This document shows, in pieces, positions 1-64,000 of a stretch of 64,000 bases of DNA. The DNA is from Salsuginibacillus kocurii DSM 18087 (GTDB taxonomy: Bacteria > Bacillota > Bacilli > Bacillales > Marinococcaceae), in contig NZ_KB898629.1 in the NCBI RefSeq assembly GCF_000377705.1, positions 62,001 through 126,000 on the forward strand, read 5' to 3'. Numbering within the stretch: the stretch's first letter is position 1; each line of letters begins with the position of its first letter. The notes below the pieces were generated by a model that was given only the letters and a program-made list of their open reading frames with translations, had not been told where the DNA came from and made no database searches. A program made the position numbers and the translations under genes.

Positions 1-564
1 AGGCTTTTTGTATAAGGAAGACCGGACCAACTCTTTATCAGTCATCAAGTATTCGTGACTGCGCATCATTGCCGTCTGCAGCGAGGCAGAAACAGCTGAA
101 GCAGGATAGGCACAGACTGAGACAAGCCCCATCTCGTTCACACTACAATCCGCCAATTGCTCAAATTCATCAAGTTGACGTTCGATATCCTCTTTTGCCT
201 CCCATTCAACATGAGCCCACGTGCGAACGGTAACATTGCTGGTTAAAAAAGGTTCTAAGGTATTATGAAAATGTTCTACTATACTATGAATATGATAGTC
301 CTGATGGTAGCTGTAAAAGGAGTGGTTATCGATATAATGAATATATGTTAACTGCTCCTCTGAGAACATTTCGGTTGCTTTTTTCTCTATTTGTTCGTAA
401 ATCACATTGTTTTCTATAATAAGAAGATGATCTCCTTTTTCGATCCCTCTGCAAATATAAGCCAAAACATTCTCGATATAATCGTTCTCGTCTTCAAAAA
501 AATACACGATATGTGCAGCGTCCGGCACTTCTATATATTTTGTTAAAGGAATTTTTCGTTTCAT
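1..564 (-). CDS. MEDS-domain sensory protein, 3' end outside window
   Basis: An uninterrupted reading frame of 188 codons starts with ATG at 564 (MKRKIPLTKYIEV...) and runs off the left edge, so the C-terminus is not visible. The visible part matches the MEDS (methanogen/methylotroph DcmR sensory) fold: an IVYFFED segment near the start, then GIEKGDHLLIIEN, and near the right end of the visible part a conserved MMRSHEYLMTDKELVRSSLY stretch. The next gene (633-1427) ends in the same kind of domain, with a closely similar MMRNYPYLMTDTEIVDSPF segment, so the two are paralogues. Both lie on the minus strand, so 633-1427 is upstream of this gene with a 68-bp gap. MEDS domains are thought to sense small molecules; the ligand here is unknown. 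The family call is made from motif similarity only. Confidence 0.7.
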   Translation of the reverse strand, partial: MKRKIPLTKYIEVPDAAHIVYFFEDENDYIENVLAYICRGIEKGDHLLIIENNVIYEQIEKKATEMFSEEQLTYIHYIDNHSFYSYHQDYHIHSIVEHFHNTLEPFLTSNVTVRTWAHVEWEAKEDIERQLDEFEQLADCSVNEMGLVSVCAYPASAVSASLQTAMMRSHEYLMTDKELVRSSLYKKP

Positions 565-632
565 TGCTGGTACGTCCCTCTCTCACGTTAGTTTATAAAA
601 TTCCTGTGAATAGCCTTCGTAACAACTAGTTC

Positions 633-1427
633 TTATTCCATGTTCTCTTGGATATAAAATGATGGGAAAACGTAAGATTTATTACTCGTTGTACAGAATG
701 GGGAGTCTACGATCTCCGTATCAGTCATAAGATATGGATAGTTTCGCATCATTTGGATGTGGGTGCCTGCTGAAATCAATTCAGCGTCATATGAATGAAT
801 AAATAAAATGTTTCGATTGCTCAAGTTTACAGCTTGTCTATTTAGGAGGTTTCCTAAATCCAGTAGCGCTTGTTTGTAATCTGTATCTTTTTCTGCCAGC
901 CAAATACGCAGAGGCTTGTCAACAGCGTACTGATCTCTTAAAAAAGGAATCACGTTAGCAGGCATGTCCAAGTTCATGTCTTCTTTATTTATAAAACATA
1001 TCTTATTTTTTATTATGTCTTTACTTAAAAGGTTAGATAACTTTTGTTGAATATCGAGAATATTCTTTGTCGAATCAATAATTACACAATAGCTGCCTCT
1101 TTCTATACCACTGGAGAGAAATATTAAGATGTGATGAACTTTGACCTCAAAATTATCGTAAAGGTAAAGAATTTCACCTATATCCTCGTTCTTAAAGTAT
1201 TCATTTATTTCATTCTGGAGTGTTTCCTGGTTCAAATGTTCACTAAAAAACAAAGTCGGTTCAAAGTCCAGCGCCTTAGCAATATTGATGGCAATACTAA
1301 GCCCAGGATTTCGTTTTCCTGTTTCAATTTGTGAATAATAACCTCTGTTAATGAAAGCTTTCGTGGCTACTTGTTCTTGTGTCAATTGTTTATCAATTCT
1401 CAGTTGTATTAACCAATCTCTTTTCAT
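633..1427 (-). CDS. XRE-family HTH regulator fused to a MEDS sensory domain
   Basis: The 264-residue protein has an N-terminal XRE/Cro-type helix-turn-helix over residues 1-65 (LRIDKQLTQEQVA, then YYSQIETGKRNPGLSIAINIAKAL). Residues 75-260 resemble the MEDS sensory domain of the neighbouring gene (GSYCVIID, MMRNYPYLMTDTEIVDSPF). A likely role is a ligand-responsive transcription regulator acting locally on itself and on the MEDS protein downstream at 1-564, but no operator was identified. It starts with ATG at 1427. The pairing of a stand-alone MEDS protein with an HTH-MEDS protein suggests a duplicated sensor of which one copy gained or lost a DNA-binding head. The HTH is clear; the MEDS assignment is from motif memory. 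Confidence 0.8.
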   Translation of the reverse strand: MKRDWLIQLRIDKQLTQEQVATKAFINRGYYSQIETGKRNPGLSIAINIAKALDFEPTLFFSEHLNQETLQNEINEYFKNEDIGEILYLYDNFEVKVHHILIFLSSGIERGSYCVIIDSTKNILDIQQKLSNLLSKDIIKNKICFINKEDMNLDMPANVIPFLRDQYAVDKPLRIWLAEKDTDYKQALLDLGNLLNRQAVNLSNRNILFIHSYDAELISAGTHIQMMRNYPYLMTDTEIVDSPFCTTSNKSYVFPSFYIQENME

Positions 1428-2177
1428 AGATCCCCACCATGTACTAACAATCTTTGTTTACGGCTGCGGTGCATACGTGTGATCCTTGCCTCATCGTTCA
1501 CATAAGGGTCGATATGTGAAGTTTTTTTACTAATGCTTTTCCAAGGTCGTATATAATTTTACCTTTTTAAAAGGTGATATTCAGATATTGTGGCAATTTG
1601 ACGCATTTTTTCATCACTGTCCGTTAAACTTTTTTACTTTGTAAGAAAATCAAGGTCGTTCACTTTAGGAACTGTCAGTAAGTTGTTTGAGCAGGAGGGT
1701 TACAAACCTTCCAAATACGAAGTCACAAATGGGTTAGTGGCACGTGTAATGAAGTGTAGAACTGTTGGGAAAGAGCTGCATTCAAGTGGACAAACACTAT
1801 GTTGAAGTACATGGCGATAAAGGGAAGATGTACCTTTTGTTTTTTCGGTAGCTTCTACAACGTTTCGCTGTGTAGTGTTTCAGTTTTGTATGAACAGTAC
1901 GTAATGTCTACTAAGTAAACTACCAAAAACAAGCCACGGTCCGGTATAAACACCTGAAAGGCAGCTGGGTTAACGTTCAAGATCGAGGAAGCCCGGTTAA
2001 AGCTAGCTGTTACTTGCTAAAGAGGGCGAGGTGCTTGATGTAAGAGTCAAGTGGAGAAATATGATGAGTAGATAGGCTAGGTCGTTAGGGTGCCGTATAT
2101 GCTGAGTGCTGAATCCTTTTCATACTCATTTTTCTTCGATGTCGCCCTCTATTCACTTTGTAACCGGTCTTCAATGG
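1428..2177. other. 750-bp region without a recognisable gene
   Basis: No open frame with a plausible ribosome binding site or recognisable family was found on either strand. Short stop-bounded stretches occur (around 1920-2040), but nothing in them could be assigned to a protein or transposon. The part next to 1427 presumably holds the promoter of the HTH-MEDS gene. The remainder may be decayed coding sequence. Confidence 0.4.
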
Positions 2178-3299
2178 TTAGTTTTTTCGTCTTAATGCCA
2201 CATATCTTCCATGTGTTCCGATTCGCCATATCCATTCAAGCGGGCCGTAATAAAACATTTTAAGCCAGAGATGACTGAATATCATTTGTACAATAAATAG
2301 AGAGATGCCTAGACCAAGAGCAAAATAGTAGCTTGGTTCCGTCCATAGGCCGAGCTCTTCAAAAATAGATTGGCCGCTAAGGGAGAACAGGCTGACAAAT
2401 ACAAGCGATTGCATCAAGTAATTGGTAAATGCCATTTTGCCAATTGCAGTAAATGGTACTAGCGCTTGAGCTGCGATCGTTTTAGTCGCCCCTAACAGGA
2501 CTATGATAAGTACCATTCCGAGGGTAACAAGGAACTGATAAAAAACATCCAGACCATTCACTAAGACCGAGTCAACATTGTAATAAAGAGCTGTTTTACC
2601 GGACAGTCCCACTGCGAGAAGAATGGTTGCAAGCACCCCGGATATCATTTTACGTTTTTCGACGGCTGAAAAGATGTGCATGCGATAGGCGTACATCCCA
2701 AACAGGAAAAACCCTAAATGAGTCACTACAGAAGAAAATTCGCCCATCAGATGCTCGGTGCCCATAGGTTTTTCTCCAGAGCCGAACCATCCTAAAAGCC
2801 ATTGCTCTAAAGAAAAGTCAAACGCTGTGTAAAAGCCGAGAAGGTCCTTCCCTACCGTGTAGCCGAGCCAAAACAACAAGGCCGATAGAAGCAGCCATGT
2901 ACGAGATAAACTCACAAACAATAACAATACAAAGCCGGCACTGGCATATAACAGTAAGATGTCGCCGGACCAGATGAGATACCCATGCACAGCACCAACA
3001 AAAAACAGTAACAGCATTCGTCGAAACAACGTTGGGTATGGATTGATGCCTTTGTCCTTCAGCCGGTCATAAATCAGTATAAGACTGATCCCAAACATAA
3101 AGGCAAACAATGGTCGTGCACTTTCGTTTAACAGAATATTAACTACATCATTTGTGGAGATGATAGAAGCTGTGTCTGTCGTAATTGCAGCAGACAAACT
3201 CGGTATATTGACTAAAAATATGGCAAGTAGTGCCAACCCGCGCATTTGATCTAAAATTTCGATTCGCTGAATTTGATTACCACTTTTCATTGCTGACAT
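2178..3299 (-). CDS. DUF418-family integral membrane protein
   Basis: The 373-residue polytopic protein has about ten hydrophobic segments. It shows the N-terminal signature RIEILDQMRGLALLAIFLVNI and the C-terminal GPLEWIWR motif that define DUF418 (YeiB/YxaH/YrkO-like) proteins. An RPLFAFMFGISL segment near residue 65 is also typical. Its function is unknown; the family is related to membrane acyltransferases and located in the cytoplasmic membrane. The start is an ATG at 3299. It stands alone: the upstream 540 bp hold no gene, and the next gene runs on the other strand. Confidence 0.85.
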   Translation of the reverse strand: MSAMKSGNQIQRIEILDQMRGLALLAIFLVNIPSLSAAITTDTASIISTNDVVNILLNESARPLFAFMFGISLILIYDRLKDKGINPYPTLFRRMLLLFFVGAVHGYLIWSGDILLLYASAGFVLLLFVSLSRTWLLLSALLFWLGYTVGKDLLGFYTAFDFSLEQWLLGWFGSGEKPMGTEHLMGEFSSVVTHLGFFLFGMYAYRMHIFSAVEKRKMISGVLATILLAVGLSGKTALYYNVDSVLVNGLDVFYQFLVTLGMVLIIVLLGATKTIAAQALVPFTAIGKMAFTNYLMQSLVFVSLFSLSGQSIFEELGLWTEPSYYFALGLGISLFIVQMIFSHLWLKMFYYGPLEWIWRIGTHGRYVALRRKN

Positions 3300-3842
3300 G
3301 TGAGAACCTTCTTTCCTGGAGAAGAACTGACGTTGTACAAGCGTTATTCATTAAGAAAACAAGGTTAGAGGAGTTTTTCTCGTTTTCGTTGAATGTCAAG
3401 ATAAGCTCATTCTCTATTGGAAAAACAGATAAGCAAATGAATACATTCTTTATTCGAACGTTTCCTCCAAGCATTTTTCTACCAAAAGACATTGTAAATT
3501 AATATGTATAACCAGATTACCCTCGTTAAAATGCTTTAAACGCCTAAGCTACAATTTGACGCTTGTATGCATGATTTCAATCTAAATTACGAGAAGCAGT
3601 GTAGAATGTCAATATCCTGTCTTACAAGCAAAAATACTAGTTCCTTACGTTTTGAAAATTTAAGGTCCACTGTTTTATAGAAACCGCTATGACCGCTACC
3701 GGCCGCGGAGATATACAATCATTCAAACTGCTGTCACAATATAAGTAAGCTCATCTGTTTTAATCTCTTTTCGAAACAAGCAGGTTGAGAATTAAGCTTA
3801 GAAAAACCGGCCATCTATTTAGCCAAGGGGAAGGAACCACCA
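3300..3842. other. Intergenic region between divergent genes
   Basis: This stretch separates the DUF418 gene (minus) from the membrane protein gene starting at 3843 (plus) and must contain both promoters. Short frames on both strands (for example 3277-3492, minus) lack a recognisable family and overlap one another, so I do not call them genes. No convincing operator or riboswitch-like structure was seen. Confidence 0.4.
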
Positions 3843-5255
3843 ATGTATAATCTGTTGTTGCGATATGGATTTACCGTTTGTGTGCTTAGCTACGCACTGT
3901 TACATATATTTTCATTGATGATAAGTGCAGCGTGGGTGTTTCACCTTATGTCAGCGGCAGGACTTGGGGCGTTAGTACTTGCATTGATTCATCTTGGCCC
4001 GGCTAAAGGACCCGTGCCTTCCTTATTGACGTCCGCTTCTTTAGTTATCGGTTACGCCGCGCTTGGAAATGAATTGTGGAGCATGATGTGGGAAGGCATA
4101 CGCGAGATGAGCAGCGTCATATTGCTGCTTCTTGTGGTCCCTGCTATCGGCTGGGTGCTGCGGGAAGAACATTATATTGAAGCGCTCGTCGGCTCAGCCA
4201 AACAGTTATTTAATACGAGCAAACGATTTTATGCCGGTTTAATGTTTATGACACAGTTCGTCGCATACTTTCTTTTATTTGGTTCCATACCGATGTTGTT
4301 TCAATTTGTTCAAGTTTTGCTCGGGGACAAAAAAGGCGAAGACTGGGAGTATTTTAAAGGAACGGCCTTGCTGCGAGGCTTCGGCGTTAGTACGATCTGG
4401 GTTATCAGTATTCCAAGCGTCGTTTTTATCATTGAAAGCACGGGAGCGTCTCTCGGTTTCACCTTAATCCAAGGTTTTTTCATCGCGGTTTTAGGAGTGG
4501 GACTTTCCTTATTATTTCTACTGATTCATGAAAAACGAAGCGGGATTGATTATACCACCGGAATTTTAGCAGAGCTGGAAGAAAAGATGGCTGCATCTGA
4601 TTCATCGCGCCACCAGTCTCTGGCTAAAGAATTTATCATCTTATTTCTCACGTTGTTCGGTCCGATTCTTGTCATCAATAGTATAGTGGACTGGGGATTG
4701 CTCCTTACGATTTCCATGTGGGTGCCTGTCTGGTCGCTCAGCTATTACTGTTTGAAAAAGAAGAGCCGCCCGTTCGTCAGCAAGACGCGTACGTATCTTC
4801 AATCTGGCTTACTTCAAAAATCGCAGGAACTAGGGATCATGCTTTCAGCAGGCATGCTTATTACGATTGTGCATGAATCGGGAGGCGGTACCTGGGCAAT
4901 CAACATGATAGTAACTATTTCGGAGACGACATTCCTGCACATATTGTGGATTCTTCCATTTTTAGTGATTTTTTTAGGCTTTGTCGGACTTGGTCCGTTG
5001 ACGGTGATGGTTCTTGTCGGGGGAATACTTGAAGGCGCCGGGCTGCCTTATCCGCCGGAACTCATTGTGCTCAGCTTGACGCTTGGAAGTGCCATTACCG
5101 TCTTTTTATCCCCATTAATCTTACCTTTAATCGTCTTAAGCCAGTCGAACGGACTGAGTATGTGGAAAAATGGACTTCGCTTTAATCTCGGCTATTCGAT
5201 TTCATTTTACGTGCTCGTGCAAATCTATATGATGATCATGCTTGCAATTTGGTAG
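3843..5255 (+). CDS. Polytopic membrane protein, putative ion-transporter-like carrier
   Basis: The 470-residue protein has some ten to twelve hydrophobic segments. In its last third it carries the glycine-rich stretch FLGFVGLGPLTVMVLVGGILEGAG, followed by GSAITVFLSPLILPLIVLSQSNG. Such GxGP and SPL loops resemble carriers of the ion-transporter superfamily (gluconate, citrate and similar families), but I cannot name the family. A good ribosome binding site (AAGGGGAAGGA) lies a few bases before the ATG at 3843. It is monocistronic and is closed by a hairpin terminator at 5376. The substrate is unknown, so treat it as a conserved-looking uncharacterised membrane protein. Confidence 0.7.
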   Translation: MYNLLLRYGFTVCVLSYALLHIFSLMISAAWVFHLMSAAGLGALVLALIHLGPAKGPVPSLLTSASLVIGYAALGNELWSMMWEGIREMSSVILLLLVVPAIGWVLREEHYIEALVGSAKQLFNTSKRFYAGLMFMTQFVAYFLLFGSIPMLFQFVQVLLGDKKGEDWEYFKGTALLRGFGVSTIWVISIPSVVFIIESTGASLGFTLIQGFFIAVLGVGLSLLFLLIHEKRSGIDYTTGILAELEEKMAASDSSRHQSLAKEFIILFLTLFGPILVINSIVDWGLLLTISMWVPVWSLSYYCLKKKSRPFVSKTRTYLQSGLLQKSQELGIMLSAGMLITIVHESGGGTWAINMIVTISETTFLHILWILPFLVIFLGFVGLGPLTVMVLVGGILEGAGLPYPPELIVLSLTLGSAITVFLSPLILPLIVLSQSNGLSMWKNGLRFNLGYSISFYVLVQIYMMIMLAIW

Positions 5256-5375
5256 CAGGACCAGAGCTTTAATAGGTAGAGTTTTAACAGCGCGCACCTA
5301 AACGTGGCATGTGAATGCCATACTGCACCTTTTGCGGAATCGAATCTGAAACGGGCAGCTGAACTGCTAGCTAGC

Positions 5376-5411
5376 GCTGGACCTTTCTAAAAGAAGGTTC
5401 AGCATTTTTTA
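5376..5411 (+). terminator. Rho-independent terminator after the membrane protein gene
   Basis: GCTGGACCTTTCT, a short A loop and AGAAGGTTCAGC form a stem with one G-U pair, followed by ATTTTTTAT. It lies about 120 bp after the stop at 5255. Its flanks resemble those of the terminator at 6125 closely enough to suggest the two are duplicated. Confidence 0.8.
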
Positions 5412-5659
5412 TGTGAAAATCTCTGACCATGCCAGAGGTTCGAAGATTATCAAGTCAGGAATTGAAAGTCGAAAATTCTCTCGTTCTTACATGAAAAGGA
5501 AACGTAGAAACGTGAAGGCGAGGTGAGGAAAAGCGGTAGCAGAGGCAGCAGCAAAAGGTAGGACGTATTTTCCGCCAAATTCTGATAGCTCCTCGTCATT
5601 TTCTTGCTCAACTTTTTTGATATGTGGTACTTCATAAGTCTATGAATCTGCTCTACATG

Positions 5660-5938
5660 TTAGCTTCCCTTTTCTTTAAAGAGACCGATTATTAATATAA
5701 TAAGTCCCGTACCGAAAATAAGAGGGAAGATATAAAATATGGAGCCAGCAGCCCACATGTTTTCTTCTGTTCTCGCAATGCTTCCGCCAATGGCAAGAGA
5801 CAATAAGGGTGCTATCACTAGCATTGTCGTTACGCCCCAGATGATGAACCTCAGTTTTTTCGTTTGATTTTTTAGCAATAGGAAAGCTGTTACTATCACA
5901 AGCAGAGAAGCGAGATACAAACCAAACATCACATCCAT
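5660..5938 (-). CDS. Small three-helix membrane protein of unknown function
   Basis: The 92-residue protein consists of three hydrophobic segments: residues 3-22, about 31-50 and about 63-86. A charged KNQTKKLR loop lies between the first two and a short KEKGS tail follows the last. The reverse strand upstream reads GAAAGGAACC before the ATG at 5938, a plausible ribosome binding site. Nothing in the sequence identifies a family. It stands alone between two terminator-like hairpins, and the divergent siderophore gene begins about 375 bp away. A second overlapping frame on the same strand (5676-5957) has no membrane pattern and is taken as a shadow. Confidence 0.55.
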   Translation of the reverse strand: MDVMFGLYLASLLVIVTAFLLLKNQTKKLRFIIWGVTTMLVIAPLLSLAIGGSIARTEENMWAAGSIFYIFPLIFGTGLIILIIGLFKEKGS

Positions 5939-6124
5939 AAAAGAAGGTTCCTTTCATTCATTAAGTTTAAGAATAAAAGCAACAATTAGTAATCGTGACA
6001 ATAGTGTTACTGTACCATGCAGAGCTTTATTTGTTAATAATTTCCTTGCGGGGGCCATTTAGGTTTGAGTTGTAATGTTGTTTGTGGAACATGAGATGAA
6101 AATGCAAGCTGAGCAGCTAATAAG

Positions 6125-6161
6125 TGCTGAGCCTCTCTACTATAAAGGCTCAGCATTTTGT
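6125..6161 (+). terminator. Rho-independent terminator hairpin
   Basis: TGCTGAGCCT and AGGCTCAGCA form a perfect 10-bp stem with an 11-nt loop, followed by TTTTGT. No plus-strand gene lies directly upstream, so it may end read-through transcription or shield the Fur-controlled promoter at 6221. Together with its flank (GCTGAGCAGCT before the stem) it resembles the terminator at 5376. Confidence 0.75.
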
Positions 6162-6220
6162 CGTATCAAACATTTAAAATGAAGTGGGACAAGGTTTCAA
6201 ATACATTCACAAGTTAGTAC

Positions 6221-6250
6221 TTGAATCAAATAGAAAAAGAGTGGTACAAT
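6221..6250 (+). promoter_or_regulatory. SigA-type promoter of the siderophore importer
   Basis: TTGAAT at 6221-6226 and TACAAT at 6245-6250 are separated by 18 bp. The predicted start point, about 6257, falls at the left edge of the Fur palindrome, so bound Fur would cover the start site. Confidence 0.65.
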
Positions 6251-6255
6251 TCCAA

Positions 6256-6290
6256 CATAAAGTGATAATGATTATCATTATCACTTTATG
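6256..6290 (+). promoter_or_regulatory. Fur box embedded in a perfect 35-bp palindrome
   Basis: The 19-bp core GATAATGATTATCATTATC at 6264-6282 matches the classical Fur consensus at every position except the central base, which lies on the symmetry axis. The symmetry extends outward: the 17 bases 6256-6272 are the exact reverse complement of 6274-6290. It sits just downstream of the -10 box and 23 bp before the lipoprotein start codon. It strongly predicts iron-responsive repression of the operon that follows. Confidence 0.93.
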
Positions 6291-6312
6291 GACGGAACAA
6301 AGGAGGTACAAA

Positions 6313-7326
6313 ATGCAGTCTTTTATAAAAAATAAAAGGAACAGGCGAGCCTTTATATATATAGGAGGAGTGATATTAGCCACACTTGCTGCTGGTTGTG
6401 GAAATGAAGGAGCTGAGAATGAAGAGGAGGCTTCAGGTGAAGAACAAACCGATACCATAGTAGTGGAACATGAAATGGGAACCGCCGAAATTGAAGAAGA
6501 ACCTGAGCGGATTGTAACACTTCACCAGAGTGCTACGGATACTGCTGTTGCGCTTGATATACAACCGGTAGGGGCGGTGGAATCATGGGTGGAGCAACCC
6601 ATGTATGAATACTTAAGAGATGACTTGGAAGGAACAGCAATAGTTGGAGATGAAATTCAGCCCAACCTTGAAGAACTTGATGCGTTGGACCCGGATGTAA
6701 TCGTTGGAGGACTAGTACGCCATGAAGAAGTCTACGAACAGCTCGAACAAATTGCTCCTACCGTTATTACTGATCCTATTAATGACTTTGAACATACGCT
6801 TGAAATGGTCGGTCAAGCCGCTGATAAAGAAGAAGAGGCAGAAGAACTCCAACAAGACTGGGACAATCGTGTAGCTGAGTTCCGTTCGCAAGCAGAAGAT
6901 GAAATGGGAGAAGAATGGCCCCTTTCTTCCTCGGCACTAAATATTCGATCGGACCAAGTGCGGATGTTTATGGGAGGTTTCCCGGGGAAGGTTCTGGAAC
7001 AGGCTGGCTTTGCTCAGACCGATATTCAGGAGGAAGGCTTAGAGAATGAAGAAGAGTTCATCGAATTTACGAATACAGAATCTATTCCAGAAATGGATGC
7101 TGACGTGTTCTTTATCTTTACCCAAGGCAATCAGGAAGATGATGAGATCGAAGAAGCGATGGAACAATGGACGGGTCATCCTTTATGGGAAGAGCTGACA
7201 GCAGTGGCAAATGAACATGTATACATGAAGGATGAAGTAATTTGGAGCATGGGCGGAGGCATCATTGCTGCTAATCACATGTTGGATGATTTATATGAAA
7301 CATTTGATTTCGACATGGATGAATGA
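6313..7326 (+). CDS. Iron-siderophore ABC transporter substrate-binding lipoprotein
   Basis: The FecB/FhuD-type periplasmic-binding fold (PeriBP) protein captures a ferric siderophore outside the cell. The start chosen is ATG at 6313 because AAAGGAGG lies directly before it; an upstream in-frame ATG at 6184 would put the promoter and Fur box inside the gene. That gives 337 residues. A signal peptide ends in the lipobox LAAGC, and after the cysteine comes a very acidic linker. The binding domain shows ERIVTLHQSATDTAVALDIQPVG, LEELDALDPDVIVGG and a C-terminal HPLWEELTAVANEHVYMKD stretch, all typical of the family. The operon continues into two FecCD permeases. Glu/Asp enrichment fits a salt- or alkali-adapted exported protein. 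The siderophore is not identifiable. Confidence 0.93.
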   Translation: MQSFIKNKRNRRAFIYIGGVILATLAAGCGNEGAENEEEASGEEQTDTIVVEHEMGTAEIEEEPERIVTLHQSATDTAVALDIQPVGAVESWVEQPMYEYLRDDLEGTAIVGDEIQPNLEELDALDPDVIVGGLVRHEEVYEQLEQIAPTVITDPINDFEHTLEMVGQAADKEEEAEELQQDWDNRVAEFRSQAEDEMGEEWPLSSSALNIRSDQVRMFMGGFPGKVLEQAGFAQTDIQEEGLENEEEFIEFTNTESIPEMDADVFFIFTQGNQEDDEIEEAMEQWTGHPLWEELTAVANEHVYMKDEVIWSMGGGIIAANHMLDDLYETFDFDMDE

Positions 7327-7375
7327 TGAGAAGGAACGAATAGATAGAAGCTTATGAGAAAGTGGGGAGTGGAGT

Positions 7376-8386
7376 TTGGCATATTTATTATCATCAACGA
7401 AAGGAAAGTTTTGGGGATTGCTGCTAAGTCTTTTCCTTTTCCTCCTCGCTTTTTTTCTAAATGTCCGATTAGGCCAGCTGTCTGTACCAGGGGCGGTAAT
7501 GGGTGAGGTGATACTGAACTTTAATGCGGACTCAGCGGATCATGTCATTATATATGAACGGTTCTCGCGGGCGGTTACAGCTGCGATTATTGGGGGTAGC
7601 TTGGCTGTTTCCGGTGCCCTTCTGCAAGCATTAACGCGAAACCCGCTTGCTTCTCCTGGAATTTTTGGTATTAATGCCGGTGCTCTTTTTTTTGTTGTGT
7701 TTGCAGTTGTTTTCTTGTCGGTCTCTTCGCTCTCAGCGCTTATATGGATTGCATTTTTGGGAGCGGGAATAGCTGCTGCTATTGTGCTTTCTTTAGGGTT
7801 CGTAGGTAAAGATACTCTTTCTCCTATACAGATTGTGTTAGCAGGAGTGGCGATTACCGCGCTTTTTACATCAATGACTCAGGGTATGCTGGTAGTGGAT
7901 GAGGCGAATTTAGACCGGATGCTGCTTTGGATGGCTGGAACAGTATCAGGGCGTACGCTTGATGTGTTGCTGCCACTATTACCTATACTAATGGGGGCTT
8001 TAATCTGCGCGTTTTTGCTCGCCAAACCGGTAAATATTTTAGTGACAGGGGATGATATTGCCAAAAATCTTGGACAGAAAACCATGCTGGTCAAGCTCCT
8101 GGTCGTATTGATTGCTGTACTGTTGGCAGGCGGGGCAGTGGCTATTGGCGGGTTAATTGGTTTTATCGGCTTAATTGTCCCTCATATGGTCCGTGCATTG
8201 GTCGGAGATGACCATTCCTGGCTTATTCCTTATTGTATTTCTCTAGGCGCTACGCTTCTTATTTTCGCAGATTTAGTCTCCAGGTTTATGATTAGACCAC
8301 AGGAAATACCCATTGGGATTATGACCGCTATCATTGGCGCTCCTTTCTTTATTTACTTGGCTAGAAAGGGGTTTCGCAAAGAATGA
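7376..8386 (+). CDS. FecCD-family siderophore ABC transporter permease 1
   Basis: The 336-residue protein has about nine membrane segments. It shows the family landmarks RFSRAVTAAIIGGSLAVSGALLQALTRNPLASPGIFGINAGA and GLIGFIGLIVPHMVRALVGDDH, the second being the loop that docks on the ATPase. The translation start is a TTG at 7376 preceded by GGGGAGTGGAG; no better in-frame ATG exists nearby. It follows the binding protein by 49 bp and overlaps the next permease by four bases (ATGA). It is one half of the heterodimeric channel of a ferric-siderophore importer. Confidence 0.93.
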   Translation: MAYLLSSTKGKFWGLLLSLFLFLLAFFLNVRLGQLSVPGAVMGEVILNFNADSADHVIIYERFSRAVTAAIIGGSLAVSGALLQALTRNPLASPGIFGINAGALFFVVFAVVFLSVSSLSALIWIAFLGAGIAAAIVLSLGFVGKDTLSPIQIVLAGVAITALFTSMTQGMLVVDEANLDRMLLWMAGTVSGRTLDVLLPLLPILMGALICAFLLAKPVNILVTGDDIAKNLGQKTMLVKLLVVLIAVLLAGGAVAIGGLIGFIGLIVPHMVRALVGDDHSWLIPYCISLGATLLIFADLVSRFMIRPQEIPIGIMTAIIGAPFFIYLARKGFRKE

Positions 8387-9417
8387 ACAAATATATGATA
8401 TTTCGCAATCGCTTTGTTTCAGGCAAGGTTGAAAAAAAACCTGTAGCATTTATCGCACTTCTTGTTCTCTTTCTTTGTTTCTCCATGGTTATTGGATTGT
8501 CGGTAGGAAGTACATGGATTTCCCCGCTTGAAGTTTTACAACACTTGTTCGGGGCAGAAAGCATAAACCATGCGTTCACTATTGATGTTCTTCGGCTGCC
8601 TCGTATGGTTCTTGCACTCTTGGTAGGTGCCTCATTAGGAGTGGCAGGCTTGATATTGCAGGAAATGGTGCGCAATCCATTGGCTGCGCCAGATATTATT
8701 GGGATTACAAGTGGTGCCTCTGTAGCAGCAGTAACCTATATTGCACTATTTAGCGGTGTGTTTTCTTTAGGTTATTTGCCACTTGCAGCTATGGCAGGGG
8801 CCGGCCTTGTTTCAATTATGATATATTTATTGGCATGGAGAAATGGTGTGACGCCGATAAGGCTTGTTTTAATAGGGATTGGGGTTGCAGCTGTAATGGA
8901 TGCGCTAACGACGATGATGATCGTTTTCAGTCCAATTAATACGACGAGCCAGGCGTATACGTGGCTAACAGGAAGTGTTTATGGTACGAGTTGGGAAGAT
9001 GTTACCGCAATGGCACCGTGGGTACTTATCATTATGCCACTTGCTTTTTTATGTACACGGGCCGTTTATGTTCAGCAATTTGGGGATGATGTAGCCATGA
9101 GCCTTGGTGCAAAAATTCAAGCGCAGCGGTTTTGTATGATTTTAATCAGTGTCGGGCTGGCAGGTTTGGCGGTGGCCTATGCAGGAGGGGTAGGTTTTGT
9201 CGGATTAATGGCTCCTCACATCGGCAGATTTTTCGTGGGACGATCCTTTGCAGCCCTTGTGCCTGTCTCTGCTCTCATTGGAGGCTGGATGGTTATCTCA
9301 GCTGATGTCATTGCTCGTACTGCTTTTCTTCCTCTCGATTTGCCTGTAGGGGTTCTTATTTCAGGAATTGGTGCTCCGTTCTTTTTGTATTTACTATACA
9401 GAAATCGTCGCAGGTAG
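8383..9417 (+). CDS. FecCD-family siderophore ABC transporter permease 2
   Basis: The 344-residue polytopic protein is the partner of the preceding gene, whose stop codon overlaps its ATG. Signatures are VLRLPRMVLALLVGASLGVAGLILQEMVRNPLAAPDIIGITSGA and GVGFVGLMAPHIGRFFVG, the latter being the ATPase-coupling loop. In related operons (fecBCDE, fhuBGCD) the next gene encodes the ATP-binding subunit. Here only a decayed remnant follows (9431-9790), so the importer must borrow an ATPase encoded elsewhere, as B. subtilis importers do with the shared YusV, or be inactive. Confidence 0.93.
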   Translation: MNKYMIFRNRFVSGKVEKKPVAFIALLVLFLCFSMVIGLSVGSTWISPLEVLQHLFGAESINHAFTIDVLRLPRMVLALLVGASLGVAGLILQEMVRNPLAAPDIIGITSGASVAAVTYIALFSGVFSLGYLPLAAMAGAGLVSIMIYLLAWRNGVTPIRLVLIGIGVAAVMDALTTMMIVFSPINTTSQAYTWLTGSVYGTSWEDVTAMAPWVLIIMPLAFLCTRAVYVQQFGDDVAMSLGAKIQAQRFCMILISVGLAGLAVAYAGGVGFVGLMAPHIGRFFVGRSFAALVPVSALIGGWMVISADVIARTAFLPLDLPVGVLISGIGAPFFLYLLYRNRRR

Positions 9418-9430
9418 GACAAAAGGGAGT

Positions 9431-9790
9431 GTGAGTAGATGGCAGGGCAAACATGAACTGAGAAGAAGATCAAGAGCTATTGATAGCGCCGACCTCGACG
9501 TGTTCTTGCCTGCCGTGGAGATTACCGCTTTTGTCGGTGGTCATGGATGCAGCAACTCCCTTTCTATGCCTCTTAGTCCAGTTTGTTATAACCACTAACT
9601 GAAGAGGTTATGCTGGCAAAGCAACTACTCCATGACATGTGAATGACATTGTAAAGCAACAACCATTCGTCCCCAAGGCGCAGTGGGTGGCTATGGTGTA
9701 TCAGCCTGTAAAGTAAGGTGGACCTACCTCCAAGCACCAGTCATGAAGCACAAAGGAGGAACAGTATGTAAAACAAACATGAAACGCTAA
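9431..9790 (+). pseudogene. Decayed FecE/YusV-type ABC ATPase remnant
   Basis: Directly after the second permease, a GTG preceded by AAGGGA opens a frame whose translation still recalls the start of a siderophore ATPase. The segment SRAIDSADLDVFLPAVEITAFVGG corresponds to the usual SR-IID-LDV-IP-GEITA-VG pattern. The Walker A motif that should read GGNGCGKST is degraded to GGHGCSNS, and the frame stops at about 9598. Further on, in shifted frames, IRPQGA and RWTYLQ echo the Q-loop (LPQG) and the GRWPY segment of the family. The Walker B, signature and switch regions are gone, and the next gene runs the other way. It is inferred to be a pseudogene from these successive matches; the exact end is uncertain. 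Confidence 0.6.
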
Positions 9791-9905
9791 TCAGACTGAT
9801 TACTAAATTGAGATGCTATTTCAGAAGCTTACAGAAGAGCAAGCCTAGCATGTTTGGTTTCTATGTCATTAAAAATTCCTGGTACCTCTATCGCCCTGGT
9901 GCTTT

Positions 9906-10349
9906 TTAAGCAAGTGCTAATTCATAATGATAAAAGTCCACATCTTTCACAAAGCCCATCTTTTCATATAACGCTTGTGCGCTGATATTGTTGGTGGCTG
10001 TACTTAAACTTAAGCTGGCTGCATTCAGCTTTTGCGCGTATGTTATCGCCTCTTTTATCAGTAATTCTCCCGCACCTTGGCCTCTAGCTTCTTTATCTAC
10101 ATATAAGTCATTTAGAATGAGATCTTTCGACATCGAGATAGAAGAATAAGTAGGGTATAATTGCGTGAAACCTATGTACTTATCAAGGTCCTTTGCCACT
10201 ATAATAATAGAATCCTGCTGTTCCAGCCGCTCTGCTAAAAACTCACGGGCTCCCTCTTCATCCGTTGGCTGCTGATAGAATTCTCTGTATAAATTGAATA
10301 AGCGTGTGATGCCGTTTAAATCGTCATTTCTCGCATATCTAATCTCCAT
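9906..10349 (-). CDS. GNAT-family N-acetyltransferase
   Basis: This 147-residue protein of the Gcn5-related acetyltransferase fold transfers an acetyl group from acetyl-CoA to an unknown amine. The acetyl-CoA binding motif A is visible as LNDLYVDKEARGQGAGELLIKEA (residues about 86-108), and motif B as ALYEKMGFVKD near the C-terminus. The N-terminus MEIRYARNDDLNGITRLFN is typical. AAGGAGG precedes the ATG at 10349. Monocistronic. Confidence 0.88.
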   Translation of the reverse strand: MEIRYARNDDLNGITRLFNLYREFYQQPTDEEGAREFLAERLEQQDSIIIVAKDLDKYIGFTQLYPTYSSISMSKDLILNDLYVDKEARGQGAGELLIKEAITYAQKLNAASLSLSTATNNISAQALYEKMGFVKDVDFYHYELALA

Positions 10350-10489
10350 GAAAGCCCCTCCTTCGAATTATCAATACTATAAATCTTCTGTTGTTAAAAA
10401 TCAACAGAACATAATCTTTTTACCAATGTTTTGTTATGAAAAAGAAACAAATATGGTTTAATAGATAAAAAGGCAAGGAGTTGCGCGCT

Positions 10490-11074
10490 ATGAAAGAAAT
10501 AGGTATATACATATTTGACGAAGTGGAAGTGCTCGATTTTGCCGGTCCATATGAAGTGTTTTCGGTCGCATTTGCTTCACCAGAAGAGAAGGAGAAGAAA
10601 TTGTGCAATGTTACGAACATCTCAGAAACGGGCGAGATGATTACTGCTCGAAACGGTCTCCAAGTCGTACCGGATGTAAACTTAGAAAGTGCGCCAGAGC
10701 TTGATGTTATTATCATTCCCGGCGGACGGGGCGCGCGGGAAAACGAAATGCACAATGAAAAGCTTTTAGCCTGGATCCGTGAACGCGAGCAGACTGTCGA
10801 CGTTTTGGCCTCTGTTTGTACCGGCGCTCTTGTCTTGGCGAGTGCTGGTATATTGGATGGAAAGAAAGCAACGACGCACTGGGGTTCCTACGAACGATTG
10901 GCTGCATACGAAAGCGTTCAGGTTGAACGAGACGTTAAATTTGTAGACGAAGGGCACATCATTACATCAGGTGGCATATCAGCTGGCATCAATATGTCGT
11001 TTCACCTGCTTGAACGATTCGCAGGAAAGCAAGCTGTGCAAGAAACAGCGAAATGGATGGAGTATGATGTGTAG
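10490..11074 (+). CDS. DJ-1/PfpI family protein (isonitrile hydratase / GlxA-N type)
   Basis: The 194-residue class I glutamine amidotransferase-like protein has an N-terminal EIGIYIFDEVEVLDFAGPYEVF strand, a PGGRGARE loop and the nucleophile elbow ASVCTGALVLASAGILDGKKATTHW with the conserved Cys. This VCTGA...AGLLDG..ATTHW signature is shared by isonitrile hydratases and the N-terminal half of GlxA-type AraC regulators. No C-terminal HTH is present, so it is probably an enzyme or chaperone-like hydratase. The start is ATG at 10490 with AAGGAG nine bases before; the in-frame TTG at 10481 touches that ribosome binding site and is unlikely. Confidence 0.85.
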   Translation: MKEIGIYIFDEVEVLDFAGPYEVFSVAFASPEEKEKKLCNVTNISETGEMITARNGLQVVPDVNLESAPELDVIIIPGGRGARENEMHNEKLLAWIREREQTVDVLASVCTGALVLASAGILDGKKATTHWGSYERLAAYESVQVERDVKFVDEGHIITSGGISAGINMSFHLLERFAGKQAVQETAKWMEYDV

Positions 11075-11085
11075 AGGGTATTGTC

Positions 11086-11099
11086 GGGGGGGGGGGGGG
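11086..11099 (+). repeat. Homopolymeric G tract (14 G)
   Basis: Fourteen consecutive G residues lie 12 bp after the stop of the DJ-1/PfpI gene, outside any recognisable gene. Such tracts slip during replication and are also prone to sequencing error. The nearest downstream gene starts at 11338, so a direct phase-variation role is not evident. Confidence 0.95.
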
Positions 11100-11337
11100 A
11101 GTGAGAAGGACGGTGATTGTTCCAGTATAAGCATTTATCGCCAATCCTTTGCGTTATCAATGGGGTATTGTTTCCCCAAATACTCCGTCTAAAAAGTGGA
11201 TGATGGTCTTAGATCCACAGCATAATCACCTATATAAGACTACTCTGCCGAACTTTAAAATGGGAAGCAGGTGTTCACCTACCTTCACATAATTGAATAT
11301 CTTAGGCTTAAAAGATACATCTAGTGGAGGGATCGTT

Positions 11338-12117
11338 GTGGGCTACTATGTGACCGTTGAGGACGGCGTAAACTTATATATAGAAGATATCAATCCGAAA
11401 GGAAGCAAGACTATTGTGTTTATACATGGGTGGCCGTTAAGTCATAAACAGTTTGAATACCAATTTAATGTGTTGCCAGCTAAGGGATACCGCTGTATCG
11501 GTATAGATTGGAGAGGGTTTGGCGATTCGGATAAACCGTATCATGGGTATACGTATAACAGGCTAGCTGATGATATTCGAACGGTTGTGGAGACCCTTCG
11601 ATTAGATCATTTCACGCTTGTTGGTCACTCTACAGGAGGAGCGATTGCGATTCGGTATATGTCTAGATACAACGGTTTTGGCGTAGCTAACCTTGTCCTC
11701 GTTGACGCAGCTGCTCCTATCGGTTTTTCCAAGTCGACCGCTGCTCAATTACTTAATGAGACGTTAAATGATCGTCCTAAAATGATGCGTGGGGTAACGG
11801 AAACCTTTTTCTTTCAATATATTTCTGAACCGTTTTCAAATTGGTTTATTCAAATGGGATTGGAAGCTGCTAGCTGGTCAACCGCGGCTGTGATCACGTT
11901 ACTGCGAGATGAAAATCTGTATGAAGACCTGCCGCAAATCACAGCTCCGACCCTTATTATACACGGGGTTCATGATCAGGTTATTCCTTTTTCGCAAGCA
12001 GAGGAAGTGCATCACAGCATCGAGAACTCACAGCTCGTGCCGTTCCAATATAGCGGCCATGGTGCTTTCTGGGAAGAACGTGATATGTTTAATCAATTAT
12101 TAATGCAGGTAGTGTAA
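11338..12117 (+). CDS. Alpha/beta hydrolase (chloroperoxidase-like)
   Basis: The 259-residue alpha/beta hydrolase fold protein has an oxyanion-hole HGWPLS motif, the strand YRCIGIDWRGFGDSDKP, and the nucleophile elbow GHSTGG. The acid residue is in GVHDQVIPF and the catalytic His in YSGHGAFWEE, so the Ser-Asp-His triad is complete. The pattern matches non-haem chloroperoxidases, esterases and related hydrolases; the substrate is unknown. The chosen start is GTG at 11338, with GGAGGG six bases upstream, rather than the in-frame TTG at 11293. It is monocistronic with a hairpin downstream at 12140. Confidence 0.88.
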   Translation: MGYYVTVEDGVNLYIEDINPKGSKTIVFIHGWPLSHKQFEYQFNVLPAKGYRCIGIDWRGFGDSDKPYHGYTYNRLADDIRTVVETLRLDHFTLVGHSTGGAIAIRYMSRYNGFGVANLVLVDAAAPIGFSKSTAAQLLNETLNDRPKMMRGVTETFFFQYISEPFSNWFIQMGLEAASWSTAAVITLLRDENLYEDLPQITAPTLIIHGVHDQVIPFSQAEEVHHSIENSQLVPFQYSGHGAFWEERDMFNQLLMQVV

Positions 12118-12139
12118 AAGCTCTAGAGATTGATACGTA

Positions 12140-12178
12140 GCTAGTTGACAGTGCCAAAGAGTAAGAACTAGCGTTTTG
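12140..12178 (+). terminator. Hairpin terminator after the hydrolase gene
   Basis: GCTAGTT and AACTAGC pair perfectly around a 19-nt loop and are followed by GTTTTGT. It lies 23 bp after the hydrolase stop and just before the end of the convergent alkyltransferase-like gene. The stem is short, so its strength is moderate. Confidence 0.5.
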
Positions 12179-12185
12179 TGGTCTG

Positions 12186-12476
12186 CTAGAGTTCCCAATT
12201 GTAAATATGCATCAATACCCGGCCTTTCTTGTCAAAAGCAACGCCTTCTCCTTCCAGAAGGCTTCTTTGTTCGCTGAAGCCTGGAGCCAGCTCTCCGCTT
12301 TTTTTCACGACCCGGTGAGCGGGCACATGCGTTGGCGCTTGCCGCATCGCCCAGCCTACCACCCGTGCATTATGAGGCTGTTCAAGGCGCGCAGCAATCT
12401 GGGAATAACTCGTTACTTTTCCGGTTGGAATTTCATTTACGAGTTGATAAACTTGCTCAAAAAATCCATTGCTCAT
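12186..12476 (-). CDS. Alkyltransferase-like (ATL) DNA repair protein
   Basis: The 96-residue protein corresponds to the DNA-binding domain of O6-alkylguanine-DNA alkyltransferases: FFEQVYQLVNEIPTGKVTSYSQIAARL, NARVVGWAMRQAP, then VPAHRVV. The PCHR active-site motif of true alkyltransferases reads PAHR (Ala53), so the methyl-acceptor cysteine is missing. This substitution defines ATL proteins such as E. coli YbaZ and yeast Atl1. These bind O6-alkylguanine and hand the lesion to nucleotide excision repair. The ATG at 12476 has AAGGATG upstream. Single gene. Confidence 0.92.
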   Translation of the reverse strand: MSNGFFEQVYQLVNEIPTGKVTSYSQIAARLEQPHNARVVGWAMRQAPTHVPAHRVVKKSGELAPGFSEQRSLLEGEGVAFDKKGRVLMHIYNWEL

Positions 12477-12695
12477 TCGAATACATCCTTTTTTGGGTGC
12501 AACTCATATATACATAAATAGATAGTTAGCTCTTCTAACAGAAAGCACCTTTATAGATTTATAATGTGACAATCTATTGTTATATCATATCAAAAAATAA
12601 TCGACCGGCGAAGCTTGTGAATGAGAGGTTAGCATGATTAAGATTAGGTTTAGTTTTTCTTACAACATATAGCTTTTAGGGAAGGAAAGAGATAA

Positions 12696-13124
12696 ATGCT
12701 AATACGAGAAGCAGGTGAAGAAGATGTACCTTCGCTAGCTGGGTTAATGGGAGAATTAGGTTATGAAACGACGAGTGAAGAAATGAGAAACAGATTTAAT
12801 AAAATTCAGGAGACCCCAGGTTACTGTACATTTGTAGCTGATCATTGTGGGAAAGTGGTTGGTATGATTGGTTTATGTACGAGTTATTTTTATGAAAAAG
12901 AGGGGCAATATGCCAGGATCGTAGCTTTGGTCGTTGACTCGCGCTATCGCAATAGCGGAGTGGGCAAAAAATTAATTCAGCAAGCGGAACAGTGGGCCAA
13001 ACAACATGATGCTGTTACTATCGGATTAAATAGTGGCATACGGGAGGAACGTACGAATGCTCACAATTTCTATCTGAACATGGGTTATAAAGAGGTGAGC
13101 AAAGGTTTTTTCAAATCGTTATAA
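12696..13124 (+). CDS. GNAT-family N-acetyltransferase
   Basis: The 142-residue GNAT protein carries motif A as RIVALVVDSRYRNSGVGKKLIQQAEQWAK and motif B as NAHNFYLNMGYKEVSKGFFK. The N-terminus MLIREAGEEDVPSLAGLMGELGY is typical of the PhnO/RimI-like subgroup. A ribosome binding site (GGGAAGGAAAG) precedes the ATG at 12696. The acetyl acceptor is unknown. It is followed at a short distance by a small membrane protein gene and a MazG-like gene on the same strand. Confidence 0.88.
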   Translation: MLIREAGEEDVPSLAGLMGELGYETTSEEMRNRFNKIQETPGYCTFVADHCGKVVGMIGLCTSYFYEKEGQYARIVALVVDSRYRNSGVGKKLIQQAEQWAKQHDAVTIGLNSGIREERTNAHNFYLNMGYKEVSKGFFKSL

Positions 13125-13197
13125 AGCTGTTTTGTGTTTAGGGAAGTTATAGAGGAACGTATTGACGGAGAAGAAGGATGGAAAAAAAGGAGAAAAA

Positions 13198-13395
13198 ATG
13201 ACCTTGCACAATGTATTTAAGGAAATGACAGTGTATGACCTCGCTTTTTTAATTCCGGCAGCGTTTTTGTATGCTTATCTGCCTGTTTATAATACGTTTA
13301 GCATTTTTTTGAATGCTCTACTTATTATTTGTTGTACGGCAGGGTTGTATTGGATTACGCATGGTTTAAGAAAGGCATTTAAGGGTTCAAAATAG
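13198..13395 (+). CDS. Small two-helix membrane protein
   Basis: A 65-residue protein with two hydrophobic segments (AFLIPAAFLYAYLPVY and IFLNALLIICCTAGLYWI) and a basic tail (RKAFKGSK). ATG at 13198 has AAAAGGAG five bases upstream and is preferred. An in-frame TTG at 13162 would add a lysine-rich 12-residue lead. No family recognised. It sits about 75 bp behind the GNAT gene, possibly in one transcript. Confidence 0.55.
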   Translation: MTLHNVFKEMTVYDLAFLIPAAFLYAYLPVYNTFSIFLNALLIICCTAGLYWITHGLRKAFKGSK

Positions 13396-13471
13396 CTGTG
13401 CTTTAGCAGATTTGAAAGAAAAAGCAAAGAGGTAGTTCCTAGTTAGCTAGACGTAAAGAGGGGGAGAATAA

Positions 13472-13720
13472 ATGGGTTGGAAGGAAGAACAGAAAAAAGT
13501 AGAAGAATTCAGCAAACAAAAAGGGTTTGAGGTGACTTTAGAAGAGAGGTTGGCTTATTTAACGGCAGAAGTAGGAGAGTTGACGGAGGAAGTGTTGAAG
13601 TATCGCCGCAAGGAATCATCTAAGGAAAATGTTGGTGCTGAAATTTATGATGTTGTTTGGAATGCGATAGATTTGGCATCGCTAACTGGTATAGATATTG
13701 AAGAAGCATCAGCATTATGA
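13472..13720 (+). CDS. MazG-like nucleotide pyrophosphohydrolase, C-terminus possibly frameshifted
   Basis: The 82-residue protein has the all-alpha NTP pyrophosphohydrolase pattern: LAYLTAEVGELTEEVLKYRR (the ExxE metal-binding pair) and later EIYDVVWNAIDLASLTGIDIEEA (second ExxD pair). Family members hydrolyse NTPs to NMP and pyrophosphate and act in nucleotide-pool cleaning. The reading frame stops right after EEASAL. One base out of frame, the sequence would continue YEKKHRNDDDDKKRKNKKAI, which resembles the usual EKK..N.KR end of these proteins. A one-base insertion may therefore have truncated the tail, leaving the catalytic core. RBS GGGGGAG precedes the ATG. Confidence 0.8.
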   Translation: MGWKEEQKKVEEFSKQKGFEVTLEERLAYLTAEVGELTEEVLKYRRKESSKENVGAEIYDVVWNAIDLASLTGIDIEEASAL

Positions 13721-13899
13721 AAAGAAACACCGTAACGATGATGACGATAAAAAGAGAAAGAACAAAAAAGCAATTTGATCAGATGATTGGCGAGATGGAT
13801 AAATCACATCGCCCGCACAATCACAAAACTGAAGATATGCGTCCTAAAGAAGTTAAAGAAGAGAAAACTCAAGATAAACCATGGATTTTATCATTATAA
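13717..13899 (+). CDS. Short charged ORF overlapping the MazG-like gene
   Basis: A 60-codon frame opens with ATG overlapping the MazG-like stop (ATGA) and ends just before a terminator. It is rich in Lys, Arg, Glu and His and has no recognisable domain. Its first part coincides with the out-of-frame tail of the MazG-like protein, so it may be a by-product of the frameshift. Low confidence as a real gene. Confidence 0.25.
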   Translation: MKRNTVTMMTIKRERTKKQFDQMIGEMDKSHRPHNHKTEDMRPKEVKEEKTQDKPWILSL

Positions 13900-13928
13900 A
13901 AAGCAGTGGATACTACCGCTGCTTTTTT
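13897..13928 (+). terminator. Rho-independent terminator after the MazG-like gene
   Basis: AAAAAGCAGTGG and CCGCTGCTTTTTT form an imperfect stem around ATACTA, ending in a T run. It closes the GNAT, membrane protein and MazG-like group. Confidence 0.75.
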
Positions 13929-14119
13929 ACGCCGTGGGAATGTATAAAGGGGAAATACACTATTCTTGTAAGCGGTTTCTTATCGAGAGGTAAAGTGATA
14001 ACATATAAAGTATGAAGTGGAAATGACTACCTTATTTTTATAGGGAAAATGTTATTTTCTAAAAGACTAGCAGGGGGGCTCTCAGGGGAGAGATTTTAAA
14101 CATAACGGTAGGTGAACTG

Positions 14120-15727
14120 TTGGAGCAAACTAGTGCCCAGTATGGCAGTAATGAAGGAATGGTCTATAATGACCGAGGGCTTCGTTATACGTATAGCGAA
14201 TTTAACGAAGCATGTGATCGCCTGGCCCGAGGATTTATGGGGCTTGGCATTGAAAAGGGAGAGCATATTGCGATATGGGCTGCGAACAAGCCGGAGTGGT
14301 TGCTCTCGCAATTTGCTACAGCCAAGATGGGCGCGGTGCTTGTAACGGTGAATACAAATTACCGTGCGGCCGAATTGGAGTATGTATTGAAGCAATCGGA
14401 TGCTTCCACATTAATTTTGCAAAAGTCTTATAAGGCTCTCTCCTATATTGATGAGTTATATGAGGTATTACCGGAGTTAAAAGAGGCCAAGCCTGGTGAG
14501 TTAAGGAGTGACACGTTTCCGTATTTAAAACGTGTCATTTTAGTAGGGGATGAACGGAAGCCAGGCATGCTGTTATGGGAAGAAGTTGAACAAGCAGCCG
14601 TGGCTGTTAGTGACGAAGCTTTGCACGAACGAAAAGCAACGCTTGCCCCGGATGATGTGATTAATATGCAGTATACGTCGGGGACGACTGGTTTTCCGAA
14701 AGGGGTTATGCTTACGCATTCGAACCTCGTCAACAATGCCAACAATATTGCCGACTGCATGAATTTAACGGCTGAGGACCGCTTATGCATCCCGGTGCCA
14801 TTCTTCCACTGTTTCGGATGTGTATTGGGAACTATGGCTTGTGTTTCCAAAGGGGCAGCGATGGTTCCTGTTGAAGAGTTTAATCCGCAAGCAGTACTGA
14901 AGACGGTGGAGGCTGAACGTTGTACCGGCTTACATGGTGTGCCGACTATGTTCATTAGTGAATTAAATCAGCCGGATTTTTCAGCGTATGACCTAAACAG
15001 TCTGCGAACAGGCATCATGGCTGGTTCAAATTGTCCAAAAGAAGTCATGAAATCCGTCATGGAAGAGATGGGGGCAAGCGAAATCACGATTGCTTACGGC
15101 CAGACAGAAGCATCACCTGTCATCATGCAGACTCGGGTAGATGACTCGATCGAGCGCCGCGTAGAAACGGTGGGGCGGGCGCTACCTGCAGTTGAAGTAA
15201 AAATAGTGAACCCAAAAGACGGCAAAGAACTACCGGCTGGTGAACAGGGAGAGTTATGCACACGGGGTTATCATGTCATGAAAGGGTATTATAAAAATCA
15301 AGAGGCTACCCAAGCCGTTCTTTCAGCTGATGGGTGGCTCCATACAGGAGATTTGGCTGTAATGGATGAACATGGCTATTGCAGGGTCACTGGCCGATTA
15401 AAAGACATGATTGTTCGGGGTGGTGAAAACGTCTACCCACGCGAAATCGAAGAATTTCTATATGCGCACCCGAAAGTTCAAGACGTGCAAATTGTAGGGG
15501 TTCCAGACCCTAAGTACGGAGAAGAAGTTTCGGCCTGGGTGCAAGTAAAAGAGGACGAAGTGATGGATGAAGAAGAATTGCGTACGTACTGCCAGGAGCG
15601 TATTGCTCGTTATAAAGTGCCACGCTATATTGCTTTTGTAAATGAATATCCGATGACGGCTTCTGGCAAAGTGCAAAAATATAAATTGCGTGAGCAAGCA
15701 AAAGACAAGTTCGGCATTACCGTGTGA
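14120..15727 (+). CDS. yngI: AMP-binding acyl-CoA synthetase, YngI family
   Basis: This ANL-superfamily ligase activates a carboxylic acid as acyl-AMP and transfers it to CoA. Seen are the P-loop YTSGTTGFPKG, the block PVPFFHCFGCVLG, AYGQTEASPV, the hinge GWLHTGDLAVMDEHGYCRVTGRLKDMI and the catalytic-lysine tail TASGKVQKYKLRE. Similarity to B. subtilis YngI (acetoacetyl-CoA or medium-chain ligase) is close along the whole length. The listed start is a TTG at 14120 with AGGTG five bases upstream. However, family N-termini begin earlier: the upstream codons read ILNITVGEL, matching the homologue, with no ATG, GTG or TTG before the next upstream stop. A rare start (ATT 14093 or ATA 14102, after AGGGGAG at 14084) is therefore possible. 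Monocistronic. Confidence 0.92.
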   Translation: MEQTSAQYGSNEGMVYNDRGLRYTYSEFNEACDRLARGFMGLGIEKGEHIAIWAANKPEWLLSQFATAKMGAVLVTVNTNYRAAELEYVLKQSDASTLILQKSYKALSYIDELYEVLPELKEAKPGELRSDTFPYLKRVILVGDERKPGMLLWEEVEQAAVAVSDEALHERKATLAPDDVINMQYTSGTTGFPKGVMLTHSNLVNNANNIADCMNLTAEDRLCIPVPFFHCFGCVLGTMACVSKGAAMVPVEEFNPQAVLKTVEAERCTGLHGVPTMFISELNQPDFSAYDLNSLRTGIMAGSNCPKEVMKSVMEEMGASEITIAYGQTEASPVIMQTRVDDSIERRVETVGRALPAVEVKIVNPKDGKELPAGEQGELCTRGYHVMKGYYKNQEATQAVLSADGWLHTGDLAVMDEHGYCRVTGRLKDMIVRGGENVYPREIEEFLYAHPKVQDVQIVGVPDPKYGEEVSAWVQVKEDEVMDEEELRTYCQERIARYKVPRYIAFVNEYPMTASGKVQKYKLREQAKDKFGITV

Positions 15728-15782
15728 TAGGTTTTGGTGCAGCCTAACCCAGGCTGTGTTCGGCTCCATCTCTGTCTGTTCC

Positions 15783-15822
15783 AACGGACCGAAGGCTAAA
15801 GCCAGCTCGGTCCGTTATTTAT
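15783..15822 (+). terminator. Terminator hairpin after the acyl-CoA synthetase gene
   Basis: AACGGACCGA and TCGGTCCGTT form a perfect 10-bp stem with a 14-nt loop, followed by ATTTATCG. The T run is weak but the stem is strong. It lies 55 bp after the stop. The rest of the 370-bp gap up to fosB shows no gene. Confidence 0.65.
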
Positions 15823-16109
15823 CGTTGTCGCTTCACTCGTATAAACTTGTAGCTTTAGCATAAGTGGTCTTATAAAGCCTCTCTGGGTAGTTTTCGGGAA
15901 AAATACCCCCGATCAGTCATGCTTGCTATCAGTACTCTTGTGACCAATATACCAACATCGGCAGCAGCAGTCTGTAGAGTAGGTAGCCGCGCAAACGTAA
16001 GGGAGAGACGGCAAAATTACGTGGATTAAAATAGAGATAAGTAGCGGGCACATAACGTTTAATAGGTTTAGCAAGAATCTATAGGAGTGGGAGAGGAGCA
16101 GTGGAGCAA

Positions 16110-16532
16110 ATGATTAAAGGCTTAAACCATTTCTTGTTTTCCGTTTCTGATCTAGACCGGTCAGTCGAATTTTATGAGCAGGTATTTGAGGCGAAGCTGC
16201 TTGTAAAAGGAAACCAAACCGCTTATTTTGATTTGGCTGGTATGTGGCTGGCACTAAATGAAGAGAAGCATATTCCCCGCCGTGAGATCTGGGAGTCCTA
16301 TACCCATACCGCTTTTACTATTGAAGAGGAAGAGATTGAACAGATATATGAAAAGTTAGAGGCGCTCGGTGTAAACATTTTAACAGGCAGGCCGCGTGAT
16401 GAACGTGATAAAAAGTCAATTTATTTTACTGATCCAGATGGCCATACATTTGAGTTTCATACCGGGACGTTGGCTGACCGCTTATCTTACTATAAAGAGG
16501 AAAAGCCGCATATGGAATTTTTCAACGAATGA
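16110..16532 (+). CDS. fosB: Metallothiol transferase FosB, fosfomycin resistance
   Basis: This glyoxalase/bleomycin-resistance (VOC) fold enzyme is a dimeric metal-dependent transferase that opens the epoxide of fosfomycin with a thiol, bacillithiol in Bacillaceae. Starting at ATG 16110 the protein has 140 residues and the metal ligands fall at His7 (GLNHFLFS), His66 (SYTHTAF) and Glu115 (GHTFEFHTGTL), exactly the numbering of characterised FosB proteins. This supports that start over the in-frame GTG at 16101. The C-terminal DRLSYYKEEKPHMEFF is also characteristic. It is a single gene with no mobile-element context, so it is probably intrinsic rather than recently acquired. Confidence 0.95.
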   Translation: MIKGLNHFLFSVSDLDRSVEFYEQVFEAKLLVKGNQTAYFDLAGMWLALNEEKHIPRREIWESYTHTAFTIEEEEIEQIYEKLEALGVNILTGRPRDERDKKSIYFTDPDGHTFEFHTGTLADRLSYYKEEKPHMEFFNE

Positions 16533-16676
16533 AATGAAGTTTCTACAGGTAGTAGCAACCAAGAATGACCTGTATTTGACAAAATGTTCCTTATGCGTTT
16601 GAGCAATCCTTCTATTTAAGTGCAGCAGATAAGTGGCTCAGCAACAGTCGTCCTTTCGCTTACTAAGCTAGAGCCA

Positions 16677-17111
16677 TTATGCTTCCACTACTTTGCGCAG
16701 ATCTTCATAAACGATTGAGTCCCAGCCGTTATCCATACGGTTGCGGATTTCCTCGTTCGTTTGGTCCGGCCCTGGTCCGGGAACAATGTCTTCTGCTGCG
16801 CCCCAGCCCGAATGAATAAGTGTGAACTCTGTTTTACCATTGAGTTCTTTTAATAAAAAGCTGACTTCCCAGCCGTTGTCATTCCAAGAAAAGGTAAGCT
16901 CATGCGGAGGGTTGAGAGTAAGTACTTTGCAAGGTGTCGGTCCGAAAGGGGACTCGAGTGTGAATTCAGCGCCTTGTTCGCGGCTGAAATCATTTGGCAT
17001 AAACCAAGACGCAATGCCCTCGGCTGTGGCTACGGTCTCCCACACCTTATGAATGTCAGCGTTTAAAACGAGTTGTTTTTGAATGTCTGCTGGTAATGGG
17101 TTTACATCCAT
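16677..17111 (-). CDS. SRPBCC / AHSA1-domain protein
   Basis: A 144-residue START-like (Activator of Hsp90 ATPase 1-like) protein: VLNADIHKVWETVATAEGIASWFMPNDF at the start, PHELTFSWNDNG in the middle, and TEFTLIHSGWGA in the second half. This compact fold binds hydrophobic ligands in a cavity; members of the YndB-like subgroup have no defined enzymatic role. ATG at 17111 is chosen because AAGGAGG lies seven bases upstream. An in-frame ATG at 17138 would place that ribosome binding site inside the gene. Monocistronic, convergent with fosB. Confidence 0.88.
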   Translation of the reverse strand: MDVNPLPADIQKQLVLNADIHKVWETVATAEGIASWFMPNDFSREQGAEFTLESPFGPTPCKVLTLNPPHELTFSWNDNGWEVSFLLKELNGKTEFTLIHSGWGAAEDIVPGPGPDQTNEEIRNRMDNGWDSIVYEDLRKVVEA

Positions 17112-17258
17112 GTGATTTCCTCCTTCATATGTAACCATGGGTATTCATCCTAACAATACGTAACTTTTAGGTTAGGTGTCAATTACTATTGTAGCATGTG
17201 GTGGGTCTATGCAAAGAGAGATTGTTAAGTAACCGCCTTTACCTAAAGGAGGAGCTAT

Positions 17259-17780
17259 ATGCAGATTGAATTACGTCCATTTACGAGAGATGATTTCAGC
17301 CAATTGATCGCCTGGGTTGATTCACCCGATTTATTGCTGCAATGGGGTGGGCCGATGTTCACCTACCCGTTGGATCATGAACAGCTGCAAGACTATTTAA
17401 CGCTGCCAGATAATCAAGTGTATAACGTCGTGCAGTCCGAGACAGGCAGGACGGTAGGGCACATTTCATTAGGGAAGATTGATCACGTAAACTCTCGGGC
17501 CCGGGTGGGGAAAGTGTTGGTGGGAGAACCTTCAGCTCGTGGGAAGAAAGTAGGGGAGCAAATGATGGAGAAGATTACGCAGCGGGCGTTTGAGGAGTTA
17601 GGGTTGAAGTGGCTCACCTTGGCTGTATTTACAAGGAATACCCCTGCCATCGTTTGTTATGAAAAAGCAGGCTTCAAGAAAACGGCCTGTCGCCTGGATA
17701 CGTATCAATTATACGGGGTGGAGTCGCGACTGTGGGAGATGAGTCTGTCTGTACACGATTGGAGGGAACACCGGGCATAG
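17259..17780 (+). CDS. GNAT-family N-acetyltransferase (RimJ/RimL-like)
   Basis: The 173-residue protein shows LRPFTRDDFSQLIAWV at the N-terminus, motif A as ARVGKVLVGEPSARGKKVGEQMMEKIT and motif B as NTPAIVCYEKAGFKKTA. This arrangement is typical of RimJ/RimL-type enzymes acting on peptide N-termini or small molecules; the substrate is unknown. AAAGGAGGAG precedes the ATG at 17259. It ends near a bidirectional terminator shared with the convergent DJ-1-like gene. Confidence 0.87.
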   Translation: MQIELRPFTRDDFSQLIAWVDSPDLLLQWGGPMFTYPLDHEQLQDYLTLPDNQVYNVVQSETGRTVGHISLGKIDHVNSRARVGKVLVGEPSARGKKVGEQMMEKITQRAFEELGLKWLTLAVFTRNTPAIVCYEKAGFKKTACRLDTYQLYGVESRLWEMSLSVHDWREHRA

Positions 17781-17934
17781 AAAGTGCAATCGTTTGTTGC
17801 TTAGTTGCACGCCTCCTTTCAACGAAAAGGGCGACGTTTAGACTACCATCTCCTGCGTATCCCTTTATAGTTGGACGGGTTTACATCTACTTCCTCCGCG
17901 AGTGAGCATCCATTGCGTATTTCTTTGAACCTAA

Positions 17935-17960
17935 AAAAGGCTGCCATAAGACAGCCTTTT
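17935..17960. terminator. Bidirectional terminator between convergent genes
   Basis: AAAAGGCTG and CAGCCTTTT form a 9-bp stem with an 8-nt loop. The A and T flanks let it serve both the GNAT gene (plus) and the DJ-1-like gene (minus). Confidence 0.85.
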
Positions 17961-17993
17961 CTAAAAAACCTTATAAAATAGTGCCGTTATTCC

Positions 17994-18662
17994 CTATGAA
18001 TTGGTCATATACTGAAGAGCTTGCACCATTTTTTCAGCCGTACTTTTACTGGACTGCGGGTTCTGGCCGGTGACAAGGTTGCCATCTGCTATCGAAAAGT
18101 CTGTCCATTTTTCCCCGCGTTCAATATTAGCTCCTTTGTCGCGCAGCTTGGTTTCGAGCATAAAGGGCATGTGCTGGTCTAATTGCATTTCAATCTCTTC
18201 TTCATCCGTAAATGTAGAGACGTTTTTCCCTTGTACAATCGGGGTGCCGTCTGCGTACGTGGCGTTGACTAAACCAGCCGGCCCGTGACACACTGCACTG
18301 ATGACTTTATTATTTTCCACAAAGTGCTGAAGTACGGTTTGCAAGGTTTTGTTGTCTGGGAAATCGAACATGGTTCCATGCCCGCCCGGGAGGAAAATCC
18401 CATTAAAGTTTTCCGTGTCGTTTTCACTTAATTTGGCAGTATTTTTCAGTTCTTCTTCTGCCTGTTTCCATTCTGCTCGGTCTTCGATGCTGTTAGGGTC
18501 AAGCGGAACTTCACCGCCGTTAATGCTTGTTACTTTTACGTCATAGCCTTGTTCTTTAAAGACGTTATACGGAACGGCAAACTCTTCAAGCCATAACCCA
18601 GTTTTGTGGTCGTCGGTGATGGTGGTGTGATTGGTTACTACCATGAGAATGCTTTTTGACAA
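17994..18662 (-). CDS. Type 1 glutamine amidotransferase-like protein, DJ-1/Hsp31 family
   Basis: The 222-residue protein has the larger DJ-1/PfpI architecture of Hsp31 and GATase1-like enzymes: TGLWLEEFAVPYNVFKEQGYDVKVTSINGG at the start, FLPGGHGTMFDFPDN, then the nucleophile elbow ISAVCHGPAGLVNA with the reactive cysteine. A C-terminal NLVTGQNPQSS follows. The TGLWLEE...AVCHGPA pattern fits the glyoxalase III / protein deglycase group that detoxifies methylglyoxal or acts as a holdase. The start is TTG at 18662 with AAGGAGG eight bases before. Monocistronic. Confidence 0.9.
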   Translation of the reverse strand: MSKSILMVVTNHTTITDDHKTGLWLEEFAVPYNVFKEQGYDVKVTSINGGEVPLDPNSIEDRAEWKQAEEELKNTAKLSENDTENFNGIFLPGGHGTMFDFPDNKTLQTVLQHFVENNKVISAVCHGPAGLVNATYADGTPIVQGKNVSTFTDEEEIEMQLDQHMPFMLETKLRDKGANIERGEKWTDFSIADGNLVTGQNPQSSKSTAEKMVQALQYMTNS

Positions 18663-18857
18663 AAGAAAAACCTCCTTAATAATATTACGTTGTGTATGGT
18701 GTCCACACGGCTAGAAATCCAAATTCCAACCATCTTCAGCTTAATACACAACGGATTCCGCTGTAAAAACATGTGCTCAGGTTCTGCAGCATGAATCGTA
18801 TTCTGTACTATATTATTTCTGTTAGTATGCTAAACTAAACGGAAGAGAGGTTAAAAA

Positions 18858-19346
18858 ATGAAATGGCTTGTTATATCTGACACACACATGCCAAAACGAG
18901 CAAAGCAGTTCCCCGACACGCTGGAAGATGAATTAAAAAAGGTAAATCACATCATCCATGCTGGTGATTTTCAGACGATGGATGTGTATGAAAAATTAAG
19001 CCAGTACGGCAAGCTTCACGGAGTATACGGCAATATCGACGAGGAAGATTTGAAGGAGCAGCTACCTGCGAAAAAAACATTAGAGATCGAAGGATTCAGA
19101 ATCGGCCTTGTGCATGGCCATGGTGAAAAGAAAACGACCGAAAAGCGAGTGCTAGAAGCCTTTGACGAAAAAATGGATATTATTATTTTCGGACACTCGC
19201 ATATGCCCCTGCTCCGCTATGTTGGAAAAACACTTCTATTTAACCCTGGATCTGTGACAGATAAACGGAAGCTGCCTTACTATTCGTTTGGCCGTTTACA
19301 TATTGGTGAAGAACTGCAGGCAGAGCATGTGTTTTTCAATAGATAA
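18858..19346 (+). CDS. YfcE/MJ0936-type metallophosphoesterase
   Basis: This 162-residue calcineurin-like phosphoesterase carries the ordered metal motifs: ISDTHMP (residues 6-12), HAGDFQ, GNID, LVHGHGE and FGHSHMPLL. This short form belongs to the YfcE/MJ0936 group (YsnB in B. subtilis), Mn-dependent phosphodiesterases whose natural substrate is not established. The C-terminal LFNPGSVTDKR is typical. GAAGAGAGG lies upstream of the ATG at 18858. It ends about 60 bp before a strong hairpin shared with the convergent hydrolase gene. Confidence 0.92.
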   Translation: MKWLVISDTHMPKRAKQFPDTLEDELKKVNHIIHAGDFQTMDVYEKLSQYGKLHGVYGNIDEEDLKEQLPAKKTLEIEGFRIGLVHGHGEKKTTEKRVLEAFDEKMDIIIFGHSHMPLLRYVGKTLLFNPGSVTDKRKLPYYSFGRLHIGEELQAEHVFFNR

Positions 19347-19405
19347 GGAGAAAACGCACGTTGTGAGGTGTATTATGAATAAATGGCGATGCGCCCACTT
19401 TTGAA

Positions 19406-19437
19406 AAAGCGGGAGGCTGAACGTAGCCTTCCGCTTT
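19406..19437. terminator. Bidirectional terminator between convergent genes
   Basis: AAAGCGGGAGGCT and AGCCTTCCGCTTT form a 13-bp stem with one G-U pair and a 6-nt loop. It serves the phosphoesterase (plus) and the SLH hydrolase (minus). Confidence 0.85.
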
Positions 19438-19460
19438 GTTTAATTGCAGGTGAAGTCCCG

Positions 19461-21737
19461 TTACTGTACCCGCTCATATCTAGAAGCTGCTTCGATTTCT
19501 TCAAAGCCCCAATAGTCAAAAGGAACGTCTTCCCACCGTTCGATATTAATAGTACTTGGAGGCTCAATCTCCAGCATTTCATTAATGATGCTTACTGCTT
19601 CGGCCCGGTTGAGGTCATTATTAGGGCGAAACGTCCCATTTGGGTAGCCATTAATAATTCCCGCTTCATAGCTGGCCTGAATTCCGCGTTCTCCCCAGTG
19701 CCCCGTAGCATCATCAAAAGGATGCGTATATGGAGTAGAGGAAGAGAGTTCAAGGAAACGCGTAGCAATTGAGGCCATTTCTACTCGGGAAATCTCATCA
19801 TTTGGCCGGAAATTGCCATTTGGGTCACCGCTCATCAGTCCGACACCTTGCATGAAGGTAATGGCACTAGCCGCCCAGTGGGAACTGTCTACATCATTAA
19901 AAGAAGTATACGAGCTGGTTTTTTCATCTTCTTCATTGATGGTTCTGGCAAGCATCGTAGCAAGTTCTGCCCGGGTGGTGGAGGAACTTGGCTGAAACGT
20001 GCCATTGCTGTATCCACTAATATACGGTGTACGGATTTCTCCTTCTTCAGTGGGCAAGAGTGCTTCACCAATTACGGGAAGGTCAAGCTTGGAAGGGTGC
20101 TCCCTGTCATGATGAATCGTTACATTCGCTGCATGTTCATTTAGACCGGGGCCTTGCGGAGAACGCTGCTCTGCTAATGCTTTTGTGCCGCCGGCTAGGC
20201 TGAGTCGTAGTTTATGTCCTTGGGGTATCACATAAGAAGTCGGCAGTATCTCCATTTCATACTGCTTGATCTCACTCGCTGTTACCGGTTGTGCTGTCTC
20301 CCGTGTGTCCGAGCGTCGCGCGTTTAAATAACCGGCAGTAAGCTGAGTGGAAGTACCATCCGGTGCTACAGATGAAAGTTGCGCTACGAAATCAGCATCT
20401 TCCCCAGCGATTTCTGCAAAAAAGGCAAAGCTGATCTCTCCGGTAATCTCAGTCGGTGCAGCAAACGATTCGGTCGTCCAGGTTACGACTTCTTGTTCGC
20501 TGCGTGTTTGGTCTGCTTCCGAGCGGCCACGATATTGTTCAAGTAACGTATGAAGGAACGGGCCATTTGCTTCAGCATACTGATAGCTGGTGTTTGCCGC
20601 CTCCTCAGCCGGTTTTGCAGCTTGGAGGGTGCCGTCATTTAAGCTGTTGATACTGCCGCTTGGCTGTTCGCTTAAATAAAGCGATGCTTTGCGCGTGTCT
20701 GGAAGTGGCCAGTCTTGTTCAAACCGCCATTCTTCAGCTCCTTGCACATATAAAAGAACATCTTCGTCGTCTTCAATGCCATTCTCTTCTTGGAGTAAAT
20801 GATGGTCAAACCACATTTTCTCCAAGTCTTCAAAGGCATAAGGTTGTAGATCTGCCACATTGCTGTGGGCATTAGGTCCAATCACCATTCGGCTGTCACC
20901 ATCTGCTTGACGGAGGCGGGCAAAGCTGTCGATATTGCCGGGTGTAATATAATCTTCCCAACCGCCGGAAACTAACACTGCAATGTCACCCGCTGCAATC
21001 TGTTCGTAGTCCTCGGGGCTAAGAGAGCGTTCTTGCCACCACTCGTTCAAATCTCGGTTCTCAAGAGCTGCAGAATAACCGGCTCCGCCGAAAGCGGTGC
21101 GCCCGGGTCCAATGTTCATCCCGCCTGGATACCAAAGATATTCATAACAATTCCCGCAAGCGAGCGCTGGACTGATCGCTTTTAAGCTCGGCGGCGTTTC
21201 CTTTGCTGTCAGCCATTGACTAATCCCTTGGAGCGACGGGCCTATCATCCCGACATCTCCATTACTCCAAGGCTGATCGGCCGCCCATTCTACCAAATCA
21301 TGCCCATCTTCTGCATAATGGTTGTACAATGTCGACGTGCCTTCAGAACCGCCCACCCCTCTTGTGCTAACGTGAAGAGCTGCATAGCCCCGTTCAACAT
21401 AATCTTCCAAGCGGGGATCATAGCTGTTACCAGTTGAGCCGGTATGTCCATATCCGTTAAAGATAATGAGCACTGGAGCTGTTTCAACTCCGTCTGGCAA
21501 AAATAAACGGGCATTTAAGCTGGTACCGTCCCGCATCGGAATAGAAATGTCTTCTTGTTTTTCAACAGAGTAGCTGTTTGGAACGAGGCTTGGGCTTTTT
21601 TCGGTGGTCACCCAATCACGGTCTTCGGTATCTATCCCGATTGAAGAAGCAAATGTCTCCTGCGGGGGTAGTAAAAGTAAAGTTAAAGCAACTAGTATGA
21701 TAACTGTTCTCGTAAAATTAAAGTATGTAGTTTTCAA
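19461..21737 (-). CDS. Exported CocE/NonD-family X-Pro-type hydrolase with C-terminal SLH repeats
   Basis: The chosen start is TTG at 21737 with GAGGGAG nine bases upstream. It yields a clean signal peptide (positively charged lead, then VIILVALTLLLLPP, cleavage near TFASS); an upstream in-frame ATG at 21830 would add 31 non-signal residues. The 758-residue protein has an alpha/beta hydrolase domain of the X-Pro dipeptidyl-peptidase/cocaine esterase family: MRDGTSLNARLFLPDG, the elbow GPSLQGISQW with the nucleophile Ser, and GGWEDYITPGNI. A jelly-roll-like domain follows (GEISFAFFAEIAGEDADFVAQL; YVIPQGHKLRLSLAGG). Three SLH modules fill the C-terminus, each with a (S/N)GTFxP or PNGNFRP turn and RAE or RVE. 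The SLH repeats predict binding to pyruvylated cell-wall polymer. Confidence 0.9.
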   Translation of the reverse strand: MKTTYFNFTRTVIILVALTLLLLPPQETFASSIGIDTEDRDWVTTEKSPSLVPNSYSVEKQEDISIPMRDGTSLNARLFLPDGVETAPVLIIFNGYGHTGSTGNSYDPRLEDYVERGYAALHVSTRGVGGSEGTSTLYNHYAEDGHDLVEWAADQPWSNGDVGMIGPSLQGISQWLTAKETPPSLKAISPALACGNCYEYLWYPGGMNIGPGRTAFGGAGYSAALENRDLNEWWQERSLSPEDYEQIAAGDIAVLVSGGWEDYITPGNIDSFARLRQADGDSRMVIGPNAHSNVADLQPYAFEDLEKMWFDHHLLQEENGIEDDEDVLLYVQGAEEWRFEQDWPLPDTRKASLYLSEQPSGSINSLNDGTLQAAKPAEEAANTSYQYAEANGPFLHTLLEQYRGRSEADQTRSEQEVVTWTTESFAAPTEITGEISFAFFAEIAGEDADFVAQLSSVAPDGTSTQLTAGYLNARRSDTRETAQPVTASEIKQYEMEILPTSYVIPQGHKLRLSLAGGTKALAEQRSPQGPGLNEHAANVTIHHDREHPSKLDLPVIGEALLPTEEGEIRTPYISGYSNGTFQPSSSTTRAELATMLARTINEEDEKTSSYTSFNDVDSSHWAASAITFMQGVGLMSGDPNGNFRPNDEISRVEMASIATRFLELSSSTPYTHPFDDATGHWGERGIQASYEAGIINGYPNGTFRPNNDLNRAEAVSIINEMLEIEPPSTINIERWEDVPFDYWGFEEIEAASRYERVQ

Positions 21738-22068
21738 TGTCTTCGGCTCCCTCGTGAAATATGATGTTAAAGTGTAATGACCTGCATCCCATACTTTAGA
21801 AATGGATTGAAAGATAATATTGGAAATCACTATTGTATATTAGCAGGTATTATAGTAAGAATATAGGAAATACGGCATTTGTAATCGTATTGTTAAGAAC
21901 GTCATAAAAGCCCACGAATTTACCTGCTATAAACATGAGAGACGTGCTTATTGTATGCACAAAAGGCTGGTTTGAAACAGGAACGTAAACGAATAGAGGC
22001 TTACGTCCATCCGCAAACGTGATAGCATAAAATAAATGGCTTGATCCCACTAACGAAGGAGAGAGATG

Positions 22069-22449
22069 ATGACACTTCAAATTGGAGAGGTTTTTAGCTG
22101 GTCGAAGTCGTTTACCGAAGAAGAGACACTTCAGTTTGCAGAGTTGTCAGGTGAGAAAGGCCGGCATCTCATGGAGCGTGATGAGAATGGACGTTTCATG
22201 GTGCCCGGGCTGTTCACTGCTAGTTTAGGGGTAAAAATCGGAGGCGAATTGAACGTCGTTATAAAAGAAATGGTTAACGAGTATATCCGTCCCGTTTATA
22301 CAGGGGACACCATCACGTGTAAGCTGACTGTTACAAATGTAGAACAAAGAAATGGCTATCAAGAGGTGACTTTCTCTGCGCAAAATTATAATCAACAGGG
22401 AAAAGATGTACTGCTCGGCTCTAGCCAGGGGATTATTTGGGACAAGTAG
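22069..22449 (+). CDS. MaoC-like hotdog-fold dehydratase or thioesterase
   Basis: The 126-residue protein reads LQIGEVFSWSKSFTEEETLQFAELSGEKGRH, then VPGLFTASLGVKIGGE, VNEYIRPVYTGDTITCKLTVTNVE. This is the pattern of MaoC-type (R)-enoyl-CoA hydratases. The hydratase motif that usually reads D.NP.H after SGD is altered here (SGEKGRHLME), so catalytic activity is doubtful. It may be a non-hydratase hotdog protein. AAGGAGAGAG precedes two consecutive ATGs; the second, at 22069, has the better spacing. Single gene. Confidence 0.72.
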   Translation: MTLQIGEVFSWSKSFTEEETLQFAELSGEKGRHLMERDENGRFMVPGLFTASLGVKIGGELNVVIKEMVNEYIRPVYTGDTITCKLTVTNVEQRNGYQEVTFSAQNYNQQGKDVLLGSSQGIIWDK

Positions 22450-22533
22450 TATAAAAACCAAACGATCGTTTAATTTAAGAAGCATATGGTGTCTATATTG
22501 CCTGGGTAAAGCTGCTATTGCATCTTACCCATG

Positions 22534-22571
22534 AAAAAGAGGCTCGTTTCCGAAGGGAACGGCCTCTTTTT
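22534..22571. terminator. Strong bidirectional terminator
   Basis: AAAAAGAGGC, a bulged T and CGTTTCC pair with GGGAACG and GCCTCTTTTT across a GAA loop, giving about 17 base pairs flanked by A and T runs. It separates the MaoC-like gene (plus) from the aldehyde dehydrogenase gene (minus). Confidence 0.92.
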
Positions 22572-22623
22572 ACGTGTGATTAAAGCTTATGCTAGCTTGT
22601 TGACGTCCTCCTAAAGCACCTGC

Positions 22624-24090
22624 TTAAAATGGAAATTCCCGATATTCTTCTTGAACTGACACCCACTTCGTTGTCGTGAATTTATCAACGATCCATGGAT
22701 TGCCGAAACGCCCCATGCCGCTTTCTTTCGTACCGCCAAAGGGTACGGTTGGGTTGTCATTTACGGTTTGGTCGTTGATATGAGTCATGCCGCTGTTGAT
22801 TTCTAACGCCAGGTTTTTGCCTCTTTCAATATCTTCAGTGAAAATAGCTGAGCTTAAGCCAAATTCTGTGTCATTAGCCAGTTCAATCGCGATATCATCA
22901 GTTTCTGCTTTTATCATCACTGCGATCGGCGCGAATTGTTCTGTCTGCGCAATTTCACTATCATTTTTAACATCTCCGAAGACATACGGCGTGATCACTC
23001 GGCCTTCTTGTTTCCCTTCGAGCTTCACATCGGTTCCTACTTCTTTCGCTCTGCTGATTAATTTTTGTGCTTCTTCAACTTGCGTATCATTAATGAGCGG
23101 ACCAATGATGGTCTCGTCATCCCGCGGGTCCCCGCACGGAATCTCGCTCGCTTTTTCGACGAACTTCTTCACAAATTCATCGTACTTGCTTTTATGAATA
23201 ATAAAACGGTTAATAATCATGCAGATTTGACCTTGATGAATAAACTTCCCGAAAATAGCTGCTTCAACGGCTCGGTCAACGTTTGCATCCGACATGACCA
23301 GAAACGGGTTGTTGCCACCTAGTTCAAGAGCAACACGTTTTAATTTGCTGCCGGCAATTTCTCCGATATGTTTTCCGACTGGGGTGGAGCCGGTGAAACT
23401 GACTAAGTGTGAATGTGGGGTGGTCAGCATATCATCACCGATTTCTTCTAGGTCGGTTTGGACCACATTTAGCACGTCGTTTGGGAGACCGGCGTCTTCG
23501 AAGGCTTTTGCTATTATAATTCCACCAGTATAAGCCACTTGCAGATCAGGTTTATGAACGACGCAGTTCCCGAGCGCGATAGCTGGGGCAATCGTGCGCA
23601 TCGACAAATTGAGGGGAAAGTTAAATGGAGAGATGGAAGTAATGACCCCGAATGGCAGGCGGATGAGACGGTTTTTCTTTCCTTCCACTTGAGCGGGAAG
23701 TTCCTCTGCCTGGAAGATTTCATTTGCCATTTCGGTAGCTTCCTCCACAATCCCGACGGTTAGGTCAACTTCTACATTGGCTTTTATTTTGCTGCCCCCG
23801 GTCTCATGAACAATCACATCTACGATTTCTTCTTTGTTCGTTTTTAAATATTCGGCTACTTTATTTAAGATATTTACTCTTGTATCCGCCGTCGATTTTG
23901 CCCATTTTTTTTGTGCTTTTTTTGAAGCAATGTATGCGTCTTCTAGCTGCTGTTTCGAAGCAATCGACATCGTTTGAATCAACGCATCATCGTAAGGATT
24001 CGTGTTCTCATACGATCGGCCACTTGTCCCTTCAATCCATTCCCCGTGTAGAAAACTGTCCTTATAGTTTATGAATTTTTCCAACAACAT
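22624..24090 (-). CDS. NAD(P)-dependent aldehyde dehydrogenase, YfmT/benzaldehyde type
   Basis: This class I/II aldehyde dehydrogenase of about 488 residues oxidises an aldehyde to the acid. Landmarks are SPFNFPLNLSMRTIAPAIALGN, FTGSTPVGKHIG, the general-base segment LELGGNNPFLVM and the nucleophile region HQGQICMIINR with the catalytic Cys. The C-terminal VPFGGTKESGMGRFG is standard for the superfamily. The HQGQICM variant and the end REFPF match the B. subtilis YfmT (vanillin/benzaldehyde dehydrogenase) group rather than betaine aldehyde dehydrogenases. Start codon ambiguous: ATG at 24108 or 24090, or the TTGs after 24090 with AAAGGGTG just upstream. Monocistronic. Confidence 0.92.
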   Translation of the reverse strand: MLLEKFINYKDSFLHGEWIEGTSGRSYENTNPYDDALIQTMSIASKQQLEDAYIASKKAQKKWAKSTADTRVNILNKVAEYLKTNKEEIVDVIVHETGGSKIKANVEVDLTVGIVEEATEMANEIFQAEELPAQVEGKKNRLIRLPFGVITSISPFNFPLNLSMRTIAPAIALGNCVVHKPDLQVAYTGGIIIAKAFEDAGLPNDVLNVVQTDLEEIGDDMLTTPHSHLVSFTGSTPVGKHIGEIAGSKLKRVALELGGNNPFLVMSDANVDRAVEAAIFGKFIHQGQICMIINRFIIHKSKYDEFVKKFVEKASEIPCGDPRDDETIIGPLINDTQVEEAQKLISRAKEVGTDVKLEGKQEGRVITPYVFGDVKNDSEIAQTEQFAPIAVMIKAETDDIAIELANDTEFGLSSAIFTEDIERGKNLALEINSGMTHINDQTVNDNPTVPFGGTKESGMGRFGNPWIVDKFTTTKWVSVQEEYREFPF

Positions 24091-24377
24091 CACCCTTTGT
24101 GTATGCATTCGACTATATTTTGTACCACAAGTGTTGAGAATATCAGAAGCAATAATGAAAAATATGAGGTGGGCAATAGAAGCAGAAGGTGGGATGGCAA
24201 TCCTATGCTAATCATCAGGTAGCATTATCAATGTACGTGTAGTAGAGAAATCACTATCTTTCCTTCATTGGTTAACGAGGAAGGAAGAGGCCTTGACATA
24301 GAAGGGCGGAGCGATAGTATGGAGAAGTAGAGGGTAGTTAACAATAGCTCCATTGCCAAAAATCCTCTCGTCAATCT

Positions 24378-24405
24378 TTGACAAGAGCAGAGAATATGTT
24401 ATAGT
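24378..24405 (+). promoter_or_regulatory. SigA-type promoter of the betaine-binding protein gene
   Basis: TTGACA at 24378-24383 and TATAGT at 24400-24405 are separated by 16 bp, about 65 bp before the start codon. The remainder of the upstream 360-bp gap holds nothing recognisable. Confidence 0.65.
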
Positions 24406-24471
24406 TTTAGTTAAGGATGTTAAATTTATATTTAACAAATAGTACATTTTTAATTTTGTGGGAGGATGAAC

Positions 24472-25422
24472 ATGTTAGCTATGTATATGAAAAGAAAAGC
24501 AGTACTTCCTTTAACATTAAGCGCGTTGGTACTTGCAGCCTGCGGTGAAGCAGATGATCAAGAAGAAACGGGCGCTGACGAAAATGGCACGGAGGCTGAA
24601 ACAGAAGAAGCTGAAGAAGACGGAGAGGGAGAAGCTAGTGGAAATGTAGAAGGAGAAGAGATTGAGCTTGTGTATGTTGCCTGGGAATCTGAGCTTGCTT
24701 CTACGAATGTTATCACTCAAGTACTTGAAGAATACGGGTATGACGTCGAAATGACTCAATCTGACCAGTCACCAATGTGGCAGGCAACAGCCGATGGAAG
24801 TGCAGATGGATTTGTTGCTGCATGGCTTCCATCTGATATGGCAGACGATTACGAGCGTTATGGCGACGAGGTAGTTGACCTAGGGGCTAACCTTGAAGGT
24901 GCGAAAACTGGCCTGGTAGTACCTGAATATATGGAAGATGTAAACAGCATTGAAGATGTAACGTCAGAACATTTTGATGAAATCACCGGAATTGATGCTG
25001 GTGCGGGTGTGGTAATAACAACTGAAGAAGTCATTGAAGAATACGACCTTGATGTGGAAATGACTACAAGTACAGATGCAGCCATGACAGCTGAACTTGA
25101 TTCCCGCTACCAAGAAGAAGAACCTGTTATTGTTACAGGCTGGGAGCCGCACTGGAAGTTTTATGAGTATGACTTGAAATTCCTCGAAGACCCTAAAGAG
25201 GTTTATGCCGATGGGGAAGAAATCCGCACGATGGTTCGTGAAGGACTAGAAGAAGACCACCCAGAAGCCTATCAAATTCTAGATAACTTTCACTGGACAC
25301 CAGACGACATGAACGAAGTCATGCTTGATATTTCTGAAGGCGGTATGGACCCAGAAGAGGCTGCCGCAGAGTGGATTGAGAACAACCGTGAGCAAGTCGA
25401 CGAATGGCTCGATATTGATTAA
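24472..25422 (+). CDS. Glycine betaine/proline-type ABC substrate-binding lipoprotein (OpuAC-like)
   Basis: The 316-residue lipoprotein has a signal peptide ending in the lipobox LAACG (mature Cys near residue 24). A linker follows that is almost entirely Glu, Asp, Gly and Ala. The OpuAC/ProX domain then shows IELVYVAWESELASTNVITQVLEEYGYDVEM, DGFVAAWLPS and VIVTGWEPHWKFYEYDLKFLEDP; the Trp residues supply the aromatic cage for a quaternary ammonium ligand. Start: ATG at 24472, six bases after GGGAGG; the ATG at 24466 abuts the ribosome binding site. No permease or ATPase gene is adjacent, so this is an orphan receptor for a transporter encoded elsewhere. It likely serves osmoprotection. Confidence 0.92.
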   Translation: MLAMYMKRKAVLPLTLSALVLAACGEADDQEETGADENGTEAETEEAEEDGEGEASGNVEGEEIELVYVAWESELASTNVITQVLEEYGYDVEMTQSDQSPMWQATADGSADGFVAAWLPSDMADDYERYGDEVVDLGANLEGAKTGLVVPEYMEDVNSIEDVTSEHFDEITGIDAGAGVVITTEEVIEEYDLDVEMTTSTDAAMTAELDSRYQEEEPVIVTGWEPHWKFYEYDLKFLEDPKEVYADGEEIRTMVREGLEEDHPEAYQILDNFHWTPDDMNEVMLDISEGGMDPEEAAAEWIENNREQVDEWLDID

Positions 25423-25437
25423 TGGTATATTAATAAG

Positions 25438-25468
25438 AAAACCACCGACCGAGTGTCGGTGGTTTTTT
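25438..25468 (+). terminator. Strong terminator after the betaine-binding protein gene
   Basis: AAAACCACCGAC and GTCGGTGGTTTT form a 12-bp stem with a 5-nt loop and a T run. It lies 15 bp after the stop. Confidence 0.95.
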
Positions 25469-25593
25469 CGTGCATTATGTAGAGAACAAGGAAGGAGCGC
25501 CGTTCGATTTATCGACTACTAGCAGTGGAGGGAGAGCTTCATTGCTATTTTCAGTTGCCGATCTCAAGGCAGAAGTTCACGCAGGGACGTGTA

Positions 25594-25785
25594 ACGGACA
25601 TGAGGCACGATATTTTAGCCAAAATAGGATATTTTTAAAATTTTTAAAATAAACGGACATAAGTGCCACTAGTTGGGGGAAACAGCCGATATATGGTTCG
25701 GATGTATAAATAGAGGAACAGGTGTCTGTTAATTTGTGAAAGCCCTAGATTTTGAACAACTAACGGAACAGATGTCTGTAAGCCA
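25594..25785. repeat. Cluster of short degenerate ACGGACA / ACGGAACA motifs in a gene-free stretch
   Basis: Within the 450-bp gap before the PAP2 gene there are ACGGACATGAGGCACG (25594), ACGGACATAAGTGCCAC (25653), AGGAACAGGTGTCTGTTA (25713) and ACGGAACAGATGTCTGTAA (25763). They look like diverged copies of one another, interspersed with A/T-rich sequence. No ORF with a recognisable product occurs here. Their nature is unknown; they may be remnants of an interspersed repeat. Confidence 0.45.
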
Positions 25786-25873
25786 GTCAGGAGTGGGGCA
25801 GCCAGCTTCTAAGAGCCTGCATGTGGGGGACACTGTCCGAAAAGGGCCCTCTGAAGTTACTATGCGGATGCAG

Positions 25874-26449
25874 CTATGAACTGAGCTTTTCTTCATGATG
25901 GAAGGTAGTTTTAACTAGGGTGCCTTCTTTAGCGATCCACCCTTTGCGCAAAAAGGAATGATAGACGGCATAACTGATTAAGCCTGCAATGATTACACTA
26001 GCCAATACATCGAAAGGGTAATGATGCCCTACGTAAATTCGAGAAATGCCAGTTAGAAATGCTGCTGCCAAAAAGAGCCGCCCCATGTTTTTATGCATGA
26101 ACCAAACGGCAAAGGCGAGAGCAAAGGCCGCCAGAGTGTGATTGCTCGGGAAAGAAGAAGCCCCGTTATGAGTTAAAAGCAGCTCCATTTCCAGGTCGGT
26201 CATAAAAGGACGGGGACGAAAGAACAGTGTTTTGATAAGAAATCCCGCCGCCATCGAAGCGGCCACCGTAATAATTCCGATCAAGCCAGTATGTAACCAC
26301 AACCTTTTTTTAATGCCAGTAACGAGCATAAAAAAGAGAGCTATTAAAAAAAAGGTAAGGGAATACTCCGTCATAAAAACCATGAAGTTATCTAAAAATG
26401 GAAAACGTCCTGCCAACCCATTAATTTCTTTAAACACAAAGGTATCCAT
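25874..26449 (-). CDS. PAP2-family undecaprenyl-diphosphatase-like phosphatase (BcrC type)
   Basis: The 191-residue membrane protein has about five to six helices and the three phosphatase motifs: KTLFFRPRP (about 69-77), SFPSNHT (about 98-104) and SRIYVGHHYPFD (about 135-146). Enzymes of this type dephosphorylate undecaprenyl pyrophosphate at the outer face of the membrane, recycling the lipid carrier and giving bacitracin tolerance. The PSNH form of motif 2 and the start MDTFVFKEINGLAGR fit the BcrC/YbjG branch. AAGGAG precedes the ATG. Monocistronic. Confidence 0.88.
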   Translation of the reverse strand: MDTFVFKEINGLAGRFPFLDNFMVFMTEYSLTFFLIALFFMLVTGIKKRLWLHTGLIGIITVAASMAAGFLIKTLFFRPRPFMTDLEMELLLTHNGASSFPSNHTLAAFALAFAVWFMHKNMGRLFLAAAFLTGISRIYVGHHYPFDVLASVIIAGLISYAVYHSFLRKGWIAKEGTLVKTTFHHEEKLSS

Positions 26450-27147
26450 GTCTCGTTACGCTCCTTCAGTACATTCTTTGACCAAAAGTGGGCAATTACC
26501 AGTATACAGTAGATATGTACAGATAAATTGAAGGTTTTGGCCATGCTTGTTTTTACTGAGATATATTTATAAATTGAAATAGTATTCCCAAGAATAGAGG
26601 AATGGTAAAGGTTATCACCGGAAAGGTCACTACCTCTGAGGCTTTGGATAAAGGGAATAGAAGCCCTGGCAAGCCGTCGAAGAAACACGGCATACCGCTG
26701 AGGTTATTTAACTGTCGTCAACGAAAGGGAAGAAAGCAATTAATCTCAGCGGAATGTTCGGTAGATTCATTGTCGAATTATTGCTGAAATATAAACGACT
26801 TTAGTTTACAGGGGCGGGGCAGTGCAGCGAAAAGTCGTGCGGCTTCCAAAAAAAAGCAGTTCCACCTCATGAATCTCCTGGCCGCGAGTCACCAGGAGAT
26901 GACCAAAAAAAAGCGCTCAAAAGAAGAGCGGCAAATGAGTAAGAACTATTAAACTTGTCATTTAGATAAACCGGCTACCAATCCGCCGAAAAGGTTCAAA
27001 GTGCCAGGACAGGCGCGGTGTTTTTCATTTCGGTATGTGATGTCCTCCAAAGCAGTTGAGTAACTAAGCCTGCATCTTCACCGAGAGGAATGGCGGGGAT
27101 TTAAAATCAAAGATGTTGTAAAAGAGATTGTATTGAATATGGAGGGT
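26450..27147. other. 700-bp gene-free stretch
   Basis: No frame here has a recognisable product; the frames at 26392-26688 (minus) and 26602-26787 (plus) overlap and lack ribosome binding sites. The stretch contains a GAATCTCCTGG / CCAGGAGAT dyad at about 26872-26900 and a minus-strand terminator-like hairpin at 26905. It could hold decayed sequence. Confidence 0.4.
26905..26932 (-). terminator. Probable terminator of the stalk-domain gene
   Basis: On the minus strand GCCGCTC, a short loop and GAGCGC are followed by eight T residues. It lies about 215 bp beyond the stop of the minus-strand gene at 27148. The stem is short, with a bulge. Confidence 0.55.
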
Positions 27148-27885
27148 CTACCCAAAAATTCCTTGTCTAAGACGGTCTACATAGTCATAAAACTCCTGTT
27201 GTGTTAAGTCGTCATCAAACAGCCAGTGCCTTATTTTGAGAGGCTGATGCTCATAAGACCGTCCTACAATGGCCCGGTCTACCACAGGTGCCAAACCATA
27301 ATCCGTGTTCACCCTGACCTCGACTAAATAAAATATTTCAGGATACAATTCTTCGACTTCAAAATAATGGTCCGGTTGATCAATTTCTTCAGCTACCAAG
27401 TCTGCAACGCGGTCGCGAGGGTCCATCGGGGAGCCGTGATACGTATCGCTTTCAATTTCCACTAAAGAAGCCTCGGGCACATAATTCACATTTACACCGA
27501 GCGCATCACCAACAACCCGTAACGGAACCATCGTACGACCGTTTATGATTTGGCTTCCGACATCCAATTTAACCGTTTCCCCATTAATGACAGCGCTGTT
27601 TTGTCCCACTGGGAGCACAATCTCCCGGCCGTCTTTTTCACCTGCAACTTGATGATTCGCACTATCCCAGGTGACACTTGCGCCTAGCGACTCAAAGATC
27701 CCACGCATCGGGACCAACGTCCGTCCATCATGGACTACAGCCGGTTCATCGTATGTCTGTGTCTCATCGTTAATAGCCACCCCAATGTGTGGTGAACTGT
27801 CCGCATCCGCAATCGTTGGCACCGCTATGATTGCTAACAGTCCTGCCGTAACCGAGCCTACGATTTTCTTCTTTAACTGCTTCAC
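27148..27885 (-). CDS. Exported stalk-domain (copper amine oxidase N-terminal-like) protein
   Basis: The 245-residue protein starts at GTG 27885 behind a G-rich ribosome binding site. It has a signal peptide (KKKIVGSVTAGLLAIIAVPTIADA). Residues 33-130 form the repeated stalk domain with its hallmark pair GRTLVPMRGIFESLGASVTWDSA and GRTMVPLRVVGDALGVNVNYV. The C-terminal 100 residues (RVADLVAEEIDQPDHYFEVEELYPE onward) match nothing I recognise. Stalk domains are common in secreted Firmicute proteins and probably mediate assembly or wall association. The catalytic copper amine oxidase domain is absent. Confidence 0.85.
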   Translation of the reverse strand: MKQLKKKIVGSVTAGLLAIIAVPTIADADSSPHIGVAINDETQTYDEPAVVHDGRTLVPMRGIFESLGASVTWDSANHQVAGEKDGREIVLPVGQNSAVINGETVKLDVGSQIINGRTMVPLRVVGDALGVNVNYVPEASLVEIESDTYHGSPMDPRDRVADLVAEEIDQPDHYFEVEELYPEIFYLVEVRVNTDYGLAPVVDRAIVGRSYEHQPLKIRHWLFDDDLTQQEFYDYVDRLRQGIFG

Positions 27886-28061
27886 AAATTCGCCCCCCCA
27901 TTGTTTTATGCACAGTAAAATTTTAACATAAAATTTTGTATATTGTTACTAAAAGACTACTGACCAACCAAAAAAACCCTGTCTTTTATAGAGAAGGACA
28001 AAGGCTTTTGGAGATCACGTTGACTCTTCATTTATGTGTAGTGAAAGCGTTACGCTTTTCA

Positions 28062-28179
28062 TGTCCAGCTGCGGCGCCTAGAGGCTCGAGGTTTTTTCTG
28101 CCCCTGACTTCGAGGAGCAGGGTCCTCTGCGCAGGTGCTGAAAAACTTGTCGCCTCTAAGCCAGGCGCCTCCGCTTTTC
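28062..28179 (+). repeat. Structured tandem repeat unit 1 (118 bp)
   Basis: The unit begins TGTCCAGCT and ends CCGCTTTTC, boundaries shared by all four units. Its ends pair: GGCGCCT with AGGCGCC, AGAGGC with GCCTCT, and GGTTTTT with AAAAAC, enclosing an inner CCCTG / CAGGG hairpin. Confidence 0.85.
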
Positions 28180-28295
28180 TGTCTAGCTCCGGGCACCATT
28201 GGCTTGTGATCCCTTTTCCCCGCCCTGCGGCGGCAACAGCCTCCTCGGCGATGAAGAAGGGCCCTGCGCCAATGGTCAGGCGCCCTCCGCTTTTC
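28180..28295 (+). repeat. Structured tandem repeat unit 2 (116 bp)
   Basis: The boundaries are the same as in unit 1. CCATTGGC pairs with GCCAATGG and CCCTTTT with GAAGAAGGG. The central core, CCCTGCGGCGGCAACAGC followed by CTCCTCGG, is identical to that of unit 3, while the stems differ. Confidence 0.85.
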
Positions 28296-28411
28296 TGTCT
28301 AGCTTCGCGGGCTAACGACTTGAGATCTCTTTCTCCCACCCTGCGGCGGCAACAGCCTCCTCGGTGGGAGAGAAGAGCTCTGCGTCGTTAAGCAAGCCCG
28401 CTCCGCTTTTC
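28296..28411 (+). repeat. Structured tandem repeat unit 3 (116 bp)
   Basis: The boundaries are shared with the other units. GCGGGCT pairs with AGCAAGCCCGC (two-base bulge), AACGAC with GTCGTT, and GAGATCTCTTTCTCCCACC with GGTGGGAGAGAAGAGCTC. The core is identical to that of unit 2. Confidence 0.85.
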
Positions 28412-28413
28412 TT

Positions 28414-28532
28414 TGTCCAGCTGCAAGCGGCAGGGGCTCGAGGTCAAAAGTCGCGCCCTTTCAAAGCCAAAAAGCGGCTTTGGCAGCGCTCGCCTTTTGC
28501 TTGACGCCCCTGAGCGCCGCTTTCCGCTTTTC
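28414..28532 (+). repeat. Structured tandem repeat unit 4 (119 bp)
   Basis: The boundaries are shared. GCGGCAGGGGC pairs with GCCCCTGAGCGCCGC (bulged), GTCAAAAG with CTTTTGCTTGAC, and inner CAAAGCC with GGCTTTG. The unit ends three bases before the HemAT stop codon on the other strand. Confidence 0.85.
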
Positions 28533-28535
28533 TTT

Positions 28536-29828
28536 CTATATATCTTTGATGGCGTGGTTTAGTTGGTCCGCTCGGTTGGATAGTTGGTCGATGGTGCCGT
28601 TTATTTCATCGATAATGGTGGAAACTTGTTTGATTTCTTGTTCTACGTTGGTGCTTCTAGAGGAGGCTGTGTTGGTTTTAGCTACGATTTCATTGAATAA
28701 TTCACTTGTTTCATGTAAACCGCTCGCGCTATGTTTAACGAAGTTATCAATGTTGCTCATATGGGTAGAGACTTTTTTGATTTGTTCATTTGTTTGGTCA
28801 ATCAGCCCAGTTACGCGGTCAATCGAATCTTTCGTTTGCTCTGAAAGCTTGCGGACTTCTCCGGCTACGACGGTGAAGCCTTTTCCAGCCTCGCCAGCAC
28901 GGGCAGCCTCAATCGCTGCGTTTAAAGCAAGCAGGTTGGTCTGGTCGGCGATGGCTTCGACAATGCTTACGACTTCATGAATTTCTGTCGCAGCATGCTG
29001 TAAGGTGTCAATCTCAGTCATCATCGTTTCCATGTCGGTGTTTAATTGACTGACGCTTTGATTTTGTACATGTAACTTTTCTGTGCCATCTTTAGAAAGG
29101 GTGGCGATTGCTTTTGTATCCTGATTGCTTTCTTGGCTGTATGTTACAACATCGCTAGCTTTTTGATTTAATTCTTCCGTTGAAGCACTCGTTTCTTCAG
29201 AGATTGCTGCTAGTTCTTCTGAGGTTTCACTTACCTTCTTGATTAATTCCAATTTGTGTTGTTCCTGTTCGTTTCGTATTCTTTCATTTTCTTGTTCGAA
29301 GGCTTCTAACACCAGTTGTTGTTCTAAGTTAATGAGTTTTGACACGGATTCAAGCGCATCCATTGCCACGTACGGATCCTGAACGTTCGTCCGAATATGA
29401 GAAGAAATGGATAAAAGCATGTCCTGAAACGCGGATAAGTACCATTTTGGCTGCAGACCGATTCGCACATGAGTTTTAGCAATTTGTAGGCGTTTCTCCA
29501 CGAAGGCAGTATCAATAACCCCATTAAACAGTTCTTGAATATGGACTGTTAGTGTTTGCTTTAGCCGTTCGGTTGAACTATGGTCATCGATAATAAATTG
29601 TAAATCTGAGTTTTTTGCTAAGTTATCATAAAATTGATCGACAACCTCCTCAATATGTTCGGTAATAATTGGCTGTAATTGTTGGATATGTGCTAAATCT
29701 GCTTTTGTTAGATGGATCATATCTAGTTGCAGTTGAAGTTCTTCATCTACATCTATGACGGCCGTTGAGCTGTCGATCGTTACTTCAGCGTTAGTCTGTT
29801 CTTGTCGTTTTTTCGTAAATAACCCCAA
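28536..29828 (-). CDS. hemAT: Haem-based aerotactic transducer HemAT (globin-coupled chemoreceptor)
   Basis: The 430-residue soluble chemoreceptor has an N-terminal globin-coupled sensor domain (residues about 35-185). His120 in [16 protein letters not shown] corresponds to the proximal haem ligand His123 of B. subtilis HemAT. The C-terminal methyl-accepting signalling domain contains the invariant hairpin tip, seen as [20 protein letters not shown] then [16 protein letters not shown]. It senses O2 and signals to CheA. There are no membrane segments. The start is TTG at 29828 with GGGGTG upstream. The gene is alone; its stop abuts the tandem repeat array. The 390 bp upstream are A/T-rich and hold no other gene. 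Confidence 0.93.
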
Positions 29829-30217
29829 TCCTTAACACCCCTAATGGTAACTAATAAAGTCTTTAGTTTTAGGATAAAGGAAACAGGAATGTAAAGGAAG
29901 AGGATTATACGATCTTCCCTAAAAAAGTGTAAAGGACCTACTAGTTAAATAGTGTCATTCCAAAGGTTCGGGGTAGGAGAAGTGAAGAATTTATGGGTAG
30001 TCAAGTTCCTGAAAGTGTAATATCAACATTATGTTTTTGAATTAAAATGAAATATTTTTGTTATGCGTATAATCTTTCATCAAAATAAAAAATGCTATAT
30101 AATAAATATAACTTAATATGCGTAAAGGGCAAATTTTTCAAAAATTAAAACAAAAGAGTGTGCACGAAACTGTAAGTACTTATTTGGCAGGTAACCTTTT
30201 ATATGGAGGGGTTAATG

Positions 30218-31048
30218 ATGTATGCGCACAAGGCTGAAGTTAATTTGGAAGGGATCCACCTTTATGAAAGCAAGCATAAAGAAAACTATACGATTGACAA
30301 CCACTATCATAAAACTCACCAGTTGCTTTATGTATTGGAAGGGGAAGGCAGCTGTAGCCTAGATGGAAAAGACTATAATTTGGAAGCAAATAATGTAGTG
30401 TTAATAGCACCGTATTGTGATCATTCCATTCATTCGAAAACAAAGATGACTAATCTAGTGTTGGAATTTAATGAAAATGCTTTGGAACAAGATGTCCGAG
30501 ATGCCTTGCTTCCGAGCATATTTAACCTATCCCGTGTGTTAAAGTTAAGTATCTTTGATAGTAAGGAATTACGTCAGCTGCTTCGTAAAATGTTGTACGA
30601 ACAGTCTCATGGGGATGAGCTTTATTTATTAGCAAAAAAAATATTTTTATCAGAAATATTATTTATGTTGTATCGCAGCCGTACTACTTCCAATACGAAT
30701 GATACGAATTCACTACGGGCAGAATGGCTTCGAAACTATATTGATTCTCATTATTTTGAGATTGAAACCTCAGCAGACCTGGCCGCTAAAATGGGGATGA
30801 GCACTCGCTATATTGATAGTATTTTCAAAGACCATTATCAAATGACACCTATACAATATGTAACTAAGGTTCGGCTTGAATTAGTTGAAAAAATGCTTGT
30901 TGAAACAAAAAAAGATGTAGTTTCTATATGCTTTGAGGTAGGATTTGAGTCTGTATCAACTTTTTACAGAGTATTTAAAAAGCATACAGGTCTCCCACCA
31001 AGTCGATATCGTATGAAACATCAGGTTTTAAACCCTCACCCTCTATAA
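30218..31048 (+). CDS. AraC-family transcriptional regulator
   Basis: The roughly 276-residue protein has an N-terminal cupin-like sensor (NHYHKTHQLLYVLEGEGSCSLDGKDYNLEANNVVLIAP). A C-terminal AraC DNA-binding domain of two HTH units follows: SADLAAKMGMSTRYIDSIFKDHYQMTPIQYV and KDVVSICFEVGFESVSTFYRVFKKHTGLPPSRYR. The start is one of two adjacent ATGs (30215, 30218), five to eight bases after GGAGGGG; the ATG at 30203 overlaps that site. It precedes the oxidoreductase/TRAP catabolic genes on the same strand, separated by a terminator. It is the likely pathway regulator responding to the sugar-like substrate. Confidence 0.9.
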   Translation: MYAHKAEVNLEGIHLYESKHKENYTIDNHYHKTHQLLYVLEGEGSCSLDGKDYNLEANNVVLIAPYCDHSIHSKTKMTNLVLEFNENALEQDVRDALLPSIFNLSRVLKLSIFDSKELRQLLRKMLYEQSHGDELYLLAKKIFLSEILFMLYRSRTTSNTNDTNSLRAEWLRNYIDSHYFEIETSADLAAKMGMSTRYIDSIFKDHYQMTPIQYVTKVRLELVEKMLVETKKDVVSICFEVGFESVSTFYRVFKKHTGLPPSRYRMKHQVLNPHPL

Positions 31049-31059
31049 TCAAAAAATGC

Positions 31060-31091
31060 GCGGAAAAGGTTGAGTCCTTTTCCGCTTTTTT
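31060..31091 (+). terminator. Terminator between the AraC gene and the catabolic operon
   Basis: GCGGAAAAGG and CCTTTTCCGC form a perfect 10-bp stem with a 6-nt loop and a T6 run, 12 bp after the AraC stop. The catabolic genes therefore need their own promoter within 31092-31262. Confidence 0.95.
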
Positions 31092-31262
31092 GATAACTCT
31101 ATTTCGTTCTTTTTTTACAAAAGTAGAGCGTATGTTGCTAAATTACAATGCTATCATGATTTATTTCTAATTTTGAGAGCGTGTTGCAATATTTAATAAG
31201 ACAGTGTGGCTGTTCAGCTTTACGATATAAGTGCATCACAAACTTGGAAGGAGATATCGTAA

Positions 31263-32414
31263 ATGGCTGAAATAAAGATAGGCATAATCATGAATGGCGT
31301 AACTGGACGGATGGGCACGAATCAACACTTTAAACGTTCAATGGTGGCGATTATTGAACAAGGTGGCGTGGACTTAGGAGATGGAGATGTCCTTATGCCT
31401 GACCCCATTTTGGTAGGGCGCAACGCTGATAAGCTTAAAAACCTGGCGGAAACGCATAACATCGAACGCTGGACGACAGATTTGGAAAGCGCTTTAGATG
31501 ATCCATATAACCAGATTTATTTTGATTCCCAGACGACAACACGACGGGCAGAAGGTATCAAACGGGCGATTGAAAAAGGTAAGCACATTTATTGTGAAAA
31601 ACCGACCGCAACCACGATGGAAGAGTCGCTGGAACTTGCCCGCAAAGCAAAAGAAGCAGGAGTTAAAAATGGCGTCGTGCAGGACAAATTGTTTCTTCCC
31701 GGCTTAATGAAATTAAAGCGGGTGATTGATTCAGGCTTTTTTGGAGATATTTTATCGGTCCGCATGGAATTTGGCTACTGGGTATTTGAAGGAGATTGGC
31801 AGGAAGGGCAGCGTCCGTCTTGGAACTACCGAAAAGAAGACGGTGGCGGCATTATCGTTGACATGTTCCCGCACTGGAGGTATGTGCTTGACGGGTTGTT
31901 CGGCGATGTTCGCTCAATGACGTGCCACGGCGAAACCCATATCAAAGAACGGGTGGATGAAAAAGGAAAGCCGTACAAAGCAACGGCCGACGATGCGGCT
32001 TACGCGACTTTAGTGCTCGATGGCGGGATTGTCGTGCAAGCGAATTCCTCCTGGGCGGTACGGGTCAACCGCGACGATTTGCTTACGATCCAAGTAGACG
32101 GCACGGAAGGCAGTGCGGTGGCAGGATTGCGTGACTGCAAGGTGCAGCACCGCGTGACTACGCCGAAGCCTGTCTGGAATCCGGATATTGAAAATCCATT
32201 TGATTTTGAAGACCAATGGGAAGATGTGCCGAATAATCAGTTGTTTGACAACGGCTTTAAAGTGCAGTGGGAACAATTCCTTAAGCATGTGCACCGCGGA
32301 GACGAGTTCCCATGGGATCTGTTAGAAGGGGCGAAAGGAACTCAACTATCTGACCTTGCCCTGCAGTCCTGGGATGAAAGACGCTGGGTCGATGTGCCGG
32401 AATTAAAATTGTAA
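31263..32414 (+). CDS. Gfo/Idh/MocA-family oxidoreductase 1
   Basis: This 383-residue NAD(P)-dependent dehydrogenase probably oxidises a hydroxyl of a sugar, polyol or sugar acid. The N-terminal Rossmann part begins IKIGIIMNGVTGRMGTNQH with an unusual G.TGRMG glycine loop rather than the standard GxGxxG. The EKP motif reads IYCEKPTATTMEE (near residue 115). The C-terminal domain contains DGGGIIVDMFPHWRYVLDGLFG, where Asp and His occupy the usual catalytic positions, and ends SWDERRWVDVPEL. RBS AAGGAGATATC precedes ATG 31263. It is first in a run of six tightly spaced genes: 18 bp to the next gene, and several later junctions overlap by ATGA. Confidence 0.9.
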   Translation: MAEIKIGIIMNGVTGRMGTNQHFKRSMVAIIEQGGVDLGDGDVLMPDPILVGRNADKLKNLAETHNIERWTTDLESALDDPYNQIYFDSQTTTRRAEGIKRAIEKGKHIYCEKPTATTMEESLELARKAKEAGVKNGVVQDKLFLPGLMKLKRVIDSGFFGDILSVRMEFGYWVFEGDWQEGQRPSWNYRKEDGGGIIVDMFPHWRYVLDGLFGDVRSMTCHGETHIKERVDEKGKPYKATADDAAYATLVLDGGIVVQANSSWAVRVNRDDLLTIQVDGTEGSAVAGLRDCKVQHRVTTPKPVWNPDIENPFDFEDQWEDVPNNQLFDNGFKVQWEQFLKHVHRGDEFPWDLLEGAKGTQLSDLALQSWDERRWVDVPELKL

Positions 32415-32432
32415 GAGAAAGGATGGTAGACG

Positions 32433-33614
32433 ATGGTTGATTCTATAATTTTGCCAGAAGAAGGCGGCACTTTAAAAACGTATACGTTAAGCAGTGCTTC
32501 TCCTGTAAAAGCAGAGAAAATAACTACCTTTCAAACACGCACAGCTTATTCGGCCGCTCATGTGGTAGCCGACCCGTTTGCTAAAACCGACCCTGTGGGC
32601 GCCGGAGTTATCGACTGGGAACAGACCTTATCCTACCGCCATTATCTCTGGTCGATGGGACTCGGCGTAGCCGAAGCGATGGATACCGCCCAGCGCGGAA
32701 TGGGGTTGGCGTGGGAACAGGCGCAAGAGCTCATTACCCGCTCTGTGCGTGAAGCCAACTTGGTAGGAGGCAGAATTGCGTGCGGGGTAGGGACTGACCA
32801 ATTGGCACCGGGACCTGATGTGGGCTTGGATGATGTCATCAAAGCGTATGAAGAACAGTGTGAACAGGTGGAAAAAGAAGGCGGGCAGCTGATTATCATG
32901 GCCAGCCGCGCCCTGGCGCGTGCTGCTTCTTCCCCGACCGACTACGAATATGTCTACCGCCGTATTTTACAGCAAGTCAAAGAGCCGGTGATTCTTCATT
33001 GGCTTGGGGATATGTTCGATCCCAATTTAAAAGGCTACTGGGGACATGAAGACCTTGATCAAGCGATGGATGTCTGCCTGCGTATCATTCGAGAAAACGA
33101 AGCAAAGGTAGACGGGATTAAAATTTCTTTACTAGACAAAAACAAAGAAATTACGATGCGCCGCTTACTTCCCTCTCATGTCAACATGTACACAGGCGAC
33201 GATTTTAATTATCCAGAATTGATTCACGGAGATGAAAAAGGCTACAGTGACGCTTTATTAGGTATATTTGATGCCATCGCCCCTGCCGCTTCAGCAGCTA
33301 TACAGGCATTGGATAACGGAGATGTCAAGCGGTTTCATCAAATTTTGGACCCAACCGTTCCGCTTGCCCGCCACATTTTTGAAAAGCCGACTTATTTCTA
33401 TAAAACGGGCGTCGTTTTCATGGCTTACTTGAACGGCCACCAAGACCATTTCAAGATGATTGGCGGCGCCGAAAGCGGGCGTCCCCTTATCCACCTGTCA
33501 GACCTCTTTCAAATGGCAGACCAGGCCGGGCTCCTGCTGGACCGCGACCTGGCGGTTGAGCGGATGAGCGACGTTCTGCGTCTAGCCGGGGTGAAACAGG
33601 GGGTGCAGGTATGA
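32433..33614 (+). CDS. DUF993 family protein (dihydrodipicolinate synthase-like TIM barrel)
   Basis: The 393-residue protein has segments matching the DUF993 family as I know it: VVADPFAKTDPVGAGVIDWEQTLSYRHYLWSMGLGVAEAMDTAQRGMG, GGQLIIMASRALARAA, EPVILHWLGDMFDP and KVDGIKISLLDKNKEITMRRLLP. The KISLLDK lysine sits where class I aldolases of the DapA superfamily form a Schiff base. It may therefore be a lyase cleaving the keto-acid made by the dehydrogenases; this is inference. Its neighbours (Gfo/Idh/MocA before, sugar isomerase overlapping by ATGA after) fix it in a sugar catabolic operon. No function is established for the family to my knowledge. Confidence 0.82.
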   Translation: MVDSIILPEEGGTLKTYTLSSASPVKAEKITTFQTRTAYSAAHVVADPFAKTDPVGAGVIDWEQTLSYRHYLWSMGLGVAEAMDTAQRGMGLAWEQAQELITRSVREANLVGGRIACGVGTDQLAPGPDVGLDDVIKAYEEQCEQVEKEGGQLIIMASRALARAASSPTDYEYVYRRILQQVKEPVILHWLGDMFDPNLKGYWGHEDLDQAMDVCLRIIRENEAKVDGIKISLLDKNKEITMRRLLPSHVNMYTGDDFNYPELIHGDEKGYSDALLGIFDAIAPAASAAIQALDNGDVKRFHQILDPTVPLARHIFEKPTYFYKTGVVFMAYLNGHQDHFKMIGGAESGRPLIHLSDLFQMADQAGLLLDRDLAVERMSDVLRLAGVKQGVQV

Positions 33615-34432
33615 GCGGTCAATTGGAGCTGAATCGTTTAAGTTTAAATCAAATCACTACCGAACAATGGAACTTGGAAGAAGCGATCGAAGGCTGTGTG
33701 CGCCACGAGGTTCCTTCCATCTCTGTGTGGCGCCATAAATTACAAGAATTCGGACTGAAAGAGACAAAATCGATGATTCAGTCAGCCGGCCTGCATGTGT
33801 CGAGTTTGTGCCGGGGCGGGATGTTCCCGGCTCTCCATCAGGCAGAACGAAAGGAACGAATCGAAGAAAACAAACGGGCGATTGAAGAAGCTGCTGAGCT
33901 AAACGCTGATGTGCTCGTTTTAGTGTGCGGCCCGGCGCCCGACAAAGATATTGCGCAGGGAAGAAACTGGGTGAAAGAAGGGATCGAGGAAATCCTCCCT
34001 TATGCTGAAGAGCACGGCGTGAAACTGGGCATTGAGCCGCTTCACCCGATGTATGCGGCGGACCGGTCTGTAATTACCAGCATGGAAGAAGCGAACAGCT
34101 TAATAGAGACGTTGCAACATCCGGCGCTTGGAGTCGTGGCTGATGTCTTTCATATCTGGTGGGATCCTTTGGTATATCAGCAAATCGAACGCGCCTCAGG
34201 AAAGATTTTAGGTTTCCATGTTTCAGACTGGTCCGTTCCTCTCCCCGACGTATTTAAAGCCCGCACGATGATGGGCGATGGCGTGATTGAACTGAAAAAA
34301 CTGCGCCAGGCCGTGGAACAGGCCGGTTATCACGGGCCGATCGAAGTAGAGATCATTAATCAGGCGATTTGGGACAGCAATCCTGATGAAGTGATGCAGA
34401 CGCTGAAAGAACGTTTTATTCAATACTGTTAA
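33611..34432 (+). CDS. Sugar phosphate isomerase/epimerase (AP endonuclease 2-like TIM barrel)
   Basis: The 273-residue xylose-isomerase-like TIM barrel shows EVPSISVWRHKLQEFGLKETKSMIQSAGLHVSSLCRGGMF at the start. The metal-binding acids appear along the barrel: LGIEPLHPMYAAD (Glu), VVADVFHIWWDP (Asp, His), GFHVSDW (His, Asp) and PIEVEIIN (Glu). Such enzymes isomerise or epimerise keto-sugars and inosose-type compounds. It overlaps the DUF993 gene by four bases and is followed six bases after the stop by the ribosome binding region of the next dehydrogenase. Confidence 0.9.
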   Translation: MSGQLELNRLSLNQITTEQWNLEEAIEGCVRHEVPSISVWRHKLQEFGLKETKSMIQSAGLHVSSLCRGGMFPALHQAERKERIEENKRAIEEAAELNADVLVLVCGPAPDKDIAQGRNWVKEGIEEILPYAEEHGVKLGIEPLHPMYAADRSVITSMEEANSLIETLQHPALGVVADVFHIWWDPLVYQQIERASGKILGFHVSDWSVPLPDVFKARTMMGDGVIELKKLRQAVEQAGYHGPIEVEIINQAIWDSNPDEVMQTLKERFIQYC

Positions 34433-34465
34433 GAACACTTGAGTTATCGAAAAGGAGTAATATGC

Positions 34466-35509
34466 ATGACGCTAAAAACCGATGCTCCGTTTTTAATTGG
34501 CGTAATTGGGCTTGAGCATGGCCATATTTATGCGATGTGTGAAGGATTGGAGCAAGCTGGAGCGCGCATTGTAAAAGTGTTTGACCAGGACCCGGAAAAG
34601 GTGAAGGCGTTTACGGCCAAATTTAAGCACGCTAAAGCCGTAACGAGCGAAGAGGAGATCTATCAGGACGGGAGCATTCGCATGGTCTCTTCCGCGGCGA
34701 TTCCGTCTGAACGCGCAGGGGTCGGACTGACAGCCATGGCTAACGAAAAGCATTTCTTCTCTGCGAAAGCCCCTTTTACAACACGTGCTCAATTGGAAGA
34801 GGCGAAGAAAAAAACAGCAGCGACCAATCTGATTTGGGCAGTGTTTTACAGCGAACGCCTGCTGGAAGAAAGTGCGATCTATGCTTCCTCTTTAATTGAA
34901 AAGGGCGAGATTGGCGAAGTGGTGCAGGTCATGGGCACGGGACCCCACCGGGTCAATGCTCCCACCCGTCCGGACTGGTTTTTTAAGAAAGAACAATATG
35001 GCGGTATCCTTTGTGATATCGGGAGCCACCAAATCGAACAATTTCTTCACTTTACCGACTCCACCGCTGCAGAAGTCCTGCACAGCAAGGTGGGCAATTA
35101 CGCTCATCCTGACTTCCCGGAGCTGGAAGACTTCGGAGACGCCACCTTAGTCAGTGAAAAGGGAGCCACCCACTATTTCCGCGTCGACTGGCTGACGCCT
35201 GACGGCTTGTCTACATGGGGGGATGCACGCACCATTATCCTCGGCACGAGCGGCTATATCGAGCTACGCAAAAATGTAGACGTGGCAAGAAATGAAGCAG
35301 GGGACCATCTGTATTTGGTGAATCAATCAGGCGAGCATTACATCAATGCCGAAGGAAAGACCGGCTACCCTTATTTTTCTGCCCTTTTATATGACTGTGA
35401 ATATGGGACTGAAACGGCGATGAGCCAGGAGCACGCATTTAAAGCTGCTGAGCTTTCACTTATTGCCCAGGAGCAGGCAAAGGAACTGAAAGCAAACGTT
35501 AGAGGGTGA
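34466..35509 (+). CDS. Gfo/Idh/MocA-family oxidoreductase 2 with atypical AKAP motif
   Basis: A 347-residue protein with the family fold: LIGVIGLEHGHIYAMCEGL (the glycine loop reads GLEHGH), a DQDPEKVKAF segment, and a C-terminal substrate domain with GGILCDIGSHQIEQFLHF. Where the family has the diagnostic EKP, this protein has FSAKAPFTT: the Lys remains but the Glu is replaced. The HGHIYAM loop marks a distinct subfamily. ATG 34466 is chosen because AAAGGAG lies eight bases upstream; the in-frame TTG at 34439 would precede the ribosome binding site. Middle of the six-gene run. Confidence 0.87.
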   Translation: MTLKTDAPFLIGVIGLEHGHIYAMCEGLEQAGARIVKVFDQDPEKVKAFTAKFKHAKAVTSEEEIYQDGSIRMVSSAAIPSERAGVGLTAMANEKHFFSAKAPFTTRAQLEEAKKKTAATNLIWAVFYSERLLEESAIYASSLIEKGEIGEVVQVMGTGPHRVNAPTRPDWFFKKEQYGGILCDIGSHQIEQFLHFTDSTAAEVLHSKVGNYAHPDFPELEDFGDATLVSEKGATHYFRVDWLTPDGLSTWGDARTIILGTSGYIELRKNVDVARNEAGDHLYLVNQSGEHYINAEGKTGYPYFSALLYDCEYGTETAMSQEHAFKAAELSLIAQEQAKELKANVRG

Positions 35510-35523
35510 AAGGAGCGAACCGT

Positions 35524-36762
35524 ATGCAACAAGAGGTGTCTGTGCTGTTAATTGGAATTAAAGGCTACGGCCAGCTGTTTCTCGAGGAGCTGCTGGATAA
35601 GGATCTACCAGCCTCCATTGCGGGGCTGGTAGACTCCCGGCCCCACCTGAGCCCGCATTACGATCGGTTAGTGAAAATGGGAGTGCCGATGTATAAATCG
35701 ATCGAAGAATTTTTTGCTAGTCATACGGCAGACTTGACGATCATTTCAACGCCGATCCATGTGCACACCAAGCAAACCATCACAGCCTTAGAACACGGAA
35801 GCAACGTGTTGTGCGAAAAGCCAATCTGTACGACAGAAGAAGACGCCCGGCGCATTATTAAAGCGAGAGACAAAAGCGGAAGGTTTGTCGCGATCGGATT
35901 TAACTGGTCATTTTCCACTCCGGTCCAGCAATTGAAAAAGGATATGATGAATGGACTATTCGGTACTCCAAAGCGTTTGAAAAGTTTAATTTTATGGCCA
36001 AGACCCCACGAGTACTACAACCGCAGCCCCTGGGCGGGAGAAGTGTTCAGCGCGGAAGGGGATTATATTCTCGACAGCGTCGCTAATAATGCCACTTCCC
36101 ACTTCTTGCACAATATGCTTTACGTATTAGGGGCGGAGGAAGACAAAAGTGCTGAAATAAAGGAGCTTACTTCCGAACTTTACCGGGCGAATGACATCAA
36201 AACCTTTGATACCTGTGCCGCGCGTATTGAAACCAGCGCAGGGACCGGGCTATATTTTTATGCTTCGCATGCGGTCGAAGAAGAGGAAGGTCCGGTATTT
36301 GAATTTGAATGCGAGAAGGCGACTATTTATTATTCGGCTGAAAAAGCAGACGAAGGCATCCGTGCTGTTTTTCATGACGGCATAGTAAAGAGCTACGGAG
36401 ATCCAGAAGCAGAACATATGAAAAAAGTAGAAGTAGCCGTGAAAGCGGTGGCTGACGGCCATCAAAATATTCTTTGCGGACCGGAAGCTTCGCTTGCCCA
36501 AATGCGTTCTATCCATGCCATGCATGCTTCGACGCCTGACGTGCAAACGTTTTCGCAAGTGAAAACTGCAGGCGAGCCGACGCTTACATCCGTACCCGGG
36601 CTTGAAGAAGAACTACGCGCGTGCTACAGCCGCTGTGAACTTCCTTCGGACAGAGAAGCGACTTGGAGCAAAAAAGGCAAGGCGGTCCCTGTGCCTGTTG
36701 ACGAAAAAGAATGGAAAGAAGCAGTCGCTAAAGCAAAAAAGCAAGAGGGGCGATTTTCATGA
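35524..36762 (+). CDS. Gfo/Idh/MocA-family oxidoreductase 3
   Basis: The 412-residue protein begins VSVLLIGIKGYGQLFLEELLD (glycine loop G.KGYGQ) and has LTIISTPIHVHTKQTITALEHGSNVLCEKPICTTEEDA with the EKP motif. The C-terminal domain contains NATSHFLHNMLYVLG in place of the usual G.LLD.G.H segment. ATG 35524 follows AAAGGAG by eight bases; the GTG at 35506 would overlap the preceding stop. Its 3' end overlaps the cupin gene by four bases (ATGA). Three such dehydrogenases in one operon suggest successive oxidation and reduction at different carbons of one substrate. Confidence 0.87.
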   Translation: MQQEVSVLLIGIKGYGQLFLEELLDKDLPASIAGLVDSRPHLSPHYDRLVKMGVPMYKSIEEFFASHTADLTIISTPIHVHTKQTITALEHGSNVLCEKPICTTEEDARRIIKARDKSGRFVAIGFNWSFSTPVQQLKKDMMNGLFGTPKRLKSLILWPRPHEYYNRSPWAGEVFSAEGDYILDSVANNATSHFLHNMLYVLGAEEDKSAEIKELTSELYRANDIKTFDTCAARIETSAGTGLYFYASHAVEEEEGPVFEFECEKATIYYSAEKADEGIRAVFHDGIVKSYGDPEAEHMKKVEVAVKAVADGHQNILCGPEASLAQMRSIHAMHASTPDVQTFSQVKTAGEPTLTSVPGLEEELRACYSRCELPSDREATWSKKGKAVPVPVDEKEWKEAVAKAKKQEGRFS

Positions 36763-37970
36763 TGAATGAGCAACAACTAAAGATGCTTAACGAAGAAGTA
36801 GAGCGGACGGAAGGAATACTACGGCTGGCTCCGACCTGGGTACCAAGAGCTTTTATGGTGCCTGGGCGTCGCTTGAAGCTTCATCCCGATGATTTGTATG
36901 CATTCGGCAAAGAACGTGGAGGAATCAATGAACGCTGGTTTGCTTCGACCACCCCTGCCGATAACGGGCCGGACGCTGAAGCAGACGAAGGATTGAGCTA
37001 CATAGCCATCCCCGACGGCGACAACTATCAGTACGCGCTTTTTAAAGACGCCATTGCTTCTTTGGGGGAAAAGTGGCTCGGAAAAGAAGTCATGGACAAG
37101 CATGGAGGCTGGACCGTATTAACGAAGTTTTTTGACAATAAAGGACCGATCCCTTTTCATATCCATCAACGAGAGCAGCATGCAAAGGATGTTAATAAAA
37201 AAGGAAAATCAGAAGCCTACTATTTCCCGCCTGCTTACAATCAAATCGAGCAGACCTTTCCGTATACGTTTTTTGGCTTGGACCCTTCGACCACAAAAGA
37301 GGACATAAAGACGTGTCTACAAGCATGGGAAAAAGGAGACAACCAGATTTTGGCCCACTCTCATGCCTATCGGCTGGAACCCGGAACCGGCTGGGACGTT
37401 CCGGCAGGCATTTTGCATGCCCCGGGTTCACTGGTAACGTACGAGCTGCAAAACAATGAAGATATTTTCGGAATGTATCAATCAGTAGTAGAAGACCGCC
37501 CGGTGCCAAGGGACCTGCTCGTAAAAGATGTACCCGTGGACAAAGCGTATGACTTCGATTATTTAATCGATATCATTGATTGGGAAGCGAACACGAACCC
37601 TTCCTTTAAAAAAGATCATTTCAGGCCCCCTGTACCGGTTCAATCCGAAACGGAGCACAGCCAAGCCTCACAGGGAGAAGAGGCCTGGGTTGTCTATGGA
37701 ACGTCAAACTATTCGGCCAAACAAGTCACTGTCTATCCTCAATCGACTTATACCCTTTATGAGAACGAAGCCTTTGGGTTTATCTCAATGCAGGGAAGAG
37801 GCTTTATCGGCAAACAGCGAGTTGAGACGCCGATAATGCTCAGGTTTGGCGATATGAGCGCGGATGAAGGCTTTGTCATAAAAAATCGGGCGAAGCTGGG
37901 AGTCGAGCTTTATAATGACAGCATGGTCGAACCGTTAGTGTTGTTGCTTCATTTTGGACCTGACGCTTAA
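36759..37970 (+). CDS. Cupin-type sugar isomerase-like protein (class I mannose-6-phosphate isomerase-like)
   Basis: The 403-residue double-cupin protein contains a candidate metal site, PIPFHIHQREQH followed by EAYYFPP; further along come AYRLEPGTGWDVPAGILHAPG and a second cupin with YGTSNYSAKQVTVYPQSTYTLYENEAFGFISMQGRG. The HxH...E...H arrangement resembles phosphomannose isomerases and related sugar-isomerising cupins, though I cannot place it in a characterised family. It is the last gene of the operon, overlapping oxidoreductase 3. About 200 bp separate it from the TRAP genes. Confidence 0.75.
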   Translation: MMNEQQLKMLNEEVERTEGILRLAPTWVPRAFMVPGRRLKLHPDDLYAFGKERGGINERWFASTTPADNGPDAEADEGLSYIAIPDGDNYQYALFKDAIASLGEKWLGKEVMDKHGGWTVLTKFFDNKGPIPFHIHQREQHAKDVNKKGKSEAYYFPPAYNQIEQTFPYTFFGLDPSTTKEDIKTCLQAWEKGDNQILAHSHAYRLEPGTGWDVPAGILHAPGSLVTYELQNNEDIFGMYQSVVEDRPVPRDLLVKDVPVDKAYDFDYLIDIIDWEANTNPSFKKDHFRPPVPVQSETEHSQASQGEEAWVVYGTSNYSAKQVTVYPQSTYTLYENEAFGFISMQGRGFIGKQRVETPIMLRFGDMSADEGFVIKNRAKLGVELYNDSMVEPLVLLLHFGPDA

Positions 37971-38098
37971 ATGTATAAACAATTTCAGAACACTCGTCAG
38001 ATGACTTCTTTCCAATTATGAGAGTTTCATTCTAAAACTAACAAGACGAGACTTTCGCTAAGCTGTATTCTATACTCATAGTCTTTAGATTGTTTGTT

Positions 38099-38113
38099 TT
38101 GTAATCGCTTACG
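38099..38113 (+). promoter_or_regulatory. Candidate cre site (CcpA) upstream of the TRAP transporter
   Basis: TTGTAATCGCTTACG matches the WTGNAANCGNWNNCW catabolite-responsive consensus at 14 of 15 positions and is nearly palindromic (GTAATCGCTTAC). It lies 61 bp before the dctP start codon, consistent with CcpA repression of the transporter when preferred sugars are present. Operator function is inferred from sequence only. Confidence 0.7.
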
Positions 38114-38173
38114 GAAATGGACGTTGTCTTTCTAACCCTAATGGTAAAACGTGTGAAGAGAAAGGAGATAAAA

Positions 38174-39196
38174 ATGAAAAAACAGCTAGTAAAAACAACA
38201 GGCTTGTTAAGTATAGTAGCTCTTATTACTGCTTGTGCTCAAGAAGCTAATGTGGCTATGAATACAAGTGAGGGTTCGTCCGATCAAAAAACAATATCAA
38301 TGGCTCATATCCATGGGGAAGCAGACACCGTCTATGGAAGTATTGAACTATTAAACGAGGGAATTGAAGAGAAAACAGATGGCCAAATAAAAGTGGAAAA
38401 TTACGGTGAGTCGGTGCTCGGGGATGAAAGGGAACTGCTAGAATTAATGCAAAATGGTGTCGTTGATATGGTGAAAGTGAGCGGGGCGGTCATGGAAAAC
38501 TTCTCTCATGAGTTTTCTGCTTTTAGTTTGCCGTATGTCTTTGAAGATGAGGATCACTTTTTTGAGGTGATGGATTCGGATTATGTTGATGAACTCTATG
38601 CTGGCTTAGAAGACGTTGGGATGCGAGGGATCACTTATTATGATGCTGGAGCGCGTAGTTTTTATACCGTTGATACACCAATTAAACATCCTGATGACAT
38701 CAATGGACTGAAAATTCGGTCAATGAACAGCGCTACTCAAATAGGAACAATGGAAGCTCTCGGTGCTTCTCCAACTCCCCTTCCTGCTCCTGAAGTATAT
38801 ACAGGGATGCAGCAAGGGATGATAGACGGGGCTGAAAGCAACCCAGCTCCGATGACTGAAGCGAACCACGGAGAAGTGGCAAAGCATTATTCCTTTAACG
38901 AACACACGCGAGTTCCTGACTTTGTAGTGATGAGTGCAGATACATGGGACAACCTATCAGCAGAGGAACAAGATATCGTCATGGAAGCTGCCCAAGAATC
39001 AACGGAGGCACATAATGAGGCATGGAGTGAGGAAATGGAGGCTAACGTTGAACAAGCGAAAGAAGAGTTGAATGTTGAATTCCACTATCCAGAGCTGGAG
39101 CCTTTCCGCGAAGAAGTTGAGCCATTGATTGAAGAGTATAGGGAAGATCCTGAAGTTGCTGAAATTTTAGATGAATTCGAACGAATGGCGCCATAA
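38174..39196 (+). CDS. dctP: TRAP transporter substrate-binding lipoprotein, DctP family
   Basis: The 340-residue extracellular receptor has a signal peptide ending in the lipobox LITACA. The DctP fold is evident in SMAHIHGEADTVYGSIELLNEGIEEKTDGQIKVENYGESVLGDERELLELMQNGVVDM, then YDAGARSFYTVDTPIKHPDDINGLKIRSMNSATQIGTMEALGASPTPLPAPEVYTGMQQGMIDGAESN. The Arg in KIRSM is the family's carboxylate-clamping residue, so the ligand is probably an acid such as a sugar acid. ATG 38174 has GAAAGGAG upstream; the ATG at 38117 overlaps the putative operator region. DctQ and DctM follow. Confidence 0.93.
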   Translation: MKKQLVKTTGLLSIVALITACAQEANVAMNTSEGSSDQKTISMAHIHGEADTVYGSIELLNEGIEEKTDGQIKVENYGESVLGDERELLELMQNGVVDMVKVSGAVMENFSHEFSAFSLPYVFEDEDHFFEVMDSDYVDELYAGLEDVGMRGITYYDAGARSFYTVDTPIKHPDDINGLKIRSMNSATQIGTMEALGASPTPLPAPEVYTGMQQGMIDGAESNPAPMTEANHGEVAKHYSFNEHTRVPDFVVMSADTWDNLSAEEQDIVMEAAQESTEAHNEAWSEEMEANVEQAKEELNVEFHYPELEPFREEVEPLIEEYREDPEVAEILDEFERMAP

Positions 39197-39263
39197 CAAG
39201 AATGGGAGGTAGTTGTAAGCTCACACGACCATACGATAAATGTGATATAGGAGGGTGAATGTT

Positions 39264-39761
39264 TTGAAAGCGCTTAAAAAGTGGATGGATCGAATCTTAT
39301 TAACTGTTAGTTACCCCTTGCTTGTCATTTTAATTATAGGAGCGCTTTGGCAGGTGTTTACTCGTTACGTTTTGGATAATCCAAGCATATTTACAGAAGA
39401 GTTAATGACGTTTTTGTTGATTTGGATCTCTTTATTAGGGGCGACATACGCATTTGGAACCAATCAACATTTATCATTAACCTTTATTAAAGATCGGTTA
39501 ACAGGTAGAAAGAAGAAATGGATCTATACGTTTAATCATACCTTGATTATGCTTTTCTCATTTGTTGTGTTGTTGTGGGGAGGTATAAGTCTAGTTATTT
39601 CTTCATTAACTCAAAACTCTCCAATTATGAGTGTCCCGATGGGGTATGTGTATCTTATTTTCCCACTTTCAGGGGTGTTAATTATCCTATATCAACTCAT
39701 GCACTTAGTAGATTTGAAAGATTTAGACACAGAAACTGACATTGAAGGGAGCGAGACATAA
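39264..39761 (+). CDS. dctQ: TRAP transporter small permease, DctQ family
   Basis: The 165-residue protein has four membrane segments. It shows the family signature WQVFTRYVLDNPSIFTEELMTFLLIWISLLGATYAFGTNQHLSLTF (R-Y-V and E-E motifs). The start is probably TTG at 39264, nine bases after GGAGG; GTG at 39255 touches that site. Its stop overlaps the dctM start by one base (TAATG), implying translational coupling. It forms the small membrane subunit that partners DctM. Confidence 0.92.
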   Translation: MKALKKWMDRILLTVSYPLLVILIIGALWQVFTRYVLDNPSIFTEELMTFLLIWISLLGATYAFGTNQHLSLTFIKDRLTGRKKKWIYTFNHTLIMLFSFVVLLWGGISLVISSLTQNSPIMSVPMGYVYLIFPLSGVLIILYQLMHLVDLKDLDTETDIEGSET

Positions 39762-41068
39762 TGGAGATTACCACGTTGGCTAGTATCATTTTATTTGTCT
39801 TGTTCTTTTTCTTTTTATTTTTAGGAGTACCTATTTCAATCAGTCTTGCAACCGCTTCATTTGCTGCGATTGTTTTGTTTCTTCCACCAGGACCAGCTTT
39901 ATTTGCGGCAACCCAGCAAATTGTGACCGGAATTGACGATTATATATTGCTTGCTGTCATCTTTTTCATGTTAGCAGGAAGCATTATGAATAATGGCGGC
40001 ATTGCTTTACGATTAGTGAATTTAGCTAAATTAATTGGAGGAAGAATGACAGGTTCACTGGCTCACACAAACGTGTTGGGGAACATGCTCTTTGGCTCCA
40101 TTTCTGGTTCAGCAATTGCTTCTGCTGCCACGATGGGTAGAACAATGAGTCCGATCCAAAAAAAAGAAGGGTATGATCCAGGCTATTCGGCCGCAGTTAA
40201 TATTTCCTCTGCCCCAATGGGCCTCATTATTCCTCCTAGCGGCATGCCCATTCTCTTTTCTCTGCTAAGTGGAGGGACTTCGATTGGGGCACTCTTTTTA
40301 GCTGGTTACCTACCTGGTATTTTAATGGCTGTAGCAGTAATGATGATGGCTTATATCCTTGCCAAACGAGCCAATTACCCAGTTTCAGAAAAGTTTAAGT
40401 TGAATGAAGCCATGCGTGTAATTTGGCAAGCTGGACCAAGTTTACTTCTGATTATTATTGTAGTAGGTGGAATTGCAGGAGGGATTTTTACAGCGACAGA
40501 AGCCTCTGCTGTAGCCGTTTTGTACTCACTTGGACTATGTTTAATCTATAGAAGTTTATCGTGGTCAGACGCTCCAAAAATATTAAAAGAGACCTTTGTA
40601 TTCACGGGAATAATTATGTTTTTGGTAGGCGCTTCTGCCATTATGTCATGGGTCCTCTCCTATGCTGGTATCCCACAAGCATTTGCAAATACGCTGCTTG
40701 CTATCTCTGATAATTATTTTGTTTTAATATTAGCCATGGTTGTCATTTTATTGGTGATCGGAACCTTTATGGATGTGGCTCCAGCTTTGCTTGTGTTCAC
40801 ACCTATTTTATTGCCGGTAGCTACAGAAATGGGGATGGACCCTGTTCATTTTGGCTTAATGATGATGATGGCATTAGCGATTGGGGTAACAACGCCACCG
40901 GTAGGGACCGTGTTATTTATTGGCAGCAGTGTTTCAAAGGTTAGTATTGAGCGCATCATACCACCGCTATTGAAATTCTATACACCGCTTGTGGCGGTTT
41001 TGCTATTGGTAGCTTATATTCCATCTATCAGTCTGTGGCTCCCTGGAGTATTTGGTGTGTTGGAATAA
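39761..41068 (+). CDS. dctM: TRAP transporter large permease, DctM family
   Basis: The 435-residue ion-transporter superfamily protein has about 12 helices and carries out Na+-coupled substrate translocation. Family landmarks are FFMLAGSIMNNGGIALRLVNLAKLIGGRMTGSLAHTNVLGNMLFGSISGSAIASAATMG, then ISSAPMGLIIPPSGMPILFSLLSGGTSIGALFLAGYLPG and AIGVTTPPVGTVLFI. It is complete and ends the island. A hairpin at 41286 lies about 220 bp downstream. Confidence 0.94.
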   Translation: MEITTLASIILFVLFFFFLFLGVPISISLATASFAAIVLFLPPGPALFAATQQIVTGIDDYILLAVIFFMLAGSIMNNGGIALRLVNLAKLIGGRMTGSLAHTNVLGNMLFGSISGSAIASAATMGRTMSPIQKKEGYDPGYSAAVNISSAPMGLIIPPSGMPILFSLLSGGTSIGALFLAGYLPGILMAVAVMMMAYILAKRANYPVSEKFKLNEAMRVIWQAGPSLLLIIIVVGGIAGGIFTATEASAVAVLYSLGLCLIYRSLSWSDAPKILKETFVFTGIIMFLVGASAIMSWVLSYAGIPQAFANTLLAISDNYFVLILAMVVILLVIGTFMDVAPALLVFTPILLPVATEMGMDPVHFGLMMMMALAIGVTTPPVGTVLFIGSSVSKVSIERIIPPLLKFYTPLVAVLLLVAYIPSISLWLPGVFGVLE

Positions 41069-41167
41069 AAGAGGAGTCGATAAGGCAAGGTTTGCTTGAA
41101 GAGGATGGGAGAAAAGTTTAGAAGACGGTTTAAAAACGGAACAATAACGGAGTAAAGTCAAAATGAT

Positions 41168-41268
41168 AAGACCCCTGCAGGCCAGCATGAGCTGAAACCT
41201 AAACCGAACGAGAGGGAGTTTTAGGAAGTTGAAGCCGTGCCTGCGGAAAGCGAAGCACGTCGACCATG
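41168..41268. repeat. Degraded copy of a GC-rich Bacillaceae interspersed repeat
   Basis: This stretch starts GACCCCTGCAGGCC and ends GAAGCCGTGCCTGCGGAAAGCGAAGCACG. The reverse complement (CTTCGCTTTCCGCAGGCACGGCTTC-like) recalls the arms of the interspersed element seen more intactly at 54976. The centre is diverged. Identification rests on recollection of repeats in related genomes. Confidence 0.45.
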
Positions 41269-41285
41269 CACATTACCATATTACT

Positions 41286-41334
41286 AAACCCGTACTATGA
41301 TTAACGTTTTTAAAATCATAGTACGGGTTTTACT
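41286..41334 (+). terminator. Long hairpin, probable terminator of the TRAP operon
   Basis: AAACCCGTACTATGATT and AATCATAGTACGGGTTT pair over 17 bases around an 11-nt loop, then TTACTTATTTT. A very stable structure; the trailing T run is interrupted. Confidence 0.75.
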
Positions 41335-41864
41335 TATTTTAAAAGGTTATGTACCAGCCCCTTTTTTGGTTTTACTAGCTTATCCCGAATTCATATAGCC
41401 AACACCGTAGTACTAGGGTATGGTAAACGTAACAATAATTTACTTAAAAAGGACAGGTTCATGTCTGCTATTCATCCATATATAATATATGCAGGGCAAG
41501 CAGATGACTGAAGAAGCGATAAAGGTTTATACTTCTATGTTTGACCGGAAGTAGGGCCGGAGTAGTTTTTAACATCAATAGACAGCCCTTTATGTGTACA
41601 GATCGTGTTATTTTACAAAGCCTCAGTTCAGGCGAACGAATTCTTTCTTGGTGCTTTATACGATGAAGAAGAAACCGACCAAGCTTATAGATGCCTGTCA
41701 AGCGACGACATATTGCTTTCTTTAAGTACCTATCCATGAAGTGAAGAGAAAAAGGTGCTTGAGAGTTGGTCCTTTTTGCGGGGACCTCGAAGCTGGGCTT
41801 AAGCTCGACCAGGATGTAAATGATGATATAGCAGTTTAATACGGGTTAGAAAGAAGGATGAAGA
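41335..41864. other. 530-bp stretch without a recognisable gene
   Basis: A minus-strand frame (41468-41737) exists but has no ribosome binding site or recognisable family. The right end must hold the promoter of the ABC-LytTR gene; GAAAGAAGGATG precedes its ATG. No copy of the 9-bp repeat found at 42916 was seen here. Confidence 0.4.
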
Positions 41865-42914
41865 ATGGCTACTCTGCATATTAAGCAGATTGAGAAGCAC
41901 ATGGGAAATAAACGTATTTTTCCTTCGTTTGATTTTGAATTACGAGCAGGTGAAATGGCTTCTGTGTATGCAGCGAGCGATATTCGCACCATGTTAATGA
42001 AGGTTTTAGCCGGGGATGCAGCTGTATCAAACGGTTCTATTCACGTAGGTGATATTCCGGTCACGCTTGGGGGGGAAGAGCACCTTACAGAGTTGGGTCT
42101 CTTGTTTTTAACTGAAGGTCACTATGGGCGCTTGCGCGTAAAAGATCATCTTTTATTTTATAAGCGGTTGTATCAGGCCGATCTTTCCGTTGATGAGGTA
42201 TTGGAACGCCTGCAGCTAGTACCGGAAAAGCATAGTCAGGTTCAGCACTTATCATCGTCTGAGCAGCGCAGGGTGCAGTTGGCGCGTTATTTTTTTCAAA
42301 ATCCGGAAGTGCTAGTGATCGAAGAGCCCTTTCAAAATATGGACATGGAAACAAAGCGTATCTTTATGAACGTTTTTAAAGTCTTACAGGAAGAAGGAAA
42401 ATCAATCTTGGTGCTTACGGAAAACCTCGAAAGTGCAATTACTCTATCTGAGAAGGTCTATCGGTTAGATGAGCAAGGTTTAAGTTTGGTGCAGATGGAA
42501 GAAGACAGGGAGCATCACACCGAAGAGGACGAGGAAGAAATGAATACAGAACCTGTTGAAACAACCGAACCCATTCCTTTTAATAAACTTCCGACCAAAG
42601 TTCAAGATAAGCTTATTTTATTTGACCCGCCTGAAGTGGATTATATTGAAAGTCAAGATGGGCAATCTCATTTATACGTTAGAGGGGAAGCTTTTCCTTG
42701 TGCATTTACATTAAATGAACTAGAAGAGAAATTACATAGTTATGGGTTTTATCGCTGCCACCGTTCATATATTGTAAACTTGCAAAAAGTTCGTGAAATC
42801 ATTACCTGGACACGGAATAGTTTTAGCTTGCGGTTAAATGATACCGACAAGTCTGAAATTCCACTTTCAAAAGCAAAAATGGCTGATCTACGTGAAATGA
42901 TGGGGCTCAAATAA
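41865..42914 (+). CDS. Fusion of a Walker A-deficient ABC ATPase domain with a LytTR DNA-binding domain
   Basis: The 349-residue protein has two parts. Residues 1-210 follow an ABC ATPase: LHIKQIEKHMGNKRIFPSFDFELRAGEM, a degenerate signature LSSSEQRRVQLARYFFQNP (129-147) and a Walker B-like VLVIEEPFQNMD (149-160). The P-loop position reads VYAASDIRTMLMKVLAG with no GxxGxGK[ST], so ATP hydrolysis is unlikely. An acidic linker (211-235) leads to a LytTR domain (about 255-345) with the typical FYRCHRSYIVNLQKVREI. It is followed by a 9-12-9 direct repeat, a dyad and a genuine ABC exporter. It probably regulates that exporter, perhaps by contacting transporter subunits through its dead ATPase domain; this is inference. 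Confidence 0.9.
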   Translation: MATLHIKQIEKHMGNKRIFPSFDFELRAGEMASVYAASDIRTMLMKVLAGDAAVSNGSIHVGDIPVTLGGEEHLTELGLLFLTEGHYGRLRVKDHLLFYKRLYQADLSVDEVLERLQLVPEKHSQVQHLSSSEQRRVQLARYFFQNPEVLVIEEPFQNMDMETKRIFMNVFKVLQEEGKSILVLTENLESAITLSEKVYRLDEQGLSLVQMEEDREHHTEEDEEEMNTEPVETTEPIPFNKLPTKVQDKLILFDPPEVDYIESQDGQSHLYVRGEAFPCAFTLNELEEKLHSYGFYRCHRSYIVNLQKVREIITWTRNSFSLRLNDTDKSEIPLSKAKMADLREMMGLK

Positions 42915-42915
42915 T

Positions 42916-42945
42916 CTCCATTCACCTCAAAATGAACTCCATTCA
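42916..42945. promoter_or_regulatory. Candidate LytTR binding site: two 9-bp direct repeats spaced by 12 bp
   Basis: CTCCATTCA occurs at 42916-42924 and again, identical, at 42937-42945, with exactly 12 bp between. LytTR regulators bind paired 9-bp direct repeats with 12-bp spacing. The repeat pair starts two bases after the stop of the ABC-LytTR gene and lies about 85 bp before the ABC exporter start. The base sequence itself is not the textbook LytTR consensus, so assignment rests on geometry and position. Confidence 0.65.
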
Positions 42946-42969
42946 GCCAAAACATAAGGCAGTCTCCGT

Positions 42970-43005
42970 GTTTTTCACTTACGCTAGAAGCGTACATTGA
43001 AAAAC
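42970..43005. promoter_or_regulatory. Dyad symmetry element in front of the ABC exporter genes
   Basis: GTTTTTCA ... TACGCT AGA AGCGTA ... TGAAAAAC forms two nested inverted repeats with 2- and 3-nt internal offsets. It lies 23 bp before the TTG start of the ATPase gene. No T run follows, so it is more likely an operator or attenuator than a terminator. Confidence 0.55.
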
Positions 43006-43027
43006 GAAGCAGGGAGGCTGCAACGAA

Positions 43028-43867
43028 TTGATACAAATTGAACAGGTGTCAAAATGGTTTGGAAATGAGAAGGCGCTGGGGCCCTTACAGTTAGAAATAG
43101 AGTTTGGAGAAATATTTGGCTTTTTAGGACCAAGTGGAGCAGGCAAAACGACCACCATTAAACTACTTACCGGCCAATTGCTGCCAACAGAAGGAAAGGC
43201 ATATGTATTTAATCAGCCCGTCCATGAAATAAGAAAACAAAAATACCGTAAAAAGATGGGCATTATGACAGACAACAGTGGACTTTATCAACGACTATCT
43301 ATTTATGATAATTTGAAACTGTATTGTGATTTATACAGTGTGAATACTCGTCGTATAAAAGACGTACTAGAAATGGTGAATTTGCAAGATAATGAAAAAA
43401 AGCTTGTATCAACGTTGTCCAAAGGGATGTTGCAGCGGGTAGCCTTAGCCCGGGCATTCTTGCATGAACCGTCTCTTCTGTTTTTGGATGAGCCGACTGC
43501 AGCGCTTGATCCCGTGAATTCCCACCACATTCATGAAGGCTTGCGACGTTTAAAGAAGCAAGGTGTTACCATTTTTTTAACGACGCATGACATGAATGAA
43601 GCGGAAGAGCTTTGTGACCGAGTTGCTTTTTTATCTGAAGGAGAAGTGAAGCTGCTTGGCACACCAAAACAGCTACGGCGGCAGTTTTCTGACGCCACAA
43701 TAACCGTGGAATTAACCGATGGCAATACACTCACCTTGCAGCAGTATAGTGAAGGGGCAAGTCAGCTGTATGAATTAATGCTGCAAAAAAAAGTGGTATC
43801 TATCCACACCAATGAACCAAATTTGGGCGATATCTTTAGAGATGTAACGGGGAGGACGTTGGTATGA
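43028..43867 (+). CDS. ABC transporter ATP-binding protein (drug/peptide exporter type)
   Basis: The 279-residue ATPase has an intact Walker A GPSGAGKT (34-41), signature LSKGMLQRVALARA (about 136-149), Walker B SLLFLDEPTAALDP and H-loop TTHDMNEAEELCD. The CcmA/BcrA-like C-terminus runs to NLGDIFRDVTGRTLV. The start is TTG at 43028 with AGGGAGG upstream. It overlaps the permease gene by four bases. Together they form a two-gene ABC-2 exporter, probably for an antibiotic, peptide or lipid, preceded by its presumed ABC-LytTR regulator. Confidence 0.93.
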   Translation: MIQIEQVSKWFGNEKALGPLQLEIEFGEIFGFLGPSGAGKTTTIKLLTGQLLPTEGKAYVFNQPVHEIRKQKYRKKMGIMTDNSGLYQRLSIYDNLKLYCDLYSVNTRRIKDVLEMVNLQDNEKKLVSTLSKGMLQRVALARAFLHEPSLLFLDEPTAALDPVNSHHIHEGLRRLKKQGVTIFLTTHDMNEAEELCDRVAFLSEGEVKLLGTPKQLRRQFSDATITVELTDGNTLTLQQYSEGASQLYELMLQKKVVSIHTNEPNLGDIFRDVTGRTLV

Positions 43868-44577
43868 GCTTTTCAATAAATCGAGTGTACGCGATTTTCC
43901 AAAAAGATGTGAAAGAGTTAGCCAAGAATTTAATGGTCTTATCTACTATTATTATGCCGCTCTTCTTCGCGCTATTGTTTGGCCGTGAGGACCCTGTTGT
44001 TCTTGAAATTCATTACCTGATCATTAATCTGACACTTGTTAGTGTGGCCGCATTTGTTCAATGTGCAATTATCGCTGAAGAAAAGGAAAAAAATACATTG
44101 CGCGGCTTAATGATGTCGCCTGCAAGTGTCGTAGAGATATTGACCGGCAAAAGTTTGGTAAGCATTATTCTTACTGGTGTCACGTTTTGGGTTTGTATAA
44201 ACATTACCGGCTACCAGCCTGAAAACTGGGGCGTTATCAGTACCGCGTTAATCATCTCTTTAATATTTTATTTGGCCTTAGGGACGTTGTTAGGACTTGT
44301 GACACGCACGCTCATGGAGGCTTCTGTGGTGATTGTTCCGTTTATCTTAGTATTTGGTATGGGGGTGCTCTTTACTGAATTGATGGGTGACCTCGCGTTA
44401 CTGGAAATTCTGGAGTACCTGCCTAATATTCAACTCGAACAACTGGCTGCTACAGTGGAGAATGGAGGCGGATTCGCCGAAGTCGGCAGTGAACTGGCCA
44501 TTATCTCGGGCTGGACGCTAATCACGTTGGTGGCTGTCCAGGTTGTCTATCAAAAGCGAAAAGTAGACGGAATGTAG
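43864..44577 (+). CDS. ABC-2 type transporter permease
   Basis: The 237-residue membrane protein has six hydrophobic segments. It starts INRVYAIFQKDVKELAKNLMVLSTIIMPLFFALLFG and contains IAEEKEKNTLRGLMMSPASVVEILTGKSLVSI, the EKE..T...L..SP segment characteristic of ABC-2 permeases. It overlaps the ATPase gene by ATGA and would dimerise to form the exporter channel. The substrate is unknown. Confidence 0.92.
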   Translation: MSFSINRVYAIFQKDVKELAKNLMVLSTIIMPLFFALLFGREDPVVLEIHYLIINLTLVSVAAFVQCAIIAEEKEKNTLRGLMMSPASVVEILTGKSLVSIILTGVTFWVCINITGYQPENWGVISTALIISLIFYLALGTLLGLVTRTLMEASVVIVPFILVFGMGVLFTELMGDLALLEILEYLPNIQLEQLAATVENGGGFAEVGSELAIISGWTLITLVAVQVVYQKRKVDGM

Positions 44578-44736
44578 AGAGAAAACAAGCGGAAGCGTCA
44601 TCAAAACGTTAGTAAAACGATGAAAAGTTCCCTGCAAGCAAATGGATAGACTTCAACGAATATAGTGAATAGGTGTTGCTTATAAGTAGGTTGACTCGTT
44701 GACTGCAAAAAAGAAGACTCAGTGACAGCCAACGTT

Positions 44737-44809
44737 GGGGCAGGGAAAGCGGTGTCATGCCTCTTCCGTGGAGAAAGTGAAAACTCTCGCGACACCTATG
44801 GCCTGCCCC
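44737..44809. other. Nested inverted repeat in the gap after the ABC exporter
   Basis: GGGGCAGG pairs with CCTGCCCC and GGTGTC with GACACC, giving an interrupted stem of 14 bp over a roughly 34-nt central region. It is followed by CTTCGTTTGTTTTCTTTTT. It may be a terminator or a diverged interspersed repeat. The rest of 44578-45091 holds no recognisable gene. Confidence 0.5.
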
Positions 44810-45091
44810 CTTCGTTTGTTTTCTTTTTACGGCAGATGGATAAGATGTAGTCCTCAAGAGCTCTAAGTTGTTGCCCCCTGTACTAAAACGTTTTGCATTT
44901 TTCATCCTGTCACTATGAGTATTCAAACCATGGGGGTTCTGCTCCTACATCAAAGACATCTGTACCATTTTATAGTTAGTAAAGCAATTTGGTTGATTGG
45001 TGTGAGCGCATTTGCTCATGTTCTTAACGACAAAAGATGAACGTATTGATATTGGGATGTGCTTTTACATACAAAGGAGTTGAATCGATCT

Positions 45092-48000
45092 ATGGCTTGG
45101 CTGCGTTTACTGTTACAACGAAAGCTTATTGTGGGTTTGTTTATTGTGCTCGTCCTCTTTGTAGGGCGTTTCGGTCTGACGGAGATGGACGTTGAAATTA
45201 TGCCGGATATTGATTTAGATATGGCAATCATCTCAGTCCCTACGTCCGATCTATCGGTTCTTGATGTGGAAGAGCAGGTCACGGATCCGATCGAGGACCG
45301 TTTGGCATCGATTGACGGTATTGATGACTATTCATCGGACACAAGTGCCGGGAATGTCAGCTTTAACGTCATGCTTGAAGAAGATGGTAGTGACGAGTCA
45401 TTTCGCGATCTTGAAGTAGCGATGACGGATATGGAGCAGCTGCCGGCGGTTCAGGACATTTCCACCTTCCGCTTTGGCACGAGTGGCGCCGAGTTGTTTT
45501 TGGAAGTGTACGGTGGGGATACGAATGAGATGTCGCGCTTCACCGAAGAAGTGGCCGTGCCGCGGCTTTCTGCGCTCGCTGAAGTCGGCACGATTGATGT
45601 TAGCGGTGTGCAGGAACAAGAAGTGGCCGTTTCCATCGACCAAGAAGAGCTCGCCGACAACGGCTTAAGTCTGCCGGACGTCCAGCAGGCGATTCAGGAT
45701 CATAATCAAAACGCGACCCTTGGCAGCTTGGCCGCTGACGACGGCGATGAGCGCGTCCGCTGGGATACGTCCCTTGATAGCGCGGAAGCCCTCGAAGATG
45801 TGACCCTGCAAACACCAGACGGTCTTGTCGCCTTACAAGACGTCGCAGATATTGAAATGACGCCGGCTGAAAACGGTTCAGCCGCTTGGAAAAACGGCAG
45901 CAGCGATGTCATTTCCTTGCAAATTGAAAGTGCCAGTGATGTCGGGGAAATTGAATTAACAGAAACGGTGCGAGCCGAAATGGAGCAAATACACGAGGAA
46001 GATTACGTAAGCGGCTTCGCCTTTGAAGAGTTAATTTCGACCGCTGATTTTATTCAAGACTCGATTGACAGTATCCAGCAAAATGTGGTGATCGGCGGGT
46101 TGCTGGCGCTTATGGTTCTGTTTTTATTCACGTTAAAGTTTCGTCCGACAATGATCATTGGAGTTTCGATTCCACTCTCCATTATGCTCACATTCTCTTC
46201 CATGTGGTTTCTCGGCTACAGCATTAACATGCTCACGTTAATTGCGCTTGGTCTTGGGATCGGTATGATGGTCGACTCGGCGATCGTTATCTTTGAGTCG
46301 ATTTACCGCAAGGTCCAGCAAGGCATTGAGATTACAACCGCTGTTATCCAAGGGACAAAGGAAGTCGCCACGGCTGTCATCGCAGCGATGCTGACCACGG
46401 TTGTGGTACTGCTTCCTCTCGCGATTATGAGCGGCGATATCGGTGAGTTCATCATGACGCTCGCAATGGTGGTCATTTTAACGCTCGCAAGCTCTTTGCT
46501 TGTTTCATTCACCGTCATTCCAGTGTTATCAAGTAAACTCTTAAAGAATGCAGCGCAAAAGGCGAAGCCGCGGCCGGATGGATGGCTTAAGCGCGGGTAC
46601 GGCCACATGATTGGCTGGGTGACAGCGAAGAAACTGCGAAGTATTGGTGTATTGGTTGGGTTTTTAGCGTTGTTTATCGGCTCATTGTTTCTCATCGACC
46701 GGATTCCTATGAGTGCGATGCCGGATGTGTACGATCGCGAGACGGAGCTTGTCGTCATGCTTGAATCAAGCGCGGACGATGAAGCTAAAGAGGCGATCGC
46801 AATGGATGTGAACGAACACCTTCAAGACGTGCCGGATGTAACAGATAACACTGTCACGATGTTTGAAGACGAAATGATGTGGCTGTTAATCAACATGACG
46901 GATGAAGAAGATGCGACGATGGAGCAAAGCGAGATTAACGCCGAGATTCTCACCTCGCTTGAACCTCTTGAAGACGATCACCCCGTAGAATCGGTGATGG
47001 CTGCAACCGGTGGAGATATGGGCGGGGAATCCGGACTCACGCTGAATGTGTATGGAGAGGAATATGACGAAATGGCTGCAAGCGCTGAACGCCTCGAGGA
47101 TGAGCTCGCCGCGCTTGACGGTGTCATCAACATTAATCATGACTTTGCTAACATGACTACGGAGAACCAACTCGTTCTCCACGACGATGAGTTGACCGAC
47201 TACAGCCTCACCGCAGCTGATGTTCGAAGTCAGATCGGAGCGGTGTTTATGCGTGACGAAATCGAGCAGTTATCGGTTGGAACTAACCAAGAGGTTCCCG
47301 TATTCCTGGAGTTTTCTCATGAGGTTGACGACATGGAGGCACTGCTCGATTATGAATTAAATACAGCGGCCGGAAGCATCCCGCTTTCAGATATCGCTTC
47401 TCTGGAAGAACAAGAAATGCCCGTGAAAATATCTCGAGAAAACGGTGAACGTATCGCCTCGGTTACCGCAGATCTCGATGGTCAGGACTTAGGGACTGTG
47501 AACCGCGAACTTCAAGATGTAGCCGAAGAAGTGACAGCCTCGACAGATACGACAGTACAAGTCGGCGGCGCACTTGAACAGCAGCAAGAAGCCATGACAG
47601 AAATTCTCTTCGTCTTAGGTATTGCGGTTCTGCTTGTGTATATCGTGATGGCGGTTCAGTTTAACAGTTTCATCCATCCACTTGTCGTTGTTTCCATTCT
47701 GCCACTCACCTTCGTCGGTGTCATTCTTGGCTTACTTATCACGCAGATGGAGCTGAACATGATTGCCGCAATGGGCGTGGTCATGCTCGTGGGGATCGTC
47801 TTAAACAATGCCATCTTACTCATTGACCGCTTGAATAAACTTCGAACCGTTGGAGGAATGCCGCGGACGGAGGCCATAATGCAAGCAGGTAAAGACAGGA
47901 TGCGACCCATCTTTTTGACAACATTTACAACAATTGCTGGCATGCTGCCACTGGCTCTTGCTGTCGGCGGGGTCAGCGATTTCCAGGCACCGATGGCAAC

Positions 48001-48166
48001 CGTCGTCATCTCCGGGCTGCTATTTGCGACACTTATCACACTCATTGTCATCCCAGTGGTGTATGTACTGCTTGAAGATACGCTCCACTGGCCGCGGAAG
48101 CTGTGGCGAAGGCGGCAAGAGAAACGCCTTTCTAGAAAAGAACTTCCACAAAAGGAAGTTGGTTAA
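45092..48166 (+). CDS. RND-family efflux transporter (AcrB/SwrC-like)
   Basis: The 1024-residue protein has an inner-membrane helix at the N-terminus (VGLFIVLVLFVGRFGL). Two large extracellular domains each precede a six-helix block. Typical segments are MDVEIMPDIDLDMAIISV, GLGIGMMVDSAIVIFESIYRKVQQG (TM4 with the GxxxD motif) and, in the second half, VMLVGIVLNNAILLIDRLNKLR. Gram-positive members such as B. subtilis SwrC export surfactants, fatty acids or drugs by proton exchange. The porter domains are highly acidic. ATG 45092 is chosen, 12 bases after AAAGGAG; the GTG at 45059 lies before that site. No periplasmic-adaptor-like gene is adjacent. Monocistronic. Confidence 0.93.
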   Translation: MAWLRLLLQRKLIVGLFIVLVLFVGRFGLTEMDVEIMPDIDLDMAIISVPTSDLSVLDVEEQVTDPIEDRLASIDGIDDYSSDTSAGNVSFNVMLEEDGSDESFRDLEVAMTDMEQLPAVQDISTFRFGTSGAELFLEVYGGDTNEMSRFTEEVAVPRLSALAEVGTIDVSGVQEQEVAVSIDQEELADNGLSLPDVQQAIQDHNQNATLGSLAADDGDERVRWDTSLDSAEALEDVTLQTPDGLVALQDVADIEMTPAENGSAAWKNGSSDVISLQIESASDVGEIELTETVRAEMEQIHEEDYVSGFAFEELISTADFIQDSIDSIQQNVVIGGLLALMVLFLFTLKFRPTMIIGVSIPLSIMLTFSSMWFLGYSINMLTLIALGLGIGMMVDSAIVIFESIYRKVQQGIEITTAVIQGTKEVATAVIAAMLTTVVVLLPLAIMSGDIGEFIMTLAMVVILTLASSLLVSFTVIPVLSSKLLKNAAQKAKPRPDGWLKRGYGHMIGWVTAKKLRSIGVLVGFLALFIGSLFLIDRIPMSAMPDVYDRETELVVMLESSADDEAKEAIAMDVNEHLQDVPDVTDNTVTMFEDEMMWLLINMTDEEDATMEQSEINAEILTSLEPLEDDHPVESVMAATGGDMGGESGLTLNVYGEEYDEMAASAERLEDELAALDGVININHDFANMTTENQLVLHDDELTDYSLTAADVRSQIGAVFMRDEIEQLSVGTNQEVPVFLEFSHEVDDMEALLDYELNTAAGSIPLSDIASLEEQEMPVKISRENGERIASVTADLDGQDLGTVNRELQDVAEEVTASTDTTVQVGGALEQQQEAMTEILFVLGIAVLLVYIVMAVQFNSFIHPLVVVSILPLTFVGVILGLLITQMELNMIAAMGVVMLVGIVLNNAILLIDRLNKLRTVGGMPRTEAIMQAGKDRMRPIFLTTFTTIAGMLPLALAVGGVSDFQAPMATVVISGLLFATLITLIVIPVVYVLLEDTLHWPRKLWRRRQEKRLSRKELPQKEVG

Positions 48167-48312
48167 CTGGATGCCCTAATGCATCCAGCATGCAACTAAG
48201 CTACAGGCTTTCAGTCGTGAGCGGGTAAGCAGTTAGTTAAAGGATGAAGGTTTATTATGAAGGGGAAGCTGACGAAGGCACAAAGCAAGGGACCGTCGGA
48301 AGAATATACAAT

Positions 48313-48540
48313 TCATAGAACGCTATAAACCTTCGATGAGACAGGGAAACAAGTGAACTCCCAAACAATAAGTTCCTGAATGCTTACCACTTCATCTGGC
48401 TCGATTTTACCTGCTCCGATCTGCTCAGCAAACCCATTGGCACGTATGATCTTATATGTACTGGCAAGCGGACGCTTTGTCTCTTCTTGATATCTACTCT
48501 CTATTTCTCCGTTAATGGCGTAAAGGAAGCCTGCAGGCAA
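48313..48540 (-). pseudogene. Serine hydrolase (class A beta-lactamase-like) N-terminal fragment
   Basis: A 75-codon frame contains AGFLYAINGEIESRYQEETKRPLASTYKI followed by FAEQIGAGKIEPDEVVSIQEL. This is the active-site region of penicillin-binding/class A beta-lactamase-like hydrolases, with SxxK as STYK. The homology ends abruptly after QELIVW, and nothing precedes it but a short hairpin. The SxN and KxG parts occur upstream at 48751-49452 in the wrong order for a single gene. It is therefore a displaced fragment. Confidence 0.55.
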
Positions 48541-48553
48541 AGCTGCAGGCTTC
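48526..48553. repeat. Short perfect inverted repeat at the edge of the hydrolase fragment
   Basis: GAAGCCTGCA and TGCAGGCTTC pair over 10 bp with an 8-nt loop. It marks the start of the displaced hydrolase fragment and may be the footprint of the rearrangement. A partly similar TTGCCTGCAG occurs about 50 bp to the right. Confidence 0.5.
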
Positions 48554-48750
48554 AGCTTCTATTGCGAGTGGGTTTTGCTCATTAAGAGACTGAAGCGTTG
48601 CCTGCAGCATTGAAGGTACGGGTAAGGGAGAGGAAGCTGCTTCGACCGTGTATTTGTAGGAAAGTAAGGGTTTTCGAAATGTTTTTGCCGCGAACTAACT
48701 GTTAGGACAACCTCTCTATTAGCCATTTTCCTGTAGAAAAGAAGATAACT

Positions 48751-49452
48751 CTATTCTTCGTCTTGCAAGGTTTCCTTTACTTCTTTTCTGAAAGTTTCAT
48801 TGTAAAGTATTTCACTACTAAACTCATTCAGGCCAGCTTGCATCCGCCTGCGTTCTAGTGTTGAGAATCCTTCAGTAAAAATAATAAGTTCTTCCTTCGT
48901 GCCGTCAGGCTGCTCTGTATAGAGCGCCTCGTTTAAAATGAATAGGGTGGACCCGCCTTTCGCGCCCATATGTGAAAAGCGGGCTTGGTTCTGCTCATTT
49001 ACGCGCAGAGGCCATTCCAAAACGTCACGAAGTATGGCGTTGTCGACTTCAACCGCCAATTCCTCGTTAGAAATGGCATGCAATAGCTCCGCATATTCAG
49101 CGGCTGTAGATCCAGGCAGACGCTCAGACTAAACGCGTTGCAGCTCATTAGGGAGGTTTAACTCTCCCTGAACAACAGGGAGAGTTTCTGCTTCGAGTTG
49201 CTCATGAACCTCCCAAGCCATTTGTCCGTATGTTTCCATATTCCAGTCCTCGAGCTCCGTCACCATCTCCTCTGTGGAGCGTTCGTGTTGATCTTGGTCT
49301 GCCAGATAGGTTGGGAGTAGTAAAGCGCTGACCACAGGGTAAATGGTGTCATGATTCCTGGCGTTCAACTCCTCCATAAGATCCTGAACTGTATCATTTC
49401 CTAATTCCCCGAGCAAATAATCTGTATTGGCATTCGAGCTAAATTGAATCAC
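48751..49452 (-). pseudogene. Serine hydrolase middle and C-terminal part with an in-frame stop
   Basis: From a GTG at 49452 the frame reads VIQFSSNANTDYLLGELG (SxN-type motif) to NELQRV, then a TAG at 49129-49131. It continues in the same frame as SERLPGSTAAEYAELLHAISNEE ... MGAKGGSTLFILNEALY (KxG motif as KGG) to the stop at 48751. The two halves clearly belonged to one gene of the class A beta-lactamase-like hydrolase family. The N-terminal third with the SxxK serine is missing; the frame abuts the end of a broken membrane protein gene. A non-functional enzyme. Confidence 0.7.
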
Positions 49453-49681
49453 CCTTTTGCCACTTCATGTATGGGGCTTAACACAGTCGCTGCGATTAGA
49501 ATGATAAGGCCAAATACGAGCGTCACGTCTAAAAGTTCCACCAGAATGATGACATATAAGGCAACTCCAGCTTAATACCTGCATGCATTTTCGCAAACGT
49601 AGTTCGGTTTTCTTTTTTAAGAAGCGGGAGGACGGCAAATAAGACAATAACTGTAATTGTAAATAAGATCCAACTAGTCAT
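49449..49681 (-). pseudogene. Frameshifted small membrane protein gene
   Basis: An AAAGGAG-led ATG at 49681 opens MTSWILFTITVIVLFAVLPLLKKENRTTFAKMHAGI, a membrane segment with a basic loop. The frame then derails into a short tail ending at a TAG. One base out of frame the sequence continues AGVALYVIILVELLDVTLVFGLIILIAATVLSPIHEVAKG, two more membrane segments, stopping at TGA 49449. The strong hydrophobic pattern on both sides of the break argues for a single-base indel near 49570. Family unknown. Confidence 0.6.
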
Positions 49682-49832
49682 ATCGGTATCTCCTTTGAGA
49701 CAGGCTGCAATTTACTGGGAATAATGGCAGCGCGGTTTAGAATGATTGGTGTTGTCTACGCATCAGGTTGGAAAAAGTTTCAACCTTCATTATCTACAAT
49801 GTTAAGAGATTAGCAACTTCCAAAATAATTTT

Positions 49833-49845
49833 TTGAAAAATTCAA
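49833..49845. promoter_or_regulatory. Candidate RpiR-type operator before the PTS gene
   Basis: TTGAAAAATTCAA is an inverted repeat (TTGAA, 3-nt centre, TTCAA) in an A/T-rich tract about 80 bp before the EIICB start codon. RpiR/MurR-family operators are A/T-rich palindromes of this kind, and an RpiR gene lies in the same cluster. Speculative. Confidence 0.35.
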
Positions 49846-49923
49846 ACATTAGCCTTGATTAAACCCGTTTACTTTTTTACAATATATATGAAAACAATTT
49901 ACATTATGGAGAGGGGAATGAAA

Positions 49924-51468
49924 ATGGCTTCCGCTTTTTTTGAAAAGGCTCAACGGTTTGGTAAATCGTTCATGCTTCCGATTGCTGTACTTCCTGCAGC
50001 AGGACTTTTGCTAGGAATTGGGGGAGCGTTTAGCAATGAAGCCACGATTGAAGCGTATCCATTCTTGGATCAACCGTGGTTGCAAGCAATCTTTACCGTA
50101 ATGAGCAGTGCAGGGAACATTGTCTTTGCCAACCTTGCCTTGATTTTTGCGGTTGGTGTTGCCATTGGGTTAGCTCGTAATGATAAAGGAACAGCTGGCT
50201 TGGCTGCTGTTCTTGGTTATTTAGTGATGAATGCAACGATTAATGCTATGCTGACGATCACTGGCAATCTAGCTGACCCCGAGCAGATGGCAAATGTCGG
50301 ACAAGGGGAGATTCTAGGGATTCAGTCGTTAGAAACCGGTGTTTTTGGTGGAGTTGTGCTCGGGGTTTTAACGTATTGGCTGCATCAACGTTATAACCGT
50401 ATTGAACTCCCGCGCTTCTTAGGGTTTTTTGGAGGATCTCGATTCATTCCAATTGTCACTGCTTTTTCTTCGATCTTGCTTGGCGTGGCGTTGTACTATA
50501 TATGGCCGACGATTCAAACTGGCATTTTTTCTTTAGGCGGTATAGTGGAAGCCACGGGTTATATTGGAACATTAATTTACGGTTTTATTTTACGCTTATT
50601 AGGGCCTTTTGGATTGCATCATATCTTTTATTTACCGTTTTGGACCACCAGCTTAGGAGGAACGATGGAGGTTGGCGGCAGTGTGATTGAAGGCACACAG
50701 CGAATTTTCTTTGCTCAGCTGGCTGAAGCTGATGTGGAACAATATTACATTGGGACGGCTCGCTTCATGTCAGGTAGACACATTACAATGATGTTTGGAC
50801 TGATCGGAGCTTGTCTGGCTATGTATCACATGGCAAAACCAAAGCATAAGAAAAAAGTTGCTGGTTTAATGCTTTCGGCGGGATTGACTTCCTTTTTAAC
50901 GGGCATTACCGAGCCGATTGAATTTTCATTTTTGTTCATTGCCCCGCTATTATATGTTATTCACGCCTTTTATGACGGGCTTGCTTTTATGTTCGCTCAT
51001 ATCTTTGAAATCACGATCGGTCAGACATTTTCAGGCGGTTTTATTGACTTTCTGCTATTTGGCGTCTTGCAAGGGGCTGAGCAGACGAACTGGTTTATGG
51101 TACCCATTATCGGTATTCCCTGGTTCTTCCTGTACTATTTCACTTTCCGCTTTGCTATTTCAAAATTCGATTTGAAAACACCAGGTCGTGAAGCAGAAGA
51201 TGTACAACTAGAAGAAGTTTCTGGCACAGAACGCGCCGAAAAAATTGTAGAAGGACTAGGCGGAAAAGAAAATGTAAAAGACGTGGACGCCTGTGCTACT
51301 CGTCTTCGCGTAACGGTATTCGACGCAGAAAAGACATCGAAAGAAACGCTTGAACAGACCGGAGCCAAAGGGGTGGTAACATCTGGGAATGGCGTTCAAG
51401 TTATATATGGACCCGAAGTGACTACAATAAAAAATGAAGTTGAAGACGTGATAGGAGAGATTAACTAA
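49924..51468 (+). CDS. PTS transporter EIICB, glucose/N-acetylglucosamine superfamily
   Basis: The 514-residue protein has an EIIC membrane domain (residues about 1-400) and a C-terminal EIIB domain (about 430-510). EIIC shows RFGKSFMLPIAVLPAAGLLLGIGGAF, HHIFYLPFW and the substrate-binding GITEPIEFSFLF. EIIB carries the phosphorylated cysteine in VDACATRLRVTV. No EIIA domain is present, so phosphate must come from an EIIA encoded elsewhere. ATG 49924 has the best spacing to GAGAGGGG; an ATG six bases earlier is too close. The next gene, nanE, overlaps its stop (TAATG). The substrate is therefore probably N-acetylmannosamine or a related amino sugar. Confidence 0.92.
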   Translation: MASAFFEKAQRFGKSFMLPIAVLPAAGLLLGIGGAFSNEATIEAYPFLDQPWLQAIFTVMSSAGNIVFANLALIFAVGVAIGLARNDKGTAGLAAVLGYLVMNATINAMLTITGNLADPEQMANVGQGEILGIQSLETGVFGGVVLGVLTYWLHQRYNRIELPRFLGFFGGSRFIPIVTAFSSILLGVALYYIWPTIQTGIFSLGGIVEATGYIGTLIYGFILRLLGPFGLHHIFYLPFWTTSLGGTMEVGGSVIEGTQRIFFAQLAEADVEQYYIGTARFMSGRHITMMFGLIGACLAMYHMAKPKHKKKVAGLMLSAGLTSFLTGITEPIEFSFLFIAPLLYVIHAFYDGLAFMFAHIFEITIGQTFSGGFIDFLLFGVLQGAEQTNWFMVPIIGIPWFFLYYFTFRFAISKFDLKTPGREAEDVQLEEVSGTERAEKIVEGLGGKENVKDVDACATRLRVTVFDAEKTSKETLEQTGAKGVVTSGNGVQVIYGPEVTTIKNEVEDVIGEIN

Positions 51469-52166
51469 TGGAAGCTGGTATGCTGCAAGCACTAAAAGGA
51501 AAACTCGTTGTTTCCTGTCAGGCTTTAGCTGAGGAACCTCTGCATTCTTCTTTTATTATGGGAAGAATGGCGAAAGCGGCAGCAGAGGGGGGAGCCTCTG
51601 CGATCCGCGCCAATTCTGGAGTAGATATTAAAGAAATTAAAGGGCAGGTCGACCTGCCCGTAATCGGTATTGTCAAAAAGGATTATCCCGATAGTCCCGT
51701 ATTTATTACCCCAACTGCTCATGAAGTGGATGAATTAATTGAAGCAAACGTGGAAATGATCGCCATGGATGCGACTAGCCAGCCAAGGCCGCAAGGTGAA
51801 AAACTGACTAATCTTGTGGAGAAAGTAAGACAGGAAGCGCCGTCGATAGCTTTAATGGCAGACGTCTCTACTATTAAGGAAGCAAAACAAGCAGAAGAGC
51901 TTGGCTTTGACTGTATTTCAACCACGTTGGCAGGCTACACCAGCTATACAGAGGGGGCGAGCCTTATGGCTGATAATTTTTCGTTGTTAAAGGAAATGAT
52001 ACGCGCAGTTTCAGTCCCGGTTATAGCAGAAGGGAAAGTTTCCACACCAAGCTTAGCTCAATCTGCATTAAAAGCTGGGGCTTACTGTGTAGTCGTTGGC
52101 TCAGCCATCACAAGGCCTCAAGAAATCACAAAAACATTTACTGCCTCTTTAGAAGCGGAACGTTAA
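51468..52166 (+). CDS. nanE: N-acetylmannosamine-6-phosphate 2-epimerase
   Basis: The 232-residue TIM barrel converts ManNAc-6-phosphate to GlcNAc-6-phosphate. Family segments: GKLVVSCQALAEEPLHSSFIMGRMAKAAAEGGASAIRANS, LPVIGIVKKDYPDSPVFITPTAHEVDELIEANVEMIAMDAT, MADVSTIKEAKQAEELGFDCISTTLAGYT and VIAEGKVSTPSLAQSALKAGAYCVVVGSAITRP. The Lys of IVKKDY and the Glu of AEGK are the expected active-site residues. It is translationally coupled to the PTS gene. No sialate lyase or kinase genes are nearby, which argues for direct ManNAc uptake rather than sialic acid breakdown. Confidence 0.94.
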   Translation: MEAGMLQALKGKLVVSCQALAEEPLHSSFIMGRMAKAAAEGGASAIRANSGVDIKEIKGQVDLPVIGIVKKDYPDSPVFITPTAHEVDELIEANVEMIAMDATSQPRPQGEKLTNLVEKVRQEAPSIALMADVSTIKEAKQAEELGFDCISTTLAGYTSYTEGASLMADNFSLLKEMIRAVSVPVIAEGKVSTPSLAQSALKAGAYCVVVGSAITRPQEITKTFTASLEAER

Positions 52167-52185
52167 ACTTCTGGAGAAAAGTAAA

Positions 52186-52224
52186 AGCATCGAAGCAAGA
52201 TTGCTTCGATGCTCAAATTTTTTT
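52186..52224. terminator. Strong bidirectional terminator after nanE
   Basis: AGCATCGAAGCAA and TTGCTTCGATGCT pair over 13 bp with a 2-nt loop, followed by CAAATTTTTTT. The right arm touches the stop codon of the convergent RpiR gene. Confidence 0.92.
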
Positions 52225-53019
52225 GTGTTCATCCAGCGCCTCCAGCGTTTGCTTGTGATGATTTGAAGCATCTTCATCAAGTAATAGCATCATACTCAAA
52301 ATATCGAGCAGATAAACAATAGATAGCTGCGAATTCATTAGGCCCTTTTGTTCGTAGACTTTTAAAGAAGAAGAAAATAGTAAAAGGTCCGAGCTGTCAC
52401 TTAACTTGGTTTCTTTATAATTCGTGAACGTGATCACCCGTGCGTTTTTTCGTTTTGCTAGTTGAACCGCATCAATGACCTCTTGCGTTTGGCCTGAGTT
52501 TGAAATCGCAATAACCAGGTCTGTTTCTTTTAATATAGAGGCATTGATCAACATCGTGTGCGAGTCAGTATGAGCATCTACAGTATAGCCCATGCGTAAA
52601 AGCCGAGTCTTTAGCTCACGTGCGGTAAGCCCGGAACTGCTAAGGCCATAGATATGAATTGTGCCGGCCTCCTGAATCCATTCACAGGCTGTCTTTAAAT
52701 CTTGTTTGTTTATCATGGAACGGCTTGCTTGAATGACGGACTGATACATCGAATCTATCGAATCCGCTACGTCATCTGTTTCACTCGCCTTTTCAACCAC
52801 ATCTCGCAACAGAATTTTGAATTCAACAAAGCTCTCACATTCGATTTTTTTACAAAAGCGGGTGATCGTGGCAACTGACACACCTACGTTATCTGCTAAT
52901 TCTTGAATATGTATGTTCAATAGCGTTTCTTTGTTATGGATCACATAATCAGCGATCCGCTTTTCCATTTTACTAAAGGCAGGGTAGCTTAATTGTATTT
53001 TTTCAATGATAGAACCCAT
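52213..53019 (-). CDS. MurR/RpiR-family transcriptional regulator
   Basis: The 268-residue protein has an N-terminal HTH_6 domain (AFSKMEKRIADYVIHNKETLLNIHIQELADNVGVSVATITRFCKKIECESFVEFKILL). A SIS sugar-phosphate binding domain (about 115-250) follows: IHIYGLSSSGLTARELKTRLLRMGYTVDAHTD and DLVIAISNSGQTQEVIDAVQLAKRKNARVITFTN. The SIS ligand is probably the amino-sugar phosphate made by the adjacent PTS/NanE pair. GGAGG precedes the ATG at 53019. It is convergent with nanE. Confidence 0.92.
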   Translation of the reverse strand: MGSIIEKIQLSYPAFSKMEKRIADYVIHNKETLLNIHIQELADNVGVSVATITRFCKKIECESFVEFKILLRDVVEKASETDDVADSIDSMYQSVIQASRSMINKQDLKTACEWIQEAGTIHIYGLSSSGLTARELKTRLLRMGYTVDAHTDSHTMLINASILKETDLVIAISNSGQTQEVIDAVQLAKRKNARVITFTNYKETKLSDSSDLLLFSSSLKVYEQKGLMNSQLSIVYLLDILSMMLLLDEDASNHHKQTLEALDEHKKI

Positions 53020-53179
53020 CTCCGACCTCCAAATAGAAACTTACTTATCCACCCTTTATTTTACCATATGCACTGGCAAGGTAGAGCAGCTTGTCACAAG
53101 AGAAGAGTCGGCATATGAAACGTACTTCAAAGCAAACCGTATATCGTAGTAGTTGAAAAAGAGAAAGGGTGGAAGAGCT

Positions 53180-53866
53180 GTGAGTGACTATTCGATTAAT
53201 GAATTTATTCAAAAGACGAGACAGAAAGAAGTGCTAAAAGACGATTTTGATTTGGAAACGGACCGCATATTGGAAATCAATTTAAAAGGAGAGATTTGGG
53301 CGAAGTTAAATTCGATGATTTCGTACACGGGTGAGATCAAGTTTGAGCGAGAAGGCGTGTTAGAACACGGAGTCGGACGGATGATGAAAAAGTCCTTTAC
53401 AGGCGAAGGCGGGGAGTTGATGAAAGCGACGGGCAGAGGAAGCCTGTTCCTCGCCGATAATGGTAAAAAGATTACGATTCTAGATCTAAATAACGAAACA
53501 ATTACCGTCAATGGCAATGACCTCTTAAGTTTTGAAAACGGAATTGATTGGGATATTCAAATGATGCGAAAAATGGCTGGTATGGTGTCAGGCGGCTTGT
53601 TTAATATTACATTGGAAGGTAGGGGGAAAGTGGCAATTACTTCATACTATGAGCCGTTAACGTTAGTCGTTGAGCCTGGGAAGCCCGTGCTAACAGACCC
53701 TGCGGCGACTGTTGCCTGGTCTGGTCATTTAGAGCCTGAGTTCCGCACCGATATTACGTACAAAACATTCTTAGGGCGTGGCAGCGGAGAATCCATTCAG
53801 ATGGAATTTAAAGGAGACGGTTTTGTCATCGTACAGCCTTGTTTTGAAGGATTGTCGAAAGAATAG
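53180..53866 (+). CDS. AIM24-family protein
   Basis: The 228-residue protein starts VSDYSINEFIQKTRQKEV. It has the AIM24 (TraT-like beta-barrel-like) pattern: EINLKGEIWAKLNSMISYTGEIKFEREG, RGSLFLADNGKKITILDLNNETITVNGNDLLSFENGIDWDI and SGGLFNITLEGRGKVAITSYYEPL. The role of bacterial AIM24 proteins is unknown. GTG 53180 is chosen because GGGTGGAAG lies just upstream and homologues begin at the same point; the TTG at 53153 adds a basic lead. Monocistronic. Confidence 0.85.
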   Translation: MSDYSINEFIQKTRQKEVLKDDFDLETDRILEINLKGEIWAKLNSMISYTGEIKFEREGVLEHGVGRMMKKSFTGEGGELMKATGRGSLFLADNGKKITILDLNNETITVNGNDLLSFENGIDWDIQMMRKMAGMVSGGLFNITLEGRGKVAITSYYEPLTLVVEPGKPVLTDPAATVAWSGHLEPEFRTDITYKTFLGRGSGESIQMEFKGDGFVIVQPCFEGLSKE

Positions 53867-53911
53867 AAGGCCATCCCGTAGAGCGACTGATCAGTATTTT
53901 CCATTTTCTAA

Positions 53912-53951
53912 AAAACCCATCGTTGCGAAAAAGATTGCTTCGATGGGTTTT
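53912..53951. terminator. Bidirectional terminator between AIM24 and SDR genes
   Basis: AAAACCCATCG and CGATGGGTTTT pair over 11 bp around an 18-nt loop, with A and T flanks serving both strands. Confidence 0.85.
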
Positions 53952-53965
53952 CTTCATTTCTCTTA

Positions 53966-54853
53966 TTAGCCGTTCACGATTTGTCCGCCATTGACGTGGA
54001 TCATTTGTCCAGAGACATAGGAAGAATCGTCGCTTGCTAGGTAGACATAGCTTGGTGCCAGTTCTGCTGGTTGGCCGGGGCGTCCCAGCGGGGTATTTGA
54101 GCTGCCGAATTCTTCTACGGAATCTTCTGGGAAAGAAGCCGGAATGAGCGGTGTCCAGATTGGTCCAGGCGCGACTCCATTGACCCGAATCCCTTCAGGC
54201 GCAATATTTTCAGACAGGGAGCGGGTAAGTGCAACGATCGCCCCTTTTGTGGCTGCATAGTCCATTAATACCGGCATGCCCTGGTATGCTACCACTGAAG
54301 CTGTATTAATAATAGAGCTTCCTTCTTTCAAATGCGGAAGCGCGGCTTGAATAAAGTAAAAGTAGCCGTAAATGTTCGGTTGGAAAGTGCGGTGCATCTG
54401 TTCTGATGTAATGTCGCGGATATCTTTTTGATAATGCTGTTCGGCGGCGTTATTGACCAGTACATCCAGCTGTCCAAATGTATCCACTGTTTGCTGGACC
54501 GCGTCGTGGCAAAAAGATTCATCTCCTACATCACCGGAAATCAGCAGGGCAGAAGCGCCTTTTTCTTCAACAACTTGCTTTGCTTCTTGGGCGTCTTCGT
54601 GTTCATCCAAGTAAACGATCGCTACATTGGCGCCTTCTTTTGCGAATGCGACAGCAACAGCGCGGCCAATCCCGCTGTCGGCACCCGTAATGAGTGCAGT
54701 TTTTCCTTCTAATTTTCCGCTGCCAATATAGCCAGGATCATCATAAATCGGACGTGGGTCCATCTCTTTTTCAAAGCCAGGTTGGCGATCTTGCGTTTGT
54801 CCCTTTTGTCCGTCGGTCTGTTGGTCTTTAAAACGGTCGTAGCGATCTGTCAT
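53966..54853 (-). CDS. SDR-family oxidoreductase (YhdF/YhxC-like)
   Basis: The 295-residue short-chain dehydrogenase has an N-terminal hydrophilic extension (KDQQTDGQKGQTQDRQPGFEKEMDPRP) typical of the YhdF/YhxC/YdaD stress-related group. The Rossmann motif is TGADSGIG (about 56-63), then VNNAA, the catalytic Ser in IINTASVVAYQG and the catalytic pair YAATKGA. The C-terminus reads YVSGQMIHVNGGQIVNG. In B. subtilis several paralogues belong to the general stress regulon; a SigB promoter was not identified here. AAGGAGG precedes the ATG. Confidence 0.92.
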   Translation of the reverse strand: MTDRYDRFKDQQTDGQKGQTQDRQPGFEKEMDPRPIYDDPGYIGSGKLEGKTALITGADSGIGRAVAVAFAKEGANVAIVYLDEHEDAQEAKQVVEEKGASALLISGDVGDESFCHDAVQQTVDTFGQLDVLVNNAAEQHYQKDIRDITSEQMHRTFQPNIYGYFYFIQAALPHLKEGSSIINTASVVAYQGMPVLMDYAATKGAIVALTRSLSENIAPEGIRVNGVAPGPIWTPLIPASFPEDSVEEFGSSNTPLGRPGQPAELAPSYVYLASDDSSYVSGQMIHVNGGQIVNG

Positions 54854-54975
54854 TTATGCCGCCTCCTTCATATAATTCTTCGCTTGAAATACGGTGATTA
54901 TCCTAAGCGTGCTCTTCTACATTCGCTACAACAATTGATGGTAAAGGTGTTTTTTCTAAGAGTTTCTTAACGAGC

Positions 54976-55109
54976 AGTGATCATTTGTCCATGGCCTCCC
55001 TTTCCGCGGGCGCACATAGAGCCTCCTCGGCTTAGTGCGCTGTGGGGTCTCGCCCAGCTTGCTTGTCTCGCAGGAGCGCTCCCGGCATATAACGCACATG
55101 ATCAACACT
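54976..55109. repeat. GC-rich Bacillaceae-type interspersed palindromic repeat
   Basis: The outer arms are TGATCAT (about 54978) and ATGATCA (about 55099). Inside, CCGCGGGCGC...GAGCCTCCTCGGC...GTGCGCTGTGGGGTCTCGCC...CTCGCAGGAGCG follows the layout I recall for a common intergenic repeat of Bacillus and Geobacillus (CCGCGGGC / GCCTCCTCGG / TGTGGGGTCTC / CGCAGGAG blocks). GCGCAC and GTGCGC pair around the central GCCTCCTCGGC hairpin. It is a stand-alone element between the SDR gene and htpG. Confidence 0.75.
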
Positions 55110-55230
55110 TTTCCTTTAACCTAGCCTTCTAAAGAAGCGTGTGGTTTATTTTACCTTGGGGGAAGGTTTTTTAAACATTTCTACCCAATGTACCTTTTAA
55201 AGGGTGTCCAGCAGAATGCGAAGAGAGATA

Positions 55231-55258
55231 TTGACATCTCGTCAACGATTAGTAAAAT
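55231..55258 (+). promoter_or_regulatory. SigA-type promoter of htpG
   Basis: TTGACA at 55231-55236 and TAAAAT at 55253-55258 are separated by 16 bp. The predicted start lies about seven bases before the CIRCE element. Confidence 0.75.
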
Positions 55259-55272
55259 TAGAGAAGGAAAAC

Positions 55273-55299
55273 TTAGCACTCAGGAACCTAGAGTGCTAA
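55273..55299 (+). promoter_or_regulatory. CIRCE operator for HrcA
   Basis: TTAGCACTC, nine bases, GAGTGCTAA: both arms match the CIRCE consensus without mismatch and the spacer is the canonical 9 bp. It lies in the predicted 5' untranslated region between the promoter and htpG, as it does in groESL and dnaK operons. Confidence 0.96.
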
Positions 55300-55345
55300 A
55301 ATATAAAAATGTAAGCATACCAACGGGTCGAAAGGAGTAGAACAT

Positions 55346-57229
55346 ATGGCAACAAAAGAATTTCAGGCTGAATCCCAGCGCCTTCTGGAAATGATGATCA
55401 ATTCGATTTATTCCCAAAAGGAAATTTTCCTGCGTGAATTGATCTCCAACGCGAGTGATGCGATCGATAAAATGTATTACCGCGCCCTTACGGATGAATC
55501 GATTACGTTTAACCAAGAAGATTATTATATCAAGGTAAGTGCCGATAAAGAAAACCGCACACTAACCATTGAAGACAGCGGCATCGGCATGACCGAAGCA
55601 GAAGTGGAGGAAAATCTCGGAACGATTGCGAAAAGTGGTTCCTTAGCCTTTAAAAAAGAAACAGAAATTAAAGACGGCCACGACATTATTGGCCAGTTCG
55701 GGGTAGGCTTTTATTCAGCATTCATGGTGGCAGACAATGTCACGGTTTACACAAAGTCAGCCGACAGCGACCAGGCATATAAATGGGAGTCGAACGGAGC
55801 CGACGGCTATACGATCGAGCCGGCTGAAAAAGACAGTGTCGGTACGAAAGTAATTATTAAACTGCGTGAAAACACTGAGGACGAGCAGTACGACGAGTAC
55901 TTAGAAGAACAGCGCTTAAAAGCAATCATTAAGAAATACTCCGACTACATTCGCTACCCAATTAAAATGGATGTGACGATTCAGCAGCCAGCTGAAGATG
56001 AGGAAAGCGAAGCGGTAGAGGTGGAAGAAGAACAAACCATCAACAGCATGGTACCGCTTTGGCGCAAAAACAAGAACGAGCTTTCCGACGAAGATTATGA
56101 ATCCTTTTATCAAGAAAAACATTATGGCTTTGACAAACCGATCAAACATATTCATTTAAGCGTGGACGGGGCCGTTCGTTATCAATCCATCTTGTTCATT
56201 CCGGAACAGCCGCCGTTTGACTTTTACTCTGCTGATTATGAAAAAGGACTCGAGCTTTATTCAAGTGGGGTACTGATCATGGAAAAATGCGCCGATCTCT
56301 TGCCTGACTACTTCAGTTTCGTGAAAGGGATTGTCGATTCAGAAGATCTCTCGCTAAACATTTCCCGCGAGATGCTGCAGCATGACCGGCAGTTGAAGCT
56401 GATTGCGAAAAACATTAAAAATAAAATCAAAAGCAATTTGCAAAGCATGTTAAAAGATGAGCGGGAGCAGTATGAGCGTTTCTTTGAGTCGTTCGGGCGC
56501 CAGTTGAAGTTCGGCATTCAAATGGATTTTGGCCAGCATAAAGATGATTTGAAAGACTTGCTCTTGTTCTATTCATCTAAAGAAGAGAAGCTTGTTACGT
56601 TGAAAGAATACGTCGAGCGCATGCCGGAAGGCCAGCCGTATATTTACTACGCCACTGGTGAATCGTACGACCGGATCGACAAGCTGCCGCAAACGGAAAA
56701 AGTACACGATAAAGGCTATGAAATTCTTTATTTCACCGAGGACATCGATGAATTTGCGATCAAAACATTGATGAGTTATGAGGATAAAGAGTTCAAGTCA
56801 GTGGCCAGTGGTGATTTAGGCATTGATTCCGAGGAGGATAAAGAGAAAGAAGAATCCGAGGAAAAAGAAAACCAGGAATTGTTTAAAGCAATTAATGAGC
56901 TTCTAGGCGATAAAGTAAAAGATGTGCGCCCGTCGAAGCGCTTAAAAACGCATCCAGTCTGCCTGGCAACAGAAGGAGAAATCTCCATTGAAATGGAGAA
57001 AATTCTCCAGCAGATGCCGGGGCAGAATCAACAAGTGCAAGCTGATAAAGTTCTTGAGATTAATATGAACCATGATATTTATGGGTCACTCAAGCGCGCG
57101 TATGATGAAGATGAAGAGAAATTTAAGCTCTACGCTAATCTCCTTTATAATCAGTCGCTTCTAATTGAAGGACTGTCCGTTGAGGACCCGGTAGAGTTTA
57201 CGAACGATATGTGTAAAGTGATGGCTTAA
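55346..57229 (+). CDS. htpG: Molecular chaperone HtpG (Hsp90)
   Basis: The 627-residue GHKL-ATPase chaperone carries the nucleotide-site motifs [13 protein letters not shown] (Asn35), [15 protein letters not shown] and [15 protein letters not shown]. The middle domain has PLWRKNKNE and [12 protein letters not shown]; the C-terminal dimerisation domain begins after an acidic stretch near residue 500. It assists folding of client proteins under heat and other stress. CIRCE in the leader predicts HrcA control. AAAGGAG precedes ATG 55346. It is monocistronic with a strong terminator. Confidence 0.97.
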
Positions 57230-57235
57230 TGTAGC

Positions 57236-57281
57236 AAAAAGGAGAGACGGGACCCCGGGAAGGGAACCGCCTCTCCTTTTT
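57236..57281 (+). terminator. Terminator after htpG
   Basis: AAAAAGGAGAG and CTCTCCTTTTT pair over 11 bp with an inner GGGA/CCC region, then T residues. Seven bases after the stop. Confidence 0.9.
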
Positions 57282-57297
57282 TGTACAGGTAGCTCAT

Positions 57298-58539
57298 TTA
57301 CACGCCAGCTGCTTCAGCTTGCTCAGTAGTAAAAACTTCTCGTGCTGCCTGCACAGCTTCTCCGTGCGCTATATCGACCCCATGCGCTACTAAGGCTGCT
57401 TCAAACGCGAACAGCACGTGATAAATATTCTCTTTCCGGCAGCTGTAGCCCATCGTACCGATGCGCCAGATTTTCCCTTTTAACGGCCCGAAGGAAGAGG
57501 CGATTTCAACGCCGAATTCATCAAGCATCATTTGGCGCACACTGTTTTCTTCCACATGATCAGGCACTTCGATGCAAGTAACTACCGGAAGCTTATGGGC
57601 GAAATCATTATAAATGGAAACTCCCATTGCTTTCAGCCCGGCCACGAGCGCTTTTTCGTTTAATTGATGGCGGTACACCCGGTTTTGAAGCCCTTCTTCT
57701 TGAATCACACGCAAGCTTTCATACAGAGCATACAGCATGGAGGTGGCTTCTGTGTGGTGGTTCAAGCGGCGCGGACTCCAGTAGTCCTGTAATTGCGTCA
57801 AGTCAAAGTAATTGCTCTGGATGCGGCGGTCATGGTCGTCTTCGTCCTGGCCGGCATCACGGATCCCTTTTTCGACTTGTTTGCGGGTGTTGATTTTTTC
57901 TTCAACCCGCTCGTTATAGCAGATCGGCGCCATGCCTGAAGGGCCGGAAATACACTTTTGCGTCCCCCCGATGATGGCGTCGATACACCAATCATCAGTT
58001 GGTATGTCAACGCCGCCGATAGTAGCAACCGCATCTACGATAAACAGCTGGCCATTTTTCCGACAGAATTGACCGATGTCCGCCAGTGGCTGCATGCATC
58101 CTGTTGACGTTTCACCGTGCACCATTGCCACGATTGTTGGCTGCACCCGTTCCACCGCCTGAATCACGTCGCCAGGGTCAAATACTTGTCCCCATGGACA
58201 TTCAATATTGTGAACAACGCCCCCGCATCGCTCAGCAATTTCAGTAAGCAGATAACCGAAGCGACCGAAAATTGGAATTAACAATTCATCTCCGGGCTCG
58301 ATCACACTGCTTAAGACTGCTTCCAAGCCGGCACGGGATGTTCCGTCAATTGGGTAGGCCCAGTGGTTGTTTGATTGAAACAATTTACGGGTTCCTTTCA
58401 TCGTTTCATTCATCAGATTGGTGAACTCAGGGTCGAATTGACCGACAATCGGATAGCTCAATGCTCGCAGCACTCGGGGGTCGGCTTCGACTGGTCCAGG
58501 TGTCATGATCGTTCGTTGAGATGGAATAAACGGCTTCAT
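57298..58539 (-). CDS. pucG: (S)-ureidoglycine-glyoxylate aminotransferase
   Basis: This 413-residue class V PLP aminotransferase of the alanine-glyoxylate type has TPGPVEADPRVLRALSYPIVGQFDPEF at the N-terminus, AYPIDGTSRAGLEAVLSSVIEPGD, and the cofactor lysine in IIGGTQKCISGPSGMAP. The QFDPEFT and NHHTEATSMLYALYESL stretches match PucG. It transfers the amino group of ureidoglycine to glyoxylate, giving oxalurate and glycine. It lies 14 bp behind pucF in a two-gene operon; AAGGAGG for this gene overlaps the pucF stop. Confidence 0.93.
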   Translation of the reverse strand: MKPFIPSQRTIMTPGPVEADPRVLRALSYPIVGQFDPEFTNLMNETMKGTRKLFQSNNHWAYPIDGTSRAGLEAVLSSVIEPGDELLIPIFGRFGYLLTEIAERCGGVVHNIECPWGQVFDPGDVIQAVERVQPTIVAMVHGETSTGCMQPLADIGQFCRKNGQLFIVDAVATIGGVDIPTDDWCIDAIIGGTQKCISGPSGMAPICYNERVEEKINTRKQVEKGIRDAGQDEDDHDRRIQSNYFDLTQLQDYWSPRRLNHHTEATSMLYALYESLRVIQEEGLQNRVYRHQLNEKALVAGLKAMGVSIYNDFAHKLPVVTCIEVPDHVEENSVRQMMLDEFGVEIASSFGPLKGKIWRIGTMGYSCRKENIYHVLFAFEAALVAHGVDIAHGEAVQAAREVFTTEQAEAAGV

Positions 58540-58553
58540 TGCTTGCTGCCTCC

Positions 58554-59786
58554 TTAGTATTTATAGCTCCACGTTCGTAACGCATGTTTTAACACGTGAT
58601 ACCCCTTCTCCAGTTCGTCCGTTGCGGTGAATTCTAGCGGTGAATGGCTGATGCCGTGTCTGCTTGGTACGAATAACAGTGAAGCCGGAACTTTTGTGCC
58701 CAGTACTTGCGCATCATGGCCGGCGCCACTGTACATACGCTGGTAATTCACGTTTTGCTCGTTGCAAATGCGCTCCAAGTCTTGATTCATCTCCTCGTCC
58801 ATTGCGACAGGGTCTACCGCCATGAAAGGTTCTATGGAAACTTCTACGTTCATTTCTTCTGCAATTTCTTGAAAACGGTGTTCCATACCTTTACATGCAT
58901 TTTCCAATTCACGTTTGTCAGGATGCCTGACGTCTACAGAAAAGCGAGCTTGGCTTGGTATCACATTGACAGAATTGGGGACAAGTTCCATTTGACCGAC
59001 CGTTGCTACTAAAGGGTCGCCTTTTGCACGTGTGAGCTTTAACAGAGACTGGACCATCTCGCTCGCTCCTTCCATCGCGTCCCTGCGCAATGGCATCGGA
59101 GTGGTTCCGGCATGATTGGCTTCACCGTTTACATAAATAGTAAAGCGGCGCTGGCCGACGATGGCGTCTACAAGGCCAAGTTCATCTCCAGCCGTCTCTA
59201 GCACTTTGCCTTGTTCAATATGAATTTCAATAAAGCGCTCAATCTCTTCGTGCTTATGTGGAGCGAGTGGGGAAGTGAAGCCCGATTGTTCTCTCGCTTC
59301 AAGCAGAGAAATGTCATTCTGGTCTTTAATACCTTCAAGGTCGTCTGCTGCCACAGCCCCGGTAAGGTATTTTGAGCCTAGGTAAGCAAACGGAAAGCGA
59401 CTGCCTTCTTCTTCACAAAGCGCTACAATTTCTAAGGTCTGCTCCGGCTGTCCGTATTCCTGATACAATTCGCTTGCTGCAAGGGCGGAAGCAATGATGC
59501 CATAAGCTCCGTCAAAGTGCCCGCCGGAACGGACGGTGTCGATATGTGAGCCGGTAAGAATAACGGGACCATCTGTTTTTCCTTCCAAGCGGCCGAACAA
59601 ATTGCCCACTTCATCATAGTAAACAGAAAAGCCTAAGTTCTCCAGCCAGGAAGCCAGTTCTTGCTGAGCTTTCTGCCATGACTCTGTATATAGAAGACGG
59701 GTAATTCCCTCCCCTTCTTTTCCGAACTGGGCAAGCCAGTTAATTCGTTCTTCAATCATAGAAGCTACTTTAGTCGATGTGGTCAT
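58554..59786 (-). CDS. pucF: Allantoate amidohydrolase
   Basis: The 410-residue M20-family metal amidohydrolase of the Zn/Mn-dependent hydantoinase/carbamoylase type shows TGSHIDTVRSGGHFDGAYGI (bimetal His/Asp), CEEEGSRFPFAYLGSKYLTG (Glu pair) and FIEIHIEQGKVLE. The dimerisation lid contains VNGEANHAGTTPMPLRRDA, and GAGHDAQV carries the last His. It hydrolyses allantoate to ureidoglycine, CO2 and ammonia, the substrate for PucG encoded next. It is first gene of the minus-strand operon, divergent from pucR. Confidence 0.94.
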   Translation of the reverse strand: MTTSTKVASMIEERINWLAQFGKEGEGITRLLYTESWQKAQQELASWLENLGFSVYYDEVGNLFGRLEGKTDGPVILTGSHIDTVRSGGHFDGAYGIIASALAASELYQEYGQPEQTLEIVALCEEEGSRFPFAYLGSKYLTGAVAADDLEGIKDQNDISLLEAREQSGFTSPLAPHKHEEIERFIEIHIEQGKVLETAGDELGLVDAIVGQRRFTIYVNGEANHAGTTPMPLRRDAMEGASEMVQSLLKLTRAKGDPLVATVGQMELVPNSVNVIPSQARFSVDVRHPDKRELENACKGMEHRFQEIAEEMNVEVSIEPFMAVDPVAMDEEMNQDLERICNEQNVNYQRMYSGAGHDAQVLGTKVPASLLFVPSRHGISHSPLEFTATDELEKGYHVLKHALRTWSYKY

Positions 59787-60055
59787 GTAAGATCTCCTTT
59801 CAGAAAATATGTAGCGTTAATATTGACTATAGAGTAGTAGAGTGGTAAAACAAAGTCATTAGTTAAAATATATAATTTATGTTTATCATTTGTTTATGAA
59901 GCACAATGTATTTACAGATGAACGTGACAGAGCAGGTATGAAATTTGATGGAGAAGTCAGTTGTTCTACTAATATTGTCAGGAAATCTACCAACGTTTTG
60001 CACGTTGTTTCATTTAAGTCAGAATTTATGTACGATTTTGAAAAGGGAAGGAAGA
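59787..60055. promoter_or_regulatory. Divergent pucF / pucR control region
   Basis: An A/T-rich region that must contain both promoters. On the minus strand around 59848-59872 the sequence CTTTGTTTTA loosely resembles the PucR box (WWWCNTTGGTTAA), with mismatches. The assignment is weak. An ORF extension of PucR upstream to 59945 is discounted because AAGGGAAGGA sits before ATG 60056. Confidence 0.35.
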
Positions 60056-61702
60056 ATGGTGATGGAACTTAGTAAACTTATTCAACAATCTGAACTTCTT
60101 CACGCTGAAATTATCGCTGGAAAAAAAGGCTTAGGCCGTACGGTGCAATCAGTAAATATGATGGATGCTCCAGATATTGTTCCATATCTGGATCGGAATC
60201 AACTCCTTTTAACCACAGCCTACTCGATTCGGGAAGAACCCGAACAATTGGTCACCATTATTGAAGAAATGCATGAAAAAGGGTGTGCAGGCCTGGGGAT
60301 CAAGTCAAAACGATATTTAGGCAGAATTCCGGATGCTGCAAAAGAAGCAGCGGAACGATATCAGTTTCCACTGCTTGAATTACCGGCAGAGGTCTCCCTT
60401 GGCCAGATGTTGAACGAGGCGCTCGCGCTTGTATTGCAAAGCCGGGAAGATGAACTGCGCGAAGCGAAATCTTTTCACGAAAAGTTGAGCACACTCCTCC
60501 ATCAAGAAGATGGCCTGCGCCGCGTGATGAGAGAACTGGCAAAAAAACTGCGCAAATCGGTGGCGCTCGTTAATGCACGTGGGGAGTTCTTGTACATTGA
60601 ATCATCGACACAAAAAGAACAGCTGCAAGATGTGCTTAAACAACGAAAGCAGGAGGCAGACTTAGGTCAGCAGCCAAATGAACTTACCCTTTTCTATAAA
60701 GAAAACGAAGAACCTGTTACGTTCTGTTCAATCGAAACGAGCGGAATGAACAATGGTTACTTGATGATTGAAGGAGAAATCAACCAAGAGCAGACGCAGC
60801 CGATGATTGTCTCACAGGCGGCGAATGTCATTTCCTTTGAGTTAATGAAGCAAGAGGCATTAGAACAGCACGAACGAATGATGAAAAATGCTTTTTTTAA
60901 CGATGTGCTAGAAGGTCAATATACATCCAATCAAGACATATTAATGCGCGGTAAGTATTTTGGGCTTGAAGAAGAGGCTCTCTACATGGTCGCTGTCGGC
61001 CAAATTGAGGAAGGTGCGGTGTTAGAAGGTAATTGGTCGATTCAGCGGGAAATGGACATTCATCGCAGGAAAAGTGAAACGTATGATGAGCTGGCTAAAA
61101 ATTTAGAAGATATGTTTCCTTCTCACGTGTTGTTTTCGAAAGGAGAAGTATTTGTGATCCTGGTAGGGGTGAAATTTTTTAATGAACAAGTGGAACGCTT
61201 TTTCATTGATGGACTGGCCGATATTCAATCGAATTGCGCAGAGTCAGGCGGAACCCACCTTTCATTTGGGATTGGCAATGTGACCTATCAATTAACCGAA
61301 TTGCCACGATCATATCACGAAGCGCTCGAAGCTCTTCATGTTGGTTTCCAGCTGCATGCTCATTCGTTTATTCAAACCGGCCGCACAAAAGATGTAAAGG
61401 AACTGTTGCAGATGGTGCCTGAAGAAAAGCGCCGGTCTTTTGCCCAACATGCATTACAGCCATTACTCGCCATGGAAAATGAAAAAGACAAAGAAGTATT
61501 GTGCCAAACGTTAAAGGTATACTTGGATTCTCATTGCCACGTAGCGGATACAGCTCATGCACTAGGCGTTCATCGCAACACTGTATTGTTTCGCCTGCGG
61601 AAATGCGAAGAAAAACTAACAATCGATGTGAAAGATGCGGAAACGTCTTTGTATCTCCGGCTGGCGTTATACATTAAGCATGAGCTAGAAGGAGAGTTAT
61701 AG
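60056..61702 (+). CDS. pucR: PucR-family purine catabolism regulator
   Basis: The 548-residue regulator begins with the PucR N-terminal domain (ELSKLIQQSELLHAEIIAGKKGLGRTVQSVNMMDAPDIVPYLDRNQLLLTTAYS). A central GGDEF-like fold follows. The C-terminal HTH_30 domain reads LKVYLDSHCHVADTAHALGVHRNTVLFRLRKCEEKL. In B. subtilis PucR activates purine-degradation genes in response to allantoin-type intermediates. Its place between pucFG and the allantoinase gene supports the same role here. ATG 60056 follows AAGGGAAGGA. Confidence 0.93.
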   Translation: MVMELSKLIQQSELLHAEIIAGKKGLGRTVQSVNMMDAPDIVPYLDRNQLLLTTAYSIREEPEQLVTIIEEMHEKGCAGLGIKSKRYLGRIPDAAKEAAERYQFPLLELPAEVSLGQMLNEALALVLQSREDELREAKSFHEKLSTLLHQEDGLRRVMRELAKKLRKSVALVNARGEFLYIESSTQKEQLQDVLKQRKQEADLGQQPNELTLFYKENEEPVTFCSIETSGMNNGYLMIEGEINQEQTQPMIVSQAANVISFELMKQEALEQHERMMKNAFFNDVLEGQYTSNQDILMRGKYFGLEEEALYMVAVGQIEEGAVLEGNWSIQREMDIHRRKSETYDELAKNLEDMFPSHVLFSKGEVFVILVGVKFFNEQVERFFIDGLADIQSNCAESGGTHLSFGIGNVTYQLTELPRSYHEALEALHVGFQLHAHSFIQTGRTKDVKELLQMVPEEKRRSFAQHALQPLLAMENEKDKEVLCQTLKVYLDSHCHVADTAHALGVHRNTVLFRLRKCEEKLTIDVKDAETSLYLRLALYIKHELEGEL

Positions 61703-61742
61703 AACCTTTTTAAACTGAATTAAGAATGGAATTCCCACATGA

Positions 61743-61771
61743 GCAGGCCGTAGTTATGGTCTGCTTTTTTT
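61743..61771 (+). terminator. Terminator after pucR
   Basis: GCAGGCC and GGTCTGC pair (one G-U) around an 8-nt loop, followed by a T7 run, 40 bp after the stop. Confidence 0.85.
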
Positions 61772-62125
61772 ATGTATAAACAGAGATGAAGGAGAGAGCA
61801 GGTAATCAAAGAGTCTTTTGAATAAGAGGGGGTAGGATAGTAACGGATGATGAGGTGCTAATGGCAGGTTCCTATTATTTCCTTTCGAAAAGTATGTCAG
61901 GTTTGCTTACATACTCATGTTGAACTACTTTCTGAGCTGATAGATTAAAAGAAACAACAGGAAAAGCGAGTCTCTGGTGATAGTTAGGAATGGAAGAAAT
62001 TATATTGTTCAGATTGTTTCGTTTCTTCATTCGTGATTGTGCATTTCAACTAATGTGTATAAACATTTCTTCTTTTACAGTGTAGCCAGATAAGCAACAC
62101 AGGAACGAAATGAGGGGGGAAGGAT
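61772..62125. other. Upstream region of the allantoinase gene
   Basis: About 350 bp without a gene. It must contain the promoter of the allantoinase gene, probably PucR-controlled, but no clear PucR box was found by eye. The stretch is A/T-rich, with GAGGGGGGAAGG as ribosome binding site just before the ATG at 62126. Confidence 0.4.
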
Positions 62126-63451
62126 ATGGATTACGTCATCCAAAATGGTCAACTTGTGATGAATGATTACACATTAGCTGCAGATCTTGGCATTGAAAAT
62201 GGAAAAATTACTGCGGTCACTAAACGAGGTGAACTTACGCCTGAAGTTGCAGGCCAACGCATTGATGCTGGCGGCTTGCATGTCTTTCCCGGTTTTATTG
62301 ATGTTCATGTCCATTTGAACGAGCCAGGACGGACAGAGTGGGAAGGCCTTGAAACAGGCACTAAAGCGCTGGCAGCTGGGGGCATTTCTACATTTTTTGA
62401 TATGCCTTTAAATAGCAATCCGCCTACTACAACAGCAGAGCGCGTCCGGGATAAAAGAAAACTTGCGGCTGAAAAAGCGCAGATTGAAGGATATTGGTGG
62501 GGGGCCCTTGTCCCAGATAATATTGAGCAATTACAAGCTTTAAAGGACGAAGGCGTGATTGGATTTAAAGCGTTTATGACACCGTCAGGCACGGCAGATT
62601 TCCAGCATGCTGATGACGACACCCTGCTTAAAGGAATGGAAAAAATCGCAGCTATGGATAAGGTATTGGCTGTGCACGCCGAATCGAAGGCGCTGATTGA
62701 ACATTTAACGAGCAAATCCATTGCTGAAGGAAGACGAACGATTCGAGATTATGAACGTTCAAGACCGATTGAGTCAGAAATTGAAGCGATTAAACGGATT
62801 CTGACTTATGCAGAGTGGAGCGGTTGCAAGCTCCATATTTGCCACATCAGCAGTCCAAAGGTGTTAGAGCCCATTATGCAGGCGCGGGCGAAAGGCGTGG
62901 ATGTGACAGTAGAAACATGCCCTCATTATTTATATTTTTCATTAGAGGATTTCGAACAAATTGGACCTGCAGCCAAATGCGCACCGCCGCTTCGTACCTC
63001 TTACGAAGTAGATGGCTTATGGGAAGCGTTGTTAGCTGATGAAATTGATATCGTCAGTTCCGATCATTCGCCGGCACCATTTGCATTAAAAACAGAAGCT
63101 GAGTCGATATTTGAGAGCTGGGGAGGCATTGCTGGAGCGCAGAACAGCTTAGATGTCCTACTGACAGAAGGATATCATCGCCGGGGTGCAACGCTTTCGC
63201 AATTGGTGAACTGGTGTGCTGTCAACCCGGCGAAACGATTTGGATTGTATCCAAGCAAAGGACAACTGGGTGTAGGAGCAGATGCTGACCTCACCTTAAT
63301 TGATTTAAATAAAACCTGGACGCTAAAAGAAGAAGATTTAAAACAGCGTCACAAAGAAACACCGTACGTCAACCAAACGTTTGCAGGAAAGGTTGAAATG
63401 ACCTTTTCCCAAGGCAGCATCAAGCACCTGGCGGACCGGACTCTTGTTTAA
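62126..63451 (+). CDS. allB: Allantoinase
   Basis: The 441-residue cyclic amidohydrolase (amidohydrolase superfamily, DHOase-like) opens the hydantoin ring of allantoin to allantoate, the substrate of PucF. Metal site: PGFIDVHVHLNEPG (His61, His63), the carboxylated Lys148 in VIGFKAFMTPSG, and later HAE, HICHISS and SSDHSPAP. Other typical segments are GGISTFFDMPLNSNPPT and ADADLTLIDLNKTW. The B. subtilis counterpart is PucH. It lies about 145 bp upstream of a YfcC-type transporter gene on the same strand. Confidence 0.95.
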   Translation: MDYVIQNGQLVMNDYTLAADLGIENGKITAVTKRGELTPEVAGQRIDAGGLHVFPGFIDVHVHLNEPGRTEWEGLETGTKALAAGGISTFFDMPLNSNPPTTTAERVRDKRKLAAEKAQIEGYWWGALVPDNIEQLQALKDEGVIGFKAFMTPSGTADFQHADDDTLLKGMEKIAAMDKVLAVHAESKALIEHLTSKSIAEGRRTIRDYERSRPIESEIEAIKRILTYAEWSGCKLHICHISSPKVLEPIMQARAKGVDVTVETCPHYLYFSLEDFEQIGPAAKCAPPLRTSYEVDGLWEALLADEIDIVSSDHSPAPFALKTEAESIFESWGGIAGAQNSLDVLLTEGYHRRGATLSQLVNWCAVNPAKRFGLYPSKGQLGVGADADLTLIDLNKTWTLKEEDLKQRHKETPYVNQTFAGKVEMTFSQGSIKHLADRTLV

Positions 63452-63597
63452 TTGAGAGACATTTTCCATTAAATGAAACTGTTGAAACGCCATTATATAG
63501 AAGCCAAGGGCCAGCTAGTACGGAGTGGCGTCTTCAGCACCCCATTCTATCAACGGTTTTTGTAAATGGACGAGTTTTATAAAGAGGAGTGGAGAAT

Positions 63598-64000
63598 ATG
63601 GAACAATCATCAGCAATGAAAGAAGAATATTATGAAGAATACGAAGAAGAAGCGCAGCCGCCTGAGCCCGAAAAGCCGAAAAAGAAATTTAAATTTCCAC
63701 ATATTTATGTATTGCTCGTTGGCTTGATTGCTCTTATGACGCTGGTTTCTTATGTGATTCCAGCTGGGGAGTATGAACGTATTGCCGGACCGGATGGCCA
63801 AGAGATGATTAACGCAGAAGAGTTTTCATTTATCGAAGCAGCACCGCTCGGTATTATGGATGTGCTCACAGCGATTCCGGCTGGAATGATTGATGCGGGG
63901 CCTGTGGTCTTTTTCACCTTTATGATCGGTGGAACATTTATGGTCTTACAGTCAACGGGTTTAATCCAGTTTGGTGTACAGCGGCTCACGACTACGTTTA
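63598..64000 (+). CDS. YfcC-family transporter, truncated by the window end
   Basis: The start ATG at 63598 follows GAGGAGTGGAG. The visible 134 residues comprise an unusual acidic lead (MKEEYYEEYEEEAQPPEPEKPKKK). The first membrane segment PHIYVLLVGLIALMTLVSYVIPAGEYERI follows, then IEAAPLGIMDVLTAIPAGMIDAGPVVFFTFMIGGTFMVLQSTG. This matches the start of YfcC (DcuC/ion-transporter superfamily) proteins, often annotated as basic amino acid or dicarboxylate carriers. Its place behind allantoinase suggests uptake of a purine-derived ureide or export of a product such as oxalurate; this is inference. Confidence 0.85.
   Translation, partial: MEQSSAMKEEYYEEYEEEAQPPEPEKPKKKFKFPHIYVLLVGLIALMTLVSYVIPAGEYERIAGPDGQEMINAEEFSFIEAAPLGIMDVLTAIPAGMIDAGPVVFFTFMIGGTFMVLQSTGLIQFGVQRLTTTF

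Follow-up and report, generated by a model that had tools for sequence, protein, structure and literature searches.

A LytTR regulator with a decayed ABC ATPase domain beside an ABC-2 exporter in Salsuginibacillus kocurii: a candidate one-component, transporter-coupled regulator

The locus described here lies in a window of 64,000 nucleotides of the Salsuginibacillus kocurii DSM 18087 genome (positions 62,001 to 126,000 of contig NZ_KB898629.1). An ORF on the forward strand at 41865..42914 begins with ATG and encodes a product of 349 aa, which the ORF, Pfam, and structural models together divide into a pseudo-ABC-ATPase (residues 1-210), an acidic linker (approximately residues 210-240), and a LytTR domain (residues 248-346). 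The Pfam ABC_tran profile matches residues 42-156 (E 4.4e-11) and is entered by the protein only from profile position 25, i.e., past the P-loop; the LytTR profile matches residues 248-346 (E 8.9e-26). By sequence, the place of the lost Walker A motif (codons 34-45; 41964..41999, + strand) reads VYAASDIRTMLM, the Walker B motif reads VLVIEEP, and the H-loop site reads LTEN. Of the features that mark an active ABC ATPase, the protein thus has the fold and lacks the Walker A P-loop, the Walker B Asp, and the H-loop His. A preliminary description of the same DNA had proposed an ABC fold without a P-loop, an acidic linker, and a LytTR domain for 41865-42914, together with the Walker B-like VLVIEEP; the first three are borne out by Pfam, the models, and the sequence, and the last by the sequence.

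In an AlphaFold2 model built from 17 sequences, residues 1-210 adopt the ABC fold with pLDDT values of 64-94 in blocks of 10 residues, and the top Foldseek match of the model is LptB (E 1.4e-16, TM 0.76 by target length). The remainder of this full-length run, including the LytTR domain, was poor (block pLDDT 26-63). Modeled separately, the LytTR part reached a mean pLDDT of 84.9 and matched the LytTR structures 3d6w, ComE, and AgrA, and the regulator can be placed among proteins with a LytTR DNA-binding domain by both Pfam and fold match. Within the ABC half, the segment that follows the Q-loop (EGHYGRLRVK, codons 84-93; 42114..42143, + strand) resembles GLYQRLSIYD of the neighboring ATPase, and its residues Y87, R89, and L90 are among the best kept of that half.

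The regulator gene is followed, after a gap of 113 bases, by the two genes of a complete ABC-2 exporter, as had been noted in the preliminary description and as Pfam confirms. The first (43028..43867, + strand; ORF and Pfam) encodes an ATPase with an intact P-loop, GPSGAGKTTT, and has a TTG start with GGGAGG at 43012-43017. The second, which overlaps the first (43864..44577, + strand; ORF and Pfam), encodes an ABC-2 type permease of 237 aa (Pfam E 1.8e-13) that contains the segment AEEKEKNTLR. A P-loop ATPase together with an ABC-2 permease is the composition of the BcrA/DrrA-like ABC-2 exporters. The top NCBIfam match of the exporter is drrA, but this match falls under its cut-off, so that no substrate can be named for the exporter. 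On the other side of the regulator, two 17-bp arms separated by 11 bases form a perfect inverted repeat (41286-41330) between TRAP transporter genes and the regulator gene, possibly a terminator. In the search for a promoter of the regulator itself, sigma-70-like matches in 41060-43100 were at chance level (5 found, 4.2 expected), and an Rfam scan of 41000-45100 returned a single match, also at chance level.

The regulator belongs to a family that is real and widespread. Of the 29 genomes searched from the same taxonomic family, 14 have a relative (E ≤ 1e-30), as do 79 of 397 genomes of the order (E ≤ 1e-45) and 21 of 398 genomes of the phylum (E ≤ 1e-30), the genome of the window being included in each count; ten of the 21 phylum genomes matched the profile in part only and were dropped before loci were counted. 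Named genomes were scanned as well and contributed 20 relatives, chiefly from Paenibacillus; a 21st locus (L029) is an ordinary ABC protein and was dropped. Alignment searches for distant relatives returned mostly ordinary ATPases that match the ABC part alone, and their tallies are not family counts. The locus set comprises 132 loci with distinct regulators, including that of the window. A P-loop ATPase is encoded directly 3' of the regulator in 114 of these (113 by script and L150 by reading), which supports the link to the adjacent exporter drawn in the preliminary description. Across the 113 scripted loci, the distance between regulator and ATPase ranges from −6 to +303 bases, with starts assigned mechanically. 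Two of the 113 have a partial ATPase. The permease comes after the ATPase in 111 of the 113. In L189 and L110, which are not among the 114, the permease precedes the ATPase.

Some of these loci contain further genes. An ORF of approximately 760-850 aa lies directly 3' of the permease place in 15 of the 18 loci L011-L028, which are from Paenibacillus and Fontibacillus, as judged by size and position. The L011 copy, the only one checked, has SecA domains in Pfam, which suggests that the exporter of L011-L028 is linked to a second SecA. A small membrane protein adjoins the regulator locus downstream in L105, L106, L109, and L112 and upstream in L110 and L138; that of L105 matches Pfam Sm_multidrug_ex (E 2.9e-10), and the other copies were judged by look.

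A comparison of the regulators with their neighboring ATPases shows a marked disparity in the ATP site. Among the 128 regulators longer than 280 aa (a set that excludes the short or broken L028, L116, L139, and L176), only two have a strict P-loop, compared to 110 of 110 neighboring ATPases. Because the strict P-loop is absent in 126 of these 128 regulators, its absence from the window protein is not a matter of chance. The two exceptions, L148 and L150, are distant relatives; a strict P-loop is also present in L220, another distant relative, and half-eroded P-loops such as GSHGNGKD occur in the distant relatives L217 (the L149 locus), L218, and L219. The E-value of the Pfam ABC_tran match is 1.2e-20 in L148, 4.4e-11 in the window, and 0.003 in L105, a member of a class of loci in which the exporter ATPase gene is missing next to the permease.

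Residue conservation was assessed in 78 regulators sharing less than 75% identity. The position of the Walker B Asp is occupied by Glu in 55 of the 78, the Lys aligned with that of the P-loop is retained in five, and the H-loop His is retained in six, with Ser the commonest residue there (34). The D-loop Asp is retained in 83%. In the post-Q segment, Tyr (94%), Arg (82%), and Leu (91%) are retained as they are in the ATPases, and this segment has the highest mean conservation of five ABC motif stretches (0.67), three others having values of 0.55-0.57 and the surroundings of the lost P-loop a value of 0.32. The best-kept residues of the ABC half are L118, R136, Y87, P155, E189, L90, and Y199. 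In ABC ATPases, the post-Q region is located at the groove that takes the coupling helix of the permease. In the Paenibacillus regulators, a stretch following the P-loop position is wholly missing.

The ABC domain of the regulator is very probably a decayed exporter ATPase that has lost ATP binding and hydrolysis, and the loss of ATP-site residues supports the catalytically dead ABC subunit that the preliminary description had predicted. It would be conceivable that the domain still binds nucleotide in a non-canonical manner and reports on ATP or another nucleotide. The distant relatives with intact or half-intact P-loops speak for such a role and indicate that the ancestor probably bound ATP, but the near-complete loss of the strict P-loop (2/128), of the aligned Lys (5/78), and of the H-loop His (6/78), together with the missing stretch in the Paenibacillus sequences, makes it very improbable for the present-day family. 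Decay in the family appears in graded stages, from an intact P-loop through a half-eroded and a lost one to loss of the ATPase gene as well, and these stages of conversion allow the change from motor to sensor to be studied.

The gap between the regulator and ATPase genes contains a tandem direct repeat, CTCCATTCA-12-CTCCATTCA, at 42916-42945, with a period of 21 bp. The preliminary description had guessed a DNA site at exactly these positions, and the guess matches the conserved repeat to the base. By sequence comparison, the predicted operator is composed of half-site 1 (ATCTCCATTCAC; 42914..42925, + strand), the first base of which is the last base of the regulator ORF, and half-site 2 (AACTCCATTCAG; 42935..42946, + strand), located 21 bp from half-site 1. 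This candidate target thus has the direct repeats about 21 bp apart that would be expected for a member of the LytTR family.

In a motif-free period test of 35 loci, the mean best 10-base match in the gap at period 21 was 7.57, compared to 6.12 (sd 0.14) in 200 shuffles. The shuffle value was at most 6.6 at any period, no period besides 21 exceeded the shuffle maximum, and the region 5' of the regulator in the same 35 loci gave no peak at period 21. Among 59 loci under 70% identity, the half-site consensus is TGCTCCATTCAC, and the half-sites are spaced by 21 bp in 52 loci, 20 bp in six, and 22 bp in one. A motif trained on half of the loci scored higher than every one of 30 shuffles in 48 of the 59 held-out gaps, versus five regions upstream of the regulator. 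The motif-free period test is the cleaner of these results, since the motif seed came from the same locus set. A secondary peak at period 42 in the 59-locus set (6.34, against a shuffle maximum of 5.93) is probably due to loci that have a third half-site. We strongly infer from this pattern that the LytTR domain binds the gap repeat.

The exact repeat pair occurs only once in the genome, at C7:104916-104945 (42916-42945 of the window). When up to three mismatches were allowed, 16 matches to the pattern were found in the genome versus 2 for a reversed control. Fifteen of the 16 lie outside the window; of the five of these that were inspected, four, among them both of those with two mismatches, fall within ORFs of the mechanical list, and the fifth, L216, does not. 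On the strength of these five of 15 outside matches, and despite the excess over the control, we read the regulator as acting locally rather than on a regulon elsewhere in the genome.

Promoter-like elements follow the repeats. They were compared in the 50 of the 59 loci that have a good site (the nine with weaker sites being excluded), and every offset takes the end of the second 12-base half-site as its origin. Offsets 33, 34, and 38 carry T, A, and T in 32, 31, and 39 of the 50 loci, respectively, giving the −10-box pattern TAnnnT; the window has the −10-like hexamer TACGCT at 42980..42985 (+ strand), 33 bases past half-site 2. This proposed −10 is absent from the list produced by the sigma-70 scan of 41060-43100. 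T, G, and C at offsets 11-13 are retained in 30, 33, and 36 of the 50 loci and occupy the −35 slot for a 17-base spacer. In the window, the counterpart of the AATATAATGC-like element found after the repeats of relatives is AACATAAGGC (42951..42960, + strand), which puts TGC in the −35 slot (offsets 10-15), yet is unlike TTGACA, and across the loci the hexamer in this slot has a mean of 1.78 matches to TTGACA against 1.59 overall. Since a family-wide gap repeat and a promoter-like TAnnnT lie beside the exporter genes, the regulator very probably controls the exporter.

The geometry of the promoter elements suggests an activator, and we consider that the regulator most likely activates the exporter genes. 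Repression in place of activation appears unlikely, but it has to be weighed, as LytTR proteins can repress and activation is argued here from geometry alone. Sequences resembling TATAAT in five of six bases are enriched right past the second repeat, at offsets 0-14, in 14 of 50 loci compared to 4.8 in shuffles, and a −10 box at this location would have the repeats cover the −35 region, favoring a repressor. They are likewise found at offsets 25-34 in 13 of 50 loci compared to 3.5 in shuffles. At a looser threshold of four of six bases, it is the offset-33 element that is better kept, with 23 of 50 loci at offsets 31-35 versus 10 of 50 at offsets 4-8. Also against repression, only the offset-33 element resembles a −10 box in L101 and L104, two loci without an exporter ATPase gene between regulator and permease, and the LytTR Regulatory Systems that have been studied activate from repeats approximately 10 bp 5' of the −35 element (PMC6193735).

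Thirteen loci of one gene-order class encode a lone permease-like protein after the regulator, at a distance of −6 to +21 bases; in one of these, L176, the regulator is broken. Nine of the 13 have no P-loop ABC gene within approximately 5-6 kb on each side, and L101, L104, L108, and L111 have a separate ATPase-permease pair 0.8-1.4 kb downstream. Taken together, the lone permeases are homologous to those of the window type by hhalign (probability 99.3%, E 6.8e-21). Of five examined, three pass the Pfam ABC-2 cut-off (L105, L130, and L101) and two fail it (L112 and L108). An EExE segment is present in seven of seven lone permeases of this ATPase-less class and in six of six window-type permeases. 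An adjacent ATPase is also absent in L147, where a permease-like protein ends 12 bases 5' of the regulator, gives a weak ABC-2 match under the Pfam cut-off (E 5e-4), and lacks EExE. The seven non-redundant members of the ATPase-less class form one clade in a midpoint-rooted tree printed without support values, and the class is accordingly counted as one evolutionary event. The permease of this class could work with an ATPase encoded elsewhere.

Most of the exporter ATPase gene is deleted in two additional loci. In L022 (Paenibacillus faecis DSM 23593), the regulator and a full-length permease are kept, and in L027 (a MAG), the regulator is kept and the permease is shortened to 194 aa. These are two separate deletions, and the L027 operon is probably decaying, because its permease has been shortened.

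Two closely related loci, L101 and L104, are the only ones with clear repeats upstream of the regulator operon; L105-L107, also close relatives of one another, have them weakly. In L101 and L104 the repeats precede the regulator-permease pair, and CATAAT or TATAAT is located at offset 33 (in L104, as counted from the last of three half-sites), so that site and promoter precede the transcription unit that holds the permease. Upstream of the L104 regulator, three consecutive half-sites are arranged in 21-bp steps. L105-L107 have weak motif scores of 9.6-13.0 bits, and none of 200 shuffles scored as high. Overall, motif scoring of 12 ATPase-less loci, with L176 left out, gave two strong, three weak, and seven negative results. 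The seven loci in which it detected no repeat site are L108, L109, L111, L112, L130, L168, and L170. An operator common to all ATPase-less loci had been expected but did not emerge from this scoring, which is a real gap in the argument. Motif scoring was negative in L189 and L110 as well.

The loci without an ATPase gene bear on how the regulator would sense its transporter. The preliminary description had proposed a heterodimer with the exporter ATPase; with 13 loci and L147, L022, and L027 lacking that partner, such a dimer cannot be the whole mechanism, and it persists as an added contact that is possible in the window type. In its strongest form, this idea holds that the pseudo-ATPase senses the exporter through the ATPase alone, forming a mixed dimer with the ATPase encoded at 43028 that has one composite ATP site and releases the regulator upon transport. 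Two positions are better kept where an ATPase is present: Ser or Gly occupies position 4 of the signature in 54 of 65 regulators of the window type versus three of seven ATPase-less ones, and the catalytic Glu itself is retained in 53 of the 65 versus one of the seven. These differences make an extra ATPase contact possible in the window type, at two positions and across what is one evolutionary event. The D-loop Asp, retained in 83% of the 78 regulators, would also suit a mixed dimer, as would the finding that the nearest paralogue of the regulator in its genome is the adjoining ATPase (27% identity, E 8e-17). Against sensing by the ATPase alone, regulator-permease pairs exist without their own ATPase, the residue comparison hangs on a single clade split, and the margin of the adjoining ATPase over other ABC proteins of the genome is small. 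In addition, the D-loop Asp is present in seven of seven ATPase-less regulators (81% of the window type) and an acidic Walker B residue in six of seven (50 of 65 in the window type), so not all residues of the dimer site track the ATPase. We consider sensing by this route alone rather unlikely. The signature Arg is fully retained in the ATPase-less class, and this residue, the D-loop Asp, and the acidic Walker B position misfit simple docking as well.

It may also be asked whether the pseudo-ATPase senses the transporter at all. It could be a mere dimerization scaffold or a sensor of a cytoplasmic ligand, the link to the exporter then being purely transcriptional. A dimer would fit the action of LytTR proteins on tandem repeats, other LytTR proteins carry unrelated sensor domains, and the operator by itself would account for the gene neighborhood. 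This leaves unexplained why the sensor has the fold of an ABC ATPase, why, among the five motif stretches, conservation is highest in the post-Q segment, and why a lone permease stays beside the regulator when the ATPase is gone, and we regard it as quite improbable.

We instead suggest that the transporter is sensed at its permease, on which the dead ABC domain would take an ATPase-like position, an interpretation drawn from the regulator-permease pairs without an ATPase, the homology of the lone permeases to those of the window type, and the shared EExE segment. The permease would be the essential partner, since regulators adjoin permeases that have no catalytic ATPase of their own. Our preferred reading, to which we assign a probability of roughly 0.55, is a one-component transporter-coupled regulator, most likely an activator, with its LytTR domain on the repeats and its pseudo-ATPase docked on the transporter. 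By binding at 42914-42946, where the tandem 9-bp repeats recur with a 21-bp period, the LytTR domain would switch on the promoter of the ATPase and permease genes. The pseudo-ATPase would serve as a docking module that attaches to the ABC-2 permease from the cytoplasmic side; window-type regulators would probably form, in addition, a mixed dimer with the genuine ATPase. Depending on whether the transporter has bound substrate, is idle, or carries the genuine ATPase, the regulator would either be tethered to the membrane or be released to act on DNA, and the membrane protein of the exporter would thus act as the receptor. As far as sequence comparison can support it, the target of the regulator is strongly supported, and the mode of sensing is offered as a proposal.

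A more general and more tentative suggestion is that in Firmicutes an ABC-2 permease can act as a ligand-sensing transmembrane receptor whose ATPase slot is filled by a dead-ATPase transcription factor. The ATPase-less clade would then have kept the receptor alone, with transport gone, and the window would represent an intermediate whose one permease serves exporter and receptor alike; we regard this as possible and somewhat doubtful. A transporter-coupled regulator of the kind proposed here would wire a transport machine straight to a promoter, with no kinase or small messenger in between. Inducers of such regulators may reveal the cargo of many unassigned exporters of Bacilli.

The ABC-LytTR domain architecture was reportedly noted by Nikolskaya and Galperin in 2002, and it is covered by an InterPro entry, IPR012046 (PIRSF036612), which we take to be this architecture; neither accession appears in the open-access full texts searched. 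The accessible portion of an overview of PIRSF mentions LytTR response regulators and does not mention ABC (PMC2674652). Among the matches listed in open-access full texts, a body of literature that leaves most subscription journals outside, there was no experimental study of an ABC-LytTR fusion and no operator for one. As far as we have seen in the open-access literature, the ABC-LytTR regulator is unstudied.

Several known systems offer partial parallels. Modules of the BceAB type respond to antimicrobial peptides through a two-component system, have no fused ABC domain, and use a type of permease unlike that of the window. Signaling of the substrate depends on their ABC exporter, which is itself induced as a result (PMC9020739). 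In the MalT-MalK system of E. coli, an idle ABC transporter holds a transcription activator at the membrane; MalT, however, is a STAND protein that binds the importer ATPase from outside, whereas here an ATPase-like subunit is found inside the regulator (PMC10427625). A further resemblance is to the LytTR Regulatory Systems. Two of the five types described are linked to ABC transporter genes, and four of the five membrane inhibitors have DUF3021 or DUF2154 (PMC6193735). Like HdrRM and BrsRM of Streptococcus mutans, the family described here has a LytTR regulator encoded with a membrane protein (PMC6193735); the two are adjacent in the ATPase-less loci and have the ATPase in between in the window type. 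Unlike in those systems, where the regulator is a separate protein, the regulator here bears a decayed ABC ATPase, and its presumed membrane partner is an ABC-2 permease rather than a DUF3021 or DUF2154 inhibitor (PMC6193735); Pfam detects neither domain in the permease of the window or in the five lone permeases examined. The predicted site of the window type also lies downstream of the regulator and not upstream of its operon. In LytTR Regulatory Systems, the 9-bp direct repeats mostly have 12 bp between them and are preferentially located 10 bp upstream of the −35 element, and the placement of repeat and putative promoter in the family described here resembles this arrangement (PMC6193735).
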